Shown here piece after piece: positions 1-55,955 of a DNA stretch of 55,955 bases. Both the position numbers and the translations under genes were made by a program. The first letter of the stretch is position 1, and each line of letters begins with the position of its first letter. This stretch comes from Saprospiraceae bacterium. GTDB lineage: Bacteria > Bacteroidota > Bacteroidia > Chitinophagales > Saprospiraceae. Location: NCBI GenBank assembly GCA_026989035.1, contig JALSKB010000147.1:1-55955 (forward strand), read 5' to 3'. A model generated the notes under the pieces. The model searched no databases. It was not told the origin of the DNA and was given only the letters and a program-made list of their open reading frames with translations.

Positions 1-15
1 GTTCAGCTTTATCAT

Positions 16-80
16 GCCTTTCGGCAAAAGGGTTGATTTTAATAGTGTCTTTTTATTTTGTGAAACTACCTTTCGGCAAA
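16..80 (+). repeat. Two direct copies of the short repeated motif after leuS
   Basis: GCCTTTCGGCAAA at 16-28 and CCTTTCGGCAAATG at 69-82 lie in the first 96 bases, downstream of the leuS stop. Both have the same orientation. The rest of this edge segment holds no gene. Confidence 0.9.
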
Positions 81-96
81 TGGGCTTTGGCTGGTT

Positions 97-2970
97 TTAA
101 ACTACGATGTTGACCATTCGGCCGGGCACGACGATGATTTTTTTGACCTCTTTACCTTCAATCCACTTTTGGATGGTTTCCAGCTTCAGAGCTTCTTCTT
201 CTATAGTCTGTCGGTTTGCATCTGCGGGAAATTCTGCTTGGGCGCGCCGTTTGCCGTTGATGCTGATGGGGTAGATGATGCTGTCTTCTTTTAGGTAGCT
301 TTCATCTGCAGCAGGGAATGTGCTTAGATGCACGCTGGATTCGTGGTCGAGACGATGCCACAATTCTTCGGCTATGTGGGGAGCAAAAGGAGCCAGAGCA
401 ATGACCAAAGGCTCCAAAACTGCTCGCTTGCGGGTTTTCAGGCTGCGCAGTTCGTTGGTGGTGCTCATGAAAGTACTGACGCAGGTGTTGAAAGAGAAGC
501 GTTCGATGTCTTCCGAAACTTTTTTCAGGCAGCCGTGCAGAATCTTGAGTTCTTTTTTATTGGCTTCTTCCTCGGTAATGTTCCAATTCCCTTTTTCGTC
601 GAAGAACAGTTGCCAGAAACGACGCAGGAATTTGAAGACCCCGTCTATTCCTTTGGTGGACCAAGGCTTGGATTGCTCTACGGGCCCGAGGAACATCTCG
701 TACATGCGGAAGCAGTCGGCTCCATAGCGTTCAATGACGTCATCCGGGTTGACCACATTGTGGTAGCGCTTAGACATTTTGCCCGTTTCCGAGTGGGTGA
801 AGAGGTGGCTGTCCGAGGCTCCGTTTTTTGGCGTAAATTCTCCTTTGTGGTAAATACCGTTGGCGCATTCGAAGATGGCGTCTTTAAATTCAGGCCTCCA
901 GTTGATGAATTTTTCTATGCTTTGGGTGTCCAGGTAAGAATCTTCCGAGCCGTAGTCTTTAACAAACTGTATGGGTATGGGGATGAGTGCAAACTCTTTG
1001 TCGCTTTCTTGTTCGGCCAGGCGTGCACAGACGAAACGGCTTAACCCGTTCACCTTGTCTTTTTGCAAATAGGCAAATTCGATGACCCCCTGAATCATCC
1101 CCTGGTTGATGAGTTTTTTAAAAGGCTCTTTGGTGGGCACATAGCCCAGGTCGTGCAGGAATTTATGCCAGAAGCGGGAGTACATCAGGTGTCCGGTGGC
1201 GTGTTCGGTACCGCCTACGTAGAGGTCCACCTCGCGCCAATAGTTTAGAGCCTGCTCAGAGGCAAAAGCCTGTTCGTTGTGGGGGTCCATGTAGCGGAGG
1301 AAATACCAGGAAGAGCCGGCATAGCCCGGCATGGTATCTGTTTCGCGTTGGTAGCCGTTGGGCAAATTTACCCAATCGGTGAGGCGGGCCAAGGGTGAAC
1401 GGCCGTCAGCTGTGGGGCGGAAGTCGTCCAGTGGTGGTAGCTCAAGGGGTAATTCGCTTTCGTCCAGAGGATGGGCTATTCCTTCCGAATCGTAAACGAT
1501 GGGAAAGGGTTCTCCCCAGTAGCGCTGGCGGCTAAAGATGGCATCGCGCAGTTTGTAATTGATTTGCCTTTGGCCTATGCCGCGCTTTTCTATTTCTTGG
1601 ATGATGCGCTGTATAGCCTCTTTGACCTCCAGCCCGTTGAGCAAGTCGGATTGTATCATTTTTCCGACTTTATCTCCGCGTTGAGCTTCCGGATGTTCCG
1701 ATTTGTCCACCACTTCGATGATGGGCAATTGGAAGTGTTGGGCAAAGCGGTAGTCTCTTTCGTCCTCACCGGGCACTGCCATGATGGCTCCCGTGCCGTA
1801 GTCGGTTAAGACGTATTCACTAATCCAGACGGGTATCTTTGCGCGGGGGTCATCGGGAGGCAGCAGAGGGTTGAGGGCATAAGCTCCTGTAAACACTCCT
1901 GTGATGTTTTTTTCTGCCTGGCGCTCGCGTTCGGAGCGTGCACTTACGTAGTTGAGGTATTTTTCGACTTCCGGTTTTTGACTTTTGTCGGTGATTTTTT
2001 GGACTAAGGGGTGTTCGGGAGCCAGCACCATAAAAGTGGCACCAAAGATGGTGTCGGGTCGGGTGGTGAAGATTTCGATTTTTTCCTCGCTGTTTTGTAG
2101 GGGAAAAAACAGGCGTGCACCTTCGCTGCGGCCTATCCAATTGGACTGCATTTTTTTCATGGCATCGGACCAATCGAGTTCTTGCAAATCGTTGAGCAGG
2201 CGTTCGGCATACGCGGTGATGCGTAGCAACCACTGCACCATGGGCTTGCGCACTACGGGATGTCCGCCGCGTTCGGAAACTCCGTCTTTGACTTCGTCGT
2301 TGGAGAGCACGGTGCCCAGGGCTTCGCACCAATTCACGTAAGTAACCTGTCGATAAGCCAGGCGGTAGTTCATCAGGGTTTTTTCCTTTTCTGCGTAACT
2401 CATGTTTTTCCACTCTTCAGCGGTAAAAGTTTTTCTTTGGTTGGAGCTGGCCGAAATGTTGGTGTTGCCCTGTTTTTCAAACTGCTCAATCAGCTCACTA
2501 ATGGGGCGGGCTTTTTCTTCTTTGGTGTCGTAGTAATGCTTAAAGAGCTGGAGGAATATCCACTGAGTCCATTTGTAGTATTTGGGGTCGGAAGTAATGA
2601 CTTCCCGGCTCCAGTCAAAAGAGAGGCCGATGTTGTTGAGCTGTTCTCTATAGCGTTTGATGTTGCGTTCGGTAGAGATGGCCGGATGTACTCCTGTTTG
2701 CAGGGCGTATTGTTCGGCAGGCAGGCCAAAGGCGTCGTAGCCCATGGGATGCAGCACGTTGAAGCCCTTGAGGCGTTTGTAGCGAGCGTAGATGTCGGAG
2801 GCGATGTAGCCCAAGGGATGCCCTACGTGCAGGCCTGCCCCCGAAGGATAGGGGAACATGTCGAGCACGTAGTATTTGGGCTTGTCGCTTTGATTAGAGA
2901 CTCGGTAAATGGAGTTCTCTTCCCAGTATTTTTTCCACTTGTTTTCTATTTCGCGAGGCTGATAGTCCAT
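97..2970 (-). CDS. leuS: Leucyl-tRNA synthetase
   Basis: This class I aminoacyl-tRNA synthetase charges tRNA-Leu with leucine in the cytoplasm. The 957-residue product carries the HIGH-type motif HVGH at residues 48-51 after the PYPSGAG stretch. It has an editing (CP1) domain with FTTRPDTIFGA, and the KMSKS-type loop reads KMSKR at 731-735. An anticodon-binding helical domain and the C-terminal domain follow. It is about 100 residues longer than the E. coli enzyme. The extra length lies in an insertion around residues 155-205 and in another just before KMSKR, as I recall for Bacteroidota LeuS. The ATG at 2970 begins MDYQPREIENKW, the usual N-terminus. It is monocistronic, and two copies of the short GCCTTTCGGCAAA motif sit just past its stop. 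Identity is certain. Confidence 0.98.
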   Translation of the reverse strand: MDYQPREIENKWKKYWEENSIYRVSNQSDKPKYYVLDMFPYPSGAGLHVGHPLGYIASDIYARYKRLKGFNVLHPMGYDAFGLPAEQYALQTGVHPAISTERNIKRYREQLNNIGLSFDWSREVITSDPKYYKWTQWIFLQLFKHYYDTKEEKARPISELIEQFEKQGNTNISASSNQRKTFTAEEWKNMSYAEKEKTLMNYRLAYRQVTYVNWCEALGTVLSNDEVKDGVSERGGHPVVRKPMVQWLLRITAYAERLLNDLQELDWSDAMKKMQSNWIGRSEGARLFFPLQNSEEKIEIFTTRPDTIFGATFMVLAPEHPLVQKITDKSQKPEVEKYLNYVSARSERERQAEKNITGVFTGAYALNPLLPPDDPRAKIPVWISEYVLTDYGTGAIMAVPGEDERDYRFAQHFQLPIIEVVDKSEHPEAQRGDKVGKMIQSDLLNGLEVKEAIQRIIQEIEKRGIGQRQINYKLRDAIFSRQRYWGEPFPIVYDSEGIAHPLDESELPLELPPLDDFRPTADGRSPLARLTDWVNLPNGYQRETDTMPGYAGSSWYFLRYMDPHNEQAFASEQALNYWREVDLYVGGTEHATGHLMYSRFWHKFLHDLGYVPTKEPFKKLINQGMIQGVIEFAYLQKDKVNGLSRFVCARLAEQESDKEFALIPIPIQFVKDYGSEDSYLDTQSIEKFINWRPEFKDAIFECANGIYHKGEFTPKNGASDSHLFTHSETGKMSKRYHNVVNPDDVIERYGADCFRMYEMFLGPVEQSKPWSTKGIDGVFKFLRRFWQLFFDEKGNWNITEEEANKKELKILHGCLKKVSEDIERFSFNTCVSTFMSTTNELRSLKTRKRAVLEPLVIALAPFAPHIAEELWHRLDHESSVHLSTFPAADESYLKEDSIIYPISINGKRRAQAEFPADANRQTIEEEALKLETIQKWIEGKEVKKIIVVPGRMVNIVV

Positions 2971-3158
2971 AGTCGGCCTGATTGTAAAACAGAAGGGGGC
3001 AGACCCAAATGAAGTGGTTTGAGTCGGCCCCTCTGCTCTTTGAGTTTGAGGTTCGTCTTAATTGTAAAGCGGCATGGCCGGCATCAGCAGCCGGCATTTC
3101 ACCTTCTTATTGTTCACAAACGGATGATGCATTCCCCTTTGGGCCAAGTGCAAGAGGT

Positions 3159-3509
3159 TTATTCCAGGTGCATAAACTCTTTCTTGGCGAGGAGTTCTTC
3201 TTCTGATTCCTGGTGTTCTTCATCCGGTACGCAGCAATCAACGGGGCAGACGGCAGCGCATTGCGGTTCATCGTGGAAGCCTTTGCACTCGGTACATTTT
3301 TCCCACACGATGTAGTAAAACTCTTCGGAAATGGGTTCGTGCTTTTCTTCGGCATCCACTTCACTGTCCCATGGCAGTTTGATCATGCCTTTGAGGGAAG
3401 TGCCGTCGGCGTATGCCCATTCATCGCCCGGTTCGTAAATGGCGTTGTTGGGGCATTCGGAAATGCAAGCGTCGCAGTTGATGCAATCTTCAGTGATTTT
3501 GATAGCCAT
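3159..3509 (-). CDS. Ferredoxin with two [4Fe-4S] clusters (YfhL/Fdx type)
   Basis: This is a small 116-residue electron carrier. The first cluster motif is C9-x2-C12-x2-C15-x3-C19-P, directly followed by NNAIYEPG. The second is an extended cysteine set, CTEC, then a spacer, then QCAAVCPVDCC. The longer spacing in the second motif is typical of the YfhL/Allochromatium-type 2[4Fe-4S] ferredoxins. The C-terminus is acidic (EEHQESEEELL). It stands alone between leuS and a divergent OmpA-family gene, so the sequence does not show its redox partner. There is no clear Shine-Dalgarno sequence. The family call is strong; the physiological partner is unknown. Confidence 0.93.
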   Translation of the reverse strand: MAIKITEDCINCDACISECPNNAIYEPGDEWAYADGTSLKGMIKLPWDSEVDAEEKHEPISEEFYYIVWEKCTECKGFHDEPQCAAVCPVDCCVPDEEHQESEEELLAKKEFMHLE

Positions 3510-3815
3510 GAGGTCGTAGCTTTTGATGGTTTGTAATTTCGGCTTTCGCCAAATGCTTTGTAGGGTAACCTTGGATGCTCGTTTTTGCTTTTTGCAAAAA
3601 AGCCCGGCAGCTCTTCAGACTGCAACTCGGCCCTTCAGGGCTTGCCGTTTTGAGTTGCTCCAAATACAAGAACCCTTTTAGGTGGCTCTCAAACTGCAAG
3701 ATTAGGGCTTTTTTGCGAAAGCGAGGGAAAAAAATGCAAAAAAATGCATCCGGTAGAGCATGTCATTTTTCGTTATCTTTGCAGAAAACGTGCAATCCCT
3801 AACCGAAATTTCCTC
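3510..3815. other. Divergent intergenic region between the ferredoxin and OmpA-family genes
   Basis: This gap of about 300 bp separates two divergent genes. It holds the stem-swapped motif GGCTTTCGCCAAATG at 3541-3555 and A/T-rich short palindromes near 3590-3605. A Bacteroidota -7 box, TATCTTTG, lies at 3774-3781 and serves the rightward gene. I see no open frame with coding character and no RNA gene. Confidence 0.6.
3774..3781 (+). promoter_or_regulatory. -7 box (TATCTTTG) for the OmpA-family gene
   Basis: TATCTTTG matches the Bacteroidota primary sigma factor -7 consensus TAnnTTTG. It lies 34 nt before the chosen ATG at 3816, which leaves a leader of roughly 30 nt. No convincing -33 TTTG is visible at the right distance. 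Confidence 0.55.
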
Positions 3816-5798
3816 ATGAAGACAGCCTGCCTTTTCCTTTTCCTTTCTCTTTGCCTTTCGGCAAATGTAGCTAAGGCTCAACATTACGTTACCCGCAAAA
3901 CGGCAAGTAAAAAGCAACTCAAGTTGTACGAGCAGGCTAAGGAGTACGCCGGGCAGAAGGAGTTTGTTAAGGCCCTGGAAGTACTGGACAAGCTGACTGA
4001 AGCCAAACCGGTTTTTGCCGATGCCTGGATGTTGAAGGGGGATGTGTATTACGACGGTTTAAATTTGGCGAAAGCCGAAGAAACTTACGAGTACATCCTC
4101 CGCATAGCTCCGGGGTATAGGGTGATTACCTGGTACAAATTGGCCCTTTGTGAATGGCGTCAGAGAAAGGAAGAAGAGGCCATAGCCCACATGGAAATGT
4201 ATCTGAAAACGGGTAAGGGCGGTGAGGAACAGCGCAAGCGGGTCGCCAAAGAACTGGAGCAACTGCGTTTCAGCTTGGAAGCTCGCAAACACCCGGTGCC
4301 TTTCTTGCCCGAAAAAATGGGGCCACAAATCAATACCGAGCGGGCGGAATACTCGCCCGTCTTGACGGCCGATGGAGAACAACTGTTGTTTGTCAGGGTG
4401 AATGAGCAGAGCGGGGAAGATTTTTACCTTTCCAGAAAGGTGAAAGACGAATGGCAGGAAGCCGACCCCATTGCCGAGTTGAACACCCGCCTCAACGAAG
4501 GGGCGCCCACCTTCTCTGCCGATGGCAAGCAAATCATTTTTACGCTTTGTAATGACCGCAATGGCTTTGGTAGCTGCGACCTTTATTTTTCTCGGCGAAC
4601 TTTGACCGGAGGTTGGACGAACCCACAAAATCTGGGGCCTCCAATTAACACAGCAGCCTGGGAATCTTTACCTTCGCTATCTGCTGATGGGAAAAAACTG
4701 TTTTTTTCCTCTTCCCGAGAAGGTGGCCAGGGGGGTAAAGATCTTTGGATGAGCCGGCGTTTGCGCAATGGCAAGTGGAGCAAACCCAAAAACCTGGGGG
4801 AGGTGATCAATACCGCAGGTGATGAGATGGCGCCCTTTATTCATGCCGATGGAAAGACCCTTTACTTCATGTCGTCGGGGCATCCCGGCATGGGTGGTTT
4901 TGATTTGTTCATGAGCCGGCAGCAGGAAGACGGAAGTTGGAGTGAACCTGTCAATTTGGGTTATCCCATCAACGACATGAGCAGTGAAGGTGCCCTATAT
5001 GTGGCACCCAACGGTTATCGCGCTTTTTACGCCAGCGATAGAGAGGGCCCTCTGGAAGGTCTTTCTGCTTTTGTGGTCGAAAAAAGCACGAAGCCAACGG
5101 ATATTTATGCCTTTGATTTGCCGGAGGCCGTGAGGGCGGAGCCTTGTACTTACGCCAAGATTCGCGTTTACGACCGCAGCACAGGCAAGCCGTTGCGGGC
5201 TATTGTGCGCATTAGGGATTTGAAAAACGAGGGGCGCTACATTTGGAGACAACAGGCGGCAGAAGACGGTGGGATGCTTTGCTTATTGCCTTTGGGCTCC
5301 GATTATGCCCTGGAAATCACGCAAAGTGGCTATTTGTTTTACTCGGACCATTTTGCTTTAGCAGAGATACATCGTGCAGAAGAGCCTTTTTTGCTGTCTG
5401 TCGGCTTGATTCCCGTACCTAAAGACGAATCGTTGGCACAGGCGATGCAAGAACCGGTGATTTTGCGCAATGTGTTTTTCGACAGCGGTTCTGCGGAGCT
5501 TCGCCCGGAGTCTCGATACGAGTTGGACCGCCTGGCTCATTTGCTGAAGGAAAATTACCAATTGAAAATTGAAATTCGTGGGCATACCGATGAAGTGGGT
5601 ACTGTGGAGGATAACCTGGTGCTGTCACGCAGGCGAGCGGAAACCGTGCGGCGTTATTTGATAGATAAGGGTATAGCGGAGCAGCGTCTTACCGCCCGAG
5701 GTTTTGGCGAAAGCCGTCCCATAGCGTCCAATGAGAATCCGGAAGGACGTCAGCAGAACAGGCGGACGGAGTTCGTCGTTACGGGTGTGGTGTATTGA
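3816..5798 (+). CDS. OmpA family protein with TPR and PD40 beta-propeller repeats
   Basis: This is a 660-residue envelope protein. The start at 3816 is chosen because it opens a signal peptide (MKTACLFLFLSLCLSANVAKA then Q); longer upstream frames lack one. After the signal come two or three TPR-like helices (KLYEQAKEYAGQKEFVKALE), then several WD40-like PD40 repeats of the type SADGKKLFFSS and HADGKTLYFMSS. A small beta-sandwich domain follows. The C-terminal OmpA peptidoglycan-binding domain carries NVFFDSGSAELRPES and IEIRGHTDEVGT. This architecture is common in Bacteroidota, including the T9SS-associated PorE family; whether this copy belongs to T9SS is inference. The signal peptide coding region includes a GCCTTTCGGCAAATG motif at 3853-3867. 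scpA follows after 36 bp. Confidence 0.93.
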   Translation: MKTACLFLFLSLCLSANVAKAQHYVTRKTASKKQLKLYEQAKEYAGQKEFVKALEVLDKLTEAKPVFADAWMLKGDVYYDGLNLAKAEETYEYILRIAPGYRVITWYKLALCEWRQRKEEEAIAHMEMYLKTGKGGEEQRKRVAKELEQLRFSLEARKHPVPFLPEKMGPQINTERAEYSPVLTADGEQLLFVRVNEQSGEDFYLSRKVKDEWQEADPIAELNTRLNEGAPTFSADGKQIIFTLCNDRNGFGSCDLYFSRRTLTGGWTNPQNLGPPINTAAWESLPSLSADGKKLFFSSSREGGQGGKDLWMSRRLRNGKWSKPKNLGEVINTAGDEMAPFIHADGKTLYFMSSGHPGMGGFDLFMSRQQEDGSWSEPVNLGYPINDMSSEGALYVAPNGYRAFYASDREGPLEGLSAFVVEKSTKPTDIYAFDLPEAVRAEPCTYAKIRVYDRSTGKPLRAIVRIRDLKNEGRYIWRQQAAEDGGMLCLLPLGSDYALEITQSGYLFYSDHFALAEIHRAEEPFLLSVGLIPVPKDESLAQAMQEPVILRNVFFDSGSAELRPESRYELDRLAHLLKENYQLKIEIRGHTDEVGTVEDNLVLSRRRAETVRRYLIDKGIAEQRLTARGFGESRPIASNENPEGRQQNRRTEFVVTGVVY

Positions 5799-5822
5799 TG
5801 GTCCATTGCCGCATTTTCTCTT

Positions 5823-5830
5823 TACCTTTG
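5823..5830 (+). promoter_or_regulatory. -7 box immediately before scpA (leaderless arrangement)
   Basis: TACCTTTG fits the TAnnTTTG consensus and ends four bases before the scpA ATG. With the usual spacing, transcription would begin at or next to the start codon, so scpA may be read from a leaderless mRNA. Confidence 0.5.
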
Positions 5831-5834
5831 CCGC

Positions 5835-6599
5835 ATGAGTGGTGCTACCTATAAAATTACGCTTCCTCAGTTTGAAGGGCCTTTCGACTTGCTGCTTTTT
5901 TTCATTGAGCGAGACGAGCTGGATATTTATGACATTCCCATTGCGAAAATTACGGATGACTTTTTGGACTACATCCGGCAGATGGAGGCTTTGAACATCG
6001 ACATGGCCAGCGAATTTATTTTGGTGGCGGCTACTTTGTGTCGCATCAAAGCCCGTTTGTTGATTCCGCGTAAAGAAGTGGATGAGGAGGGCAACGAAAT
6101 AGATCCGCGGGATGAGTTGGTTGCGCGTTTGTTGGAGTACAAGCGTTTGAAGAGCGTTTTGGAGGATTTGCGCAAATTGGAAGAGGAGCGCAGTTTGCGG
6201 GAGAAACGGGGCAATACGGCAAAGGAATTGCGGAAAATTGCTGAGAAAGCTTTGGTGGATGCCGAGTTGGAATCCATCACCTTGTTCAAATTGATGCGTG
6301 CCTTTGAGCGGGTCATGCAGCGTTATGAAGATGCCCGATCGGTCAAGATGGTACACACGGTGTATCGCTATGATTACACGATTGAGGATCAGGCCAGTTA
6401 CATTGTAGAGAAATTGAGGCCCGGACACCGCAGCGATTTTGACGAAATTTTTGGTGGCTTGGAAAACCGCATTCACGCAGTGGTTACCTTTTTGGCGCTG
6501 TTGGAGTTGTTGAACAATCGAAAAGTGCGGATCATTCAAGGCTTAGGGTACAACAATTTTTGGTTGGAGCTGCCAGCCGAAGGGGAAGAGGAAGAATAG
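5835..6599 (+). CDS. scpA: Segregation and condensation protein A (ScpA, kleisin)
   Basis: This is the 254-residue kleisin subunit of the SMC-ScpAB condensin, which organises and segregates the chromosome. The N-terminus has the family signature QFEGPFDLLLFFIERDELDI, then DIPIAKITDDFLDYI and MASEFILVAATLCRIKARLLIP. This is followed by a charged middle region with coiled-coil character. The C-terminal winged-helix portion includes VVTFLALLELLNNRKVRIIQ. The length matches the family. scpB and smc are not in this window. The gene converges on the aspartyl protease with only ten bases between the stops and no obvious terminator. A -7 box just upstream suggests its own leaderless transcript. Confidence 0.96.
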   Translation: MSGATYKITLPQFEGPFDLLLFFIERDELDIYDIPIAKITDDFLDYIRQMEALNIDMASEFILVAATLCRIKARLLIPRKEVDEEGNEIDPRDELVARLLEYKRLKSVLEDLRKLEEERSLREKRGNTAKELRKIAEKALVDAELESITLFKLMRAFERVMQRYEDARSVKMVHTVYRYDYTIEDQASYIVEKLRPGHRSDFDEIFGGLENRIHAVVTFLALLELLNNRKVRIIQGLGYNNFWLELPAEGEEEE

Positions 6600-6609
6600 A
6601 AGCCCGTTT

Positions 6610-7851
6610 TCAGATCAAATCTTTGAGGCGAAAAACGACGCGTAGGCTTTGCCCTTTGCGCAAGATGCGCAGGCGTATTTTTTTTCCGCTGCGCTTTTGA
6701 AAGAGAGTCTGCAGGCCGCTGAGCGACCAGAGACTTGCAGGGCGCCCGTTGGCCCATTGAATGAGATCGCCTGGCCGGATGCCGGCCAGATCGGCAGGAG
6801 AATTGGGCACTACGGCTTTGACCAGAAAGCGGGTGAGTTGTTGGCCACCTGCCATGATGATCAGACCGCTTCGGTCGTATTTGAAAGGCCGGTGGAAATT
6901 TCGGTTGGGACGTAGATAGAGCTTTTTGTGGGGATAGTCGATGATGAGGTCGAAGCGCCGCAAAAGTTGGTTTCCCAGAATGCCATCGCGTTGGTTAAGA
7001 TAGGAGGTGTCTGTGTTTTCCGAGAGAAATTGGTAGTTGACCAGGGGTTGAGGTATGGTGTAAGGCCCGATGGTTATTTGGCGTAAGCGACCGGTGTATC
7101 CTTCCAGATAGCCCCCCAAGCCCTGTCCAATATTGGCAGGCACCCAGGTAGATGGCGGGCTGAAGCTGCTGTCTCTTTGGTAGTGGAGCAGGAGAGGTAA
7201 ACCTGCTCCGGTATCGAGTAAGAGATGTTTTTTTACGGTCTGATTGTCGGAGGTTTGGAGAGAAAGGTCGAGATAGGGTTTGCGTCGCGATACGCGCAGG
7301 TCCAATGCCGCATAGTTTTTAGGAGGCTTGAAATGTTCGGGTCGTATGAGTGTCAGGGTTCGGCTGCGGTAATCGATTTTGATGAGGTAGCGGTCGAATA
7401 CGGCAGCGCCGAGTATGCCTTGCACTTCTATGCCGCTGGCTTCTTCGAAGCGGAAGTAATCTTCTTCGAGCACCAGCATGGAATAGTTGTCTATGTGTAA
7501 GTTACTGATTTGGAGGTGAATGTTGCGAATGACCAAGGCGTAAAGGTCGCTTCGCATGTCGGAGCCGATGATGGGCAGGCGTTTGTAGTAAGGGATGTTG
7601 AGGATATCCGTGATTTCTCTTTTCAGCAGGATGGTTTGCTCGGAGCCGGTGTCGAAGATGAAGCGCAGAGGTAAGGCGCCATTGAAAACCAAGCGCAGGA
7701 TGATGAGGTCGTTTTCGTATTCGAAGGGGATGCTAATGCGCTCGAAATTTTCGCGTTGGGCATCTCCCGGAATGTAAGGCACTTGGGCTTTTGCTGCCAG
7801 AATGAGCAGAAAGTGAAGCGTGTAGAAAATGACTTTCCGAATTCTTTGCAT
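6610..7851 (-). CDS. Secreted retropepsin-like aspartyl protease with PDZ domain
   Basis: This 413-residue protein is predicted to be exported. The start at 7851 gives a short basic N-terminus, a hydrophobic stretch and a cut after AAKA; a longer upstream frame lacks a signal. Two retropepsin-like halves are visible. One has the catalytic D-T-G-S at residues 67-70 (FIFDTGSEQT), and a second DTGAG occurs around residue 190. A C-terminal PDZ domain follows (LVKAVVPNSPADLAGIRPGDLIQ). This clan of aspartyl protease/PDZ proteins is common in Bacteroidota, and the substrates are unknown. A TATCTTG -7-like box ends five bases before the ATG. The gene is not co-transcribed with the upstream peroxiredoxin gene, because a strong terminator separates them. 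Confidence 0.9.
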   Translation of the reverse strand: MQRIRKVIFYTLHFLLILAAKAQVPYIPGDAQRENFERISIPFEYENDLIILRLVFNGALPLRFIFDTGSEQTILLKREITDILNIPYYKRLPIIGSDMRSDLYALVIRNIHLQISNLHIDNYSMLVLEEDYFRFEEASGIEVQGILGAAVFDRYLIKIDYRSRTLTLIRPEHFKPPKNYAALDLRVSRRKPYLDLSLQTSDNQTVKKHLLLDTGAGLPLLLHYQRDSSFSPPSTWVPANIGQGLGGYLEGYTGRLRQITIGPYTIPQPLVNYQFLSENTDTSYLNQRDGILGNQLLRRFDLIIDYPHKKLYLRPNRNFHRPFKYDRSGLIIMAGGQQLTRFLVKAVVPNSPADLAGIRPGDLIQWANGRPASLWSLSGLQTLFQKRSGKKIRLRILRKGQSLRVVFRLKDLI

Positions 7852-7903
7852 GTCTGCAAGATACGCAATTCGAGATACAGATGAAGGATTTGGCCAAATA
7901 AAA

Positions 7904-7935
7904 CGGCAGAGGCGCAGCACCTTGCGCCTCTGCCG
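7904..7935 (-). terminator. Rho-independent terminator of the peroxiredoxin gene
   Basis: The terminator is a perfect 13-bp stem (CGGCAGAGGCGCA pairing with TGCGCCTCTGCCG) around a six-base loop. On the minus strand it is followed by TTTTATTT. It lies 25 bp past the peroxiredoxin stop. Confidence 0.9.
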
Positions 7936-7959
7936 ATAGCCCGGAAAAGAAGTTCTGCT

Positions 7960-8616
7960 TTACAGCTCTTTTTTACACAGGTAAAAGTCTATGCGCTCGC
8001 AGGAAGTGTCTTGGAGGCGTTGCTCCATCTCCTCTACGGTTTTGGGCGGGGGTACGATGACTTTTTCGCCTTCTGTCCAGTTGAGCGGCATAGCCACTTT
8101 GTACTTATCGGAAGTTTGCAAAGCCTTGAGTACGCGCAAGATTTCTTCCATGTTGCGTCCAACATTCAGCGGGTAGTACATAATGAGGCGGATTTTCTTT
8201 TCCGGATCGATGAAAAAGACGGCGCGTACGGCAGCTGTTTCGCTTTCGTTGGGTTGGAGCATGCCGTAGAGCTTAGCCACCTTCATGTCCAAATCGGCTA
8301 TGATGGGGAAGTTGAACTCTACGCCTGTTTTTTCACGCACGTTGTTTACCCAGGCCAGATGAGAGTGGATGCTGTCTATGCTGAGGCCGATCAGTTCGGT
8401 GTTCAACTCGTCAAATTTGGCCTTGTTTTGAGCAAAACCACTCAGTTCGGTGGTACAAACCGGAGTGAAATCGGCCGGGTGAGAAAAGAGAATAACCCAT
8501 TTGCCTTTGGCAAAGTCGGAAAACTTGATGGGACCGAAGGTGGTGTTGGCTTCGAAGTCCGGCGCCATATCCCCTATACGGGGCATGGGGTTGAAAGTTT
8601 GCTCTTGTGTTTCCAT
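7960..8616 (-). CDS. Peroxiredoxin, Prx6 (1-Cys) type
   Basis: This thiol peroxidase of 218 residues reduces hydrogen peroxide and organic hydroperoxides. The peroxidatic cysteine C54 lies in SHPADFTPVCTTE, the Prx6-class active site. The family pattern of an N-terminal AhpC/TSA domain plus a long C-terminal 1-cysPrx extension is present (YYPLNVGRNMEEILRVLKALQ). Two further cysteines occur near the C-terminus (DTSCERIDFYLC). These could act as resolving residues, so strict 1-Cys chemistry is not assured. The start at 8616 (METQEQTF) is preferred over an in-frame ATG 54 bases upstream because the homologous region starts there. The gene is monocistronic and has its own terminator. Confidence 0.94.
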   Translation of the reverse strand: METQEQTFNPMPRIGDMAPDFEANTTFGPIKFSDFAKGKWVILFSHPADFTPVCTTELSGFAQNKAKFDELNTELIGLSIDSIHSHLAWVNNVREKTGVEFNFPIIADLDMKVAKLYGMLQPNESETAAVRAVFFIDPEKKIRLIMYYPLNVGRNMEEILRVLKALQTSDKYKVAMPLNWTEGEKVIVPPPKTVEEMEQRLQDTSCERIDFYLCKKEL

Positions 8617-9069
8617 GATGATGTCGTTTTTGGTTTTACATGTAAAAATAATAAAGCTTCCGGCCGGCATCAGCAGCGGCCTAATCTCGTTTACACAGGT
8701 ACAGCAATTGGGGTTGATTCTCTCAAGCTCTCGGTTGCGTTTTGGTTGTGTGAAGTGCTGAGAGCCATATCTTAAACAACTGATTTTTACAGAGGTTGAG
8801 ATAGGCGCTCTCTATGTGCTATAGAGCTTGCATATACTCATGAGGCAGTGCTTGTAGCTTGCCGTTTTATATCCGTCACGAAATATACCCAAACCGAAAT
8901 GGTCTGGGATATTTGCGACTTGCAAACGGGCAAAAGGTAGAGCGTTTGGGAGGCGTCAGCCTCCCAAACCACTTCGCCATGAGTATATTTTGGGCGTTGA
9001 TCACTTGCCGTTGCGGTTTTTGTCTGTGGCCGTTTGAATTCGTGCCGAGTCGAAGGGGCAAATCCTTTT
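8617..9069. other. Intergenic region holding dispersed repeat copy A
   Basis: This gap of about 450 bp lies between the lipase stop and the peroxiredoxin start. It contains the palindromic dispersed repeat copy A (8883-8988). A second TATACTCATG tract at 8833-8842 resembles the left end of that repeat without the rest. A GGCCGGCATCAGCAG segment at 8662-8676 also occurs upstream of leuS at 3076-3090. I find no gene here. Confidence 0.6.
8883..8988 (-). repeat. Dispersed ~105-bp palindromic repeat, copy A
   Basis: The orientation is opposite to the other copies. The ends are ATATACCC and GAGTATAT. The large hairpin is GTTTGGGAGGC / GCCTCCCAAAC, with loop TGAC when read in family orientation. 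The small hairpin near the other end is CCCAGACC / GGTTTGGG. The central part reads TACCTTTTGCCCGTTTGC. It lies between lipase and peroxiredoxin, both on the minus strand. Confidence 0.9.
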
Positions 9070-11229
9070 TCAGTTTTTGAGCAGTTGCACGATTTGTGTG
9101 TTTGCTCCTTGCCGAATGGATAAGATGTAGAGGCCATCGGCTTGTCCGGAAAGTTTGAGGTTTTGTTCTTCTATAGGGTTTTGGGGTTGCCAGTGGTGTT
9201 GTAAAACTACCTGCCCTAAGGTGTTGTGAATTTGGAGAAAGATGGGGGCGGAGCTTTCCGTAGCCAGTCGGAGGTACAAAGTTTCCGAAGACAGAGGGTT
9301 GGGGCCGTAGCTGAGTAAGCGCAGAGCTAATTTTTCAGGCAAGTATTGCAGGGTGCTGTAGTTGGAGCGTCCATCGAGATCGACGGCGCCAACGCGGAAG
9401 TAAGGACCGGGGATGTCTCTTGTGAGAGGGATGCGTGTTTGATAGTTTCCATTTGCCGAAAGGCTGAAAGCTTGGGTAGTGAGCGCTTGGAAGTTGCTGC
9501 CATCGGCAGAGGATTGCAATTCGTAGTGGGAGATGTTGACTTCATTGGCTACTTGCCAGGAGAAGAGCAGTTCTTGGGAGGAGTTTTGAACATTGAAGCT
9601 TATCCAGTCCAGAGGCATGGAAGCAAGCGTTTGGATTTGGAAGGTGTAGGGCGTTTTCCAATCGCTGTAGCCTACGCCTTGGTGGATGATGCGAAAGTAA
9701 TAGGTGCTTCCCGGGTTGAGTTGGGCTTGGGGGATGACCAGATTTTGGATTCCCGAACCGGAGGAGAAGGAGAGGGCATAAGTGCTCTGGTTACTCATGT
9801 CGGTATAATCAGCCGGGGTGTTGATGAAGAAATCCAAGCGACCGGCCAGATTGGGATTGGGGGTGAGTTGGATGGTCAGGTCGTTGTTGAGGTTGGTGGG
9901 GAGGGTTATGGTGTACCAATCGGGGTCATCGGTATAAGGGGCTTCGGGGGCCTGGGTGGCCCGCACTTGCACCATGCCGAAGTAGAGTTTGTCGGGTTGA
10001 ACGGTCCACTCAAAGCGGGGATAGTCGCCTTCGTCCATGGCTCGAGCGACCAGATTGGGGTCATCGTTGACCGAGGTGTGAAAGACATCGGTAAGCAGGG
10101 TGTCGGTGAGGCGGTGAGCAGTGCCATCGGTGGGGGCCGGTTGATTGCCGTCGTAAAGCCATTGTCGGGACAGTGCTACTACGCCGTCTCCGTTATCGCC
10201 CGTAATGTCCGAGGTGACGTAGGTGTAGCGCAGGTCGGTGGGGAGAGGGATGTCCGGATTATCGTAGGTGCCGTGCCAGATTTCCGAGAAGCCCTGGGTC
10301 GTGCCGTCGATGTTGATGCCGGTAACGTCGGGGCTGGTTTCGTCTCCATCACAATCCACGTCTTCATTCCAGAAGGGAAAGGGCAAGACGCTGAAGTCGT
10401 TTTCATCGCCACCGAAGAGATAGACTCCGGGGCAGTTGAAGAGGTTGAGAAAGCCGCAGCCGTAGGAATAGCGCAGGTCGCGGACGGCTTCGGAGGCCAG
10501 ATCGGGCAGGCCGTCTTTGTTTTGGGGTGGTTGGCTGGGTTCTTTGGAAGGGGAGATGTTGCCCAAGGTGTTGCTGCCTCGGTGGGGTGTGGCCATGGTA
10601 ATCAGCTTGGCTACCCGATGCCCGCCGGTTTGATTGGGATAAACCCACCAACGAGGTGTACCCGAGGGTTGTTCGGGCGTGCGGCGTTGAAGATATTCGC
10701 GGGCTTCAAGTCCTCCCATGGAGTGACTGACGAGAATGACGCGGTCTTTGTCGGGGTTAGCAGCCAGAACTTTTTCTATGCACTTACCCAGTGCGTAGCC
10801 CTGCTTGAGAATGGCCGATTCGTTGCTGTCCGAGTCAAAAGGCGAAGGAGAGTCGCAACCATGTACGATGAGCTGGGCATTGTTGGGATCTTCATTCCAA
10901 AAATTTTGAAAATTGATGGCATAGACACAACCGGCCTGAAGGTTGTTGTCCTCGTTGACAAACTGCACCAGGACGTCGTCGTCTCCTGTGCCTTCTACCT
11001 GGTCGGCTCCCCAGATGTGGGTTTCTTCCGTGGCATTGACTACGGCTTGGAAGACATCAGTCAGGTTGCCCCATACGGAAATGAAATCGGGGTCGTTGTA
11101 AATGTTTTGCCAGGAAAGCTCGCTGCCTGTCCAGCCGTGGAGGAAGATGACGGGATAGACGCAGTCTTGTGGAAAAATTGCGTGAGAGAAAAGGCAAAGG
11201 AAAAAGCTACTCGATATCCATTTTTTCAT
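9070..11229 (-). CDS. Secreted lipase-like alpha/beta hydrolase with T9SS sorting domain
   Basis: This is a 719-residue exported hydrolase. A signal peptide (MKKWISSSFFLCLFSHAIFP) precedes an alpha/beta hydrolase domain. The oxyanion strand HGWTGSELSW comes first, and the nucleophile elbow VSHSMGG follows near residue 165. This resembles PGAP1-like and triacylglycerol lipases. The middle region is beta-rich with a fibronectin-like part (ISHYELQSSADGSNFQ). The last 80 residues form a type A T9SS sorting domain: YGPNPLSSETLYL, then GLYILSIRQG and a terminal LLKN. It should therefore cross the outer membrane by type IX secretion and be released or anchored at the surface. The substrate is not determined. 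A GCCTTTCGGCAAATG motif lies inside at 9450-9464. Repeat copies A and B flank the gene on either side. Confidence 0.9.
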   Translation of the reverse strand: MKKWISSSFFLCLFSHAIFPQDCVYPVIFLHGWTGSELSWQNIYNDPDFISVWGNLTDVFQAVVNATEETHIWGADQVEGTGDDDVLVQFVNEDNNLQAGCVYAINFQNFWNEDPNNAQLIVHGCDSPSPFDSDSNESAILKQGYALGKCIEKVLAANPDKDRVILVSHSMGGLEAREYLQRRTPEQPSGTPRWWVYPNQTGGHRVAKLITMATPHRGSNTLGNISPSKEPSQPPQNKDGLPDLASEAVRDLRYSYGCGFLNLFNCPGVYLFGGDENDFSVLPFPFWNEDVDCDGDETSPDVTGINIDGTTQGFSEIWHGTYDNPDIPLPTDLRYTYVTSDITGDNGDGVVALSRQWLYDGNQPAPTDGTAHRLTDTLLTDVFHTSVNDDPNLVARAMDEGDYPRFEWTVQPDKLYFGMVQVRATQAPEAPYTDDPDWYTITLPTNLNNDLTIQLTPNPNLAGRLDFFINTPADYTDMSNQSTYALSFSSGSGIQNLVIPQAQLNPGSTYYFRIIHQGVGYSDWKTPYTFQIQTLASMPLDWISFNVQNSSQELLFSWQVANEVNISHYELQSSADGSNFQALTTQAFSLSANGNYQTRIPLTRDIPGPYFRVGAVDLDGRSNYSTLQYLPEKLALRLLSYGPNPLSSETLYLRLATESSAPIFLQIHNTLGQVVLQHHWQPQNPIEEQNLKLSGQADGLYILSIRQGANTQIVQLLKN

Positions 11230-11570
11230 GCCAGGGAATTTAACTTAGCCAGTATTTGTCGGGTTTCTTTATACTCATGACGAAGTGGTTTGGGATGCGA
11301 GAGCATCCCAAACTCCCCAACTTTTGCTGGTTTGCAAGTTATAAATATCCCAAACCAAAATGGTTTGGGTATAGTATGGTGGCGGCCGTTTTTGGTAGAT
11401 TCAAGGGTATAGCCGTTTTGATTTTCTCAAGGTATCTTGGTTGGGGGCTGTGTTCCCAATGAATTCCCAAATATAGGTGTTTTGCGTCTAAACTTTTAGG
11501 GTTTTAATTGTTGTCAGCATTTTTTGGATGAGTTTCGGCTTTGATTTGTTGTCCTTTTAGCGGGGTATAT
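11230..11570. other. Intergenic region holding dispersed repeat copy B
   Basis: This gap of about 340 bp lies between the EamA stop and the lipase start. Copy B of the dispersed repeat occupies 11270-11373. The rest is A/T-rich with no gene, clear terminator or recognisable RNA. Confidence 0.6.
11270..11373 (+). repeat. Dispersed ~105-bp palindromic repeat, copy B
   Basis: It starts TATACTCATGACGAAG and ends GGTTTGGGTATA. The large hairpin is TTTGGGATGC / GCATCCCAAA around GAGA. Relative to the other copies, G to T on one arm is matched by C to A on the other, a compensatory change. The small hairpin is CCCAAACC / GGTTTGGG. It sits about 40 bp upstream of the lipase start. Confidence 0.9.
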
Positions 11571-12446
11571 TCACTTTCTCCCCAGGTACAAGCCGACGAG
11601 GATGAGTCCCATTCCTATGAGATGCTCCCATCCAATGGGTTCTCCATCGAGGTAGCCCCATAGGAGGGCTACGAAAGGAATGATATAGCTGACACTGGAA
11701 GCAAAAAGGGCATCGCTGAGTTGTACGAGGCGATAAAAAACCAAAGAAGCCAATACCGTGCCGAACAGGGCGAGCAGAGCGATGTAGCCCAGGGCTTGCC
11801 AGGCTTGAGGGTGAGCTTGCAAAAGGGTTGTAGCATCGCTGAGAAACAACCAGGCCAGAGAAAAGGGCAAAATGAAGACAAAAGAAGCCGTACTGATGTC
11901 GAGTGAGGGAATGTGTTGTAAGTACTTTTTGGCGATGTTGGCACTAAGAGCATAACAGACGGTTGCCAGCATGACGAAGGAGGCATAGGTAGCTTGCTTG
12001 GGTATGGCCTGTATGCTTCCACCGCTTTGGCTTACCAACCAGATGGCTCCGGCCAAACCTAACAAGATACCCAAACCTCTCAAAGTAGTGATGCGCACGG
12101 AAAAGAAGAGTAAGCCGATAACCATGGTAAACAAGGGTGTCAGGGAGCTTATAATTCCCGTTAAAGAACTGTCGAGTTGAGTTTGGGCCAGGGAAAAGAG
12201 CAAAAAAGGCAAGAAGTTGCCGATGATGCCCACGGCGAGCAGGGGTTTCCAATCGACCCAAGGCATTTGGCGAAAGCTTTTGAGGAACCAAGGCAGGAAG
12301 AGCAGGCCGGTGATGCCCAGGCGCAGCGTAGCGACCTGAGCAGGAGAGAAAACTTCCAAGCCTCGTTTGATGAGAATGTACGAACTGCCCCAAACCAGGC
12401 CCAGGGACAACAACAGCAAAAAGCTCTTCGCCTCTTTGGTCAACAT
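11571..12446 (-). CDS. EamA/DMT-family permease
   Basis: This is a 291-residue inner-membrane protein of the drug/metabolite transporter superfamily, with ten predicted membrane segments arranged as two EamA repeats. Typical features are the N-terminal LVWGSSYILIKRGLEVFSP and the mid-protein LTPLFTMVIGLLFF. Near the end are a C-terminal YIIPFVALLWGYLDGEP and IGMGLILVGLYL. The direction of transport and the substrate cannot be read from sequence. It lies ten bases downstream of the lipoprotein gene on the same strand, so the two probably form an operon. Confidence 0.93.
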   Translation of the reverse strand: MLTKEAKSFLLLLSLGLVWGSSYILIKRGLEVFSPAQVATLRLGITGLLFLPWFLKSFRQMPWVDWKPLLAVGIIGNFLPFLLFSLAQTQLDSSLTGIISSLTPLFTMVIGLLFFSVRITTLRGLGILLGLAGAIWLVSQSGGSIQAIPKQATYASFVMLATVCYALSANIAKKYLQHIPSLDISTASFVFILPFSLAWLFLSDATTLLQAHPQAWQALGYIALLALFGTVLASLVFYRLVQLSDALFASSVSYIIPFVALLWGYLDGEPIGWEHLIGMGLILVGLYLGRK

Positions 12447-12456
12447 GTAGGAGATC

Positions 12457-13401
12457 TTATTTGAAAAAATTCAGTTTCAAGCTGTCTCGTAACTTCTGAA
12501 ACTCGTTTTTGTTTTGCTTCCAGTATGGCCGTCTGGCACTTTTGATCAAGCTGGCTTTGACGAGCGTTTCCTTGTCGTTTTCCTCTGTCCAACCCAAGAT
12601 TCGGTAGGGGAAATTGGCTTCAAAATCTATGGTTAAAGTTCGGGGCAGATGCAGGTATTCCAGCACGCACTTCGGGTTGGCTTCTCCGCTGAGGTATTTC
12701 AAACGGGCAGCGCGTGGGCTTTCCTTTTCGTGAGAGAGGCGCAGGAAAAAAGAGCCGGGGATGAAGTTGTATTCGCCTTCCGGCAAAACGTTTGGCCCCA
12801 TGCGCAAAAGGTTGAAGAGGTCATCTTCTAACAAGAGGTTTTTTTCTTGTAACAACTTTTCTCGATCGCCGACGTCTCCAAAGTAGGAAAATCGCTTTTC
12901 TCTATAGCCTTTTTCTTCTCTGTTGAACTGCAGGAAGGATTGCCCGCACCAATCTTGAGTACTGAGGGTGAGCTTGAGCGCAGGTTCTTGTTTCTCGGTA
13001 GATACGGGAGTAAAAACGGAGTTCATCAGGGAATAATCGTAGATACCCGTAACAAAGCGCCAGATGGTGTTGCGCTTGAGTACGCTGATTTTGCCGTTTT
13101 CGGTTTCTTGTGCGCTTTCGATTTTGACTTGGCGGAGAGGGTCAAAGTCTTCGGTAACGAAAATCATCAAAGCCTGGCCTTGGCGTTTTTCTCCGTAGCG
13201 CTTGATTTCCAGTTGGTAGCTGTTCAGTTCGGCCTGGCCGGCATACCAGTATTGCCTGAAAGCATCGTCTTGTGTTTGCTGGATTAGTGTTGCAGGTGGT
13301 TTGGTTGTTGTGAATGGGTTGAAGGTCGAGGATTCACAGGAAGGCAGGCCCACGATGCCACTGATAAGGAGTGCAAGGCAAAGAGGTATTTTCGTTTTCA
13401 T
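12457..13401 (-). CDS. Conserved Bacteroidota lipoprotein (family often mislabelled Maf)
   Basis: This is a 314-residue predicted lipoprotein. The start at 13401 (MKTKIPLC) gives a signal peptide ending in a lipobox-like GLPSC. The mature part contains QYWYAGQAELNSYQLEIKRYG, GQALMIFVTEDF, VTGIYDYSLMNSVFTPV and QDWCGQSFLQ. I recall these blocks from a widespread Bacteroidota lipoprotein family that databases sometimes call septum formation inhibitor Maf, without resemblance to true Maf. No catalytic motif is visible and the function is unknown. It is the first gene of a likely operon with the EamA permease and diverges from prs. Confidence 0.8.
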   Translation of the reverse strand: MKTKIPLCLALLISGIVGLPSCESSTFNPFTTTKPPATLIQQTQDDAFRQYWYAGQAELNSYQLEIKRYGEKRQGQALMIFVTEDFDPLRQVKIESAQETENGKISVLKRNTIWRFVTGIYDYSLMNSVFTPVSTEKQEPALKLTLSTQDWCGQSFLQFNREEKGYREKRFSYFGDVGDREKLLQEKNLLLEDDLFNLLRMGPNVLPEGEYNFIPGSFFLRLSHEKESPRAARLKYLSGEANPKCVLEYLHLPRTLTIDFEANFPYRILGWTEENDKETLVKASLIKSARRPYWKQNKNEFQKLRDSLKLNFFK

Positions 13402-13493
13402 GAGCAAAGGCTTTTTGGAATTCTTTTTACCTTTGCCTTGCGGCAAAAGCAATTCGATCTGAGGGGGCATGTATCGTTCTGTAAAATTGCATC

Positions 13494-14432
13494 ATGGTTG
13501 AAGTCAAGCTCTTTTCGGGAGAAGCATCCAGGTATTTAGCCGAAAAGATAGCCGATTTTTACGGCATCGGGTTGGGTGACTTAAACATCAGTCGTTTCTG
13601 CGACGGTGAAATTCAACCCGTCATCAACGAGTCTGTGCGTGGTGCCTATGTATTTTTCATACAATCTACTTTTAGCCCTTCGGATAACTTGATGGAGCTT
13701 TTGCTGATGATTGATGCAGCAAAGCGGGCTTCGGCAGATTACATCACGGCTGTCATTCCCTATTACGGCTATGCCCGTCAAGACCGCAAAGATAAGCCAA
13801 GAGTGCCCATTTCGGCGAAGTTGATAGCGAATCTTTTGCAAGCTGCAGGCGCCAATCGCATTATGACGATGGACTTCCACGCCGATCAGATTCAAGGCTT
13901 TTTTGACATTCCGGTGGATCACCTTCGGGGTGAAGCCATTTTTATGCCCTATTTGCAGCAGCGGGATTTATCTCAAGTTGTTTTTTCTTCACCCGATGTG
14001 GGCGGGGTGAAACGAGCCAGGGCTTACGCCAAATTCTTTCAGCGCGATTTGGTCATTTGCGACAAGCACAGAGAGCGGGCCAATGAGGTGGCGGGTATGA
14101 CGGTGATCGGCGATGTGGAAGGGGCTGACGTAGTTCTGGTCGATGATTTGGTGGATACGGCAGGTACGCTTTGCAAGGCAGCAAAAGCTTTAATGGATGC
14201 CGGAGCGCGTTCGGTGCGTGCCTTGGCGACCCATCCGGTGCTTTCCGGCAAGGCCTATGAGCGCATTCAGGAATCGGTGCTGGAGGAGTTGCTGGTTACG
14301 GATACCATTCCCTTGAAAGAAAACAGACCGACGGAAAAAATTAAAGTCTTGCCCACGGCCAAACTTTTTTCCCGGGCTATTCGGAACATTCACGAGCACC
14401 GCTCGATATCGGCCTTATTTATGAATCGCTAA
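13494..14432 (+). CDS. prs: Ribose-phosphate pyrophosphokinase
   Basis: This enzyme converts ribose 5-phosphate and ATP to PRPP, the precursor of purines, pyrimidines, histidine, tryptophan and NAD. The 312-residue length is normal. Visible motifs are the flexible ATP-binding region YYGYARQDRKDKPR and MTMDFHADQIQGFFDIPVDHL near residue 125. The PRPP loop VVLVDDLVDTAGTL lies near residues 205-218. The start at 13494 (MVEVKLFSGEASRYL) matches the family. A TAAAATTG box ends four bases before the ATG, again pointing to a leaderless mRNA. It is divergent from the lipoprotein gene. Confidence 0.97.
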   Translation: MVEVKLFSGEASRYLAEKIADFYGIGLGDLNISRFCDGEIQPVINESVRGAYVFFIQSTFSPSDNLMELLLMIDAAKRASADYITAVIPYYGYARQDRKDKPRVPISAKLIANLLQAAGANRIMTMDFHADQIQGFFDIPVDHLRGEAIFMPYLQQRDLSQVVFSSPDVGGVKRARAYAKFFQRDLVICDKHRERANEVAGMTVIGDVEGADVVLVDDLVDTAGTLCKAAKALMDAGARSVRALATHPVLSGKAYERIQESVLEELLVTDTIPLKENRPTEKIKVLPTAKLFSRAIRNIHEHRSISALFMNR

Positions 14433-14541
14433 GGCCGTTTGTGTTGCAGACCAAAGCTGTCGGCAGGGCATTGACTTCTTGATTGAGCGAGAAGGGTTTT
14501 CTTCCGGGATGTTGTCCGGTAGATTGACAACCGAATAAGTT

Positions 14542-16047
14542 ATGCAATCACCATCAGAAACTCAGGGTTCTTCTGCAAAGGCCCGCGATTTGGAGCATTT
14601 TTTTTCTGCCTTTCGGCAAAATATCCTCGGTGTAGATGCGCGTTTTAGCACGCCTTACGGAGAGGTGCCACTGGTGTATGCCGATTGGATTGCCAGCGGT
14701 CGATTGTACAAGCCGATTGAAGAAATCTTATGTGAGCGCTTTGGCCCCATGGTGGGCAATACGCATTCCGAATCCAGTGAGACGGGCCGCATCATGACGA
14801 TGACCTATCACCTGGCTCATCGCATCATCAAAGAACATGTGGGCGCTTCGGAAGACGACATCATCATCACCGCCGATTCGGGCATGACAGGGGTGTTGGC
14901 CAAGTTTCAGCGCATTTTGGGCTTGCGGGTGCCCGAGCGCCTGCTCAAATACATGGATATTCCCCGCGAAGAACGACCTGTGGTTTTTATTACCCACATG
15001 GAACACCATTCCAACCACACTTCTTGGTTGGAAAGCATAGCCGATGTGGTGGTTTTGCCACCGGACGAGCAGCTGCTGGTTCAGCCTCAAGCTTTGGAGG
15101 AAGCGCTGGAAAAATTTGCCGAAAGGCCCATGAAGATAGGCTCTTTTTCGGCTTGTTCCAATGTTACGGGCATCATGCCGCCTTATTACGAATTGGCTGA
15201 AATCATGCACCGCCATGGAGGCTATTGTTTTGTGGACTTTGCCGCTTCTGCCCCTTATGTGGACATCAACATGCACCCCGAGCACCCCGAGCAACGCCTG
15301 GACGCCGTTTTCTTCTCTCCCCACAAGTTTTTGGGCGGGCCGGGTAGTTCCGGCGTCTTGGTTTTTAACAAGTCTCTTTACCACAACCGCATTCCGGACC
15401 ATCCGGGTGGTGGCACGGTAAAATGGACCAACCCCTGGGGAGAATACAGCTATGTGGCCGATATCGAGGCGCGCGAAGATGGAGGTACTCCGGGTTTTTT
15501 GCAAGCTATTCGCACGGCTTTGGCCATTCGCTTGAAAGAAAAAATGGGGGTTGAGCGCATTCGGGCGCGGGAAGAAGAGTTGGTGAAGCGGGCTTTTGAA
15601 CTGCTGGAAAACGTGCCGGGTTTGCACGTCTTGGGAGGAGAGCACAAAGAGCGCCTGGGCGTCTTTTCTTTTTACTTGGAGGGCATACACCACAATCTGG
15701 TGGTGCGCCTGCTCAACGATCGCTTTGGCATTCAAGTTAGAGGAGGCTGCTCCTGTGCCGGAACTTACGGGCACTACCTCTTAGATGTAGATTGGAAACT
15801 CTCTCACGAAATTACTCGCCGTATTGAACAAGGAGACCTGTCCTTGAAACCGGGCTGGGTACGCCTGTCTTTGCATCCGACCATGAGCAATGAAGAACTG
15901 GAATACATCGGCAGAGCTTTGATGGCCGTGAGCGAAAACATCGCTTCTTGGAAAGAAGATTATTGCTATGACCCCGCAACCAACGAGTATTATTTTTGCA
16001 ATGAACGTCCCAATCCGGAAGCCTATAGTTCTTGGTTTGAGCTTTAA
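14542..16047 (+). CDS. Class V aminotransferase (cysteine desulfurase-like)
   Basis: This is a PLP enzyme of 501 residues. The PLP lysine K262 sits in FFSPHKFLGGPGSSG. HMEHHSNHTSW and FVDFAASAPYVDI supply the usual cofactor contacts. GGCSCAGTYGHYLL (C403 and C405) resembles the active-site cysteine region of SufS-type desulfurases. The protein is about 100 residues longer than SufS, with extensions at both ends. The C-terminus has an unusual YCYDPATNEYYFC segment. No Suf or Isc genes are nearby, so it may act on a different sulfur or amino substrate. Two copies of the short motif lie inside (14608-14620 and 15115-15127), in opposite orientations and different reading frames. Confidence 0.88.
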   Translation: MQSPSETQGSSAKARDLEHFFSAFRQNILGVDARFSTPYGEVPLVYADWIASGRLYKPIEEILCERFGPMVGNTHSESSETGRIMTMTYHLAHRIIKEHVGASEDDIIITADSGMTGVLAKFQRILGLRVPERLLKYMDIPREERPVVFITHMEHHSNHTSWLESIADVVVLPPDEQLLVQPQALEEALEKFAERPMKIGSFSACSNVTGIMPPYYELAEIMHRHGGYCFVDFAASAPYVDINMHPEHPEQRLDAVFFSPHKFLGGPGSSGVLVFNKSLYHNRIPDHPGGGTVKWTNPWGEYSYVADIEAREDGGTPGFLQAIRTALAIRLKEKMGVERIRAREEELVKRAFELLENVPGLHVLGGEHKERLGVFSFYLEGIHHNLVVRLLNDRFGIQVRGGCSCAGTYGHYLLDVDWKLSHEITRRIEQGDLSLKPGWVRLSLHPTMSNEELEYIGRALMAVSENIASWKEDYCYDPATNEYYFCNERPNPEAYSSWFEL

Positions 16048-16074
16048 TTGCAAGAAGTTTCGGAAGCTTTTCTC

Positions 16075-16827
16075 TTAAAACGCATATCTGATCCCCGAGC
16101 GCATGTTGTGAGAAAAAGCAGGTATTTCGGGGGGCGTTCTGGAATCGTAGAGCAAAGAGAGTGAATTGGTAAAGCTGACTTGTTTGTTGAATTTGACCAC
16201 TAAGACGGTGTTTGACGAAAGTCTGAAATCTTTGAAGTCGGAAAGCAAGGGTTGAAAATAAGAGGTGGAAGCCAAAACGGCGTTTTTTGTTAGTTTAATG
16301 CGAAGGGAGAGGTAGGAACTCATGCGATGATCGCGATGAATGGCTTCAGTGGCTTCTTCGTCGTATTCAAACATGTAGGCCATGCCGGCGTAAATGGAGT
16401 GTTTGCTTTTTCCGCTGAGAAGAAATCGGCCACCACAGCCGAGCAAAGCCCGAAGCTTGATTTGAAGGTTTTCGTTGTACTGGAGTTGTCCGAAAAATTC
16501 GTGGGTGTACCAGGGGGAATAACTGATGTTGTAGCGCAAGTGTTGAAACCCCTGATTGACAAAGCTGGTTTCTCCTGCTTTGACAAATTGTACATTGGTG
16601 ATGGAGAGTACGCGGCGGTTGAGGTGTTGAAATTCCAATTGGAAACCACCACTCAGGTTCAATATGGTTTGGGTGTTTTTTACCCAGTTGAAGCTCAGAT
16701 CAGCGCGCTCATACCAGCCGATGCTGTCATTTATGTTGCGGCGCTTGTCCTCGATGTTGACAATTTGAGCAGGGAGAAGTACGAGAAAAGTTAGATATAG
16801 AAAGAGTACGGAAAGCAGACGAATCAT
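16075..16827 (-). CDS. DUF481 family outer-membrane protein
   Basis: This is a 250-residue predicted outer-membrane beta-barrel. The start at 16827 (MIRLLSVLFLYLTFLVLLPAQ) gives a clean signal peptide; the longer frame adds ten residues before it. The mature part is made of alternating amphipathic strands, for example FQLEFQHLNRRVLSITN and HEFFGQLQYNENLQIKLRALLG. It ends in an aromatic residue (SGIRYAF), as many barrels do. The pattern fits the DUF481 (YdiY-like) family, whose role is unknown. A TAACTTTG -7 box lies upstream on the minus strand at 16855-16862. Confidence 0.82.
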   Translation of the reverse strand: MIRLLSVLFLYLTFLVLLPAQIVNIEDKRRNINDSIGWYERADLSFNWVKNTQTILNLSGGFQLEFQHLNRRVLSITNVQFVKAGETSFVNQGFQHLRYNISYSPWYTHEFFGQLQYNENLQIKLRALLGCGGRFLLSGKSKHSIYAGMAYMFEYDEEATEAIHRDHRMSSYLSLRIKLTKNAVLASTSYFQPLLSDFKDFRLSSNTVLVVKFNKQVSFTNSLSLLYDSRTPPEIPAFSHNMRSGIRYAF

Positions 16828-16990
16828 TTGGTTGGGGTTGAATTTAAGATGTGGCAAAGTTAGGCAAACATACGCACTTGCTTTGGTCGCTGGTAAGCAA
16901 AGAGTTGGAGCCCTTGGAAGCTGTTGTTTAGGGCTCCGAGGAAGGCCCCGATTCTTTGGGTTTGATCATGGAAGAGATGAAAATGATTTA

Positions 16991-17094
16991 TATAGCCATG
17001 GCGAAGTGGTTTGGGGGGCGTCAGCCTCCCAAATTCCCTATCTTTTGCCCGTTTGCGAGTCGTAAATATTCCAAATCATTTCGGTTTGGGTATA
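16991..17094 (+). repeat. Dispersed ~105-bp palindromic repeat, copy C
   Basis: It begins TATAGCCATGGCGAAGTGG and ends GGTTTGGGTATA. The large hairpin has loop GTCA and one mismatched pair. The small hairpin CCAAATC / GGTTTGG contains G-T pairs. It lies between two divergent genes and ends 13 bases before the rhomboid ATG. Confidence 0.9.
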
Positions 17095-17107
17095 AAATTG
17101 AAAGAGT

Positions 17108-17821
17108 ATGTTGTTTCCCATAGGCGATGATCAGGTTCAGGGAGGTTACTACCCCCGATTCAGCTATGGTCTCATTGCGTTTTGCATTTTGTTCTTTTTT
17201 ATTCAAGCTCAATTTAAAGACTGGCTCGTTTGCTCCTTGGGTGTTGTACCGAATCAAATCACGCATGGTCGAGATTTGTACACCTTAATCAGCAGCATTT
17301 TTTTACATGCGAATCTTCAACATTTGGTTGGCAACATGCTGTTCCTCTGGGTTTTTGCAGATAATGTAGAGGCCAATATCAACAGCAAAAGGTTTCTGCT
17401 TTTCTTTTTTGCGGGAGGGGCTGTGGCCGCTTTGGCCCATGGTTTTGTTCAGGCTGATGCTGCCACGGACTGGTGCTGTGCTTTTTGTAATGGAGGTTGT
17501 GAAACGACTTATTGTCAGGGAAGTGTTCCTATGATAGGAGCCAGTGGAGCGATCTCTGCCGTCTTGGGATCTTATTTGGTGATGTTTCCCTTGTCGCGTA
17601 TCAGGGTATTGTTTTTACTTTTTTCTTTTCGGGTTCCGGCTTTTGTATTTTTGGTTTTTTGGATTCTTCTGCAACTGAACAACGGGCTTTCCACGATGGG
17701 GGGTGAAGAAACCAATGTAGCTTGGTGGGCCCATATAGGAGGTTTTGCTTTTGGCTTGTTGGCAGGGGTGTATTTTAGGAGCTTGTCCGAATTTATAGGT
17801 TTGGGTGAAAGCGAAGTTTAA
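17108..17821 (+). CDS. Rhomboid family intramembrane serine protease
   Basis: This 237-residue membrane protease has about six membrane segments. Catalytic features are H72-x3-N76 (HLVGN), the GASG box with nucleophile S146, and the base H209 in WWAHIGGFAFG. It cleaves membrane proteins within or near the bilayer; its targets are not known. It is odd in having five cysteines (123, 124, 127, 131, 136) packed into the loop just before the GxSG helix, which may bind metal or form disulfides. The start at 17108 follows dispersed repeat C by 13 bases, so the repeat may contribute the promoter or leader. The riboflavin gene on the other strand converges with a three-base gap. Confidence 0.94.
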   Translation: MLFPIGDDQVQGGYYPRFSYGLIAFCILFFFIQAQFKDWLVCSLGVVPNQITHGRDLYTLISSIFLHANLQHLVGNMLFLWVFADNVEANINSKRFLLFFFAGGAVAALAHGFVQADAATDWCCAFCNGGCETTYCQGSVPMIGASGAISAVLGSYLVMFPLSRIRVLFLLFSFRVPAFVFLVFWILLQLNNGLSTMGGEETNVAWWAHIGGFAFGLLAGVYFRSLSEFIGLGESEV

Positions 17822-17824
17822 ACT

Positions 17825-18805
17825 TTAAACTTGGCTTTGTTCGTTTCCCCGGGCCGTGAACATGATTCCTTCTCCGATTTGTTCAAAAGTGTAGGTAGAG
17901 AAGCGCGGAGCTTGCTGTAATTTTTCAAATTTCGGGAGGGCAAAGGCGGATAGGCCTTCTCCTATGATTAAGGGAGCGATGTAGAGTTGCAGGATGTCGA
18001 TGAGGTTGGTTTGTAAAAACGAACTGGCTGTGCGTTGGCCTCCTTCCAGCAATAAGGCGTAGTGCCCCTTGTCATAGAGCCATTGGAGAATGGAAAGAGG
18101 CGGGACATATCCCTTTTTGTCGGGTTCGAAGAACACGAAGTTTTTTGTAGGTGTTTTTTCGTTTTGTTGGTTTTGAGGGCATAGGACGTGCAGGTTTTCC
18201 TCAGGCTTGAAAGCGGAAGGTATGTTTCCGCAAAGCCAGAGGCGCAGGGGTTGTGGGCCTTCTACATGGCGTACCGTCAGACGGGGAGCATCGGTTTTTA
18301 CGGTACCATGCCCGACTAAAACGGCGTCGCAGAGGGCCCGCAAGCGGTGGGCGTGAATGAGGTTTTCTCGGTCGCCAATCCATTTGCTGTCGCCCGAATG
18401 GGTAGCTACGCAGCCGTCGAGGCTTTGTGCAAAGTGGGAAAAGACGAGGGCGCGTTTTTTTTGAACGGCCTGCAGGGGAAAGAACAGCAGAGGGAGGTAG
18501 CGTTTCCACAGTTCAAGGGCTTCCGGCCCGAGACGCGCCTGATCACACAAGACGGCATAAGCCCCTTGTTCTATTCTAAAGCGCGCCAGAGCAGGCCCTT
18601 GGGGAGGTTCGGTATCAAGCCCTATGAGCAGGCTGTTTTCCGTTGAGCGTTTGTTGGAGGGTTTGCTCTCTTCTTCGGAGAAAGCCCTGAGGTGTTTGCT
18701 TCGCAAGTCAAAGGCCCATAAGCGGCAAGCTGCAGCCCGGGCTGCCTTGCGCTTGATCATTTGCCGAAAGGCCAACAACAAACGCCAGTGATTCAGTTTG
18801 TCCAT
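17825..18805 (-). CDS. RibD-type riboflavin pyrimidine reductase domain protein
   Basis: This 326-residue protein has a C-terminal DHFR-like RibD reductase domain from about residue 115: FAQSLDGCVATHSGDSKWIG, LRALCDAVLVGHGTVKTDAPRLTVR, then YALLLEGGQRTASSFL. This domain reduces the ribosylamino-pyrimidine intermediate of riboflavin synthesis. No zinc deaminase domain is present. Instead there is an N-terminal region of about 110 residues that I do not recognise. A TTG at 18814 overlaps the ribA stop, but the ATG at 18805 is the conservative start. Adjacency to ribA supports a riboflavin role. The N-terminal part encodes LAFRQM through the short repeated motif at 18758-18772. Confidence 0.85.
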   Translation of the reverse strand: MDKLNHWRLLLAFRQMIKRKAARAAACRLWAFDLRSKHLRAFSEEESKPSNKRSTENSLLIGLDTEPPQGPALARFRIEQGAYAVLCDQARLGPEALELWKRYLPLLFFPLQAVQKKRALVFSHFAQSLDGCVATHSGDSKWIGDRENLIHAHRLRALCDAVLVGHGTVKTDAPRLTVRHVEGPQPLRLWLCGNIPSAFKPEENLHVLCPQNQQNEKTPTKNFVFFEPDKKGYVPPLSILQWLYDKGHYALLLEGGQRTASSFLQTNLIDILQLYIAPLIIGEGLSAFALPKFEKLQQAPRFSTYTFEQIGEGIMFTARGNEQSQV

Positions 18806-18810
18806 CTTCG

Positions 18811-19389
18811 TCAAAGCAGATGTCCCATGAGGCGTTGCTTTACCTCCAGGTATTCTTTGTTGCGTTTGCCGGGCTTGACAATTAGGGGTACGCGGCTGAG
18901 AACTTGAATGGAGGATTCGTCCAGGGCGGCGATTTTCTCCGGGTTGTTGGTCAGCAAGTGGATGGCTCGCACCCCCAGGGATTTGAGCATGGTCAGGGCT
19001 ACATCATAGTGGCGCTCGTCTGGTTCGAAGCCCAGGTGTACGTTGGCATCTATGGTGTTGAGGCCTTGATCTTGCAGTTGATAGGCCTTGAGCTTGTTGA
19101 TCAGGCCGATGCCCCGTCCTTCTTGGCGAAGATACAGCACGATGCCGGCATGCAGGGCCGTGAGTTCCAGGGCTTTTTCCAGTTGTTCCCCACAATCGCA
19201 GCGGCCAGATCCAAACAAATCGCCAGTCATGCATTCCGAGTGAATGCGCACCCAGGTAGGTTTATCGGGTTTAAAATCTTTGTGGACTAAAGCCAGATGG
19301 GGCATGGGGTCGTCCGGCCTTTCGGCAAAAGCTATCATGCGGAAATCTCCATGGGGGGTGGGGATCAGCGCTTCGGCTTGCTGTTTCAT
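18811..19389 (-). CDS. ribA: GTP cyclohydrolase II
   Basis: This enzyme opens GTP to the diaminopyrimidine that starts riboflavin synthesis. It has 192 residues, the size of stand-alone RibA. The three zinc cysteines appear in SECMTGDLFGSGRCDCGEQL. The catalytic RQEGRGIGLINKLKAY and the GTP-binding DANVHLGFEPDERHYDVA follow. It is the upstream gene of a pair with the RibD-type reductase; the stop and the possible downstream TTG start overlap, suggesting coupled translation. No FMN riboswitch was recognised upstream. Confidence 0.96.
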   Translation of the reverse strand: MKQQAEALIPTPHGDFRMIAFAERPDDPMPHLALVHKDFKPDKPTWVRIHSECMTGDLFGSGRCDCGEQLEKALELTALHAGIVLYLRQEGRGIGLINKLKAYQLQDQGLNTIDANVHLGFEPDERHYDVALTMLKSLGVRAIHLLTNNPEKIAALDESSIQVLSRVPLIVKPGKRNKEYLEVKQRLMGHLL

Positions 19390-19446
19390 GTAAAAAAAAG
19401 TTGTGCGGTACTCATGTAATTGGTTTGCTCTACGGGCATTAAACCG

Positions 19447-20217
19447 TTAAACGGCCTTTTTAGTTGCCCTAAAGGCGTAAATGTCGCCCGAAAAGACCTG
19501 TGAACGTCCCTTTTCCAGGCGTTGGCACATGGCTGCAGCAGAGATGGGGTGTTCTTCCCGAAAGCAGTGTTGTTCGCGTATGGACCAATTGTAACGGTAC
19601 GAACTCAGCCTTTCCAGGCGTTGGATACAGCGCATGGCAGCTTCCGGAGCAAAGGCAAAAAATTCAAAGGAGAGGGCCGGCAGTGCCATGGAGAGGCCGT
19701 TTAAGACCTCTAATTCGTACCCCTCCACATCTATCTTGACAAATGCCGGCATTCCATAGGTTGAAATGAGTGCGTCCAAGGTGGTAAGTTCGACCTCCAG
19801 GGTGTCGTCCCAGCGGGCTTTGTAGCGTGCCGGTTTGTTGAGGCTTTGTTTCCAACGGGTATCAGCCAAGGTGCTGACGGTAGGCGTCATGCTGCTGATG
19901 GACATGGAGGCCTTGCCTTGTCGGGCTCCTACGGCTTTTGTCAAGAGCGTGAAGTCGGGATGTGCTGAAAAACGCTGCTTCAATTCTTTGATGCAAACGG
20001 GTTGAGGTTCTACAGCTACGACTTGGGCACCCAGAGCCAACCAGACGTCCGTGCGATTTCCCAGATGTGCGCCCAGGTCGAAACACAAGTCTCCTTTTCG
20101 TATGAATTGCCCGTAGAAGCGCAGCATGTTGCGGCGGTTAAAGGGCTTCCAGTAGTAAATGGCTCGAGAGCGAAGTAGGCCCCAGAGCGTTTTCCACTTT
20201 CGGGTTTTTGGTTTCAT
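19447..20217 (-). CDS. FkbM family methyltransferase
   Basis: This is a 256-residue SAM-dependent methyltransferase. The SAM-binding motif is CFDLGAHLGNRTDVWLALGAQVVAVEPQP. The FkbM-type motif FVKIDVEGYELEVLNGL is seen around residue 165. Family members O-methylate sugars or natural products; the substrate here is unknown. The start at 20217 is chosen because its ATGA overlaps the stop of the upstream exonuclease gene. A much longer open frame upstream is merely a shadow of that gene. The exonuclease and methyltransferase are translationally coupled, although no functional link is obvious. Confidence 0.9.
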   Translation of the reverse strand: MKPKTRKWKTLWGLLRSRAIYYWKPFNRRNMLRFYGQFIRKGDLCFDLGAHLGNRTDVWLALGAQVVAVEPQPVCIKELKQRFSAHPDFTLLTKAVGARQGKASMSISSMTPTVSTLADTRWKQSLNKPARYKARWDDTLEVELTTLDALISTYGMPAFVKIDVEGYELEVLNGLSMALPALSFEFFAFAPEAAMRCIQRLERLSSYRYNWSIREQHCFREEHPISAAAMCQRLEKGRSQVFSGDIYAFRATKKAV

Positions 20218-20951
20218 ACCCTGACGATTTGCTCTTCTTCCAACATGGGCAGGAAGTGGTATTTCAGGTAAAGCTGTACGGTGGCCAGAACGTCTTTTTC
20301 GCAATAGCGGGCAATGCGCTGAAGGTCTTTTTCCTGCCAAAAGACGCGTCCGACTTCGCTGCCGTCTATGTCGTTTTTTGGGGAAGGGATACCGAAGAGG
20401 GCAGCCAGCAATTTGAGGGAGGTGTAATTTTTGCGATCGCCAAACTTCCACATTTCCAGGGTATCTATGAGGTGTTGGGTTTCCCAGGGCTTTTTGCCGC
20501 TGAGGTCTAAGGCTGCAGGCAGGGGCATCTGATTGACCCACATGCGTCGGCAAATGTAGGGAATGTCGAATTCCTTGATGTTGTGCCCGCACAGGCCGGT
20601 ATTTCGGGTGTCGGCATAGTGTTTGTCTAACAGGGCTTTAAACTGCTCGAGCAGTTCCACTTCGTTTTCCGAGGCAAAGGATTTGAGGCGCAACTGCCAT
20701 TGCTCGGATTCGTCTTTGTGTAAGATGCCTACCGAAATGCAAACGATGCGGCCGAATTCTGCAAAAATACCGGCTTTGTCTTCATAAGAATCCCCGAGCT
20801 CTTCTTCTGCGAGCTCGTCTTCTTGCTTTCGCAAAAGGTAGGAGGCTTTGTGTTTCCACAGGGCTTTGAAAGCTTCATCTAACTCTTCGTAAGAAGGTTG
20901 TGAAGATACCGTTTCGATGTCCAAAAAGAGAATGCGTGATAAATCCGGCAT
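20214..20951 (-). CDS. Predicted 3'-5' exonuclease, DEDD/PolB-like
   Basis: This 245-residue protein is related to the proofreading exonuclease domain of family B DNA polymerases (RNase H-like fold). The acidic metal ligands occur as FLDIETVS (exo I), GHNIKEFDIPYICRR (exo II) and YCEKDVLATVQLYL (exo III). The last has the Y-x3-D spacing typical of the DEDDy group. It probably degrades single-stranded DNA or RNA during repair. It is divergent from a Dna2-like nuclease-helicase 90 bp away, so the two may share a role in DNA repair; that link is inference. Confidence 0.88.
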   Translation of the reverse strand: MPDLSRILFLDIETVSSQPSYEELDEAFKALWKHKASYLLRKQEDELAEEELGDSYEDKAGIFAEFGRIVCISVGILHKDESEQWQLRLKSFASENEVELLEQFKALLDKHYADTRNTGLCGHNIKEFDIPYICRRMWVNQMPLPAALDLSGKKPWETQHLIDTLEMWKFGDRKNYTSLKLLAALFGIPSPKNDIDGSEVGRVFWQEKDLQRIARYCEKDVLATVQLYLKYHFLPMLEEEQIVRV

Positions 20952-21016
20952 GATGTTTTATTTGTGTACTGTCCGGTTCTTCCTTGTGGAAAATCTTCGG
21001 GCAGTGGGTTTTCGCG

Positions 21017-21024
21017 TATTTTTG
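21017..21024 (+). promoter_or_regulatory. -7 box (TATTTTTG) for the nuclease-helicase gene
   Basis: TATTTTTG matches TAnnTTTG and lies 16 bases before the ATG at 21041, leaving only a short leader. A -33 element at the expected distance is not clear. Confidence 0.5.
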
Positions 21025-21040
21025 CGTAAAAATAAAGAAA

Positions 21041-24000
21041 ATGAGAGAGTCCGACCTCGCACTATGGTTTTTCAGGCAGTTGGCGAGTTTGCGGCAGGAC
21101 GATACCCTGAGCCTTCCCGTGCGCAGTATGCGGTTGTACGAGTTGATGCGTCGCTTGCTCAAGGAACGCACACGCGGCAAGGAATTGCATTTCAACACGC
21201 TTTTTGCACTTATAGCTTATGCTTGCCAGACTTACGGCATTCCGGAGGATGTGCAGGGGGCTTTGCAGCGATTTCGGTATTTGGTCTTCAAGCTTTACGA
21301 TCGTCCTTCCGACGACTTGGCCCGAGAGGTTTTGGACACGGGTTGGCCGGCTCTTGTCCTGGCGGTAGCCGGTTTTTATCAAAGTGAGATTCCGGAGGCG
21401 TTGAAAGAACAGCTCCCCGAAGGGCCTTTGCCCCAAGCTCGTAGGATAGAGGCCGTGGAGTACATGGCATATCGACGCGTTTTGCTCATCAGCCATTTGC
21501 CAGAGGAGCAGTGTTTTTATGCCCGCTTGGAAGATGATCCCGATCAGAAAGTCGTGGTTTGCTATGGCAGCGGGGAACGACACGATTTGTACTCTTCTTT
21601 TTTTAAGAAAGTTCTGGCGTTGTGGCCTTTGCCTTTTCTCGTCGGTTTAGAAGAGCTTTCCATAGATGAGCAGGGCGTTTACCATCCGCGCAGTTTTATT
21701 CTCGAACCGGATTACTTGCTCGACGTAACTACCATAGCCGAAGCTATGGACGGCCCTTCGGCTTTGGTGAGTTTTCTGCTCAAAAAATACATGCCGTTTT
21801 CCCCGGGCAAGCCGGTTTTGCTGGGGCATATCGCAAATTTCTTTCTCGACGAGTTGATGAATGAGCCGGAAGCCGAATTCAAGCAATTGTTTGCTAAAGT
21901 GTTTAAGCTCAATCCGTTGGGGTTTGCCCGGCTCAGTGATGCTGATGTCAGGGAAATTATGCAAGCTGCGAGGCAGCATTTCCTCACCATCAAAAGCATG
22001 GTTCGTCAGGGCTTTGCTCAAGAAGACATCGAGCGTGGCAAATCCTACCTGGAACCCACCTTTTATTCCGAGCGGCACGGTTTGCAGGGGCGTTTGGATA
22101 TTCTCTACCGGGGTGCTGACAAGACGAGTATCGTAGAATTAAAAAGCGGTCGCATTTTTAACCCCAATCAGTACGGCATCAACTCATCTCATTTTGTCCA
22201 AACGTTGTTGTACGATTTGATTATTCGCCATGTCTTTCGGCAAACGACGCCCCGCAACTACATGCTCTATTCAGGCAGCAGCGATACGCCCTTGCGCTAT
22301 GCTCCACCGGTGAAGGAGGTTCAGCGGGAAGCCCTACAACGGCGCAACGAGTTGCTGCTTGTCGAACGGGCTTTTCTCGAAACTTTTGCCAACAGGCCGG
22401 ATGGAAATTTGGATCAAAGCCCTGCGGCTCGTCTTTTTGAGGAGTTGCGTCCTGAGAGGCAAACTGGCCTTTTTGGTTTTCGCCGAGACAATCTCCGGAG
22501 TTTTAGCAGGGTGTACGAAAGCATGCGCCCTGTTGAGCGGCACTATTTTTTGGCTTTTTCGGGTTTTATCGCGCGGGAGCATCAGTTGGCCAAGCTGGGG
22601 CACGACAACAGCGATCGTCGTCATGGGCAAGCCAGCTTGTGGCGCTTGCCCTTCCTGCAAAAAGATGAAGATTATCAAGTGTTAGCTCATTTGAAACTCG
22701 TGGAAAACAAAGCTTCGGAAGAGGAGCCTCTGCTGGTTTTTCAACGCACGGAAAAGAGCAATCCCCTGGCTAATTTCCGCCAGGGAGATTTGGTCGTTTT
22801 ATATCCCGATCTTCAAGCGCCTTTGGCCCATCAACTCTTCAAGTGTACGCTGGTGGAAATCGATACCCGAAAAGTAAAATTGCGTTTGCGGGCGCGCCAG
22901 TTTAACAGCGATTTTTTTGAAATGTTTGACAACTGGCAGATTGAGCACGATTTGCTCGATAGCAGTTTTCTAAGCCTGTATCGCTCGCTTTACGCTTTTG
23001 CTGATGCTCCTTTGCAGAAGCGCCGCTTGCTGTTGGCAGAGGAAGCTCCTCCGCTTCCTGTCGATCCACCGGTATTTGATGAACCTGAGAATATGACGGC
23101 AGAGCAAAAAAAGATATTCAAAAAAATCATTTCCTCTCGGGCTTATTTTCTGCTTTGGGGTCCACCCGGAACCGGTAAGACCAGCATTATGCTGAGGGAA
23201 ATGGTTAGGCATTTTTTCCAAAATACGGAAGAAAACCTTTTACTCCTGGCTTATACCAATCGCGCTGTAGATGAAATTTGTGCTGCTATAGAGGGCATTC
23301 ACCCTTCTATGCGGAATAGCTATCTGCGCATCGGATCTTCTTATGCCACGGATGTCGCTTATCGCGATCGTCTCCTGAGTCGTCAAGTAGAGCAATTGCA
23401 TAGTCGCCGAGAATTGGTGGATCTCATACAAAAACATAGGATCTTTGTAGGAACAGTGGCTTCATTTGCCGGAAGGCAGGAGCTTTTACATTTTAAAAAA
23501 TTTCATCGGGTTATTGTAGATGAGGCCTCGCAAATTTTGGAACCCATGCTTATGGGCTTATTGCCTCAATTTGAACATTTCACCCTCATTGGCGATCACC
23601 GGCAATTGCCTGCTGTAGTCGTGCAAACGGAGGAAGATTCTGCCGTTGGGCAACAAGACTTGGTCGAATTGGGTTTGACCAACATGCGCAATTCACTTTT
23701 TGAACGCCTTTATCGCCAGGCACAAAAAAATGCTTGGGAGCATGCTTTTGCACAACTCAGCCATCAGGGGCGTATGCATGCCGACATCATGCGTTATCCC
23801 AATTTGCTCTTCTACAAAGGCCGGCTCAAGCTGCTTCCCGAACCTTTAAACGAGCGCCAGATAAAACCTCTTCAATGGCGGATAGATGAGGCCGCTCCGG
23901 CTTGGAAAAAACGGCTGGCTTCTCAGCGGGTGCTCTTTTTTAATTGCCAGGTTGATGAGGCTGCGCCCAACGATAAAACCAATCAATACGAGGCTGAAAA

Positions 24001-24412
24001 AATAGCAGAGATTCTCATCGCCTTGCGGCAAATGTATCGAAACCATGGTTCCGAGCTGAATAACGAACAAGTCGGCATTATCACGCCTTATCGGGCACAA
24101 ATTGCTTGTATCCGACAAGCTTTGGAAGCGCATGGGCTTGAAACGGAAAACCTGACGATAGATACCGTTGAACGCTTACAGGGTGGTGCTCGCGATGTGA
24201 TCTTCATCTCTTTTTGCGCCAACAGCTTGCGGCAAATGGAAACCCTCAGTACCCTTACGGAAGAAGGCATAGACCGCAAGCTTAACGTAGCTCTTACCCG
24301 AGCCAGAGAACAACTCATCTTGTTGGGCAATCGAGCTGTCTTGGAAAGCTCAAACCTTTACAAACAGTTGCTGGATGAAATATACTCATGGCAAAGTGGT
24401 TTGGGAGGCTGA
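21041..24412 (+). CDS. Dna2-like nuclease-helicase (PD-(D/E)xK plus SF1 helicase)
   Basis: This is a 1123-residue protein. About 350 residues of unknown N-terminal sequence precede a RecB/Cas4-like nuclease core: LQGRLDILY with D353, then VELKSGR with E366 and K368. A beta-rich region separates this from an SF1B helicase. Walker A GPPGTGKT is at 707-714, VDEASQ has D827, GDHRQLPAVV follows, and motifs V-VI read DTVERLQGGARDVIF and NVALTRAREQLILLGN. This order matches Dna2, which trims flaps and resects DNA ends, though it could be a defence or repair enzyme. The start at 21041 is preferred to an ATG 57 bases upstream because it follows the -7 box. The last dozen codons and the stop are supplied by dispersed repeat D. 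Confidence 0.9.
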   Translation: MRESDLALWFFRQLASLRQDDTLSLPVRSMRLYELMRRLLKERTRGKELHFNTLFALIAYACQTYGIPEDVQGALQRFRYLVFKLYDRPSDDLAREVLDTGWPALVLAVAGFYQSEIPEALKEQLPEGPLPQARRIEAVEYMAYRRVLLISHLPEEQCFYARLEDDPDQKVVVCYGSGERHDLYSSFFKKVLALWPLPFLVGLEELSIDEQGVYHPRSFILEPDYLLDVTTIAEAMDGPSALVSFLLKKYMPFSPGKPVLLGHIANFFLDELMNEPEAEFKQLFAKVFKLNPLGFARLSDADVREIMQAARQHFLTIKSMVRQGFAQEDIERGKSYLEPTFYSERHGLQGRLDILYRGADKTSIVELKSGRIFNPNQYGINSSHFVQTLLYDLIIRHVFRQTTPRNYMLYSGSSDTPLRYAPPVKEVQREALQRRNELLLVERAFLETFANRPDGNLDQSPAARLFEELRPERQTGLFGFRRDNLRSFSRVYESMRPVERHYFLAFSGFIAREHQLAKLGHDNSDRRHGQASLWRLPFLQKDEDYQVLAHLKLVENKASEEEPLLVFQRTEKSNPLANFRQGDLVVLYPDLQAPLAHQLFKCTLVEIDTRKVKLRLRARQFNSDFFEMFDNWQIEHDLLDSSFLSLYRSLYAFADAPLQKRRLLLAEEAPPLPVDPPVFDEPENMTAEQKKIFKKIISSRAYFLLWGPPGTGKTSIMLREMVRHFFQNTEENLLLLAYTNRAVDEICAAIEGIHPSMRNSYLRIGSSYATDVAYRDRLLSRQVEQLHSRRELVDLIQKHRIFVGTVASFAGRQELLHFKKFHRVIVDEASQILEPMLMGLLPQFEHFTLIGDHRQLPAVVVQTEEDSAVGQQDLVELGLTNMRNSLFERLYRQAQKNAWEHAFAQLSHQGRMHADIMRYPNLLFYKGRLKLLPEPLNERQIKPLQWRIDEAAPAWKKRLASQRVLFFNCQVDEAAPNDKTNQYEAEKIAEILIALRQMYRNHGSELNNEQVGIITPYRAQIACIRQALEAHGLETENLTIDTVERLQGGARDVIFISFCANSLRQMETLSTLTEEGIDRKLNVALTRAREQLILLGNRAVLESSNLYKQLLDEIYSWQSGLGG

Positions 24413-24484
24413 TGCCTCCCAAATGCTCTATCTTTTGCTCTTTTGCGAGTCGTAAATATTCCAAACCATTTTGGTTTGAGTATA
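24381..24484 (+). repeat. Dispersed ~105-bp palindromic repeat, copy D (overlaps gene end)
   Basis: It begins TATACTCATGGCAAAG and ends GGTTTGAGTATA. The large hairpin is TTTGGGAGGC / GCCTCCCAAA with loop TGAT. The first 32 bases encode the last residues and the TGA stop of the nuclease-helicase; the TGA lies in the hairpin loop. The element fills the space between convergent stops. Confidence 0.9.
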
Positions 24485-24522
24485 GATGCGCAATCAGCTG
24501 GTTTGGAAAATGAATTTGACGC

Positions 24523-25785
24523 TTAGATAGCAAGGATTTTTCGACGCAACATCTCCAAGGCAAAAAATGAAGTGTAGGCTATGTTGGACTTTCTGTCTTT
24601 TCCCAATTGCAGCAAGTGGGCTTCCTGCTGTTTTGCATGACCCACCGCAACCCAGATAGTGCCTACGGGTTTGTCGGGCGTTCCACCTCCGGGGCCGGCT
24701 ATGCCCGAAGTAGCCAGGGCCCAATCCGACTTCAATAGTTTGCTCATGCCTCGAACCATTTCCTTCACGCAGGCTTCGCTGACGGCACCGTGTTGTTGAA
24801 TTGTTGTTTTGCTTACGCCTAAAACTTCTTGTTTTACGCTGTTGGCATAGGAGATTACGCTGCCGAGGTAGTAGTTGGAAGCGCCGGGGACAGCCGTGAT
24901 GAGGTGAGCTAAGTATCCTCCCGTACAACTTTCAGCCGTGGCGATGTGCAAACCTCTTTCTCGTAACAATCTGCCGACAACTTCGGAAAGTTCGACATCT
25001 TCCGTGGCATAAACCATGGAGCCCAAGCGGGTGGTTATTTCGGAAACAGCTTTATCCAGCTGTTCTTGAAGAGCTTTTTCATGGCTTGCCTCGCGCTCAC
25101 TGCTTCGCGCCGTGAGGCGCAAGCGCACCCCACCCAAATGCGGCAGATAAGCCAGCTTCATGTTGGCTGCAAGGTTTTTTTCGAAATCGGCCAGGCGGGC
25201 GGCCACCTCGGGTTCTCCAGTGATGGCTGTGCGAATGACGCGATATACGATCAGCCCTCCGCCATGGCGCTCTTGCAGGCGGGGCAAGACAGCCCTTTGC
25301 ATGATGTATTTCATTTCAACAGGTACGCCGGGCATGGAAACCACAATTTTCCCCTCTCGTTCAAACCACATGCCGGGAGCTACGCCCATGGCGTTTTGCA
25401 ACAATTCGGCAGAGGTCGGCATCATGGATTGCCAGCGTTTGATTTCCTCATCCACATTGCGGCCAAAGCGTTCCGACAGGCGGCTGTAGTGTTCGTAAAC
25501 TTGTTGGGAGAAGATCAGTTCCGTATTGAAAAAATCAGCCAGCACTTTTTTGGTGATGTCGTCTTTGGTCGGGCCTAAGCCACCCGTTATGAGTACCACA
25601 TCGCTTTCGTCCAAAGCCCTTTGCAGGGTTTTGCGTATGGCTTTTTCTTCATCGGGGATGAGATGTACCTGTCTTAGAGGGATGCCTCGTTCGGTGAGCT
25701 GCTGACCTATCCAAACGGCATTGGTGTTGACGACCTGCCCGATGAGTAATTCGTCTCCGATGTTGATGAGAGAGGCTTGTATCAT
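24523..25785 (-). CDS. cinA: CinA family protein (competence/damage-inducible protein A)
   Basis: This 420-residue protein has two domains. The N-terminal molybdopterin-binding (MoCF) domain shows INIGDELLIGQVVNTNAVWIG and LITGGLGPTKDDITKKVLADFF. It acts as an ADP-ribose pyrophosphatase in studied homologues. The C-terminal CinA domain with TAESCTGGYLAHLITAVPGAS and ATSGIAGPGGGTPDKPVGT acts as an NMN deamidase. The protein thus recycles pyridine nucleotides; the competence link is historical and comes from pneumococcus. The start at 25785 (MIQASLINIGDE) matches homologues, and 66 further upstream codons are not conserved-looking. It lies 56 bp downstream of birA on the same strand. Confidence 0.96.
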   Translation of the reverse strand: MIQASLINIGDELLIGQVVNTNAVWIGQQLTERGIPLRQVHLIPDEEKAIRKTLQRALDESDVVLITGGLGPTKDDITKKVLADFFNTELIFSQQVYEHYSRLSERFGRNVDEEIKRWQSMMPTSAELLQNAMGVAPGMWFEREGKIVVSMPGVPVEMKYIMQRAVLPRLQERHGGGLIVYRVIRTAITGEPEVAARLADFEKNLAANMKLAYLPHLGGVRLRLTARSSEREASHEKALQEQLDKAVSEITTRLGSMVYATEDVELSEVVGRLLRERGLHIATAESCTGGYLAHLITAVPGASNYYLGSVISYANSVKQEVLGVSKTTIQQHGAVSEACVKEMVRGMSKLLKSDWALATSGIAGPGGGTPDKPVGTIWVAVGHAKQQEAHLLQLGKDRKSNIAYTSFFALEMLRRKILAI

Positions 25786-25841
25786 GTCGTTTTGGATTTC
25801 TCCTAAAGTGTCGAACTTTCCACAAAACGGCCCGGGTGGCT

Positions 25842-26675
25842 TCAATAGACAAATTCCACTTCTTTGAAGGCAAAAACTCGTTGTTTTCCGTCGCGATATT
25901 CCATGAGCAATTGCCCTGATTGAAGCAGGTCGATAAAGCGCCCTTCGATAAGAGTTCCTTCGCGGAGGCGATAGGGTGCCCATTCGCCAAAGCGAAAGAG
26001 AACCGATAGGTAATCTTTTCGCAGTTCATCAAAGCGGTTTTGGCGAAGTTGCAAATAACGCCGTTCTATTGATTCGAGCAGGTTTTTCAGCAAAGAGCGT
26101 CGTTTTGTTTTCACACCTTCTTTCTCCAGTGAAGTTACATGGACGAGTTCTTTGGGGAAAGACAGCTGATGAACGTTCAGCCCCACCCCAATGATGCTGG
26201 AACGCATCTCATTTGCCGAAAGGCTGTTTTCTATTAAGATGCCAGCCAGTTTGAACCCTTTTACGATGAGGTCGTTGGGCCATTTGATGAACACTTCTCC
26301 TTGAGGCAACAGCATGGAGATGCTGTCGTGTATGGCGAGAGCTATAGCCTGGTTGAGATAAAATTGTTTGTCCGGTTTTAGAAAACGGGGGCGAAGCAAG
26401 AGGCTGAAGAGCAGGTTTTGTCCGGGTTCGCTGTGCCAATGGCTGCCCCGTTGGCCATGTCCCCTTGTTTGAAAATCGGTTAAAACGAGGCTGCCTTCCG
26501 GCAAATCTTTGCCCAGTGTTGAGCCGACCGTATTGCTGTAATAGCTATAGGTTGGTAAATTTTCTCCCTGCAGCAGGCGGCGCAATTGCTCGCTGGTGGA
26601 ATCTAAAAGCGGATAAAACCAAAACTGTTTTCCCGTGAACAACGTTTTAGGAGAGAGTTCTTTTAAATCTGTCAT
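25842..26675 (-). CDS. birA: Biotin--[acetyl-CoA-carboxylase] ligase
   Basis: This enzyme attaches biotin to the carrier domain of acetyl-CoA carboxylase. The 277-residue protein has the biotinyl-AMP loop as TRGHGQRGSHWHSEPGQNL, a variant of GRGRxGR. KWPNDLIVKGFKLAGILIEN and IIGVGLNVHQ follow. It lacks the N-terminal helix-turn-helix of E. coli BirA, so it should be a ligase and not a repressor. A short motif copy at 26210-26224 encodes LSANEM. It is divergent from rsfS; birA next to rsfS and ftsH is a recurrent arrangement in Bacteroidota as I recall. Confidence 0.95.
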   Translation of the reverse strand: MTDLKELSPKTLFTGKQFWFYPLLDSTSEQLRRLLQGENLPTYSYYSNTVGSTLGKDLPEGSLVLTDFQTRGHGQRGSHWHSEPGQNLLFSLLLRPRFLKPDKQFYLNQAIALAIHDSISMLLPQGEVFIKWPNDLIVKGFKLAGILIENSLSANEMRSSIIGVGLNVHQLSFPKELVHVTSLEKEGVKTKRRSLLKNLLESIERRYLQLRQNRFDELRKDYLSVLFRFGEWAPYRLREGTLIEGRFIDLLQSGQLLMEYRDGKQRVFAFKEVEFVY

Positions 26676-26726
26676 CAGCTAAGCTTGAAAAGCTTTTACA
26701 CCCTGCAACTCATCGGGCTATGTGGG

Positions 26727-26758
26727 TTTGAATAAATGAGTTCTTTGTCAGACCTTTG
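26727..26758 (+). promoter_or_regulatory. Possible promoter of rsfS
   Basis: TTTG at 26727-26730 is followed after 20 bases by GACCTTTG at 26751-26758. This resembles the -33 TTTG / -7 TAnnTTTG pair with one mismatch in the -7 box. The leader to the ATG at 26805 would be about 40 nt. Confidence 0.4.
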
Positions 26759-26804
26759 CCCTGACGGAGGCCTTCAGTGCAGAAGAGCTTCTTTTTAAGC
26801 TACA

Positions 26805-27212
26805 ATGATAAACAAAAAGACAAATTTGAAAACAAACAACAACAGCTTGATTCACCCACCCGACTCGAAAACGCTTAGGAAGCGCATTGTCGAAAGTTTG
26901 CAAGATGTCAAAGGCAAAAAAATTGTTCAGTTGGATTTGCGCCACTTAGATGGTGCGCCTACCGAATTTTTCATCATCTGCGAAGGAGAATCCCATCCTC
27001 AGGTACAGGCTCTGGCCGAGCGGGTGTATCGCGACCTCAAACAAGAGGCGGGTTTGTTGCCCTTGCATTACGAAGGACAACTCCAGGCCAATTGGATTTG
27101 TCTGGATTATTTTGATGTGGTAGTTCACGTCTTTTATCCTCAGGCAAGGGAGTTTTATCAGTTGGAGCAGTTGTGGAGCGATGCTCACGTGACGGTCTTT
27201 GAGACGGTCTGA
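26805..27212 (+). CDS. rsfS: Ribosome silencing factor RsfS
   Basis: This 135-residue protein binds L14 on the large ribosomal subunit and blocks subunit joining in slow growth. The family core is visible: KKIVQLDLRHLDGAPTEFFIICEG, then WICLDYFDVVVHVFYPQAREFYQLEQLW. The N-terminal 25 residues are Asn/Lys-rich and less conserved, so a start further inside cannot be excluded. It is followed by ftsH after 133 bp. Confidence 0.95.
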   Translation: MINKKTNLKTNNNSLIHPPDSKTLRKRIVESLQDVKGKKIVQLDLRHLDGAPTEFFIICEGESHPQVQALAERVYRDLKQEAGLLPLHYEGQLQANWICLDYFDVVVHVFYPQAREFYQLEQLWSDAHVTVFETV

Positions 27213-27345
27213 GCTTTGTTTTTTGTCTTCCGGTGGTGAGGGGATTGGAATGGCCCAAGGTTTGGTGTTTCAGCTGCTTAGAGAAGTGGAAAGATGAGGA
27301 AGTACTTCGGTTGAGTCTCAGCCGTTTTAAAAATAAAACTCGTAC

Positions 27346-29337
27346 ATGAATAAGCAAGAAAAAGATTCAACTCCCGGACCTAAGTGGTCGTTCAACAGCA
27401 ATATGCTGTATGGCTTGCTAGCCGTACTCCTTCTTTTGGTTACGCTGATACGCACCTTAAACCTATCGGGTGAAGACATCACCTACGATCGCTTTGCGCA
27501 GATGGCCAAAAAGGGAGATGTAGCTCGAGTCGAGGTGGTCAACGACAAATACGCTCATGTTTACCTGCGTCCGGAGGCCTTGAAAAAAAGCAGCTATAAG
27601 GAAGTCGCCCGCAGCAACTATCCGGCTACACGCCCCCACTATGTCTTCAACATAGGCCCGCCGGAGGCTTTTGCCCGCGATTTAAAAGAATTGAACAGCA
27701 GCCTGCCCGAAGACCAACGCGTCAGTGTACAGTACGTGGAAAAAACCAATTGGATCGGGAGTTTACTCAGTTGGATGTTTCCTCTGGTACTTATCGTGGG
27801 GCTGTGGATCTTTTTGATGCGGCGAATGGCCGGCGGTGGGCCCGGTGGTGGACAAATCTTTAACATTGGAAAATCCAAGGCTACTTTGTTTGACAAAGAT
27901 GCCCGCGTGGATGTTACTTTTGAGCAGGTTGCCGGGTTGGAGGAGGCTCGTGAAGAGGTTATGGAAGTAGTGGATTTTCTCAAGAACCCGAGGAAATACA
28001 CCGCTTTGGGAGGGAAAATCCCCAAAGGTGTGCTTTTGTTTGGCCCTCCGGGTACGGGTAAAACCCTCTTGGCTAAAGCGGTGGCCGGAGAGGCCGGCGT
28101 GCCCTTCTTTTCCATTTCGGGCTCCGATTTTGTGGAGATGTTCGTAGGTGTAGGGGCCTCCCGAGTACGGGATTTGTTTCGCCAGGCCAGAGAGATGGCA
28201 CCTTGCATCATCTTTATCGATGAAATCGATGCCATTGGCCGTGCCCGAGGCAAAGGAGCCTTCCAGGGAGGCAACGATGAGCGGGAAAGTACCCTCAACC
28301 AGTTGTTGGTGGAGATGGACGGTTTTTCCACCGACAAGGGAGTCATTCTCATTGCCGCTACCAACCGACCGGATGTTTTGGATTCGGCTTTGCTGCGCCC
28401 CGGGCGTTTTGACCGTCAAATTGGTATTGACCGGCCGGACCTCAAAGGCAGGGAAGCCATTTTTAAAGTTCATCTTAAAAACATTAAATTGGCTGAAGAT
28501 GTGGATCCCGAGCACCTGGCTGAAATGACGCCGGGTTTTGCAGGAGCCGAAATTGCCAATGCCTGCAACGAGGCCGCCCTGGTAGCTGCCCGACGCAACA
28601 AAGCAGCCGTGGATATGGGTGATTTCAACTATGCCCTCGACCGCGTAATCGGTGGACTGGAAAAAAAGAACATGCTCATTTCTCCCAAAGAAAAGGAGAT
28701 CATCGCTTACCACGAGGCAGGACATGCCATCTGTGGCTGGTTTCTGGAACACGCCTCGCCTTTGGTTAAAGTTACCATCGTTCCTCGTGGTATGGGCACC
28801 CTGGGTTATGCACAATACCTGCCCAAAGAAGAGTACATCACCCGCTACGAGCAATTGCTGGACAGGCTGTGTATGACTTTTGGAGGGCGCGCAGCCGAAC
28901 AAGTCGTATTTGGAAAAATCTCTACCGGAGCTCAAAGCGATTTGGACCAAGTTACCAAGATCGCATACAACATGATTACGGTTTTTGGCATGAGCAAAGA
29001 AGTCGGGCAGGTTTCTTTTTATTCCCTCATGGAAGAGCAGTTTCAAAAACCTTATTCCGACGATACGGCCCGCCTCATTGACAAGGAAGTGAGACTCTTG
29101 CTCGATCAACAATATGCCCGAGCCATAGAGCTGCTCCAAAAACATCGCAATGAATTGGAAATGGTAGCTCAACACCTCCTGGAAAAGGAAGTCTTGCTCA
29201 AGTCCGACTTGGAAGAACTCATAGGGCCCCGTCCTTTTGGAGAAGAAAAAGCCTCGTCAACAAAGGGGCAACAGGAGCATGGAAGAACCGAAGTCGAAAA
29301 TCCGAATATGGGCATAGGGGATGAAACAGATACCTGA
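27346..29337 (+). CDS. ftsH: ATP-dependent zinc metalloprotease FtsH
   Basis: This is a membrane-anchored AAA+ protease of 663 residues that degrades misfolded membrane and regulatory proteins. Two membrane helices (about 20-38 and 137-157) flank a periplasmic domain. The AAA+ module has Walker A GPPGTGKT at 233-240, Walker [12 protein letters not shown] and the second region of homology [18 protein letters not shown]. The zinc site HEAGH is at 456-460. The C-terminal tail is charged and low in complexity ([22 protein letters not shown]). Every core motif is intact and the length is normal. Confidence 0.98.
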
Positions 29338-29387
29338 TTTTTGGGGCCATTTGAAGCCCTAAGACTGTGGCCGCTGTATTTTCTGTT

Positions 29388-29395
29388 TATCTTTG
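29388..29395 (+). promoter_or_regulatory. -7 box immediately before paaZ (leaderless arrangement)
   Basis: TATCTTTG is an exact TAnnTTTG match and ends four bases before the ATG at 29400, the same geometry as at scpA and prs. It also argues for the 29400 start over the one 33 bases upstream. Confidence 0.55.
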
Positions 29396-29399
29396 CCGC

Positions 29400-31439
29400 A
29401 TGGATTTAAAGAACTACATCCTCGGAAAGTGGGAAGCTCCCCAAGGGGAAAAACTTCCTCAATACGATGCCGTTAGCGGTGAATTGATCGGATACTGCAG
29501 CAGTGAGCAGCTCGACTTTGAAGCCATCTTGCGCTATGGAAGGGAAGTCGGCGGGCCGGCCTTGCGGCAAATGACTTTCCGCCAGCGCGGTCTGATGCTC
29601 AAAAAACTGGCCTTGCATCTGCACGGCATCCGCAAGAAATACTATCCTTTGAGCTATCGCACCGGAGCGACCAAGACGGACAGCTGGATTGATATTGACG
29701 GTGGGATAGGAACGCTGTTTGCTTATGCCAGTCTGAGACGGCAATTGCCGGATAAACCCTTTTACGTCGAAGGTGAAACCGTTGGTTTGTCCAAAGGGGG
29801 TACTTTTATCGGGCACCATATCCTAGTGCCCAGGCATGGGGTGGCCGTGCACATCAATGCGTTCAACTTTCCGATTTGGGGGATGCTGGAAAAATTGGCT
29901 CCCACTTTGCTGGCCGGCATGCCTGCTGTCGTCAAACCGTCCGAACTGACATCCTTTTTGACAGAGGCCATGGTGCGGGATATTGTGGATTCGGGCATTT
30001 TGCCGGAAGGCAGCCTGCAACTCGTCCAAGGTAGTGGCATAGGTATCCTCGATGGGGTCATGTCTCAGGATGCCGTTACCTTTACCGGCTCGGCTGAAAC
30101 CGGAAAAAAATTGAAGGCCCATCCGCGTATTGTAGAGGAATCCGTGCCTTTCAACATGGAGGCCGACAGCCTCAATGCTGCTGTCCTGGGGCCTGATGCC
30201 GTGCCCGGAACGCCTGAATTTGAGCTTTTTATCAAAGAGGTGCGGCGAGAAATGACGGTGAAGTGTGGTCAAAAGTGTACGGCCATACGCCGGATTATCG
30301 TGCCGCGGCAACAAGTGGAGAGCGTTGTCGAAGCCTTGCAAAAGGCTCTTGCCAAGGTTACCCTGGGTGACCCCAAGCGGGAGGAAGTGCGCATGGGCGC
30401 TTTGGTGGCCAAAGTGCAGGAAGAAGAGGTGCGACGTCGTTTGGCGGATTTGCAAAAAGCGGGGGAAGTGGTTATCGGTAGGGAGAAAGTGGAGCCCATC
30501 GGAGCCGACCCTGATAAGGGGTGTTTTTTCCCTCCTACGGTTTTGTACAACGATGCGCCTTTTGAGAGGCTGCAAAGCCATGAAGTAGAGGCTTTCGGAC
30601 CGGTGAGTACCGTCATGCCCTATGAAAGCATTGAGGAGGCTGCCCGCATAGCCAATTTGGGCAAGGGGTCTTTAGTCAGTACCCTGGCCACCCTGGATGC
30701 TACCACCGCCTCGCGTTACGTCATGGCTGCCGCACCCTGGCACGGGCGCATTTTAATTCTCAACAGAGACAGCGCTCCGGAGAGCACTGGCCATGGCTCA
30801 CCCATGCCTTTGCTCGCTCACGGTGGCCCGGGGCGCGCCGGCGGGGGACAGGAGTTGGGAGGCCTGCGCGGGATGTACCACTATTTGCAACGCACAGCTC
30901 TCCAAGGGCATCCCGGCATGATTACCGAACTCACTGGTGTTTTTCAAGCAGGTAGCCCTTACAAGGAAACCGAAGTGCATCCCTTCCGCAAACATTTTGA
31001 AGAACTTGAGGTGGGTGAAACGATTTTTACCGCTAAACACACCGTTACCGAAGCAGACATCACGAACTTCGCCAATGTCAGCGGAGATCACTTCTACGCC
31101 CACATGGACGCCACTTCTTTGGAAGGTACCATCTTCGAACAACGCGTAGCTCATGGCTATTTTATCCTCTCTAAAGCGGCTGGCTTGTTCGTAGATGCGC
31201 GCAAAGGGCCGGTACTGCTCAACTACGGCATAGACGAATGCCGGTTTACCAAGCCGGTTTATCCGGGTATGACCATAGGTGTGAAATTTACCGTTAAAGA
31301 AAAAATAGCCCAGGAAAAACGCGATGATGAAGATTTTAGAAAGGGTATCGTTAAGTTTTTGGTGGATGTTTATGACGAAACGGGAGAAACCGTAGCTTTG
31401 GCTACTATTCTTACCATGGTGAAAATGAAAGAAGCATGA
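29400..31439 (+). CDS. paaZ: Bifunctional PaaZ-type aldehyde dehydrogenase / MaoC hydratase
   Basis: This is a 679-residue fusion. Residues 1-515 form an NAD(P)-dependent aldehyde dehydrogenase, with the catalytic cysteine C293 in VKCGQKCTAIRR and FTGSAETGKKL for the cofactor. Residues 530-679 form a MaoC-like hot-dog hydratase, with D563 and H568 in SGDHFYAHMD. In phenylacetate degradation PaaZ opens the oxepin-CoA ring and oxidises the resulting aldehyde. The fused layout and the neighbouring hydratase support this role. The paaABCDE oxygenase and paaK are not in the window, so related ring-opening pathways remain possible. The start at 29400 follows a perfect -7 box. Confidence 0.92.
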   Translation: MDLKNYILGKWEAPQGEKLPQYDAVSGELIGYCSSEQLDFEAILRYGREVGGPALRQMTFRQRGLMLKKLALHLHGIRKKYYPLSYRTGATKTDSWIDIDGGIGTLFAYASLRRQLPDKPFYVEGETVGLSKGGTFIGHHILVPRHGVAVHINAFNFPIWGMLEKLAPTLLAGMPAVVKPSELTSFLTEAMVRDIVDSGILPEGSLQLVQGSGIGILDGVMSQDAVTFTGSAETGKKLKAHPRIVEESVPFNMEADSLNAAVLGPDAVPGTPEFELFIKEVRREMTVKCGQKCTAIRRIIVPRQQVESVVEALQKALAKVTLGDPKREEVRMGALVAKVQEEEVRRRLADLQKAGEVVIGREKVEPIGADPDKGCFFPPTVLYNDAPFERLQSHEVEAFGPVSTVMPYESIEEAARIANLGKGSLVSTLATLDATTASRYVMAAAPWHGRILILNRDSAPESTGHGSPMPLLAHGGPGRAGGGQELGGLRGMYHYLQRTALQGHPGMITELTGVFQAGSPYKETEVHPFRKHFEELEVGETIFTAKHTVTEADITNFANVSGDHFYAHMDATSLEGTIFEQRVAHGYFILSKAAGLFVDARKGPVLLNYGIDECRFTKPVYPGMTIGVKFTVKEKIAQEKRDDEDFRKGIVKFLVDVYDETGETVALATILTMVKMKEA

Positions 31440-32197
31440 GTGCCGCTCCCTATGTGAAAACCGAGCTTGCCAATCGCCTGGCAACCATCACTTTTTTTCA
31501 TCCGGCCCACAATTCCCTGCCGGGCCATGTGTTGGCGGATTTGGCGAAAGCCATACGAGAGGCCGGTGAAAACCCAGAGGTGGGTTTGGTCGTTTTGCAA
31601 AGCGCAGGAGATCGCACCTTTTGCGCCGGTGCGAGTTTTGACGAACTCATAGCCATTGAAAATTCCGATGAGGGTAAGCGCTTTTTTATGGGCTTTGCCC
31701 GAGTGATCAATGCTCTGCGAAGCTGCCCCAAAATCGTTGTCGGGCGGGTGCAAGGCAAAGCCGTTGGCGGTGGCGTGGGCCTGGCTGCTGCTACCGACTA
31801 TTGCATGGCGACTCGCTATGCTTCCATCAAGCTGAGCGAATTGGCTGTGGGCATAGGACCCTTTGTCGTAGGCCCCGCCATCGAGCGCAAAATGGGGCTT
31901 TCCGCCATGTCCCAGCTGGCCCTCAATGCCACCGAGTGGAGAACAGCTCAATGGGCTAAGGAACACGGCCTCTTTGCCGAGGTTTTTGATTCTACGGAAC
32001 AGCTGGATGCCTACCTGGAAGATTTTACTCAACGCCTTCTTTCTTTCAATCCCGAGGCCTTGAGCGAGCTCAAAAAAACCTTTTGGCTCGGTACGGAACA
32101 CTGGGATGAATTGCTGGAAGAACGGGCTGCTACTTCGGGGCGTCTGGTGCTGTCGGCTTTCGCCAAATCCGCCATAGAGCGGTTTAAAAAGCGATAG
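31436..32197 (+). CDS. Enoyl-CoA hydratase/isomerase family protein
   Basis: This 253-residue crotonase-fold protein overlaps the paaZ stop by four bases (ATGA), so it is translated with paaZ. The oxyanion-hole segments are RTFCAGASFDEL and VQGKAVGGGVGLAAATDYCMA. In place of the usual second glutamate region it has IKLSELAVGIGPFVVGPAIERKMG. It may act as the PaaG/PaaF-type isomerase or hydratase in aromatic or fatty acyl-CoA breakdown. I do not assign a specific paa symbol because the crotonase fold alone does not separate these. Confidence 0.92.
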   Translation: MSAAPYVKTELANRLATITFFHPAHNSLPGHVLADLAKAIREAGENPEVGLVVLQSAGDRTFCAGASFDELIAIENSDEGKRFFMGFARVINALRSCPKIVVGRVQGKAVGGGVGLAAATDYCMATRYASIKLSELAVGIGPFVVGPAIERKMGLSAMSQLALNATEWRTAQWAKEHGLFAEVFDSTEQLDAYLEDFTQRLLSFNPEALSELKKTFWLGTEHWDELLEERAATSGRLVLSAFAKSAIERFKKR

Positions 32198-32556
32198 GCT
32201 GAAGACTACAACTTTAGACTGCTACCCTTCCGAGAGGAAGTAAGGCGGCTTGCGTCTTGCCCGAAATCATGCTCAAGGGCACAATCCGTATAGCTTTCTA
32301 ACTGCTCATGTGCCAATGAGTTTTCCCTTATCCACGCATTCGCGATAGGCTCAAAACTATGGCTGCATAAAGGCCCCAAACCATTTCGGTTTGAGTATAT
32401 TTGCCTTTTTTCCTGGTTTAAGGTGCGGAAGATGCGATATATGACGGGCTTAGAGAAGCTGTCATGCAAGCTTTTAAAGTTTTTTTTCGTTATTTGAGTG
32501 AACAATCTCGTCCAACAACACCTATTCCCTGTACAAACTACAAAAACTTTAAAATC
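32198..32556. other. Intergenic region with a remnant of the dispersed repeat
   Basis: This gap of about 360 bp has no gene. It holds the right-hand end of the dispersed repeat at 32374-32400 without the large hairpin. The start of the following gene is placed at 32557 because an upstream in-frame ATG at 32464 adds a non-conserved-looking leader before the membrane helix. Confidence 0.55.
32374..32400 (+). repeat. Truncated remnant of the dispersed palindromic repeat (copy H)
   Basis: The segment CCCAAACCATTTCGGTTTG followed by AGTATAT matches the right-hand small hairpin and terminal end of the family. The left 75 bases, including the large hairpin, are absent or unrecognisable; only ACTATGGC about 16 bases earlier resembles the left end. 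Confidence 0.75.
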
Positions 32557-33516
32557 ATGACTGCAGACAATTCCAAGCAACGCATTATTGCCATTTCTTC
32601 CGTTGTCGTTGTGGCTTTGCTCATTGTCAGTGCCATCCTGTTGTTCAACAAGTTTAAACTGGACAAAAAACTCACGCAGCAGGAAATAGAACTGCAAGAG
32701 AAAGAAGAGCTTCGCCAACAATTGGAAGACCAATACAACGAAGCCATTACGGAATTAGAGAGCATGCGAGGTGAAAATGAAGAACTCAATGCTTTGATAG
32801 AGCAACAACAAGCCGAACTTAGCGATCAAAAAGCCCAGATTGATAAACTCATCCGCAATGGACGCGATTTGCGCAAGGCTCGCGCACAAATCAAAAAGCT
32901 CAACGCTCAAATCGAGCAGTATATCGCCGAGGTGGAAACTTTGAGAGCTGAAAACGAGCAGCTGAAGCAGGAAAAAGAGATGCTTTCTTCCGACCTGGAA
33001 ATGCAGCGCCAGACCAACGAACAACTCAACCAGGAGCGCGCTCAGCTCGTCAGTGAAAAAGACCAGCTGGCCAGCAAAGCCGATAAACTCAGCAAAACGG
33101 TAACCTATGCCTCGGTCATTCGGCCCAACAACATTACCGTAACGGGTTATTTGATTAAATCCAGTGGTAAGCGGGCCAAGAAAAAAGCAGCTAAAAACGT
33201 GGACGTCCTGGAAATATGCTTCCAAACCACGGTGAACGAAGTGGCCAAGCCCGGACGAGAAGTTTATCACATTCGCATTATCGATCCGCTGGGCCAGACC
33301 CTGGCAGTTGATGAACTCGGTAGCGGCGTGCTGACCAATTCAGGCAATGGAGAAAAAATCCGCTATACCACCACCAAAGAGTTCGATTACAGCCAGGATG
33401 AAACTCAGCTCTGTGTAGATTGGCAACCGCAGACGCCTTTTCAGTCAGGTACTTACGAAGTGGAAATTTACAACAAAGGTTATCTGGCCGGAACGGGAAC
33501 CTTCACGCTGAAGTAA
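32557..33516 (+). CDS. Single-pass membrane protein with long coiled coil
   Basis: This is a 319-residue protein of unknown function. A short cytoplasmic N-terminus (MTADNSKQRI) precedes one membrane helix (about 10-32). A long coiled coil from about 37 to 185, rich in heptads such as LRAENEQLKQEKEML, comes next. The C-terminal globular domain is beta-rich (ITVTGYLIKSSGKRAKKKAAK, then GTYEVEIYNKGYLAGTGTFTL). The layout suggests an envelope protein with the coiled coil in the periplasm. I have a general memory of similar proteins across Bacteroidota but no named family. It ends at a strong terminator. Confidence 0.85.
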   Translation: MTADNSKQRIIAISSVVVVALLIVSAILLFNKFKLDKKLTQQEIELQEKEELRQQLEDQYNEAITELESMRGENEELNALIEQQQAELSDQKAQIDKLIRNGRDLRKARAQIKKLNAQIEQYIAEVETLRAENEQLKQEKEMLSSDLEMQRQTNEQLNQERAQLVSEKDQLASKADKLSKTVTYASVIRPNNITVTGYLIKSSGKRAKKKAAKNVDVLEICFQTTVNEVAKPGREVYHIRIIDPLGQTLAVDELGSGVLTNSGNGEKIRYTTTKEFDYSQDETQLCVDWQPQTPFQSGTYEVEIYNKGYLAGTGTFTLK

Positions 33517-33599
33517 AAAAGATTTAGCGACTCAAGCAGAGTCGCAGACGATGAATCCTTACCAAGCGGTAAGCTTCAATACTTTCCAACCCTGTTTTA

Positions 33600-33631
33600 G
33601 GAAGCCGTGCTTTTGCACGGTTTCCTTTTTT
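33600..33631 (+). terminator. Rho-independent terminator after the coiled-coil gene
   Basis: An 11-bp stem (GGAAGCCGTGC with GCACGGTTTCC, one G-T pair) around a TTTT loop is followed by a run of T. It is about 85 bp past the stop codon. Confidence 0.88.
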
Positions 33632-33658
33632 CTTTTTTGCCGTTTTAGAATACGCACA

Positions 33659-33692
33659 AAAGGCTTGAGGGGCGGGGCCTCCTCAAGCCTTT
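33659..33692. terminator. Second hairpin, possible bidirectional terminator
   Basis: AAGGCTTGAGG and CCTCAAGCCTT form an 11-bp inverted repeat flanked by A and T tracts. It lies between convergent genes, about 145 bp downstream of the JmjC-type gene read on the minus strand, and could serve either direction. Confidence 0.55.
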
Positions 33693-33837
33693 GTCGTGCG
33701 CACATCTTACTTCAGCGAGATACATTCTTTGCCCGCCTTCCGGCAGGCAGACAAGGATGATATGGTGTCATCCCAAAGTTTTCCCTTTAGTCGCTTTACG
33801 AGCTTTAGTTACCCCAAACTCCTCGACCTTGGGGAGG

Positions 33838-34761
33838 TCAGACCGGCTTTAGATTCTCTCTCTTTATGCCTCCTTGATTTTCTATACCTTGGATGGCCTT
33901 TTCCACGCGGCGGATGGCTGTTTTTTCTTTCCAGGCATACCAGCGATCACCGAAAAGCCGGAAGAGCATCTTGTCCAAAGGAATGTAGAGGAGAATCATC
34001 CGCAGGCCCTTGAGTTTGTTGATGAGGGTAGGTGCCAGCTTGCGATAAGCTACGCCCAGGCCTGCATCCAGATAAGTATTGTAGTGCCACCATCCCGAAG
34101 GCATGTAAACGGCATCCCCCGGCTCGAGAATCAGCTCAATACCTTTGACGTATTTGAGACCCGGATACTTCTTGAAGTCTATGTTCTTCAAGTCGGCCAT
34201 GGTGTGGGTGTTCAGTGGAAGCCTATACATAAAGGGCGTGTATTCGGGCGGAATGAGGACAACGCGCTTGTGACCAAAAGCCTGGGACAGGAGTACGCCG
34301 GAATGATCCACATCGACATGAGCACGGACGTCTCCGTCTTTGCCTCCCATGAACATGAAGCCGTGCTTGCTCATAATACCTTTCATGATGGGCGGACAGG
34401 CGTAGTCTTTGCGCAACTCGGGGCGGAGTTTGTATAAGTCAACCCGAAAGAGTCGGATGCCCGTGGGTTCGTTTTTGGCGATGAGGTCGAGGTACTCGCC
34501 AAAGTTCATCTTGTGCGGGGTAAAGGTTGCAGTGGTCTTGATGGTGTCTTTGTCGTAATTGTCAAAGATGGAAACGGTGTGGTGCCCCATTTTTTCTTTG
34601 AACCATTCCAATGTCCACTTTTTGCCGGCAGGCTGCTGAAACATCAGGCCTTTGATGTGGACGGGCCTCATGGGCTTGTGGTACTTGCGGTTAAATTCTT
34701 CCGGTGTCAAGTCCTCGGCTTGAACCACATCGATGGGAAGGCTTAAATCTAACTTGTCCAT
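33838..34761 (-). CDS. JmjC/cupin-like domain protein (cupin_8)
   Basis: This 307-residue protein has the cupin-fold features of Fe(II)/2-oxoglutarate oxygenases of the JmjC/FIH group. There is an HVDVDHSGVLLSQAFGHKRVVLIPP segment with likely iron ligands H and D. Later comes LEPGDAVYMPSGWWHYNT with the third histidine. Relatives hydroxylate proteins or tRNA; the substrate here is unknown. The start at 34761 (MDKLDLSLPI) is chosen over an upstream ATG. A TACATTTG -7 box lies upstream on the minus strand at 34825-34832. The C-terminal 70 residues are basic and helical. Confidence 0.85.
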   Translation of the reverse strand: MDKLDLSLPIDVVQAEDLTPEEFNRKYHKPMRPVHIKGLMFQQPAGKKWTLEWFKEKMGHHTVSIFDNYDKDTIKTTATFTPHKMNFGEYLDLIAKNEPTGIRLFRVDLYKLRPELRKDYACPPIMKGIMSKHGFMFMGGKDGDVRAHVDVDHSGVLLSQAFGHKRVVLIPPEYTPFMYRLPLNTHTMADLKNIDFKKYPGLKYVKGIELILEPGDAVYMPSGWWHYNTYLDAGLGVAYRKLAPTLINKLKGLRMILLYIPLDKMLFRLFGDRWYAWKEKTAIRRVEKAIQGIENQGGIKRENLKPV

Positions 34762-35096
34762 GTTGCGTTTGCTTGTGAAGAAATGAAATCCACTTACCCG
34801 GGCATTTAAGCAGGGTTTAGTTTGCAAATGTAATGATGCCAAACGGGTTTGGGTTTGCCTGAATTATTGAATTACAGGCAAATCCGGGCCTTTTTGTGCT
34901 TTGGTTGCCCTATAAAGCAGATGGCAAGGCAAAGCGGTTTGACCGGTATAATATACTCATGGCGGAGTAATTTGGAAGGCGTCAGCCTCCCCAATTACCT
35001 ATCTTTCGCCTGTTTGCGAGTTGTAAATGTCCCAAACCATTTCGGTTTGGGTATATAATAAATGAGTGCTACAATGGGGTAAAAGTTGTATTTTTC
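34762..35096. other. Intergenic region holding dispersed repeat copy E
   Basis: This gap of about 335 bp contains a -7 box for the leftward JmjC-type gene at 34825-34832 and repeat copy E. Nothing else recognisable is present. Confidence 0.6.
34952..35056 (+). repeat. Dispersed ~105-bp palindromic repeat, copy E
   Basis: It begins TATACTCATGGCGGAGTAA and ends GGTTTGGGTATAT. The large hairpin arms read AATTTGGAAGGC and GCCTCCCCAATT with loop GTCA. The outer pairs have changed from GG/CC to AA/TT while still pairing. The small hairpin CCCAAACC / GGTTTGGG is perfect. Confidence 0.9.
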
Positions 35097-36155
35097 TCAA
35101 GTGCCCGGTTTTTGGTGCATTTGGTAGTCGAGAAGCCGGGCATCGTTGATGCGCACTTTTAGCTCTTGGATGTAAGTCTTGGCCGGTTTGAAGTTGAACT
35201 CCAGGTAGGCCTTTTCAGCCCATTTCAGGGCTGTTTGCAGATAGCCCATGCGTTCGGCTGCCACGGCCAGGTTATAGGCGGCTCTACCGGCTGTTTTGGC
35301 ATCTGCCTTTTTTACCAGGCTTTGCCAGATTTGAGTTGCAGCTTCCCATTGATCGCGTTCGACCATGCGGGCGGCTTTTTTCATTTGCTCTTTGAAGGGC
35401 TTTTTACCCGAGGTGTAGAACTGCCGTTGTACGGTAATCCAGACCGGAGCAATGCGCATGCCGTATTTTTCTCCGGCTATGCGGCTCAGGTCAAAAGCCT
35501 TATAAGCGAGGTCGGGCAGGTTGCTTTCTGCTTGCTGGGCCGTAAGCCCGGTTGCACTGTATTCCTCTCCGGTTTGCACGGTAAACTCGTCCAGGATAAT
35601 TTTCTTTTGGGGGTCGTAAAAGCGCCAGCCTATGGTGATGTCCACCTGGGCTTGAGCGCGGTAACGGGTTTCTTTGATTTCGTTGCCGTCTTCGTCTTTG
35701 CGGGTGGTGGTATAGGGGTTGGTAGTAACCCTTACATCGCTGTCATAGGCTTCAATGGCTACCAGGGCATCTGCCCCGTACTGCTCGCAAATGCTTTGCA
35801 CTTTGGCCCAGCCCAGGGGATACGCCATCTGCACGCCTCCTTTGCTGCCCTCCAAGGTGAGGTCGGAATGCTTTACTTGAAAGCGGGGCGTGCGGGTGAG
35901 GGCACTTGTCAGTCCTTCCAGAGCCTCTTTGCGCCCCCGGCGGTCCTGGTTAATTTCTTCTCCGGTGAACAAACCTTCCAAAACCGTAACAAAGCCGCTT
36001 GAGGGTTTGCTTCTATCTACGGTAACAATGGTTTGAATGTGTTCAGGGACCATCATCTCTGCGGGTTGGAGTACTCGTATTCCTATACTTTTCGTGCAAG
36101 ATTGGAATAAGGGGAACAAAAGGAAAAACAGAAATAATCGATAAAATGCGTTCAT
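35097..36155 (-). CDS. DUF6340 family lipoprotein with TPR-like C-terminus
   Basis: This is a 352-residue predicted lipoprotein with a signal peptide ending in the lipobox FQSC. The mature part opens with IGIRVLQPAEMMVPEHIQTIVTVDRS, which I associate with the Bacteroidota DUF6340 family. It continues with a segment where a lookup of subunits is repeated (CEQYGADALVAIEAYDSD). The last 100 residues are helical with TPR character (AAYNLAVAAERMGYLQTALKWAEKAYLEF). The function is unknown. TAGCTTTG at 36176-36183 on the minus strand is a good -7 box about 20 bases before the start. Confidence 0.85.
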   Translation of the reverse strand: MNAFYRLFLFFLLFPLFQSCTKSIGIRVLQPAEMMVPEHIQTIVTVDRSKPSSGFVTVLEGLFTGEEINQDRRGRKEALEGLTSALTRTPRFQVKHSDLTLEGSKGGVQMAYPLGWAKVQSICEQYGADALVAIEAYDSDVRVTTNPYTTTRKDEDGNEIKETRYRAQAQVDITIGWRFYDPQKKIILDEFTVQTGEEYSATGLTAQQAESNLPDLAYKAFDLSRIAGEKYGMRIAPVWITVQRQFYTSGKKPFKEQMKKAARMVERDQWEAATQIWQSLVKKADAKTAGRAAYNLAVAAERMGYLQTALKWAEKAYLEFNFKPAKTYIQELKVRINDARLLDYQMHQKPGT

Positions 36156-36310
36156 AGTGGGTAGTTTTTCTCATGCAAAGCTACAAATCATTTTGCTCTT
36201 TTAAAAGGAGGATGCCCGTCAGAACAGAGCAGAGGCATGAAATCCTTTCTGTGTTTGGCTTGTTCTTTAGCCCGGACTTTGCCCTTTTGATTCTTGATTT
36301 GTTTTTGTAT

Positions 36311-36646
36311 TCAGCTTTTGGTTTTGTGTAGGCAAGGCTGGTCCTTTTCAATAAGCAGGCGAGTGTTTGTACCTTCGTTCAGGGGCAGGGTGTAGTACAA
36401 ACCCTCCAGTTTTTCGTCTTCCAGCCATTGGATGGCCTCGCCTTTCGGCAAATGAATTTCCAGGCCATGGGGCAGAGATAGTACCTGAGCATCTGCCTTT
36501 GCATCGGTGAGCAGCAAGCTGTAGGTGAAGCTTTGCCCTTCGGGTAAAGCGAGCTTTACTTCTACTCTTTTTGTTTGTCTTAAGTTCTCCAGGTCGGCTT
36601 GCCCGAGGCGCAGGCGAAGCGATTTGCCGTCTGTGCGTAGTTTCAT
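36311..36646 (-). CDS. Small conserved protein coupled to fdhD (DUF7009-like)
   Basis: This is a 111-residue cytoplasmic protein whose ATG overlaps the fdhD stop (ATGA). It begins MKLRTDGKSLRLRLGQADLENL and continues in beta-strands with a hydrophobic periodicity. I recall similar small proteins beside fdhD in Bacteroidota, tentatively DUF7009. The tight coupling implies a role with formate dehydrogenase sulfuration or molybdenum enzymes, but no motif reveals it. The motif copy at 36440-36454 encodes LPKGEA. Confidence 0.78.
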   Translation of the reverse strand: MKLRTDGKSLRLRLGQADLENLRQTKRVEVKLALPEGQSFTYSLLLTDAKADAQVLSLPHGLEIHLPKGEAIQWLEDEKLEGLYYTLPLNEGTNTRLLIEKDQPCLHKTKS

Positions 36647-37488
36647 GTCGAGATTCTTTCCGAATGGGTGTACAAATTAAAGGAGTTTTTCTTTAAGAAG
36701 CCTACCAGGGTGATGCCGTGAGTTTGGGCCAGGTGCACGGCAGCAGAAGAAGGTGCTCCTATGGCGCAGATGAAGGCTATGCCGGCCATGGCAGCTTTTT
36801 GTACCAATTCGAAGCTGATGCGTCCGCTGAGCATGAGTATGCGATGGTGGAGTGGAATTTGCTCATTACGCAGAGCATGACCGATGAGTTTATCCAAGGC
36901 GTTGTGCCGGCCTACGTCTTCGAAGCGTTGGAGGCATTTGCCGAAAGGCGAAAACAGAGCAGCGGCATGCAGGCCTCCGGTGCAGCCAAAGAGTTCTTGC
37001 GCTTCTCGCAATTTCCGGGGCAACTGCAGCAGTATTTCTTTCTCAACGGTTGGTTGGCCGGCTAAGGGGATGAAAGCCGGTTGGCGGTCGAGTTGGTCCA
37101 TAACCGTAGCATTGCAAATGCCGCAGGCCGAGTTGCCGGCGATTAAGGGGCCTTCTGCACGCAGGGGGAAGGGATGTGTTGCAGCAAGTTCCACCACGAT
37201 GCGTTGTCCGTGCAGGGGTTGTGCCGTTTGATTTTGTTCATAACGCATGTTCAGGATATCAGAGGCACGATGGATGAGTTGCTCGGTAAAGAGCAGTCCC
37301 GGAACGAGCATTTCGTCTTCTCCGGGCGTGCGCATCAAAATAGCCAGGGTTTGTTCTCGGCGTTGTTCGACAGGGCCATATCTAAGGCGAACTTCCAGGG
37401 GTTCTTCTTTGACCAGGCTGTCTTTGGCCAGGCACCAGCGGCCTCTTTCAAATTTGCGCAGTTCTGTTTCTTGGCTGCCCACTTTCAT
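36643..37488 (-). CDS. fdhD: Formate dehydrogenase accessory sulfurtransferase FdhD
   Basis: This 281-residue protein transfers sulfur from a cysteine desulfurase to the molybdenum cofactor of formate dehydrogenase. The key motif is CGIC, in NSACGICNATVMDQL. The conserved RFEDVGRHNALDKLIGHAL and SGRISFELVQKAAMAGI are also present. The ATG at 37488 is preferred; a GTG 15 bases upstream is possible. No formate dehydrogenase subunit lies in the window, so the client enzyme is elsewhere. It forms a likely operon with ligT upstream and the DUF7009-like gene downstream. Confidence 0.95.
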   Translation of the reverse strand: MKVGSQETELRKFERGRWCLAKDSLVKEEPLEVRLRYGPVEQRREQTLAILMRTPGEDEMLVPGLLFTEQLIHRASDILNMRYEQNQTAQPLHGQRIVVELAATHPFPLRAEGPLIAGNSACGICNATVMDQLDRQPAFIPLAGQPTVEKEILLQLPRKLREAQELFGCTGGLHAAALFSPFGKCLQRFEDVGRHNALDKLIGHALRNEQIPLHHRILMLSGRISFELVQKAAMAGIAFICAIGAPSSAAVHLAQTHGITLVGFLKKNSFNLYTHSERIST

Positions 37489-37525
37489 ACGTGCAAATTG
37501 CACAAAAAATTTGATTTTCGGCTAC

Positions 37526-38092
37526 TTACCAGATGACTTTCCAGCGTCGGTTTTCATGTTTTAGGAGGTGGAAAGCTTCGGCTTTAAAGCTGGTGCGGTA
37601 AGAGAGCTTCTCAAAATGACGCCTGGCCTTTGGGAATTGTTCTTCGCTTAAGTCCCGATAAGCAACGGTTGCATGGGGGTGGAAAGGGCGGTGAGACACC
37701 TCCGGAAAACCGGTAAGCTCAGCTGTGGCTTTTTGCAAATCGGCTTGGAGCTGTAAGAGCGCCTTGTCGGGGTAAACCTTCACAAAGACGACTCGGGGCG
37801 CGAAGAAGCCGAAGTCTTCGAGTCGGATTTCTAACCGGCTGAGTATTTCTTTCGTTGAGGGCCTTTCGGCAAATGTTTGCAGCCGTTTAATCAGGATGCT
37901 TTCTGCTTCGACTTCCTGCAGTCGGGGATGTTTTCCGGAAGGGAAGCGAAAAGGAGGTAAGAGGGTGATGTGTGGTGGATTGCGCAAAGCTCTTTTGCTG
38001 TGAAACAGTTCAGCGGCCTGTCGTTGAAAAGAGCGCAGCTCTTCGGCCTGTTTTGGGGGGAGGAGGAAAGCGACGAAATAGAGTTTGCTCAT
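37526..38092 (-). CDS. 2'-5' RNA ligase family protein (LigT/CPDase)
   Basis: This is a 188-residue 2H-phosphoesterase-fold protein. The two HxT-type motifs are PPHITLLPPF (HIT) and HPHATVAYRD (HAT). These act on 2',3'-cyclic phosphate or 2'-5' linked RNA ends. The start at 38092 (MSKLYFVAFLLPP) is preferred. An earlier in-frame ATG lies inside repeat copy F and is unlikely. The gene leads a minus-strand operon with fdhD. The motif copy at 37861-37875 encodes FAERP. Confidence 0.9.
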   Translation of the reverse strand: MSKLYFVAFLLPPKQAEELRSFQRQAAELFHSKRALRNPPHITLLPPFRFPSGKHPRLQEVEAESILIKRLQTFAERPSTKEILSRLEIRLEDFGFFAPRVVFVKVYPDKALLQLQADLQKATAELTGFPEVSHRPFHPHATVAYRDLSEEQFPKARRHFEKLSYRTSFKAEAFHLLKHENRRWKVIW

Positions 38093-38110
38093 GGTCGGCA
38101 GCTTTCTTTT

Positions 38111-38213
38111 TATATTCATGGCGAAGTGATTTGGAAGGTGTCTGCCTCCCCAACGCCCTGTCTTCGTTCCTTTGCAAGTCGTAAATATCCCAAATCATTT
38201 CGGTTTGGGTATA
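38111..38213 (+). repeat. Dispersed ~105-bp palindromic repeat, copy F
   Basis: It begins TATATTCATGGCGAAGTG and ends CGGTTTGGGTATA. The large hairpin arms are degenerate here (ATTTGGAAGG / GCCTCCCCAAC, loop near GTCT). The small hairpin is CCCAAATC / GGTTTGGG. It lies 18 bases upstream of the ligT-family start on the minus strand, oriented away from it. Confidence 0.88.
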
Positions 38214-38302
38214 GAAGAGCAAAAGTCCTTACCTTCAAAAGTACGGTGGAAGTCGGACAATTCCGCTTGAGAGCGGATCCTATCCGGCCTGCCCTCGGTT
38301 TT

Positions 38303-39613
38303 TTACAGTTGGCGGCCTTCGAGAATGACGATTTCGGGCTTTTTTAGCTCTTCGAGTCGGTTAAGAGGGTTTTCTTTGAGCAGGATCAGGTTAGCTTTAT
38401 AGCCCTTTTGTATTCGGCCGATTTTCCATCCGAAGGCCTTGGAGAAGTTGAGGGTAGAAGCTGCCAAAACTTCCCGTTTGGATAGGCCGATGTACCGGTT
38501 CATGAGTTGGAGCTCGGTGTGCAGGGATATGCCGGGCATGGTGCCCCAGACATCGGTTCCGCTGCCGGTCAGATAGTGTGCCCCGTGCCGGTGATAAGTA
38601 GGTTCCAGGGTTTGCAGTTCGTTTAGAATCAGGCGGGTGTAAGCAGCTTGCTCGGCAGCGTCTATTTGGTGTTGTCCGGTTTTTTTGTCGGCCGGCCGAT
38701 TGATGTCTTCGGCGGAGAGGTACTGAGCTACGGTTTCCTTCCAGGGGTTGCTGTGTTCGGGCAGATCCAGATAGGAGAGGCTGGATGTAGGCATGATGTA
38801 GGAATCCGAGGAGCCCAACCGGCGGGCGTGGGCCAGCAAGGCAGAATCTCCGGTTTGAATTTGAGAGAGGAAATCGTAATACTTCCACTTAGGACTTTGC
38901 AAATCATTGCTAAAAGGCTCTTCGGCTACGGCTGCGGCCATGGGGCGAGGGGCGATGTCCAGAGAATATCGGGTGGTGTGTACAAAGGCGTCTATGCCCA
39001 TTTGCATGCCTTGAGCATAGGAGGTGTAACCGAGTTCGCCCAGCGTAGCCATGCCAAGTTGCCTGGCCCGTTGAAGGGCCAGTTGAATTTGATCCGGGGT
39101 GAGCTTGTACATGAGCAAGAGTACGCGATACCCGGCCCGATAGAGGCTGTCTATTTGGCGTAACATGTCTTCGTCTGAGGTTTTTTCCAGGCCTATGCCT
39201 TCCAGTCGGAAGACGGTGGGAGAGGGTCGGGCTTGAAAAAAAGGTCCTCGACGACCTCCGTCCACGGCTATGATGGAGGTAATGCCCATTTCCAGATAGG
39301 CTCGGGCGTAATTTTGGTTGTTGAGAGCGGCAAAACCATCGGTCAGCCCCGGCATGAGGTAGAGGCCTTGAGCGTCAATGCGCGCGATGCCTTGGAGTTC
39401 TTTGCGATCTTTGAGTTGCCCGATTTCCGCTATGGTGTCGGCAAGGATGAGGATATCTGCAATTTGTTCTTTGCTATCTTCTTCGATGGGCACCAGGGTG
39501 GCTTGGCAAATTAGGAGGGCTTGTTTGGGTAGGGGTGCAGGTTTTGAACAGCTCTGATGCAGCAGCAAAGACAGAAGGCCAAGGAAAAAGCCCGAGAGGT
39601 ATTTGTTCTTCAT
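38303..39613 (-). CDS. Amidohydrolase-like lipoprotein lacking the HxH motif
   Basis: This 436-residue lipoprotein (lipobox LHQSC) has the composite-domain and TIM-barrel layout of metal-dependent amidohydrolases. It has LYLMPGLTDGFAAL, EMGITSIIAVDGG, DAFVHTTRYSLD, YLTGSGTDVWG and a C-terminal NLILLKENPL beta-strand set. In active members the sequence after PGLxD is HxH; here residues 91-97 read TDGFAAL, so the first two metal ligands are missing. It may be inactive, structural, or use another metal geometry. It is preceded by a small membrane protein gene and separated from it by a terminator. Confidence 0.85.
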   Translation of the reverse strand: MKNKYLSGFFLGLLSLLLHQSCSKPAPLPKQALLICQATLVPIEEDSKEQIADILILADTIAEIGQLKDRKELQGIARIDAQGLYLMPGLTDGFAALNNQNYARAYLEMGITSIIAVDGGRRGPFFQARPSPTVFRLEGIGLEKTSDEDMLRQIDSLYRAGYRVLLLMYKLTPDQIQLALQRARQLGMATLGELGYTSYAQGMQMGIDAFVHTTRYSLDIAPRPMAAAVAEEPFSNDLQSPKWKYYDFLSQIQTGDSALLAHARRLGSSDSYIMPTSSLSYLDLPEHSNPWKETVAQYLSAEDINRPADKKTGQHQIDAAEQAAYTRLILNELQTLEPTYHRHGAHYLTGSGTDVWGTMPGISLHTELQLMNRYIGLSKREVLAASTLNFSKAFGWKIGRIQKGYKANLILLKENPLNRLEELKKPEIVILEGRQL

Positions 39614-39631
39614 CTCGTTTTGTGCTGTGCA

Positions 39632-39671
39632 AAAAAAATGCCCGAAAGCTGAACGCTTCGGGCATTTTTTG
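39632..39671. terminator. Bidirectional rho-independent terminator
   Basis: AAAAAATGCCCGAA and TTCGGGCATTTTTT form a stem with flanking A and T runs, so it can terminate on both strands. It lies between two minus-strand genes and ends the small membrane protein gene at 39679. Confidence 0.85.
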
Positions 39672-39678
39672 CTTGTGA

Positions 39679-40095
39679 TTAAAACCAGCCGGCGTGCAGC
39701 CCGCGGAAGGGCCAGGGTATGGCCAGCAGAATGAGTAAAAATGCTATACCGTAGTAAATGAGCAGGGTTTTGGCGCTGTTTTCGCTTTTTTTGCTCTTGC
39801 TATAGCCTATGGTAATCAGCACAATGGCAATGAGCATCATGCTGCTGTGTTCTACGGTGTAGAAGCGCAAGAGTTTGTCTTTCATCATGGCCCCGTGAAA
39901 TTGCACATAGCTGCTGAGGAAGTATAGGGTTAAACCCAGCAATGCTTGCAGGTGCGAGGCGATGAGGGTGTACAGCGGAAGTTTCCCGTTGCTTCCGGTC
40001 GATCGGTTGCGCAGGCTTTGTACGAGCGTGAGGATGAGTAAGAGAAGTACCAGCCACCGGAGACCGGAATGTGCGTGGATGAGCATGTCTTTCAT
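39679..40095 (-). CDS. Small conserved membrane protein (cytochrome b-like)
   Basis: This is a 138-residue inner-membrane protein with four membrane helices. It begins MKDMLIHAHSGLRWLVLLLL, then LIASHLQALLGLTLYFLSSYVQF. Next comes RFYTVEHSSMMLIAIVLITIGYSKSK and a final helix. Histidines at the start of helix 1 (HAHSG), in helix 2 (SHLQ) and in helix 3 (VEHSS) are placed as heme ligands would be. Databases call similar Bacteroidota proteins cytochrome b; heme binding is inference. Confidence 0.85.
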   Translation of the reverse strand: MKDMLIHAHSGLRWLVLLLLILTLVQSLRNRSTGSNGKLPLYTLIASHLQALLGLTLYFLSSYVQFHGAMMKDKLLRFYTVEHSSMMLIAIVLITIGYSKSKKSENSAKTLLIYYGIAFLLILLAIPWPFRGLHAGWF

Positions 40096-40185
40096 AATGG
40101 GTGGAGTTTGTGATGATTCTTGCCGCGCATTTTGTGCTTGGCATAAGCAAGGTCTGCTTAGGCCGGAGCAAGCCCTAAGATATGA

Positions 40186-40204
40186 ATGTCGGGGTAGCAG
40201 GATT
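40186..40204. repeat. 19-bp copy of the tRNA-Pro 3' end (direct repeat)
   Basis: ATGTCGGGGTAGCAGGATT at 40186-40204 is identical to 40372-40390, which covers the end of tRNA-Pro and three flanking bases. Spacing is 186 bp. The rest of the tRNA is absent at the first copy. This is the arrangement left by integration at a tRNA 3' end or by a partial tRNA duplication. Confidence 0.8.
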
Positions 40205-40374
40205 GACTATGTCGATCCTGTTTTAGGGCGGGTTACCTAAAGCCTTTTCGGGCTTGGGGCTATCGCCCTGGCCTGCAAGGCCTGCTTACAGCCTGTCAAG
40301 TTTGGGCTTGCCGGCTTTCAGTAAGCCTCGCAGTCCCTTTGAGTTTTCAAAGCAAGCCCTCAAAGGCATTTATG

Positions 40375-40449
40375 TCGGGGTAGCAGGATTCGAACCTGCG
40401 GCCCCCTGCTCCCAAAGCAGGTGCGCTAACCGGACTGCGCTATACCCCG
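40375..40449 (-). tRNA. tRNA-Pro (anticodon TGG)
   Basis: Read on the minus strand it gives a 7-bp acceptor stem CGGGGTA / TACCCCG and the anticodon arm CCTGC-TT-TGG-GA-GCAGG. The T arm is GCAGG-TTCGAAT-CCTGC. CCA is not encoded. It lies downstream of tRNA-Ser on the same strand. Confidence 0.96.
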
Positions 40450-40456
40450 TATGAAA

Positions 40457-40476
40457 AAGGCGGCCGTTGCCGCCTT
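40457..40476 (-). terminator. Hairpin between the two tRNA genes
   Basis: There is an 8-bp perfect stem AAGGCGGC / GCCGCCTT with a four-base loop; the minus strand then reads TTTTTCAT. It could terminate part of the transcription after tRNA-Ser or mark a processing site before tRNA-Pro. Confidence 0.6.
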
Positions 40477-40484
40477 AAAGCTTG

Positions 40485-40573
40485 CGGTGAGGGCGGGATT
40501 CGAACCCGCGGTCCCGATTTCTCGAGACACCGGTTTAGCAAACCGGCGGTTTAAGCCACTCACCCACCTCACC
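40485..40573 (-). tRNA. tRNA-Ser (anticodon GCT)
   Basis: The minus strand gives acceptor GGTGAGG / CCTCACC, the anticodon arm CCGGT-TT-GCT-AA-ACCGG, a long variable arm (GTCTCGAGAAATCGGGAC) as expected of class II tRNAs, and the T arm GCGGG-TTCGAAT-CCCGC. The discriminator is G. CCA is not encoded. Confidence 0.97.
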
Positions 40574-40609
40574 TGGGATGGAACTTGTAAGAGTTTGCTT
40601 AATGCGCTG

Positions 40610-40641
40610 CAAAGGTAGAATGTTTTGCTTTTTCTTCCAAA
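40610..40641 (-). promoter_or_regulatory. Promoter of the tRNA-Ser/tRNA-Pro unit
   Basis: On the minus strand TTTG (40638-40641), a 20-base spacer, and TACCTTTG (40610-40617) make an excellent Bacteroidota -33/-7 pair. The 5' end of tRNA-Ser lies about 30 bases past the expected start point. Confidence 0.75.
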
Positions 40642-40672
40642 CTTTTTTCAGAAAAAAGGCTGTATCGGTTTA

Positions 40673-42085
40673 TCACATCAAGTTGCTGCGCATGCTCAGG
40701 GTAATTTTTTTGCTCAGTTCTTCCAGGGTTTCTTTGAAAGCGGGGTCGGTATCCATCATATCACGCACGGTTTTGATGGCGTGGATGACGGTGCTGTGAT
40801 CGCGTCCGCCGAAGGTGTCGCCAATGGCTTTGAGGGATTGGTTGGTCATTTTTTTAGCCAGGTACATGGACAGTTGGCGTGCGATGACGATTTGACGTTT
40901 ACGGGTTTTGCTTTTCAGATGCTCGACCGGTATTTTGAAGTGTTCGGCCACGAGGTTTTGGATGTAATCCACGGTGATTTCCTTGTGGATGTTGGAGACG
41001 AAGTTTTCGATGACCTCTCCGGCCAGTTCCAGGTCTATGTTGCGTTGGTTGAGAGAAGATTGAGCGATGAGTGAGATGAGCACACCTTCCAGTTCGCGAA
41101 TGTTTTCTTTGATGTTGTAAGAGATGAATTCGATGACGTCTTCGGGCACCTGCACGCCTTCCCGCATCATTTTGGATTCCAGGATAGCCATGCGGGTTTC
41201 GAAATCGGGCACGCCCAAATCGGCAGAGAGGCCCCACTTAAAGCGGGATATGAGGCGTTCTTCGATGTCTTGCAGGTCTTTGGGGGGGCGGTCGGAGGTC
41301 AGGACGAGCTGTTTCTTGTTTTGGTGTAGTTGGTTAAAGATGTTGAAAAATATTTCCTGGGTTTTTTTGCGTCGGGCTAAAAACTGAATGTCATCGATGA
41401 TCAGCACATCTATGGCCTGGTAGAAATTGACCAAGTCTGTGGTGGCGTTGTTTTTGATGCTTTCAATGACCTGGTTGGTGAATTTAGAGGTGCTGACGTA
41501 GAGGACGAGTTTGTTAGGGAAGCGCTGCAAGACTTCATGTCCTATAGCTTGGGCCAAATGGGTTTTGCCCAGGCCCACATTGCCGAAGATGAACAGCGGG
41601 TTAAAGGGCGTGATGCCCGGTTTTTTGGCGACAGCCAGGCCGGCCGAGCGAGCCAACTGGTTGCAGTCGCCTTCTATATAGGTGTCGAAGGTGTATTTGG
41701 GGTTCAGCTGAGGATCGACCTCCATTTTCTGGATGCCCGGAATGACAAAGGGGTTCTGGATGTTTTCGGGCTTGGTGAGGGTGAGAGGGTCTTCGGTGTT
41801 TGAAGATTTGCTGGCTTCTTTCTTGTGGCCGTTGCTGCGCGGTATTTGATACTCCAGGCGCGCTTGCTCACCCAGTTCTTTGCGCAGGCTGCTTTTCATG
41901 ACCTCTACAAAGTGATCCTCCAGCCATTCGTAATAAATTTTGTTAGGTACTTGAATGGTTAGTGCATTGTTTTCCAGACGTACCGGGCGGATGGGCTCAA
42001 ACCAGGTTTTAAAGCTCTGCGGGGGAATCTGGCGCTTAATGCGAGACAGACAATTAGCCCATACTGTAGTGTGATTCATTGACAT
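40673..42085 (-). CDS. dnaA: Chromosomal replication initiator protein DnaA
   Basis: This is the 470-residue initiator of chromosome replication, which binds DnaA boxes and opens the origin. Domain I is at the N-terminus (NHTTVWANCLSRIKRQIPPQSF). The AAA+ domain has Walker A GNVGLGKTH and Walker B VLIIDDIQFLA. The C-terminal DNA-binding domain carries the signature GGRDHSTVIHAIKTV. The first ATG at 42085 or the third codon ATG at 42079 could be used. The upstream gap has DnaA boxes, so autoregulation is likely. Confidence 0.98.
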   Translation of the reverse strand: MSMNHTTVWANCLSRIKRQIPPQSFKTWFEPIRPVRLENNALTIQVPNKIYYEWLEDHFVEVMKSSLRKELGEQARLEYQIPRSNGHKKEASKSSNTEDPLTLTKPENIQNPFVIPGIQKMEVDPQLNPKYTFDTYIEGDCNQLARSAGLAVAKKPGITPFNPLFIFGNVGLGKTHLAQAIGHEVLQRFPNKLVLYVSTSKFTNQVIESIKNNATTDLVNFYQAIDVLIIDDIQFLARRKKTQEIFFNIFNQLHQNKKQLVLTSDRPPKDLQDIEERLISRFKWGLSADLGVPDFETRMAILESKMMREGVQVPEDVIEFISYNIKENIRELEGVLISLIAQSSLNQRNIDLELAGEVIENFVSNIHKEITVDYIQNLVAEHFKIPVEHLKSKTRKRQIVIARQLSMYLAKKMTNQSLKAIGDTFGGRDHSTVIHAIKTVRDMMDTDPAFKETLEELSKKITLSMRSNLM

Positions 42086-42583
42086 CCGAAAGAGGATTTC
42101 TACAGTGAATAAAAGCGGTTTCTCAGCGTATCAGTAAGTTATCCGCCGCTCTTCAGTGGGGTCTCCCGTGGGCCTGAGGGGTGTGCTTGAGGGCTGCCTT
42201 CTGCAAAGTGTTCGGGGGTGAAGGTGTTGGTTGATCAAGCAAGCCCATTGCTATGAGAGCGGGCTACAAAGGTCTGAAAAAAATGGATATGGTCTTTAGG
42301 TTTTAATAAAAAAAAGAATTGTTTAGTTTTTGTGTGGATAGTTATATTTTTTTCTCAAAAACGGAGGCCTGCCCGTCTTTTTCACAAAATCAGTAATTGC
42401 TTGATAATCAAGCTTTTGTAGCTTTGTTTTCCAGAGCGTATTTTCGCTCTTGGGCTTATGCACATTTTGTCTGCTTTTATCCACAGTTGGATTGTGGGTA
42501 TTTTTTTTAACAGTTGAAATAAAAAAAGGGGCGTGAAGTCTCACACCCCTTTTGGTTTGCCGTAAGGCTCAAGGCCTTGTTTT
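42086..42583. other. Candidate chromosomal origin (oriC) upstream of dnaA
   Basis: This gap of about 500 bp has no gene. A perfect DnaA box TTATCCACA is at 42477-42485. One-mismatch boxes are at 42333-42341 (TGTGGATAG, reverse) and 42456-42464 (TTATGCACA), and a two-mismatch box TGTGGGTAT is at 42493-42501. The segment 42295-42360 is extremely A/T-rich and could be the unwinding element. Genes to the left run mainly leftward for 8 kb and genes to the right mainly rightward, as expected on both sides of an origin. The assignment rests on these sequence signs only. Confidence 0.55.
42521..42555 (-). terminator. Rho-independent terminator of the DUF1573 gene
   Basis: AAGGGGCGTGA and TCACACCCCTT pair with one internal mismatch around AGTC. 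On the minus strand the stem is followed by TTTTTTTATTT. Confidence 0.8.
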
Positions 42584-43066
42584 TTACTGGCCAAATCCTC
42601 CCTGGCTTTCGGGGATGGCAGCAGGTTCTTCTTCTTTCTTTTTGACCTCGCCTTTGATGCGCAGGACGTGGCGGTTGTTGGCTTCGTTGGTCGTCAGGGT
42701 TACGGTCTTTGTAAACTTGCCCAGGCGTTTCGTGTCGTAGCGCACTTTGATTTCTGCGGATTCTCCGGGCATGATGGGTTCTTTGGGCCAGGTGGGTACT
42801 GTACAGCCACAGCTTCCGCGGGCATTGGAAATAATCAAGGGGGCATCACCCGTATTGGTGAAGTGGAAGTAGCGGTAAGGGTCGGAGCCTTGTTCAATGA
42901 GACCGTAGTCGATTTCGGTTTCTTCAAAAGTCATGACCGGTCCGCCCGTTTGATCTTCCTGGGCTTCGCTGTTTTGCTGCTGCTGGTTGGCGGTAGCCGG
43001 TTCTTGGGCAAGCAGCATGCCGGCAAACGCAAATAAGAAGCCGAAACTCAATACGTATTTTTTCAT
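42584..43066 (-). CDS. DUF1573 domain protein
   Basis: This is a 160-residue exported protein. A signal peptide (MKKYVLSFGFLFAFAGMLLA) is followed by a Gln/Glu-rich linker and an immunoglobulin-like DUF1573 domain with the hallmark GSCGCTVPTWPKEPIMPGES. The C-terminus is charged and low in complexity. These proteins are abundant in Bacteroidota and thought to be periplasmic or surface scaffolds; the function is unknown. A TATCTTTG -7 box lies about 40 bases upstream at 43106-43113 on the minus strand. Confidence 0.92.
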   Translation of the reverse strand: MKKYVLSFGFLFAFAGMLLAQEPATANQQQQNSEAQEDQTGGPVMTFEETEIDYGLIEQGSDPYRYFHFTNTGDAPLIISNARGSCGCTVPTWPKEPIMPGESAEIKVRYDTKRLGKFTKTVTLTTNEANNRHVLRIKGEVKKKEEEPAAIPESQGGFGQ

Positions 43067-43237
43067 TTTTATCTGCTTTTCGGGTTAGAAAATAAAAGTT
43101 CGATGCAAAGATACGCTTCCTGCAAAAGTACAGCGAAAGCCTCGGTGTTATTGAGGCGTTAAAAAGGTGTTAATATACCCGGAGCAAAATCGTTTGGGCA
43201 TAGGTTGAGCAGGGCAAGATATGCTTGCCGAGTGTGG

Positions 43238-43267
43238 TTTTGCCTTCGGCTTTTTTTGTTATCTTCG
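43238..43267 (+). promoter_or_regulatory. Promoter of the E1 operon
   Basis: TTTTG at 43238-43242, a 17-base spacer, and TATCTTCG at 43260-43267 (one mismatch to TAnnTTTG) lie about 25 bases before the ATG at 43291. Confidence 0.45.
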
Positions 43268-43290
43268 CGCTATAAAAGACAAGAAATTCT

Positions 43291-45693
43291 ATGGCAGGAA
43301 AGACTGCAAAAGACGTGGGACTTAGCCGAAAGGACCTTCCTTATTCTTCTGCCGAGCTTCTCGAAGATTACAAAACGTGTTGTATCAGCCGTGAAGTTAG
43401 CATCTTGGCTCGTCGCGATGTACTGACCGGTCGAGGGAAGTTTGGCATCACCGGTGACGGCAAGGAAGTGGCCCAGGTGGCCATGGCCCGGGCTTTCCGA
43501 AAAGGTGATTGGCGCTCCGGTTACTACAGAGATCAAACCCTGCTTTTTGCCCTGGGCCTACTCAGTATAGAAGACTATTTCGCTCAGCTCTATGCCGATC
43601 CGGAGAACGACCCCATGAGCGGAGGGCGTCAAATGAATGCGCATTTTGCCACACCCACTTTTGACGAGCAGGGCGAGTGGCTGGAGCATCGGAATTCGTA
43701 CAACATTTCTGCCGACATCTCACCCACAGCCGGTCAAATGGCTCGTGGCCTGGGCCTGGCTCTGGCTTCCAAGAAATATCGCGAAATCGAAAAACTCAAG
43801 CAAACGCCTTTTTCCAATGGCGGTAAAGAGGTTTGCTTTTGCACCATTGGCGATGCCTCTACTTCGGAGGGCATATTCTGGGAAACGGTCAATGCGGCCA
43901 GTGTCATGCGCGTACCGTTGGCCATCTCTGTCTGGGATGACGGCTACGGCATCTCCGTCCCCATCGATTACCAAACCACTAAGAAAAGCATCTCTGCCGC
44001 ATTGGCAGGTATGAAATACGACAAAAAAGGCGGCCTGCGCATCTACACAGCTAAGGGCTGGGATTATTTTGCCTTGCGGCAAATGTACGAACAGGGCATT
44101 GCTCGCATGCGCAAAGACCATATACCGGCACTTTTTCACGTTACCGAAGTTACTCAGCCACAGGGCCACTCCACTTCCGGTTCGCATGAGCGTTACAAAT
44201 CGCCGGAACGTCTGCAATGGGAGCAGGAGGCAGATGGCATTCGCCGCATGCGGGCCTGGCTGTTGGCCGAAGAGCTTGCTACCGAAAAGGAACTCGATAA
44301 AATTGAGGCTGAAGCCAAAACCGAAGTGCGCAAAGCGCGGGATAAAGCCTGGGAGCGATACTTGGCTCCCAGCCGAAAAGCACGCAAGGAGTTGGAGGCT
44401 ATCTACAACGACCTGGAGCCTCATTTGCCGAAAGGCGAAAGATTTACAGCGCTCTTTTCCGCCTTTCGGCAAATGAAAGAACCGGCCTTTTACGAATTGG
44501 TCAGCCATGCGCGTCGGGTATTGTTTGCCGCAAGGCCGCGTTTCACAGCGGTTGCAGAAGAACTGCAAGCCTGGCTCGACAAGGCTTTGCAAAAAGTAGC
44601 GAGCGATTACCACACTCACCTTTACAGCGAAGGGCCTCAATCGGCCCTGAATGTGCCGGTCGTGCCAGCCGTATTTTCCGAGGAATCTCCCCTGGTCAAT
44701 GGCTTTCAGGTGCTCAATGCCTTTTTCGACAAAGTGCTTGAACGCGATCCGCGCTTCATCGCTTTTGGCGAAGACCTGGGGCATATCGGCGACGTCAACC
44801 AGGGATTTGCCGGCTTGCAGGCCAAGTACGGCGAAGAACGGGTCTTCGATACCGGTATTCGGGAATGGAGTATTGTGGGGCAGGCTATCGGTATGGCCAT
44901 GCGGGGCCTGCGCCCCCTGGCCGAAATACAGTACCTGGACTACCTGGTGTATGCCCTGGAGCCTTTGACCGATGACCTGGCAACTTTGCGCTATCGTTGC
45001 GATGGCATTCAACGCGCACCGGCCATCATCCGAACGCGGGGCCATCGGCTGGAAGGCATTTGGCATACGGGCTCTCCCATGGGCATGCTCGTCCATGCCC
45101 TGAGGGGTATTCATCTGCTGGTGCCTCGCAACATGACGCAGGCTGCGGGCATGTACAATACCCTTTTGCAAAGTGACGAACCGGGCCTGGTCATCGAGTG
45201 CCTCAACGGCTATCGACTTAAAGAACGCCTACCCGACAACATAGGCGATTTTACCGTGCCTCTGGGCGTGCCCGAAATCCTGCGCGAAGGTGAAGACCTG
45301 ACGCTGGTTACTTACGGCTCCTGCGTGCGCATTGCCCGGGCAGCTGTGACGCTACTTGAAGAGACGGGTATCTCCGTAGAACTCATCGATGCCCAAACGC
45401 TCTTGCCCTTCGACCGCTACGGTATCATCGGGCAATCGTTGAAAAAGACAAACCGCATCGTCTTCATGGACGAAGATGTACCAGGAGGAGCTACGGCTTT
45501 CATGATGAGACAGGTGTTGGAAGAGCAAAACGGATATGCGTATCTGGATTCTCCGCCCCGCACCATCACGGCCAAAGCCCATCGTTCGCCTTACGGCTCC
45601 GATGGGGATTATTTCTCCAAACCCAATGCCGAAGATGTGTATGAGCTGATTTTTGAGATGATGTATGAGGCAGAACCCAAACGCTTTGATTAA
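43291..45693 (+). CDS. Fused E1 alpha/beta 2-oxoacid dehydrogenase (branched-chain type)
   Basis: This is an 800-residue thiamine-diphosphate enzyme in which the alpha and beta subunits of E1 are joined. The alpha half (about 30-330) has RDQTLLFALG and the ThDP motif GDASTSEGIFWETVNAASVMRVPLAISVWDDGYGIS. A charged helical linker (about 330-430) follows. The beta half (about 465-800) has FGEDLGHIGDVNQGFAGLQ, FDTGIREWSIVGQAIGMAMRG and EIQYLDYLVYALEPLTDDLA. It should decarboxylate branched-chain 2-oxoacids and pass the acyl group to an E2 that is not in the window. The linker region contains an inverted pair of the short motif at 44422-44475, and further copies are at 44071 and 44524. Confidence 0.94.
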   Translation: MAGKTAKDVGLSRKDLPYSSAELLEDYKTCCISREVSILARRDVLTGRGKFGITGDGKEVAQVAMARAFRKGDWRSGYYRDQTLLFALGLLSIEDYFAQLYADPENDPMSGGRQMNAHFATPTFDEQGEWLEHRNSYNISADISPTAGQMARGLGLALASKKYREIEKLKQTPFSNGGKEVCFCTIGDASTSEGIFWETVNAASVMRVPLAISVWDDGYGISVPIDYQTTKKSISAALAGMKYDKKGGLRIYTAKGWDYFALRQMYEQGIARMRKDHIPALFHVTEVTQPQGHSTSGSHERYKSPERLQWEQEADGIRRMRAWLLAEELATEKELDKIEAEAKTEVRKARDKAWERYLAPSRKARKELEAIYNDLEPHLPKGERFTALFSAFRQMKEPAFYELVSHARRVLFAARPRFTAVAEELQAWLDKALQKVASDYHTHLYSEGPQSALNVPVVPAVFSEESPLVNGFQVLNAFFDKVLERDPRFIAFGEDLGHIGDVNQGFAGLQAKYGEERVFDTGIREWSIVGQAIGMAMRGLRPLAEIQYLDYLVYALEPLTDDLATLRYRCDGIQRAPAIIRTRGHRLEGIWHTGSPMGMLVHALRGIHLLVPRNMTQAAGMYNTLLQSDEPGLVIECLNGYRLKERLPDNIGDFTVPLGVPEILREGEDLTLVTYGSCVRIARAAVTLLEETGISVELIDAQTLLPFDRYGIIGQSLKKTNRIVFMDEDVPGGATAFMMRQVLEEQNGYAYLDSPPRTITAKAHRSPYGSDGDYFSKPNAEDVYELIFEMMYEAEPKRFD
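44422..44475. repeat. Inverted pair of the short repeated motif inside the E1 gene
   Basis: CATTTGCCGAAAGGC at 44422-44436 and GCCTTTCGGCAAATG at 44461-44475 are exact reverse complements separated by 24 bases. Including flanking G/C pairs they can fold into a 16-bp stem within the linker coding region of the dehydrogenase gene. Confidence 0.85.
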
Positions 45694-45696
45694 ATC

Positions 45697-46002
45697 ATGA
45701 ACAGATTGCCGCGCATTCTGCAGATGTTGGAAAATCAACCTGAAGATGCCTTTTTGCTCTATGCTTTGGCCAAAGAATACGAAAAGGCAGGTGAGCAGCA
45801 AAAGGCTTTGCAAGCTTTTTTGAAACTGCAATCCCTGCATCCGGATTACGTGGGATTTTACTATCACTTGGGGAAATTGTATGAAAAACTCGGGCAAACC
45901 GATAAGGCTCGCGAAACCTATGCCGAAGGCATGGAACGCTGTCGGGCTGTGGGAGATCAACACGCTTACAGCGAGTTGCTCACTGCAGCAGAGGAGTTGT
46001 GA
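45697..46002 (+). CDS. Small TPR protein
   Basis: This is a 101-residue soluble protein made of about two tetratricopeptide repeats: AFLLYALAKEYEKAGEQQKAL and VGFYYHLGKLYEKLGQTDKA, with a final capping helix. It starts three bases after the E1 stop, so it is read on the same mRNA. TPR repeats mediate protein contacts; the partner is unknown but may be the dehydrogenase. The next gene overlaps its stop if a GTG start is used. Confidence 0.9.
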   Translation: MNRLPRILQMLENQPEDAFLLYALAKEYEKAGEQQKALQAFLKLQSLHPDYVGFYYHLGKLYEKLGQTDKARETYAEGMERCRAVGDQHAYSELLTAAEEL

Positions 46003-46040
46003 TAAAACCCAGGCAAAACCCCCAAACCAAAATGCAAACT

Positions 46041-47462
46041 ATGAAACCCGAAAATCCCTTTTTGCCTTTTTTGCTCTTTTTGGCGTTGCAAAGTTTTGCC
46101 TTCGGGCTGTCTGCTCAAATGTCGGCCCTGCCGGAGGTCTCGTACGAACAAGGCAAAATCATCGGAAGCCTGCCCTATGGGCGCCACTTCTTCATCCTGG
46201 GTAGTACCCATCTGCCCAAAGGGCAGCGCGCTCAGCGCGTGGAAGTGAAAATCTGGCAACTCCCGGGACACTATTACGGCGCTCGCAGAACAGCTGAAGC
46301 CATAACGGCAACTCAAGTGGCCGAAACCCTGGCCGGGCCACCCCTGGTTTCTTCTTATTGGTCGGCCGATGAAACCGACCAGGTGGAAGTATTTCGCCTC
46401 TACATCGATCGCCCCCTGGAGTTTGCTTCCCGATACGTCTTGCAGTTTACCTATAAAGTGCCCGTGCAGTTTGAACTGGACGAAGACCAAAAAGACGAAC
46501 TCATAGACCTCATAGCCGATCGAATTTTCGAGAAAGTCGTTCAGCAGGGCGGCATCACACAAAGTGATATCCGCCAAATCATCAACATGGAACTGGGGGC
46601 TTATCTGGGGCGCCTGGATGCCTATGCGGCTTATTTCAGCCCCGATGCTCAAGTTTATCCCAAATACGAAAACCTGCCCATCAGTCAGGCTACGCTGGAA
46701 CGGCTCAGCAAAGAGATGGGGCGCTTTAGCTCCAGCTTGCAAACGCTGAACTTCCTCGAAGGGCAAATCCAAAAGGCCAAACAGGAGCTGAACGAACTGG
46801 ACCCCGCTTCCGAAAAAGCCCAAGCGGTTAAAGAAGCTTTGGCCTCTATGAAAGCTCAGAAAAAAGCCGCTGAAGAAAAACTCAAAACGCTTCGGGAGGC
46901 CCTGCCGGATGTTTTGCAAATCGTTCGGGAAAAACTGATCGAGGCGCGCGTTACCTACACCATTGAGCAGCCCGAAGCGCTCTCCGTAGCCGAAGTGGAT
47001 GCCATCCGCATCGGAACTTCCTTCGGCGGAGCCCTGGTCGGTCTGAATGTCTTGGATGAATCCCGTGCTTTTGATGCTTTGGGTTATTCAGCCCTGAAGT
47101 TTTACCTGCGCCCGGTGGACAAACGCCTGGCTCAACCCTATCTCACGGGAGAGTATTTCATCAACAGGCTGTCTGTGCTCACAGGACTTGCTCTGGGGGG
47201 TACGCTCGAGTACAAAGGGCAGCAGTTGCAAAAAGCCATAGGGGTGTATCCGCTTTTGGGCTTTAGCTTTGACCTGAGTCGCTACATGTCCATCGACCTG
47301 GCTGCCACCCTGTTTGAACAGCCTTCGCTAAGTCCGCTTACGCAAACGTCTAATTTGCGCATGGGCCCTGTTATCGGGATTAATTTCGATGGTGACTTGT
47401 TTAACCGCTTTCAAACCTTGTTTTCGGGAGAAACCTATCAGATAAACCCTGCGGGGAATTGA
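46041..47462 (+). CDS. Exported protein with coiled coil and C-terminal beta domain
   Basis: This is a 473-residue protein of unknown family. The ATG at 46041 opens a signal peptide (KPENPFLPFLLFLALQSFAFGLSA); a GTG overlapping the TPR stop would add 14 residues before it. The N-terminal 170 residues are beta-rich with a charged segment (ELDEDQKDELIDLIADRIFEKVVQQGG). A coiled coil follows (about 220-290, LEGQIQKAKQELNELDPASEKA). The C-terminal 170 residues have alternating strands (IGTSFGGALVGLNVL, YFINRLSVLTGLALGGTLEY, GPVIGINFDGDLF) that could form a small outer-membrane barrel. No enzyme motif is seen. It lies between the TPR gene and another multi-domain envelope gene. Confidence 0.8.
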   Translation: MKPENPFLPFLLFLALQSFAFGLSAQMSALPEVSYEQGKIIGSLPYGRHFFILGSTHLPKGQRAQRVEVKIWQLPGHYYGARRTAEAITATQVAETLAGPPLVSSYWSADETDQVEVFRLYIDRPLEFASRYVLQFTYKVPVQFELDEDQKDELIDLIADRIFEKVVQQGGITQSDIRQIINMELGAYLGRLDAYAAYFSPDAQVYPKYENLPISQATLERLSKEMGRFSSSLQTLNFLEGQIQKAKQELNELDPASEKAQAVKEALASMKAQKKAAEEKLKTLREALPDVLQIVREKLIEARVTYTIEQPEALSVAEVDAIRIGTSFGGALVGLNVLDESRAFDALGYSALKFYLRPVDKRLAQPYLTGEYFINRLSVLTGLALGGTLEYKGQQLQKAIGVYPLLGFSFDLSRYMSIDLAATLFEQPSLSPLTQTSNLRMGPVIGINFDGDLFNRFQTLFSGETYQINPAGN

Positions 47463-47535
47463 GAGCCGTCTTTTTTCCGTATCAGCTGTGGCACGAATCC
47501 TTGTAGGTGTTGAAACAGCACAAAAAACCAAAGAT

Positions 47536-48975
47536 ATGTCAAGACCTTTTGTAGAGTTTTCCCAGCAGCCTCCCATCGTGCTTTCCTGTTCGGAAAAACG
47601 GGAAGTGCGTCTGAAAGTCAAACCGCGCGTAGCAGGTCCCTGTACCCTGACACTCAGTTTGGTAATGGCCGATTGCCATTTCGGTAATGGAGAACAGCAG
47701 GTTACAGGGCAGTTGCAGGCCTCTGCTGCCGATGATAGCCTGGAATACGTGTTTCGGCTTTCGGCTCAAGCCAACACTCCGGGAAATTACTTCACCATCC
47801 TCATTGCTCAAGCCGAAAATGCAGCTGGTCAGAAATCTTTTCAGCGGCCTATCGAACTGGAGATTCATTGTACCGGCCAGCCCCTGCCGTCGGCAGATCC
47901 GGAATTTCTCCAACCGGAGGTTCCTTCGGATAAGCCGGCCTTGGCAGAAATGGAAACAACTGAAGACGAAGAAACCGGGGAAACCCGGGCAGACGGGGAT
48001 GCTGAAAAGCCTACCGACGATACAGAAGAGGAAGAAGACAGCAGCGAGGCTGTTTTGCCGGAGGAGTTGCCGCCTCAACCTGCCGAAGAAGAATCTGAAC
48101 CGGAGCCGGTAACACCTCCGGAACCAAGCAGTCAGATAGTTGAAGAGGTAGATGCCGACTTGGCCGAACCGACTGAGGACCTCATCGATGAAGTTTTACC
48201 TCCCAAGGAGGAAAATTCCTCTACAACTGAGCTTTCCGAACAGCCCTTGCCTTCCGGCAAATCGAAAAAATCGGGGGGATGTTTGGGCGTTTTGCTTTTC
48301 TTGCTGAGCTTGACCTTAGGCGTGGCTTGTCAGTTGGAGAATCCCGACTTGGGTGTTGCTGTTGAGGATGTGATCCAATTGCAGGCAGAAGGCGATGCAC
48401 AAACTTTGCCGGCCGATGGTTTTTCCCGCTTGCAGCTTACGGCTACGCTGGGCCCTCAGGCCGATGCCAACCGGACCATCACTTTTTTTACTGAATTTGG
48501 AGGCTTTGCCGAGGCGGGAGGCGAAAACACCTATGAAGTTGTGGCTTCCGCCAAATCCGCTACGGCAACGCTTATTGCCGGCACTCGGGTCGTGGAAGGG
48601 GCTTTGCTTACGGCTTCGGTAGATGGCTTTACGGCAGAATACCCCATGGACTTTTTGCGGGCTTTACCTCAAGACGCCGTTTTTACGGCAGACAAGCTGT
48701 TGCTGGCTGCTGATGGCCTGGATTTCACCAAGCTCTATCTGAATTTATACCGCGACCAAGGCCAAGCCTCGGAAGGAGCCAAAGTTACTTTCTCGGTAGA
48801 GCTTTTGGAGGGAGATACCCAAGTAGCTTTGGTTCCTTTTGTCTATAGCGTGGGTTCTGTAGCTACAGCCGAGCTGCGTAGCGCCAACACCGAGCCGGGC
48901 TTGGTACGCATCACAGCTTCTGTCGAAGGGGAGAACGGCCCCTTGGAGCGCAGCCTGGATATTCAATTTGAGTGA
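47536..48975 (+). CDS. Mid-protein membrane segment with acidic linker and Ig-like ends
   Basis: This is a 479-residue protein with an unusual layout. The start at 47536 (MSRPFVEFSQQPPIVL) is favoured; a GTG 48 bases upstream is possible. Residues 1-115 are a beta-sandwich without a signal peptide. Residues 125-235 are a very acidic, proline-rich linker (EEEEDSSEAVLPEELPPQPA). A basic patch (SGKSKKSG) then precedes a hydrophobic helix at about 243-262 ending GVAC, like a lipoprotein signal. The rest is an invasin-like beta region (LPADGFSRLQLTATLGPQADANRTITF). It may be one type II membrane protein with N-terminus inside. Alternatively it may be two genes joined in frame, with a hidden TTG start at 48247. 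Confidence 0.75.
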   Translation: MSRPFVEFSQQPPIVLSCSEKREVRLKVKPRVAGPCTLTLSLVMADCHFGNGEQQVTGQLQASAADDSLEYVFRLSAQANTPGNYFTILIAQAENAAGQKSFQRPIELEIHCTGQPLPSADPEFLQPEVPSDKPALAEMETTEDEETGETRADGDAEKPTDDTEEEEDSSEAVLPEELPPQPAEEESEPEPVTPPEPSSQIVEEVDADLAEPTEDLIDEVLPPKEENSSTTELSEQPLPSGKSKKSGGCLGVLLFLLSLTLGVACQLENPDLGVAVEDVIQLQAEGDAQTLPADGFSRLQLTATLGPQADANRTITFFTEFGGFAEAGGENTYEVVASAKSATATLIAGTRVVEGALLTASVDGFTAEYPMDFLRALPQDAVFTADKLLLAADGLDFTKLYLNLYRDQGQASEGAKVTFSVELLEGDTQVALVPFVYSVGSVATAELRSANTEPGLVRITASVEGENGPLERSLDIQFE

Positions 48976-48983
48976 GCTGCGGT

Positions 48984-49919
48984 TTATTGCAAACGGCTTT
49001 GAAGGATGACTTTCCCAACCCGAACCTGCCCTGAGCTGTCGCTCAGGAGCAGGATATAGCGCCCGGGGGGCAGGGCGTGGAGATTCAAGTCAAGCGTTGT
49101 TTGCGCCGGATTGACTTTTTTCTCCAGTTGTATGCGGCCCTGTTCGTCCATGAAGCGAAGGATACAGGGGTTATGCAGGGAGTTTTTAGTGGAGAATTCA
49201 ATGGACAGCGGGCCACTGGTCGGGTTGGGGTAAAAGGTGAGTTTTTCAGGCAGAGAGACCTCTCGGTTGTTTACACCGGTGTCTTTGCCGTAAATTTTGA
49301 GATTGCGCCAGTTGCCTTGCATGGCTATTCCCAAGCCATAGTGGGTGTTGCTAATCCTGTGCAGACCGGCACCTTCGAGGCTGTAGGTAATGGAATCGAC
49401 TTGCTGTTGAATGGCCATTTGGCCATCGAGGTATAGTCGCGTATCACCTTGACGCGAACTGAGCGTTAGCTGGTACCATTGGCCGGTTTGCACCGGGGTG
49501 GTGGTTTCATAAAGGATATCGTTGACGAGCAACTGCAATTGGCCATTGACGACAAAAGCGCCTAACCAGCGATAGGAGTCTCCGGCTACAAAAATGGGGC
49601 GGTAGTCTGTGGCTGCGGCTTTGAATTCCAGGCTGAAAGCAAAATTGAGGCTGTCGGGAAAGGTTATGGCCGGCGTGCTGATGAGGCTGCCGTCAGGTTC
49701 ACCGGAATAGATGTACATGCCATTGGCGTAAATACCCTCGGGGCCTTGAAATTCGGTATTGGTCAACTCCATGTTGCCGTAATTGCCCGTGACATCTGCA
49801 GCTGCGCTGTCGGTCAGGGGATAGTGAGCCAGCAAGACAAAATCGCTGAGGTCCTGGGCTTTTATCAGTGAAAGCGATAAACCGCAGACCAAAAGAAGCA
49901 GGGTAAAAGCTCGTTTCAT
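48984..49919 (-). CDS. LamG-like secreted protein with T9SS sorting domain
   Basis: This is a 311-residue exported protein. A signal peptide (MKRAFTLLLLVCGLSLSLIKA) is followed by a concanavalin-like LamG/laminin jellyroll: LLAHYPLTDSAAADVTGNYG, FAFSLEFKAAATDYRP and WYQLTLSSRQGDTRLYLDGQM. The last 80 residues are a T9SS type A domain: LTFYPNPTSGPLSIEF, then LHALPPGRYILLLSDSSGQ and VGKVILQ. It is predicted to be surface-exposed or released and to bind carbohydrate or protein; the ligand is unknown. It converges with the preceding gene with eight bases between stops. Confidence 0.9.
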   Translation of the reverse strand: MKRAFTLLLLVCGLSLSLIKAQDLSDFVLLAHYPLTDSAAADVTGNYGNMELTNTEFQGPEGIYANGMYIYSGEPDGSLISTPAITFPDSLNFAFSLEFKAAATDYRPIFVAGDSYRWLGAFVVNGQLQLLVNDILYETTTPVQTGQWYQLTLSSRQGDTRLYLDGQMAIQQQVDSITYSLEGAGLHRISNTHYGLGIAMQGNWRNLKIYGKDTGVNNREVSLPEKLTFYPNPTSGPLSIEFSTKNSLHNPCILRFMDEQGRIQLEKKVNPAQTTLDLNLHALPPGRYILLLSDSSGQVRVGKVILQSRLQ

Positions 49920-50093
49920 TGTTTTATTAAGTTTAAAAGCCGCGAAAGGCTTTGTGTTTGTGTTCGAGCTGCAAGGTAGCCCCGGGCCCGTTTACCCCCT
50001 TTGCTCAAATGGGACAAAAGTTTGACGCAGGCTGCAAAAGGGCTTTGGAGAGGCATTTTGTCAGGGCGTGGGAAAGTTTTTGCCGAAAGGCCG

Positions 50094-50123
50094 TTGGAAA
50101 ATCAAACAATAATCGTATCTTTG
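50094..50123 (+). promoter_or_regulatory. Promoter of rpmE2
   Basis: TTG at 50094-50096, a 19-base spacer, and TATCTTTG at 50116-50123 make a very good Bacteroidota promoter. The leader to the ATG at 50178 is about 50 nt. A copy of the short motif (50079-50091) ends just before the -33 element. Confidence 0.75.
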
Positions 50124-50177
50124 CGCACCCATTTTGCGCAAGCAAGTTATTGCGGGTATCACAAAAGCAGATGAACG

Positions 50178-50468
50178 ATGAAAAAAGGCATTCATCCCGA
50201 GAATTACCGTTTGGTTGTATTTAAGGATTTTTCCTGCGGGGAGGCTTTCCTGACCCGCTCTTGTGCGCCGTCGAAGGAGACCATCAAGTGGGAAGACGGC
50301 AACGAATATCCCTTGGTGAAGTTGGAAATTTCCAACAAATCCCATCCTTTCTTCACCGGTAAGATGAAGTTTGTGGATACGGCCGGTCGTATCGATAAGT
50401 TCAACAAGAAGTTTGGCAAGACGCGTTTCGCCAAAAAGGAAGAGACAGATACGAAAGTCGAGGAATAG
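50178..50468 (+). CDS. rpmE2: 50S ribosomal protein L31 type B
   Basis: This is a 96-residue large-subunit ribosomal protein. It begins [21 protein letters not shown] and continues with [33 protein letters not shown], the L31 signature. Only one cysteine pair position is occupied, so this is the zinc-independent form, which usually replaces the zinc form when zinc is scarce. The acidic C-terminal tail (EETDTKVEE) is common in Bacteroidota. The GlmU-like gene follows after 15 bp, so the pair is probably co-transcribed. Confidence 0.96.
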
Positions 50469-50483
50469 ACTGTTCTTTATCGC

Positions 50484-51698
50484 ATGAAGAACATCATTCT
50501 CTTTGACGGGCCGCAGCGCGAACACTTGCTGCCTTTCACCTATTTGCGGCCGGTGGGCGATTTGCGCGTGGGCCTGCTCAGTTTGCGCGAGAAGTGGGAG
50601 CATCATCTCAAGGGTAGAGGTTCTTACATCACGCGAGAATATTTGGGGGATTTGTATCCCATTGTCATTTCGGAGAAGAACTACATCGTCAATGCTGCCG
50701 TTTTACCGGATGAGGATTTGGTGCAGCGCATTCTGGCCTTGCACGACAACGAGGCTTTGCTGGAAGATTCCGATTTGGTAGCTACCTGCTTGGACGAGCA
50801 GCAGTTTAATCGCATGATGGATGATGAGCCTTTGGGGGAGTTGACTTCGTTTCCTTGCCATTGTTCTCTGCGGGTTTTGGGTAAGCTACCCGATTTGCTC
50901 AACGAACACGATTTGGAGTTGCGCCGAGATTTTGAGCGCATTACAGCGGGCAGGCGTTCGGCTCCTTTGCCGGCTTCCAACCGCTTTTGGGGAGACAAAA
51001 AGCAACTCTTCATTGAGGAGGGTGCTGAGGTCGAGGGGGCTATGCTGAATGCCACAAAGGGGCCCATCTACATCGGAAAAGGAGCGGTAGTCATGGAGGG
51101 AAGCTTGTTGCGTGGCCCGATTGGCATTGGGGCGTACAGCACCGTAAAAATGGGAGCGCGCTTGTACGGGCCGGTGAGCTTAGGGCCGCATTGCAAAGTT
51201 GGAGGTGAGTTGAGCAACGTCATCATGCAGGGCTATTCAAACAAAGGGCATGACGGTTATCTGGGGGATTCCGTCATCGGGCAGTGGTGCAATCTCGGGG
51301 CCGATACTAACACTTCCAACCTGAAAAACAATTACGGTGAAGTGAAATTGTGGGACTACGTGGCTCGGCGTTTTGTGCCTTCGGGCCGGCAGTTCTGTGG
51401 GCTTTTCATGGGGGACCACTCCAAGTCAGGTATTAACACCATGTTTAATACGGGTACGGTGGTAGGCCTTTCGGCCAATGTTTTCGGTAGCGGTTACCCG
51501 CGCAATTTCATTCCTTCTTTTTCCTGGGGTGGTGCTTCGGGTTTCAGGACTTATCTACCCGACAAGGCTTTTGAAACGGCAGAGCGCATGATGGCGCGTC
51601 GGAATAAGCAGCTGTCTTCTTCGGAGCGCATTGCTATGCTCAAAGTTTTTGAGGATACAGCTGTTTTTCGCACTTGGGAGCAAAAGCGAGAGGACTGA
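50484..51698 (+). CDS. GlmU-like sugar nucleotidyltransferase family protein
   Basis: This 404-residue protein is of the Bacteroidota GlmU-related family. The N-terminal domain (MKNIILFDGPQREHLLPFTYLRPVGDLRVG) is nucleotidyltransferase-like but lacks the full GxGxRM motif. The C-terminal half is a left-handed beta-helix with hexapeptide repeats: IYIGKGAVVMEGSLLRGPIGIGAYSTVKMGARL and FCGLFMGDHSKSGINTMFNTGTVVGLSANVFG. It may transfer uridylyl and acetyl groups to an amino sugar phosphate for the cell wall; true GlmU activity is not proven. It is in an operon with rpmE2 and the methyltransferase. Confidence 0.88.
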   Translation: MKNIILFDGPQREHLLPFTYLRPVGDLRVGLLSLREKWEHHLKGRGSYITREYLGDLYPIVISEKNYIVNAAVLPDEDLVQRILALHDNEALLEDSDLVATCLDEQQFNRMMDDEPLGELTSFPCHCSLRVLGKLPDLLNEHDLELRRDFERITAGRRSAPLPASNRFWGDKKQLFIEEGAEVEGAMLNATKGPIYIGKGAVVMEGSLLRGPIGIGAYSTVKMGARLYGPVSLGPHCKVGGELSNVIMQGYSNKGHDGYLGDSVIGQWCNLGADTNTSNLKNNYGEVKLWDYVARRFVPSGRQFCGLFMGDHSKSGINTMFNTGTVVGLSANVFGSGYPRNFIPSFSWGGASGFRTYLPDKAFETAERMMARRNKQLSSSERIAMLKVFEDTAVFRTWEQKRED

Positions 51699-51699
51699 G

Positions 51700-52461
51700 A
51701 TGCGGCCGGTTTTCTGGAAGCGGCTGCTCAGTTATTTTACGGACATCCAAGTGGAGTCGGTTTCCAGTGATTGGAACCCCCAGCTACAGGTTTTGCTCAG
51801 TCGCGGAAGGTATCAGCTTTGTACATCCGGGGCCATTTATTCTTACGAAGACCTGTATGCCAATTTTTACCTCACCTTTGCCATGCTTCATTCCGGATAT
51901 AATGCGGTCTTTCCCAAGGGCCCGGGCAGGGAAGCCGGACGCATGTACCTTCGGCAAGGCCGTTTGTTTGAAGAGCCTTTTACATCGGTTTTAGCCGATC
52001 GAAAATCGGTTTTGCTGTTAGGCCTTGGTTTGGGTAGTGTGCCTTGGATGCTGGAGCGGCACTTTGGCCTGAATTTTCACTATACGGCCGTGGAGGTAGA
52101 TGAAGCCGTGGTGTATTTAGCTCAAAAATATGCTCTGGGAGAATTGGAGTCATCCATGGAGATTGTCTGTGCCGACGCTTTGGCTTTTGTGGAACAGGAC
52201 GATCGCTGCTATGATTTGGTCATCATGGATGTTTTTCGCGATGCGGTCATTCCGGCAGCTTTTCAGACCTCTTCTTTTTTGGACTGTCTGCGTAGCCGGC
52301 TTTCGCCAAATGGGGTACTGCTTTTCAACTTTTTGGCCCGAACGACAGAAGATCGCAAGCGGGCCGATCGCTTTTTTCGGGAAAAATTTCTGCGGGTTTT
52401 TCCTTTGGGCAATTACCTGGACACCGGAGGGAATTGGGTGTTGATGAATGGTTTGGATTGA
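51700..52461 (+). CDS. Spermidine synthase-like methyltransferase
   Basis: This is a 253-residue Rossmann-fold protein. The ATG at 51700 begins one base after the previous stop and is preferred over an upstream overlapping frame. SAM-type binding is shown by VLLLGLGLGSVPWMLERHFG, the acidic AVEVDEAVVYLAQKYA and the DLVIMDVFRDAVIP segment. This pattern is shared with spermidine-synthase-like methyltransferases. The aspartates needed for polyamine binding are not evident, so I call only the fold. The function is unknown. Confidence 0.86.
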   Translation: MRPVFWKRLLSYFTDIQVESVSSDWNPQLQVLLSRGRYQLCTSGAIYSYEDLYANFYLTFAMLHSGYNAVFPKGPGREAGRMYLRQGRLFEEPFTSVLADRKSVLLLGLGLGSVPWMLERHFGLNFHYTAVEVDEAVVYLAQKYALGELESSMEIVCADALAFVEQDDRCYDLVIMDVFRDAVIPAAFQTSSFLDCLRSRLSPNGVLLFNFLARTTEDRKRADRFFREKFLRVFPLGNYLDTGGNWVLMNGLD

Positions 52462-52591
52462 AGGTGCCGGATAAGCAAGAGCAAACGCTCCGGGAAAGAA
52501 ATGCCCGAGTTCTCTTTTGGGCCTTTCCATCTGGATCTTTTTTGCTATTTTTGCCCGACTTTAAATGAAGAGTTCGTTCTCACTGAGGGGA

Positions 52592-52694
52592 TGATCATGG
52601 CGGAGCGATTTGGGAGGCGTCAGCCTTCCAAATTACCTACCTTTCGCCGGTTTGCGAGTAGTAAATGTCCCGAACCATTTCGGTTTGGGCATAT
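52592..52694 (+). repeat. Dispersed ~105-bp palindromic repeat, copy G
   Basis: It begins TGATCATGGCGGAGCG and ends CGGTTTGGGCATAT. The large hairpin is ATTTGGGAGGC / GCCTTCCAAAT with one G-T pair, loop GTCA. The small hairpin is CCCGAACC / GGTTTGGG. It ends 15 bases before the ATG of the next plus-strand gene. Confidence 0.88.
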
Positions 52695-52709
52695 CAAAGT
52701 AAGTGGTCT

Positions 52710-53306
52710 ATGTTTACCATCAACATTTATCTGCGTTTTGCTCTCATCGCCCTGTTTTTGGGTGGCGGTATAGTTTTGGCGGCCTTGTACAGCTTTTGGT
52801 ACGCTCTGCCTTTAATCTTAATTGGCCTGGCCTTATTGATTGGCTATTTTCTTTTGGGCACCATTCAGTCGGCTGCGACGATGTTGCAGGCCGGTAAGAT
52901 GGCTGAGGCGGAAAAGCGTTTGAATTTGACGTTTTTTCCCGCTTTGTTGTACAGTGCCAACAAAGCCTACTACTATATGTTGCGGGCGGGCATAGCTCAG
53001 CACAAGCAGCAGAATCAGGAAGCTGAACGCTTTTTGCAGTTGGCCCGGGAAGTGAAGGTGCCTACCGACAACGAACGGGCGGTGATTCATTTGCAGTTGG
53101 CCAATATCGCTATGCAGCGCAACAACTGGGCGCAGGCCAAGGCTTATTTTAAAGTGGCTAAAAATTGCAAGCTTACCGAGCCGGCTATCAAAGAGCAGAT
53201 TAGGGAATTTGAAAAAGCCCTGAAAAACAGTGGCGTGCTCAAACCCGGAATGAGAGGGCAGCGCATGCAGCCCGGTGGTAAGCGTCGTCGGCCTAAGATT
53301 CGCTGA
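52710..53306 (+). CDS. Membrane protein with TPR domain
   Basis: This is a 198-residue protein. The ATG at 52710 (MFTINIYLRFALIALFL) is preferred; longer frames start inside repeat G. Two membrane helices (about 7-28 and 31-52) precede TPR-like helices (AEAEKRLNLTFFPALLYSANKAYYYMLRAGIAQHKQQ and ERAVIHLQLANIAMQRNNWAQAKAYF). The C-terminus is very basic (GMRGQRMQPGGKRRRPKIR). A tail of this kind could contact nucleic acid or the ribosome, but this is inference. radA follows after 46 bp. Confidence 0.86.
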   Translation: MFTINIYLRFALIALFLGGGIVLAALYSFWYALPLILIGLALLIGYFLLGTIQSAATMLQAGKMAEAEKRLNLTFFPALLYSANKAYYYMLRAGIAQHKQQNQEAERFLQLAREVKVPTDNERAVIHLQLANIAMQRNNWAQAKAYFKVAKNCKLTEPAIKEQIREFEKALKNSGVLKPGMRGQRMQPGGKRRRPKIR

Positions 53307-53352
53307 ATGGGCAGGCTCTTGTTTGGCGAAAGCCGAAAAATCACTTCTTCCT

Positions 53353-54738
53353 TTGGCGAAAATCAGAAAAATATTCGTTTGTTCCGTTTGTGGTACGCAA
53401 AGCGCCAAATGGATGGGGCGTTGCCCGGGTTGTGAAGGCTGGAACACCTTCCAGGAAGAAGTGGTTTACAGAGAGAGTGAGCGGGAAAAGCAGAGAGAAA
53501 GGTGGAGGGGGAATCAGAGTAACTCTCTGGCCGAAGCCCAAGCCGTGCCTTTACCTGAAGTTCAGGCCGGAGAGCGAGTTCGTTTGAAGTTGCCCGATGC
53601 AGAGTTGCAGCGCGTTTTGGGTGGTGGCCTGGTGCCGGGCTCCTTGGTGCTGATCGGAGGAGAGCCGGGCATAGGAAAATCGACCCTCATGTTGCAGATG
53701 GCCATGTCTCTCGAGGAACGCGTTTTGTACGTGAGCGGCGAAGAAAGCGCCTCTCAAATTAAAATGAGAGCAGACCGCATAGGCTTGGTCAATCCCGATT
53801 GTTATTTGTTGACGCAAACCAATACGACTCAAATCTTGCAGCAGGCCCGCAAATTGGAGCCGGCCTTTTTGATTGTGGATTCCATTCAGACACTGCGCTC
53901 GCCTTTGCTGGATTCTCTGCCTGGGAGTGTAACACAAATAAGAGAAAGTGCCGGAGAGCTACAGCGCTTTGCCAAAGAAACGGGCATTCCCGTGGTTTTG
54001 ATCGGCCACATCAACAAAGAAGGACAACTGGCAGGGCCTAAATTGTTGGAGCATGTGGTGGATACCGTGTTGAGCTTTGAGGGAGATCGCAACCATGCCT
54101 ATCGGATTTTGAGGTCTTTAAAAAATCGCTTTGGCTCTACTGATGAACTGGGCATTTACGAAATGCGGGGTTCCGGTCTCAGGCCGGTGAGCAATCCTTC
54201 CGAGTTGCTCATCGCTCAGACCGACGAGCAGCTCAGCGGTAGCGCCATAGCAGCTACGGTAGAAGGGCTGCGCCCCATGCTGATAGAAACGCAGGCCTTG
54301 GTGAGTACGGCGGTGTATGGCACTCCTCAGCGTTCGGCCACGGGCTTTGACCTTCGACGTTTGCACATGTTGTTGGCTGTTTTGGAAAAACGTGGAAAAT
54401 TTCCACTGGGGCAGTACGACGTCTTTCTCAATATGGCCGGAGGCATACGTGTACAGGATCCAGGAATTGATCTGGCCGTCATCAGCTCCTTGCTCTCTTC
54501 CTTTCACGACATAGCTCTCCCATATCATTCCTGTTTTGCAGGTGAAGTGGGGCTATCCGGAGAAATTCGTGCCGTACATCGCATTGAGCAACGAATCCAG
54601 GAGGCTGATCGTTTGGGCTTTAAGTTGTTTTACCTCCCACGATCTAACATGAAAGGTTTGGATTCTTCTCGTTATGCCATTGAGCTGAAACCCATGGGGA
54701 AGGTTGAGGAATTGTACCATGAGTTGTTTGAGCTTTGA
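53353..54738 (+). CDS. radA: DNA repair protein RadA
   Basis: RadA is a RecA-like ATPase that processes recombination intermediates. The TTG at 53353 is chosen because it gives AKIRKIFVCSVCG, the normal N-terminus, and 461 residues, close to the E. coli length. A GTG further upstream overlaps the previous gene and adds 26 odd residues. Features are the zinc finger CSVCG...GRCPGC, Walker A GGEPGIGKST and the KNRFG motif in SLKNRFGSTDELGIYEM. The C-terminal Lon-like domain has VFLNMAGGIRVQDPGIDLAV. Confidence 0.96.
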   Translation: MAKIRKIFVCSVCGTQSAKWMGRCPGCEGWNTFQEEVVYRESEREKQRERWRGNQSNSLAEAQAVPLPEVQAGERVRLKLPDAELQRVLGGGLVPGSLVLIGGEPGIGKSTLMLQMAMSLEERVLYVSGEESASQIKMRADRIGLVNPDCYLLTQTNTTQILQQARKLEPAFLIVDSIQTLRSPLLDSLPGSVTQIRESAGELQRFAKETGIPVVLIGHINKEGQLAGPKLLEHVVDTVLSFEGDRNHAYRILRSLKNRFGSTDELGIYEMRGSGLRPVSNPSELLIAQTDEQLSGSAIAATVEGLRPMLIETQALVSTAVYGTPQRSATGFDLRRLHMLLAVLEKRGKFPLGQYDVFLNMAGGIRVQDPGIDLAVISSLLSSFHDIALPYHSCFAGEVGLSGEIRAVHRIEQRIQEADRLGFKLFYLPRSNMKGLDSSRYAIELKPMGKVEELYHELFEL

Positions 54739-54767
54739 TTGAGCAAAGGCGTAAAAAAAATACAAGC

Positions 54768-55400
54768 ATGAAACATCTTTTTGTCTTTTTTGCTTTATTG
54801 TCTTTACCCTGTTTTCTTTGGGGGCAACAGCGCTTTGAAGGGAGGGTCATTGTCGGTTTGAATGCTTCTCAAATCCAGGGAGATGATCTGGCAGGCTACA
54901 ACAAGGCGGGTTTGCGAGCCGGTTTGGGCGTGTCGGCTGTATTGGGCGAGAGGACATCTCTGGGGTTGAACATGCTGTTTAGCCAGCGCGGCAGTTCTTC
55001 TCCACTAACGAGAAACAACAGTGTGCCCCGTCGTTTGGTGCAGCTCAATTACGTGGAATTGCCGCTGCTCTTTTCCTTGGCTGATTGGTGGGACGAAAAG
55101 CAGAGTTTTTATCATCTTGCTTTTCAGGCGGGCTTAAGCTACAGCCGTTTGATCAATTCCAGCGTTGAGTTTTTTCCGCCTTTTGAAACCGAGAAAGAAA
55201 ATTTTGCTCAAAATGATTTGAGCTTTTCTTTGGGTGTAACGTATTATGCCAATCCTCATTGGGGTTTTTCTGCGTCTTACACCCGTTCCATATTCTTGTT
55301 GTACAACAACAAAAAGCACTTGAACGACAATGGCGCACCGATTTACGCTTCTTCCATGCGGGCTTATTTTATTAGCTTTGAGGTGCAGTACAAGTTTTGA
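54768..55400 (+). CDS. PorT-like outer-membrane beta-barrel protein
   Basis: This is a 210-residue outer-membrane protein. The ATG at 54768 opens a signal peptide (MKHLFVFFALLSLPCFLWG); a TTG further up adds 11 residues. The mature protein has the pattern of the PorT/beta-barrel 13 family: VIVGLNASQIQGDDLAGYNKAGLRAGLGV, LNYVELPLLFSL and a terminal aromatic (FEVQYKF). PorT is required for type IX secretion in Porphyromonas, but the broad family has other roles, so a T9SS link is only possible. Confidence 0.88.
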   Translation: MKHLFVFFALLSLPCFLWGQQRFEGRVIVGLNASQIQGDDLAGYNKAGLRAGLGVSAVLGERTSLGLNMLFSQRGSSSPLTRNNSVPRRLVQLNYVELPLLFSLADWWDEKQSFYHLAFQAGLSYSRLINSSVEFFPPFETEKENFAQNDLSFSLGVTYYANPHWGFSASYTRSIFLLYNNKKHLNDNGAPIYASSMRAYFISFEVQYKF

Positions 55401-55529
55401 TTGTTTGCCCTTTTGTTGAAGGGCTTAGAGCAAAGTGGTTCGAGTGTGAAAGGTGAAAAACAGTAACTAAAAGTTTGAGCTTGCCGGAGTATCCTCGCTA
55501 ACAGACTTTGACCTCACAAAATTCTTACC

Positions 55530-55955
55530 ATGAAACGGTACTTCTTTTTGCTTTCATTTTTTTTGTTGCTTCTCTTTGCCTGTGGAGAGAATGTTTCGGA
55601 TAAACAGAAAAAGGACAGAACAGTTGATTCTTCAGAAAAACAAGTGTTTTATCCGAGCTATCCCATCGACAGTTTAAAACAGCTGTGGCTGCATTGCGAT
55701 TACATAGATGTTTTGTATTACGATTTGCCGGCATCTATGAGCATTACCGATACCAACAGCATTCATCAGATGCTGAGCATCATTGCTGCAGAACCGGCGC
55801 CGCGCAAGCCGGATTGTAAACCCATAGGGCGTCTTTTCTTTCAAGTTCAGGGTGACAACAGAGCTTCAGCTGATTTGTATTTCTCGGATGCCTGTAAGTT
55901 TTTGGTTTTTTTGGAGAACGAAAAGCCTCAGTGGGGAAATCTGTTGACCGATAGA
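55530..55955 (+). CDS. Lipoprotein, cut by the window edge
   Basis: The frame opens at 55530 with a signal peptide and lipobox (MKRYFFLLSFFLLLLFACG), then a Ser/Lys-rich linker. It continues open for 142 codons to the end of the window (ending GNLLTDR). The mature part (SLKQLWLHCDYIDVLYYDL, then CKPIGRLFFQVQ) is not a family I recognise. The stop lies outside, so the true length is unknown. It starts 129 bp after the PorT-like stop. Confidence 0.8.
   Translation, partial: MKRYFFLLSFFLLLLFACGENVSDKQKKDRTVDSSEKQVFYPSYPIDSLKQLWLHCDYIDVLYYDLPASMSITDTNSIHQMLSIIAAEPAPRKPDCKPIGRLFFQVQGDNRASADLYFSDACKFLVFLENEKPQWGNLLTDR

Follow-up and report, generated by a model that had tools for sequence, protein, structure and literature searches.

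Rickettsia palindromic elements are known for their insertion inside genes, and the Correia elements of Neisseria are about 105 bp long, with TATA-type ends, a TA target and a high copy number. MITEs have also been described at the 3′ ends of genes: the enterobacterial element RU-1 at the end of the amidase gene ECA3499 (Delihas 2007, PMC2759123), and QMITE1 and QMITE2 of Coxiella, which overlap ubiB, pntAA, mutT, nagZ, recN, ruvB and enhC (2018, PMC5896051).

In this work, a 55,955-nt contig of a Saprospiraceae genome (JALSKB010000147.1; the whole stretch is referred to as the window) was analyzed around a Dna2-like helicase gene that ends inside a 104-bp repeat. As at ECA3499, the MITE lies past the conserved domain, gives the C-terminal residues and carries the stop codon within the repeat; however, the RU-1 stop arose by point mutation and 35 residues were added, whereas here the stop falls in what reads as an inverted hairpin loop and ten residues are added (PMC2759123). 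The two repeats also belong to different families and different hosts. The QMITEs likewise clip or extend the 3′ ends of genes and supply stops, but they are 150-400 bp long, contain variable direct repeats and affect many genes, as against one of 46 copies here (PMC5896051). Given the RU-1 and Coxiella precedents, MITEs supplying C-termini and stops are already known in other bacteria, and the helicase case is a further example. The Correia elements are alike in general description only, their Neisseria hosts belonging to another phylum.

The 3′ end of the helicase gene

The helicase ORF, with a likely start at the ATG at 21041, encodes a protein in which a PD-(D/E)XK nuclease is joined to an SF1 helicase domain, as in Dna2-like nuclease-helicases. 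The Pfam domains PDDEXK_1 and AAA_11/AAA_12 were found in it, AAA_12 ending at residue 1117, and its best relative of solved structure (PDB) is DNA2 (5eaw, E 2.4e-32). The protein also matches NCBIfam NF040671 (PLuB system helicase-like protein) with E 4e-72, at a score far under the family cut-off. The final codons of the gene are GAA ATA TAC TCA TGG CAA AGT GGT TTG GGA GGC TGA, and the protein ends ...LLDE-IYSWQSGLGG. With its first base at 24381 (TATACTC...), the repeat has exactly its first 32 bases inside the gene; it contributes the last ten codons (IYSWQSGLGG), the first of which, ATA, overlaps the TA target, as well as the stop, located in the loop of its left hairpin (Table 1). The original prediction, that a repeat copy supplies the last codons and stop of this gene through 32 coding bases and a TGA in the hairpin loop, was thus borne out in each of these points.

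An outer TA is present at both ends of the focal copy and is read here as a TA target-site duplication. The copy folds end to end with -40.4 kcal/mol (z -6.4). Just two tRNAs were recovered by the Rfam search at gathering thresholds, the repeat corresponding to no known RNA family, and a search of a plasmid collection gave no match to it. The left hairpin is terminator-like with a weak T tract, and the convergent ORF across the gap is one that we take to be CinA-like from general features of that family. Retention of the hairpin as a terminator or mRNA stabilizer between the convergent genes is improbable: the single terminator-like match on the + strand and the very stable fold speak for it, but the T tract is weak, and the copies in the window occupy tandem, divergent and convergent gaps alike and thus show no preference for gene ends.

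Table 1. Features of the helicase locus and copies of the repeat family in the window
Feature	Position	Strand	Remarks
Dna2-like PD-(D/E)XK nuclease / SF1 helicase ORF	20984..24412	+	Pfam, PDB match, orthologues in relatives
Helicase stop codon TGA	24410-24412	+	within loop of the repeat's left hairpin
Focal MITE copy, 104 bp	24381..24484	+	element proper TAC...GTA 24383-24482, 100 bp
Left terminal inverted repeat	24381..24405	+	TATACTCATGGCAAAGTGGTTTGGG; matches left end of L098 IS630-type element
Right terminal inverted repeat	24460..24484	-	reads TATACTCAAACCAAAATGGTTTGGA on - strand
Left hairpin, 10-bp stem, 4-nt loop TGAT (24410-24413)	24400..24423	+	TTTGGGAGGC-TGAT-GCCTCCCAAA
Deduced displaced native tail GAT...GCT TAG	24485..24526	+	putative, DAQSAGLENEFDA*; open in gene frame if one TA kept
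Convergent ORF, presumably CinA-like	24523..25983	-	stop abuts right flank of focal copy
MITE copy nearest focal copy	8884..8987	-	89% over 107 nt; TGAC loop
MITE copy	11270..11374	+	intergenic
MITE copy	16990..17094	+	intergenic
Isolated right end of MITE family	32375..32399	-	
MITE copy	34950..35055	+	intergenic
MITE copy	38111..38215	+	overlaps possible ATG of ORF 37526..38119 (-)
MITE copy	52590..52693	+	left end degraded

A MITE family of the IS630 group

The repeat, with ends TATAC...GTATA, has 25-bp imperfect terminal inverted repeats, both of which fit a single degenerate pattern. Its open frames do not exceed 34 codons and it has no transposase of its own, and its copies are many, dispersed and surrounded by unrelated flanks, as is typical of a MITE. 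With up to three mismatches allowed, the degenerate 25-mer matched 405 positions in the 3.12-Mb genome, compared with none for the reversed pattern used as a control, and the left half of the element with any loop occurs 123 times; the genome holds well over a hundred copies, which were sampled through searches. Full TATA was found at the start of 52 of 63 copies and at the end of 51 of 63, beyond which the flanks are not conserved. In total, the window contains seven near-full copies and one solo end.

Several arrangements were noted alongside. Two of the window copies overlap possible start codons, at 38117-38119 (ORF 37526..38119, - strand) and at 52665 (ORF 52665..53306, + strand), and the true starts of these ORFs may lie further in. 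Tandem or abutting copies occur in L013 (around 1544), L053 (2475-2679) and L074 (1501-1716), the abutting ends in L013 sharing one TA (GGGTATATACTC). A 62-bp palindrome (L128, G000:C179:4141-4202) consists of two left ends and matches on both strands. The window also contains another short repeated motif, GCCTTTCGGCAAA / TTTGCCGAAAGGC, at 15105, 18755, 36438, 37859, 44412 and 50078, often within ORFs.

The affiliation of the family was deduced from an element of 1,113 bp in another Saprospirales genome (L098, PAAY01000102), running from a left-type end (4226) to a right-type end (5338) and carrying a broken ORF that matches the IS630-type transposase domain DDE_3 of Pfam (E 3.2e-27). Its left and right ends are identical to the MITE consensus at 21 and 23 of 25 positions, respectively. 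Since the MITE ends thus match those of a full-length element with a DDE transposase, albeit in a related genome and with a broken ORF, the repeat is, on this comparison, classed as a non-autonomous MITE of the IS630 (Tc1/mariner) group. Elements of the IS630 type duplicate TA on insertion.

Only decayed or partial copies were obtained when the IS630 transposase was searched for in ten genomes; decayed relatives of the L098 transposase are present in the window's own genome, where the relic is 42% identical over just 62 aa, and in the MAG G046. A decayed IS630 transposase relic of the own genome also contains a solo right end, a 29-bp palindrome TATACCCAAACC..GGTTTGGGTATA (L105:1639-1667). This MITE unit, with equal spacing, is also found in G046/JALSGS, which belongs to another genus of the family, and related ends are present in 17 of the 199 Saprospiraceae genomes (the window's own counted). 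The named matches to the ends are from Saprospiraceae/Saprospirales, which puts the window itself in Saprospiraceae. From other genera of the family, the genomes G079 (130 ends), G149, G150, G047 and G045 (loci L083, L084, L087 and L091) carry related ends of the form TATAC..GTGGTTTGGG, which probably represent further MITE families of the IS630 group. Here, we report a high-copy IS630-group MITE family in Saprospiraceae; a single literature search on this subject yielded a paper on a bioreactor community and no description of MITEs in Saprospiraceae.

Entry of the gene into the element and its probably displaced tail

Conservation of the helicase ends just ahead of the repeat. Alignment with the proteins of relatives holds as far as residue 1129-1139 or so, after which these have unrelated variable tails, the shortest of about one residue and the longest of more than 20. 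A tail resembling YSWQSGLGG is absent from the helicases of all 21 family relatives, so that the comparison of C-termini by which the original prediction could be checked found no orthologue lacking the repeat that ends in these residues. When the flanks of the focal copy are joined with one TA, the frame remains open to ...LLDEIDAQSAGLENEFDA-TAG, that is, for 13 residues and a stop overlapping that of the convergent gene; this joined sequence would be the empty site expected for a TA-targeting element. An empty-site strain was not found, and the corresponding site of the genus mate (L022) could not be aligned, its downstream gene differing.

These data make it highly likely that the helicase gene received an IS630-type MITE at a TA in its 3′ end, gaining IYSWQSGLGG and a stop and losing the deduced tail. 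Movement of the MITE would have been driven in trans by the transposase of an IS630-like element whose ends match, and its target TA would have lain within the non-conserved end of the gene. The resulting 102-nt insert being open in the entered frame save for the loop codon, translation would run on into the element as far as the TGA of the left hairpin loop; the protein would gain IYSWQSGLGG and lose the deduced 13-residue tail.

The claim that the native C-terminus was replaced accordingly holds only as a probable one: the orthologue tails are unrelated, and a non-conserved native tail was very probably lost to the insertion, but the nearest relative is 67% identical and has a different gene downstream. 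This relative, the genus mate, ends at the LLD-equivalent position, and the flanks joined with a native TATA in place of TA read ...LLDEI*, close to its end; the native tail could therefore have been shorter than 13 residues. On the same two grounds, the native gene may have had its stop at the insertion point or directly beside it (...LLDEI* or similar), the MITE overprinting its stop and adding about nine residues. We regard this as unlikely, because the TA duplication made by IS630-type elements and the single TA shared by the abutting copies of L013 favor the longer tail. If the longer native tail is true, the empty site would read GAAATAGATGCG and the protein would end DAQSAGLENEFDA; if the shorter end is true, GAAATATAGATGCG would be expected in related strains.

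Among 46 copies examined in context, the family is nearly always intergenic, and the focal copy is the only one into which a real gene clearly runs; nothing thus points to selection for a coding role of the MITE. Other ORFs of at least 80 codons that enter copies (L062, L069, L071, L073, L076 and L012) were judged spurious by eye from their GTG/TTG starts and composition, and a 647-codon frame running into the copy at 11270 was set aside as antisense to a 719-codon ORF. A MITE-coded tail selected as a functional extension of the helicase is scarcely credible: the gene is intact and its frame clean, but the tail lies outside all domains, the tails of relatives are completely different and just this one copy is entered by a real gene. 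The new C-terminus is presumably functionally neutral. As with the Rickettsia elements, copies with a GTCA loop could make an open, frame-keeping insertion, but the Saprospiraceae family does not insert habitually in frame, and its one copy in a clear gene ends the protein.

Orientation of the hairpin loop

Among the 99 listed MITE copies, the loop is GTCA in 47, of the GTCA class in 80 and of the TGAC class in 19, and exactly TGAT in one. This agrees with the earlier statement that the usual loop is GTCA and that of the helicase copy TGAT. Reverse-complementing a GTCA-class loop gives the TGAx/TAAx type, and the focal TGAT is best read as a TGAC-class, inverted loop with one further C to T change. 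At the codon where the helicase terminates, 17 of the 99 copies, the window copy 8884-8987 included, read TGA or TAA; in 69 copies the first 43 nt remain open. The proposal that a loop change provides termination while other copies stay open must thus be narrowed: the TGA does lie in the loop and most copies are open, but the loop change is not special to this locus, TGAT belonging to a common inverted class.

Two plus-strand frames of the MITE consensus are open. Counting the TA duplication, the net insert amounts to 102 nt or 34 codons and keeps the frame; past the TGA, the focal frame meets no further stop in the element or in the 13-residue tail until the TAG ending at 24526. The usual GTCA loop at the helicase site would therefore give an in-frame 34-residue insert followed by the native tail. 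In a tree of 63 copies computed with the loop excluded, 54 of which could be scored for orientation, 16 changes of loop orientation were counted compared with 14.5 for shuffled labels, which amounts to no phylogenetic signal, and copies that differ by one or two bases elsewhere carry opposite loops (e.g. L124/L126 versus L125). This lack of orientation signal suggests recurrent inversion of the hairpin loop or its exchange between copies but, in a tree of only about 100 columns, does not prove it.

Against this background, a GTCA-loop copy may have come first as an in-frame 34-codon insert with the native tail translated, a later loop inversion creating the stop and truncating the protein. The preserved frame, open past the TGA to the TAG, the recurrent changes of orientation and the GTCA-class majority make this a serious possibility, if a somewhat less than even one; however, about 17% of copies already have a stop at the loop codon, which makes a later event unnecessary, and one genome cannot order insertion and inversion. 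Under direct termination by the inserted copy, a TGAT or other TGAx loop may have been present already in the copy that inserted. We give very little credence to the further idea that loop inversion acts as a reversible switch, GTCA giving the in-frame 34-residue insert with the native tail and TGAC the truncated protein; if it were true, one gene could toggle between two C-termini.

In the helicase, a MITE has rewritten the end of a protein without breaking it, and the orientation of the loop decides whether translation stops. Repeated inversion of this loop may offer a handle on hairpin extrusion in vivo.
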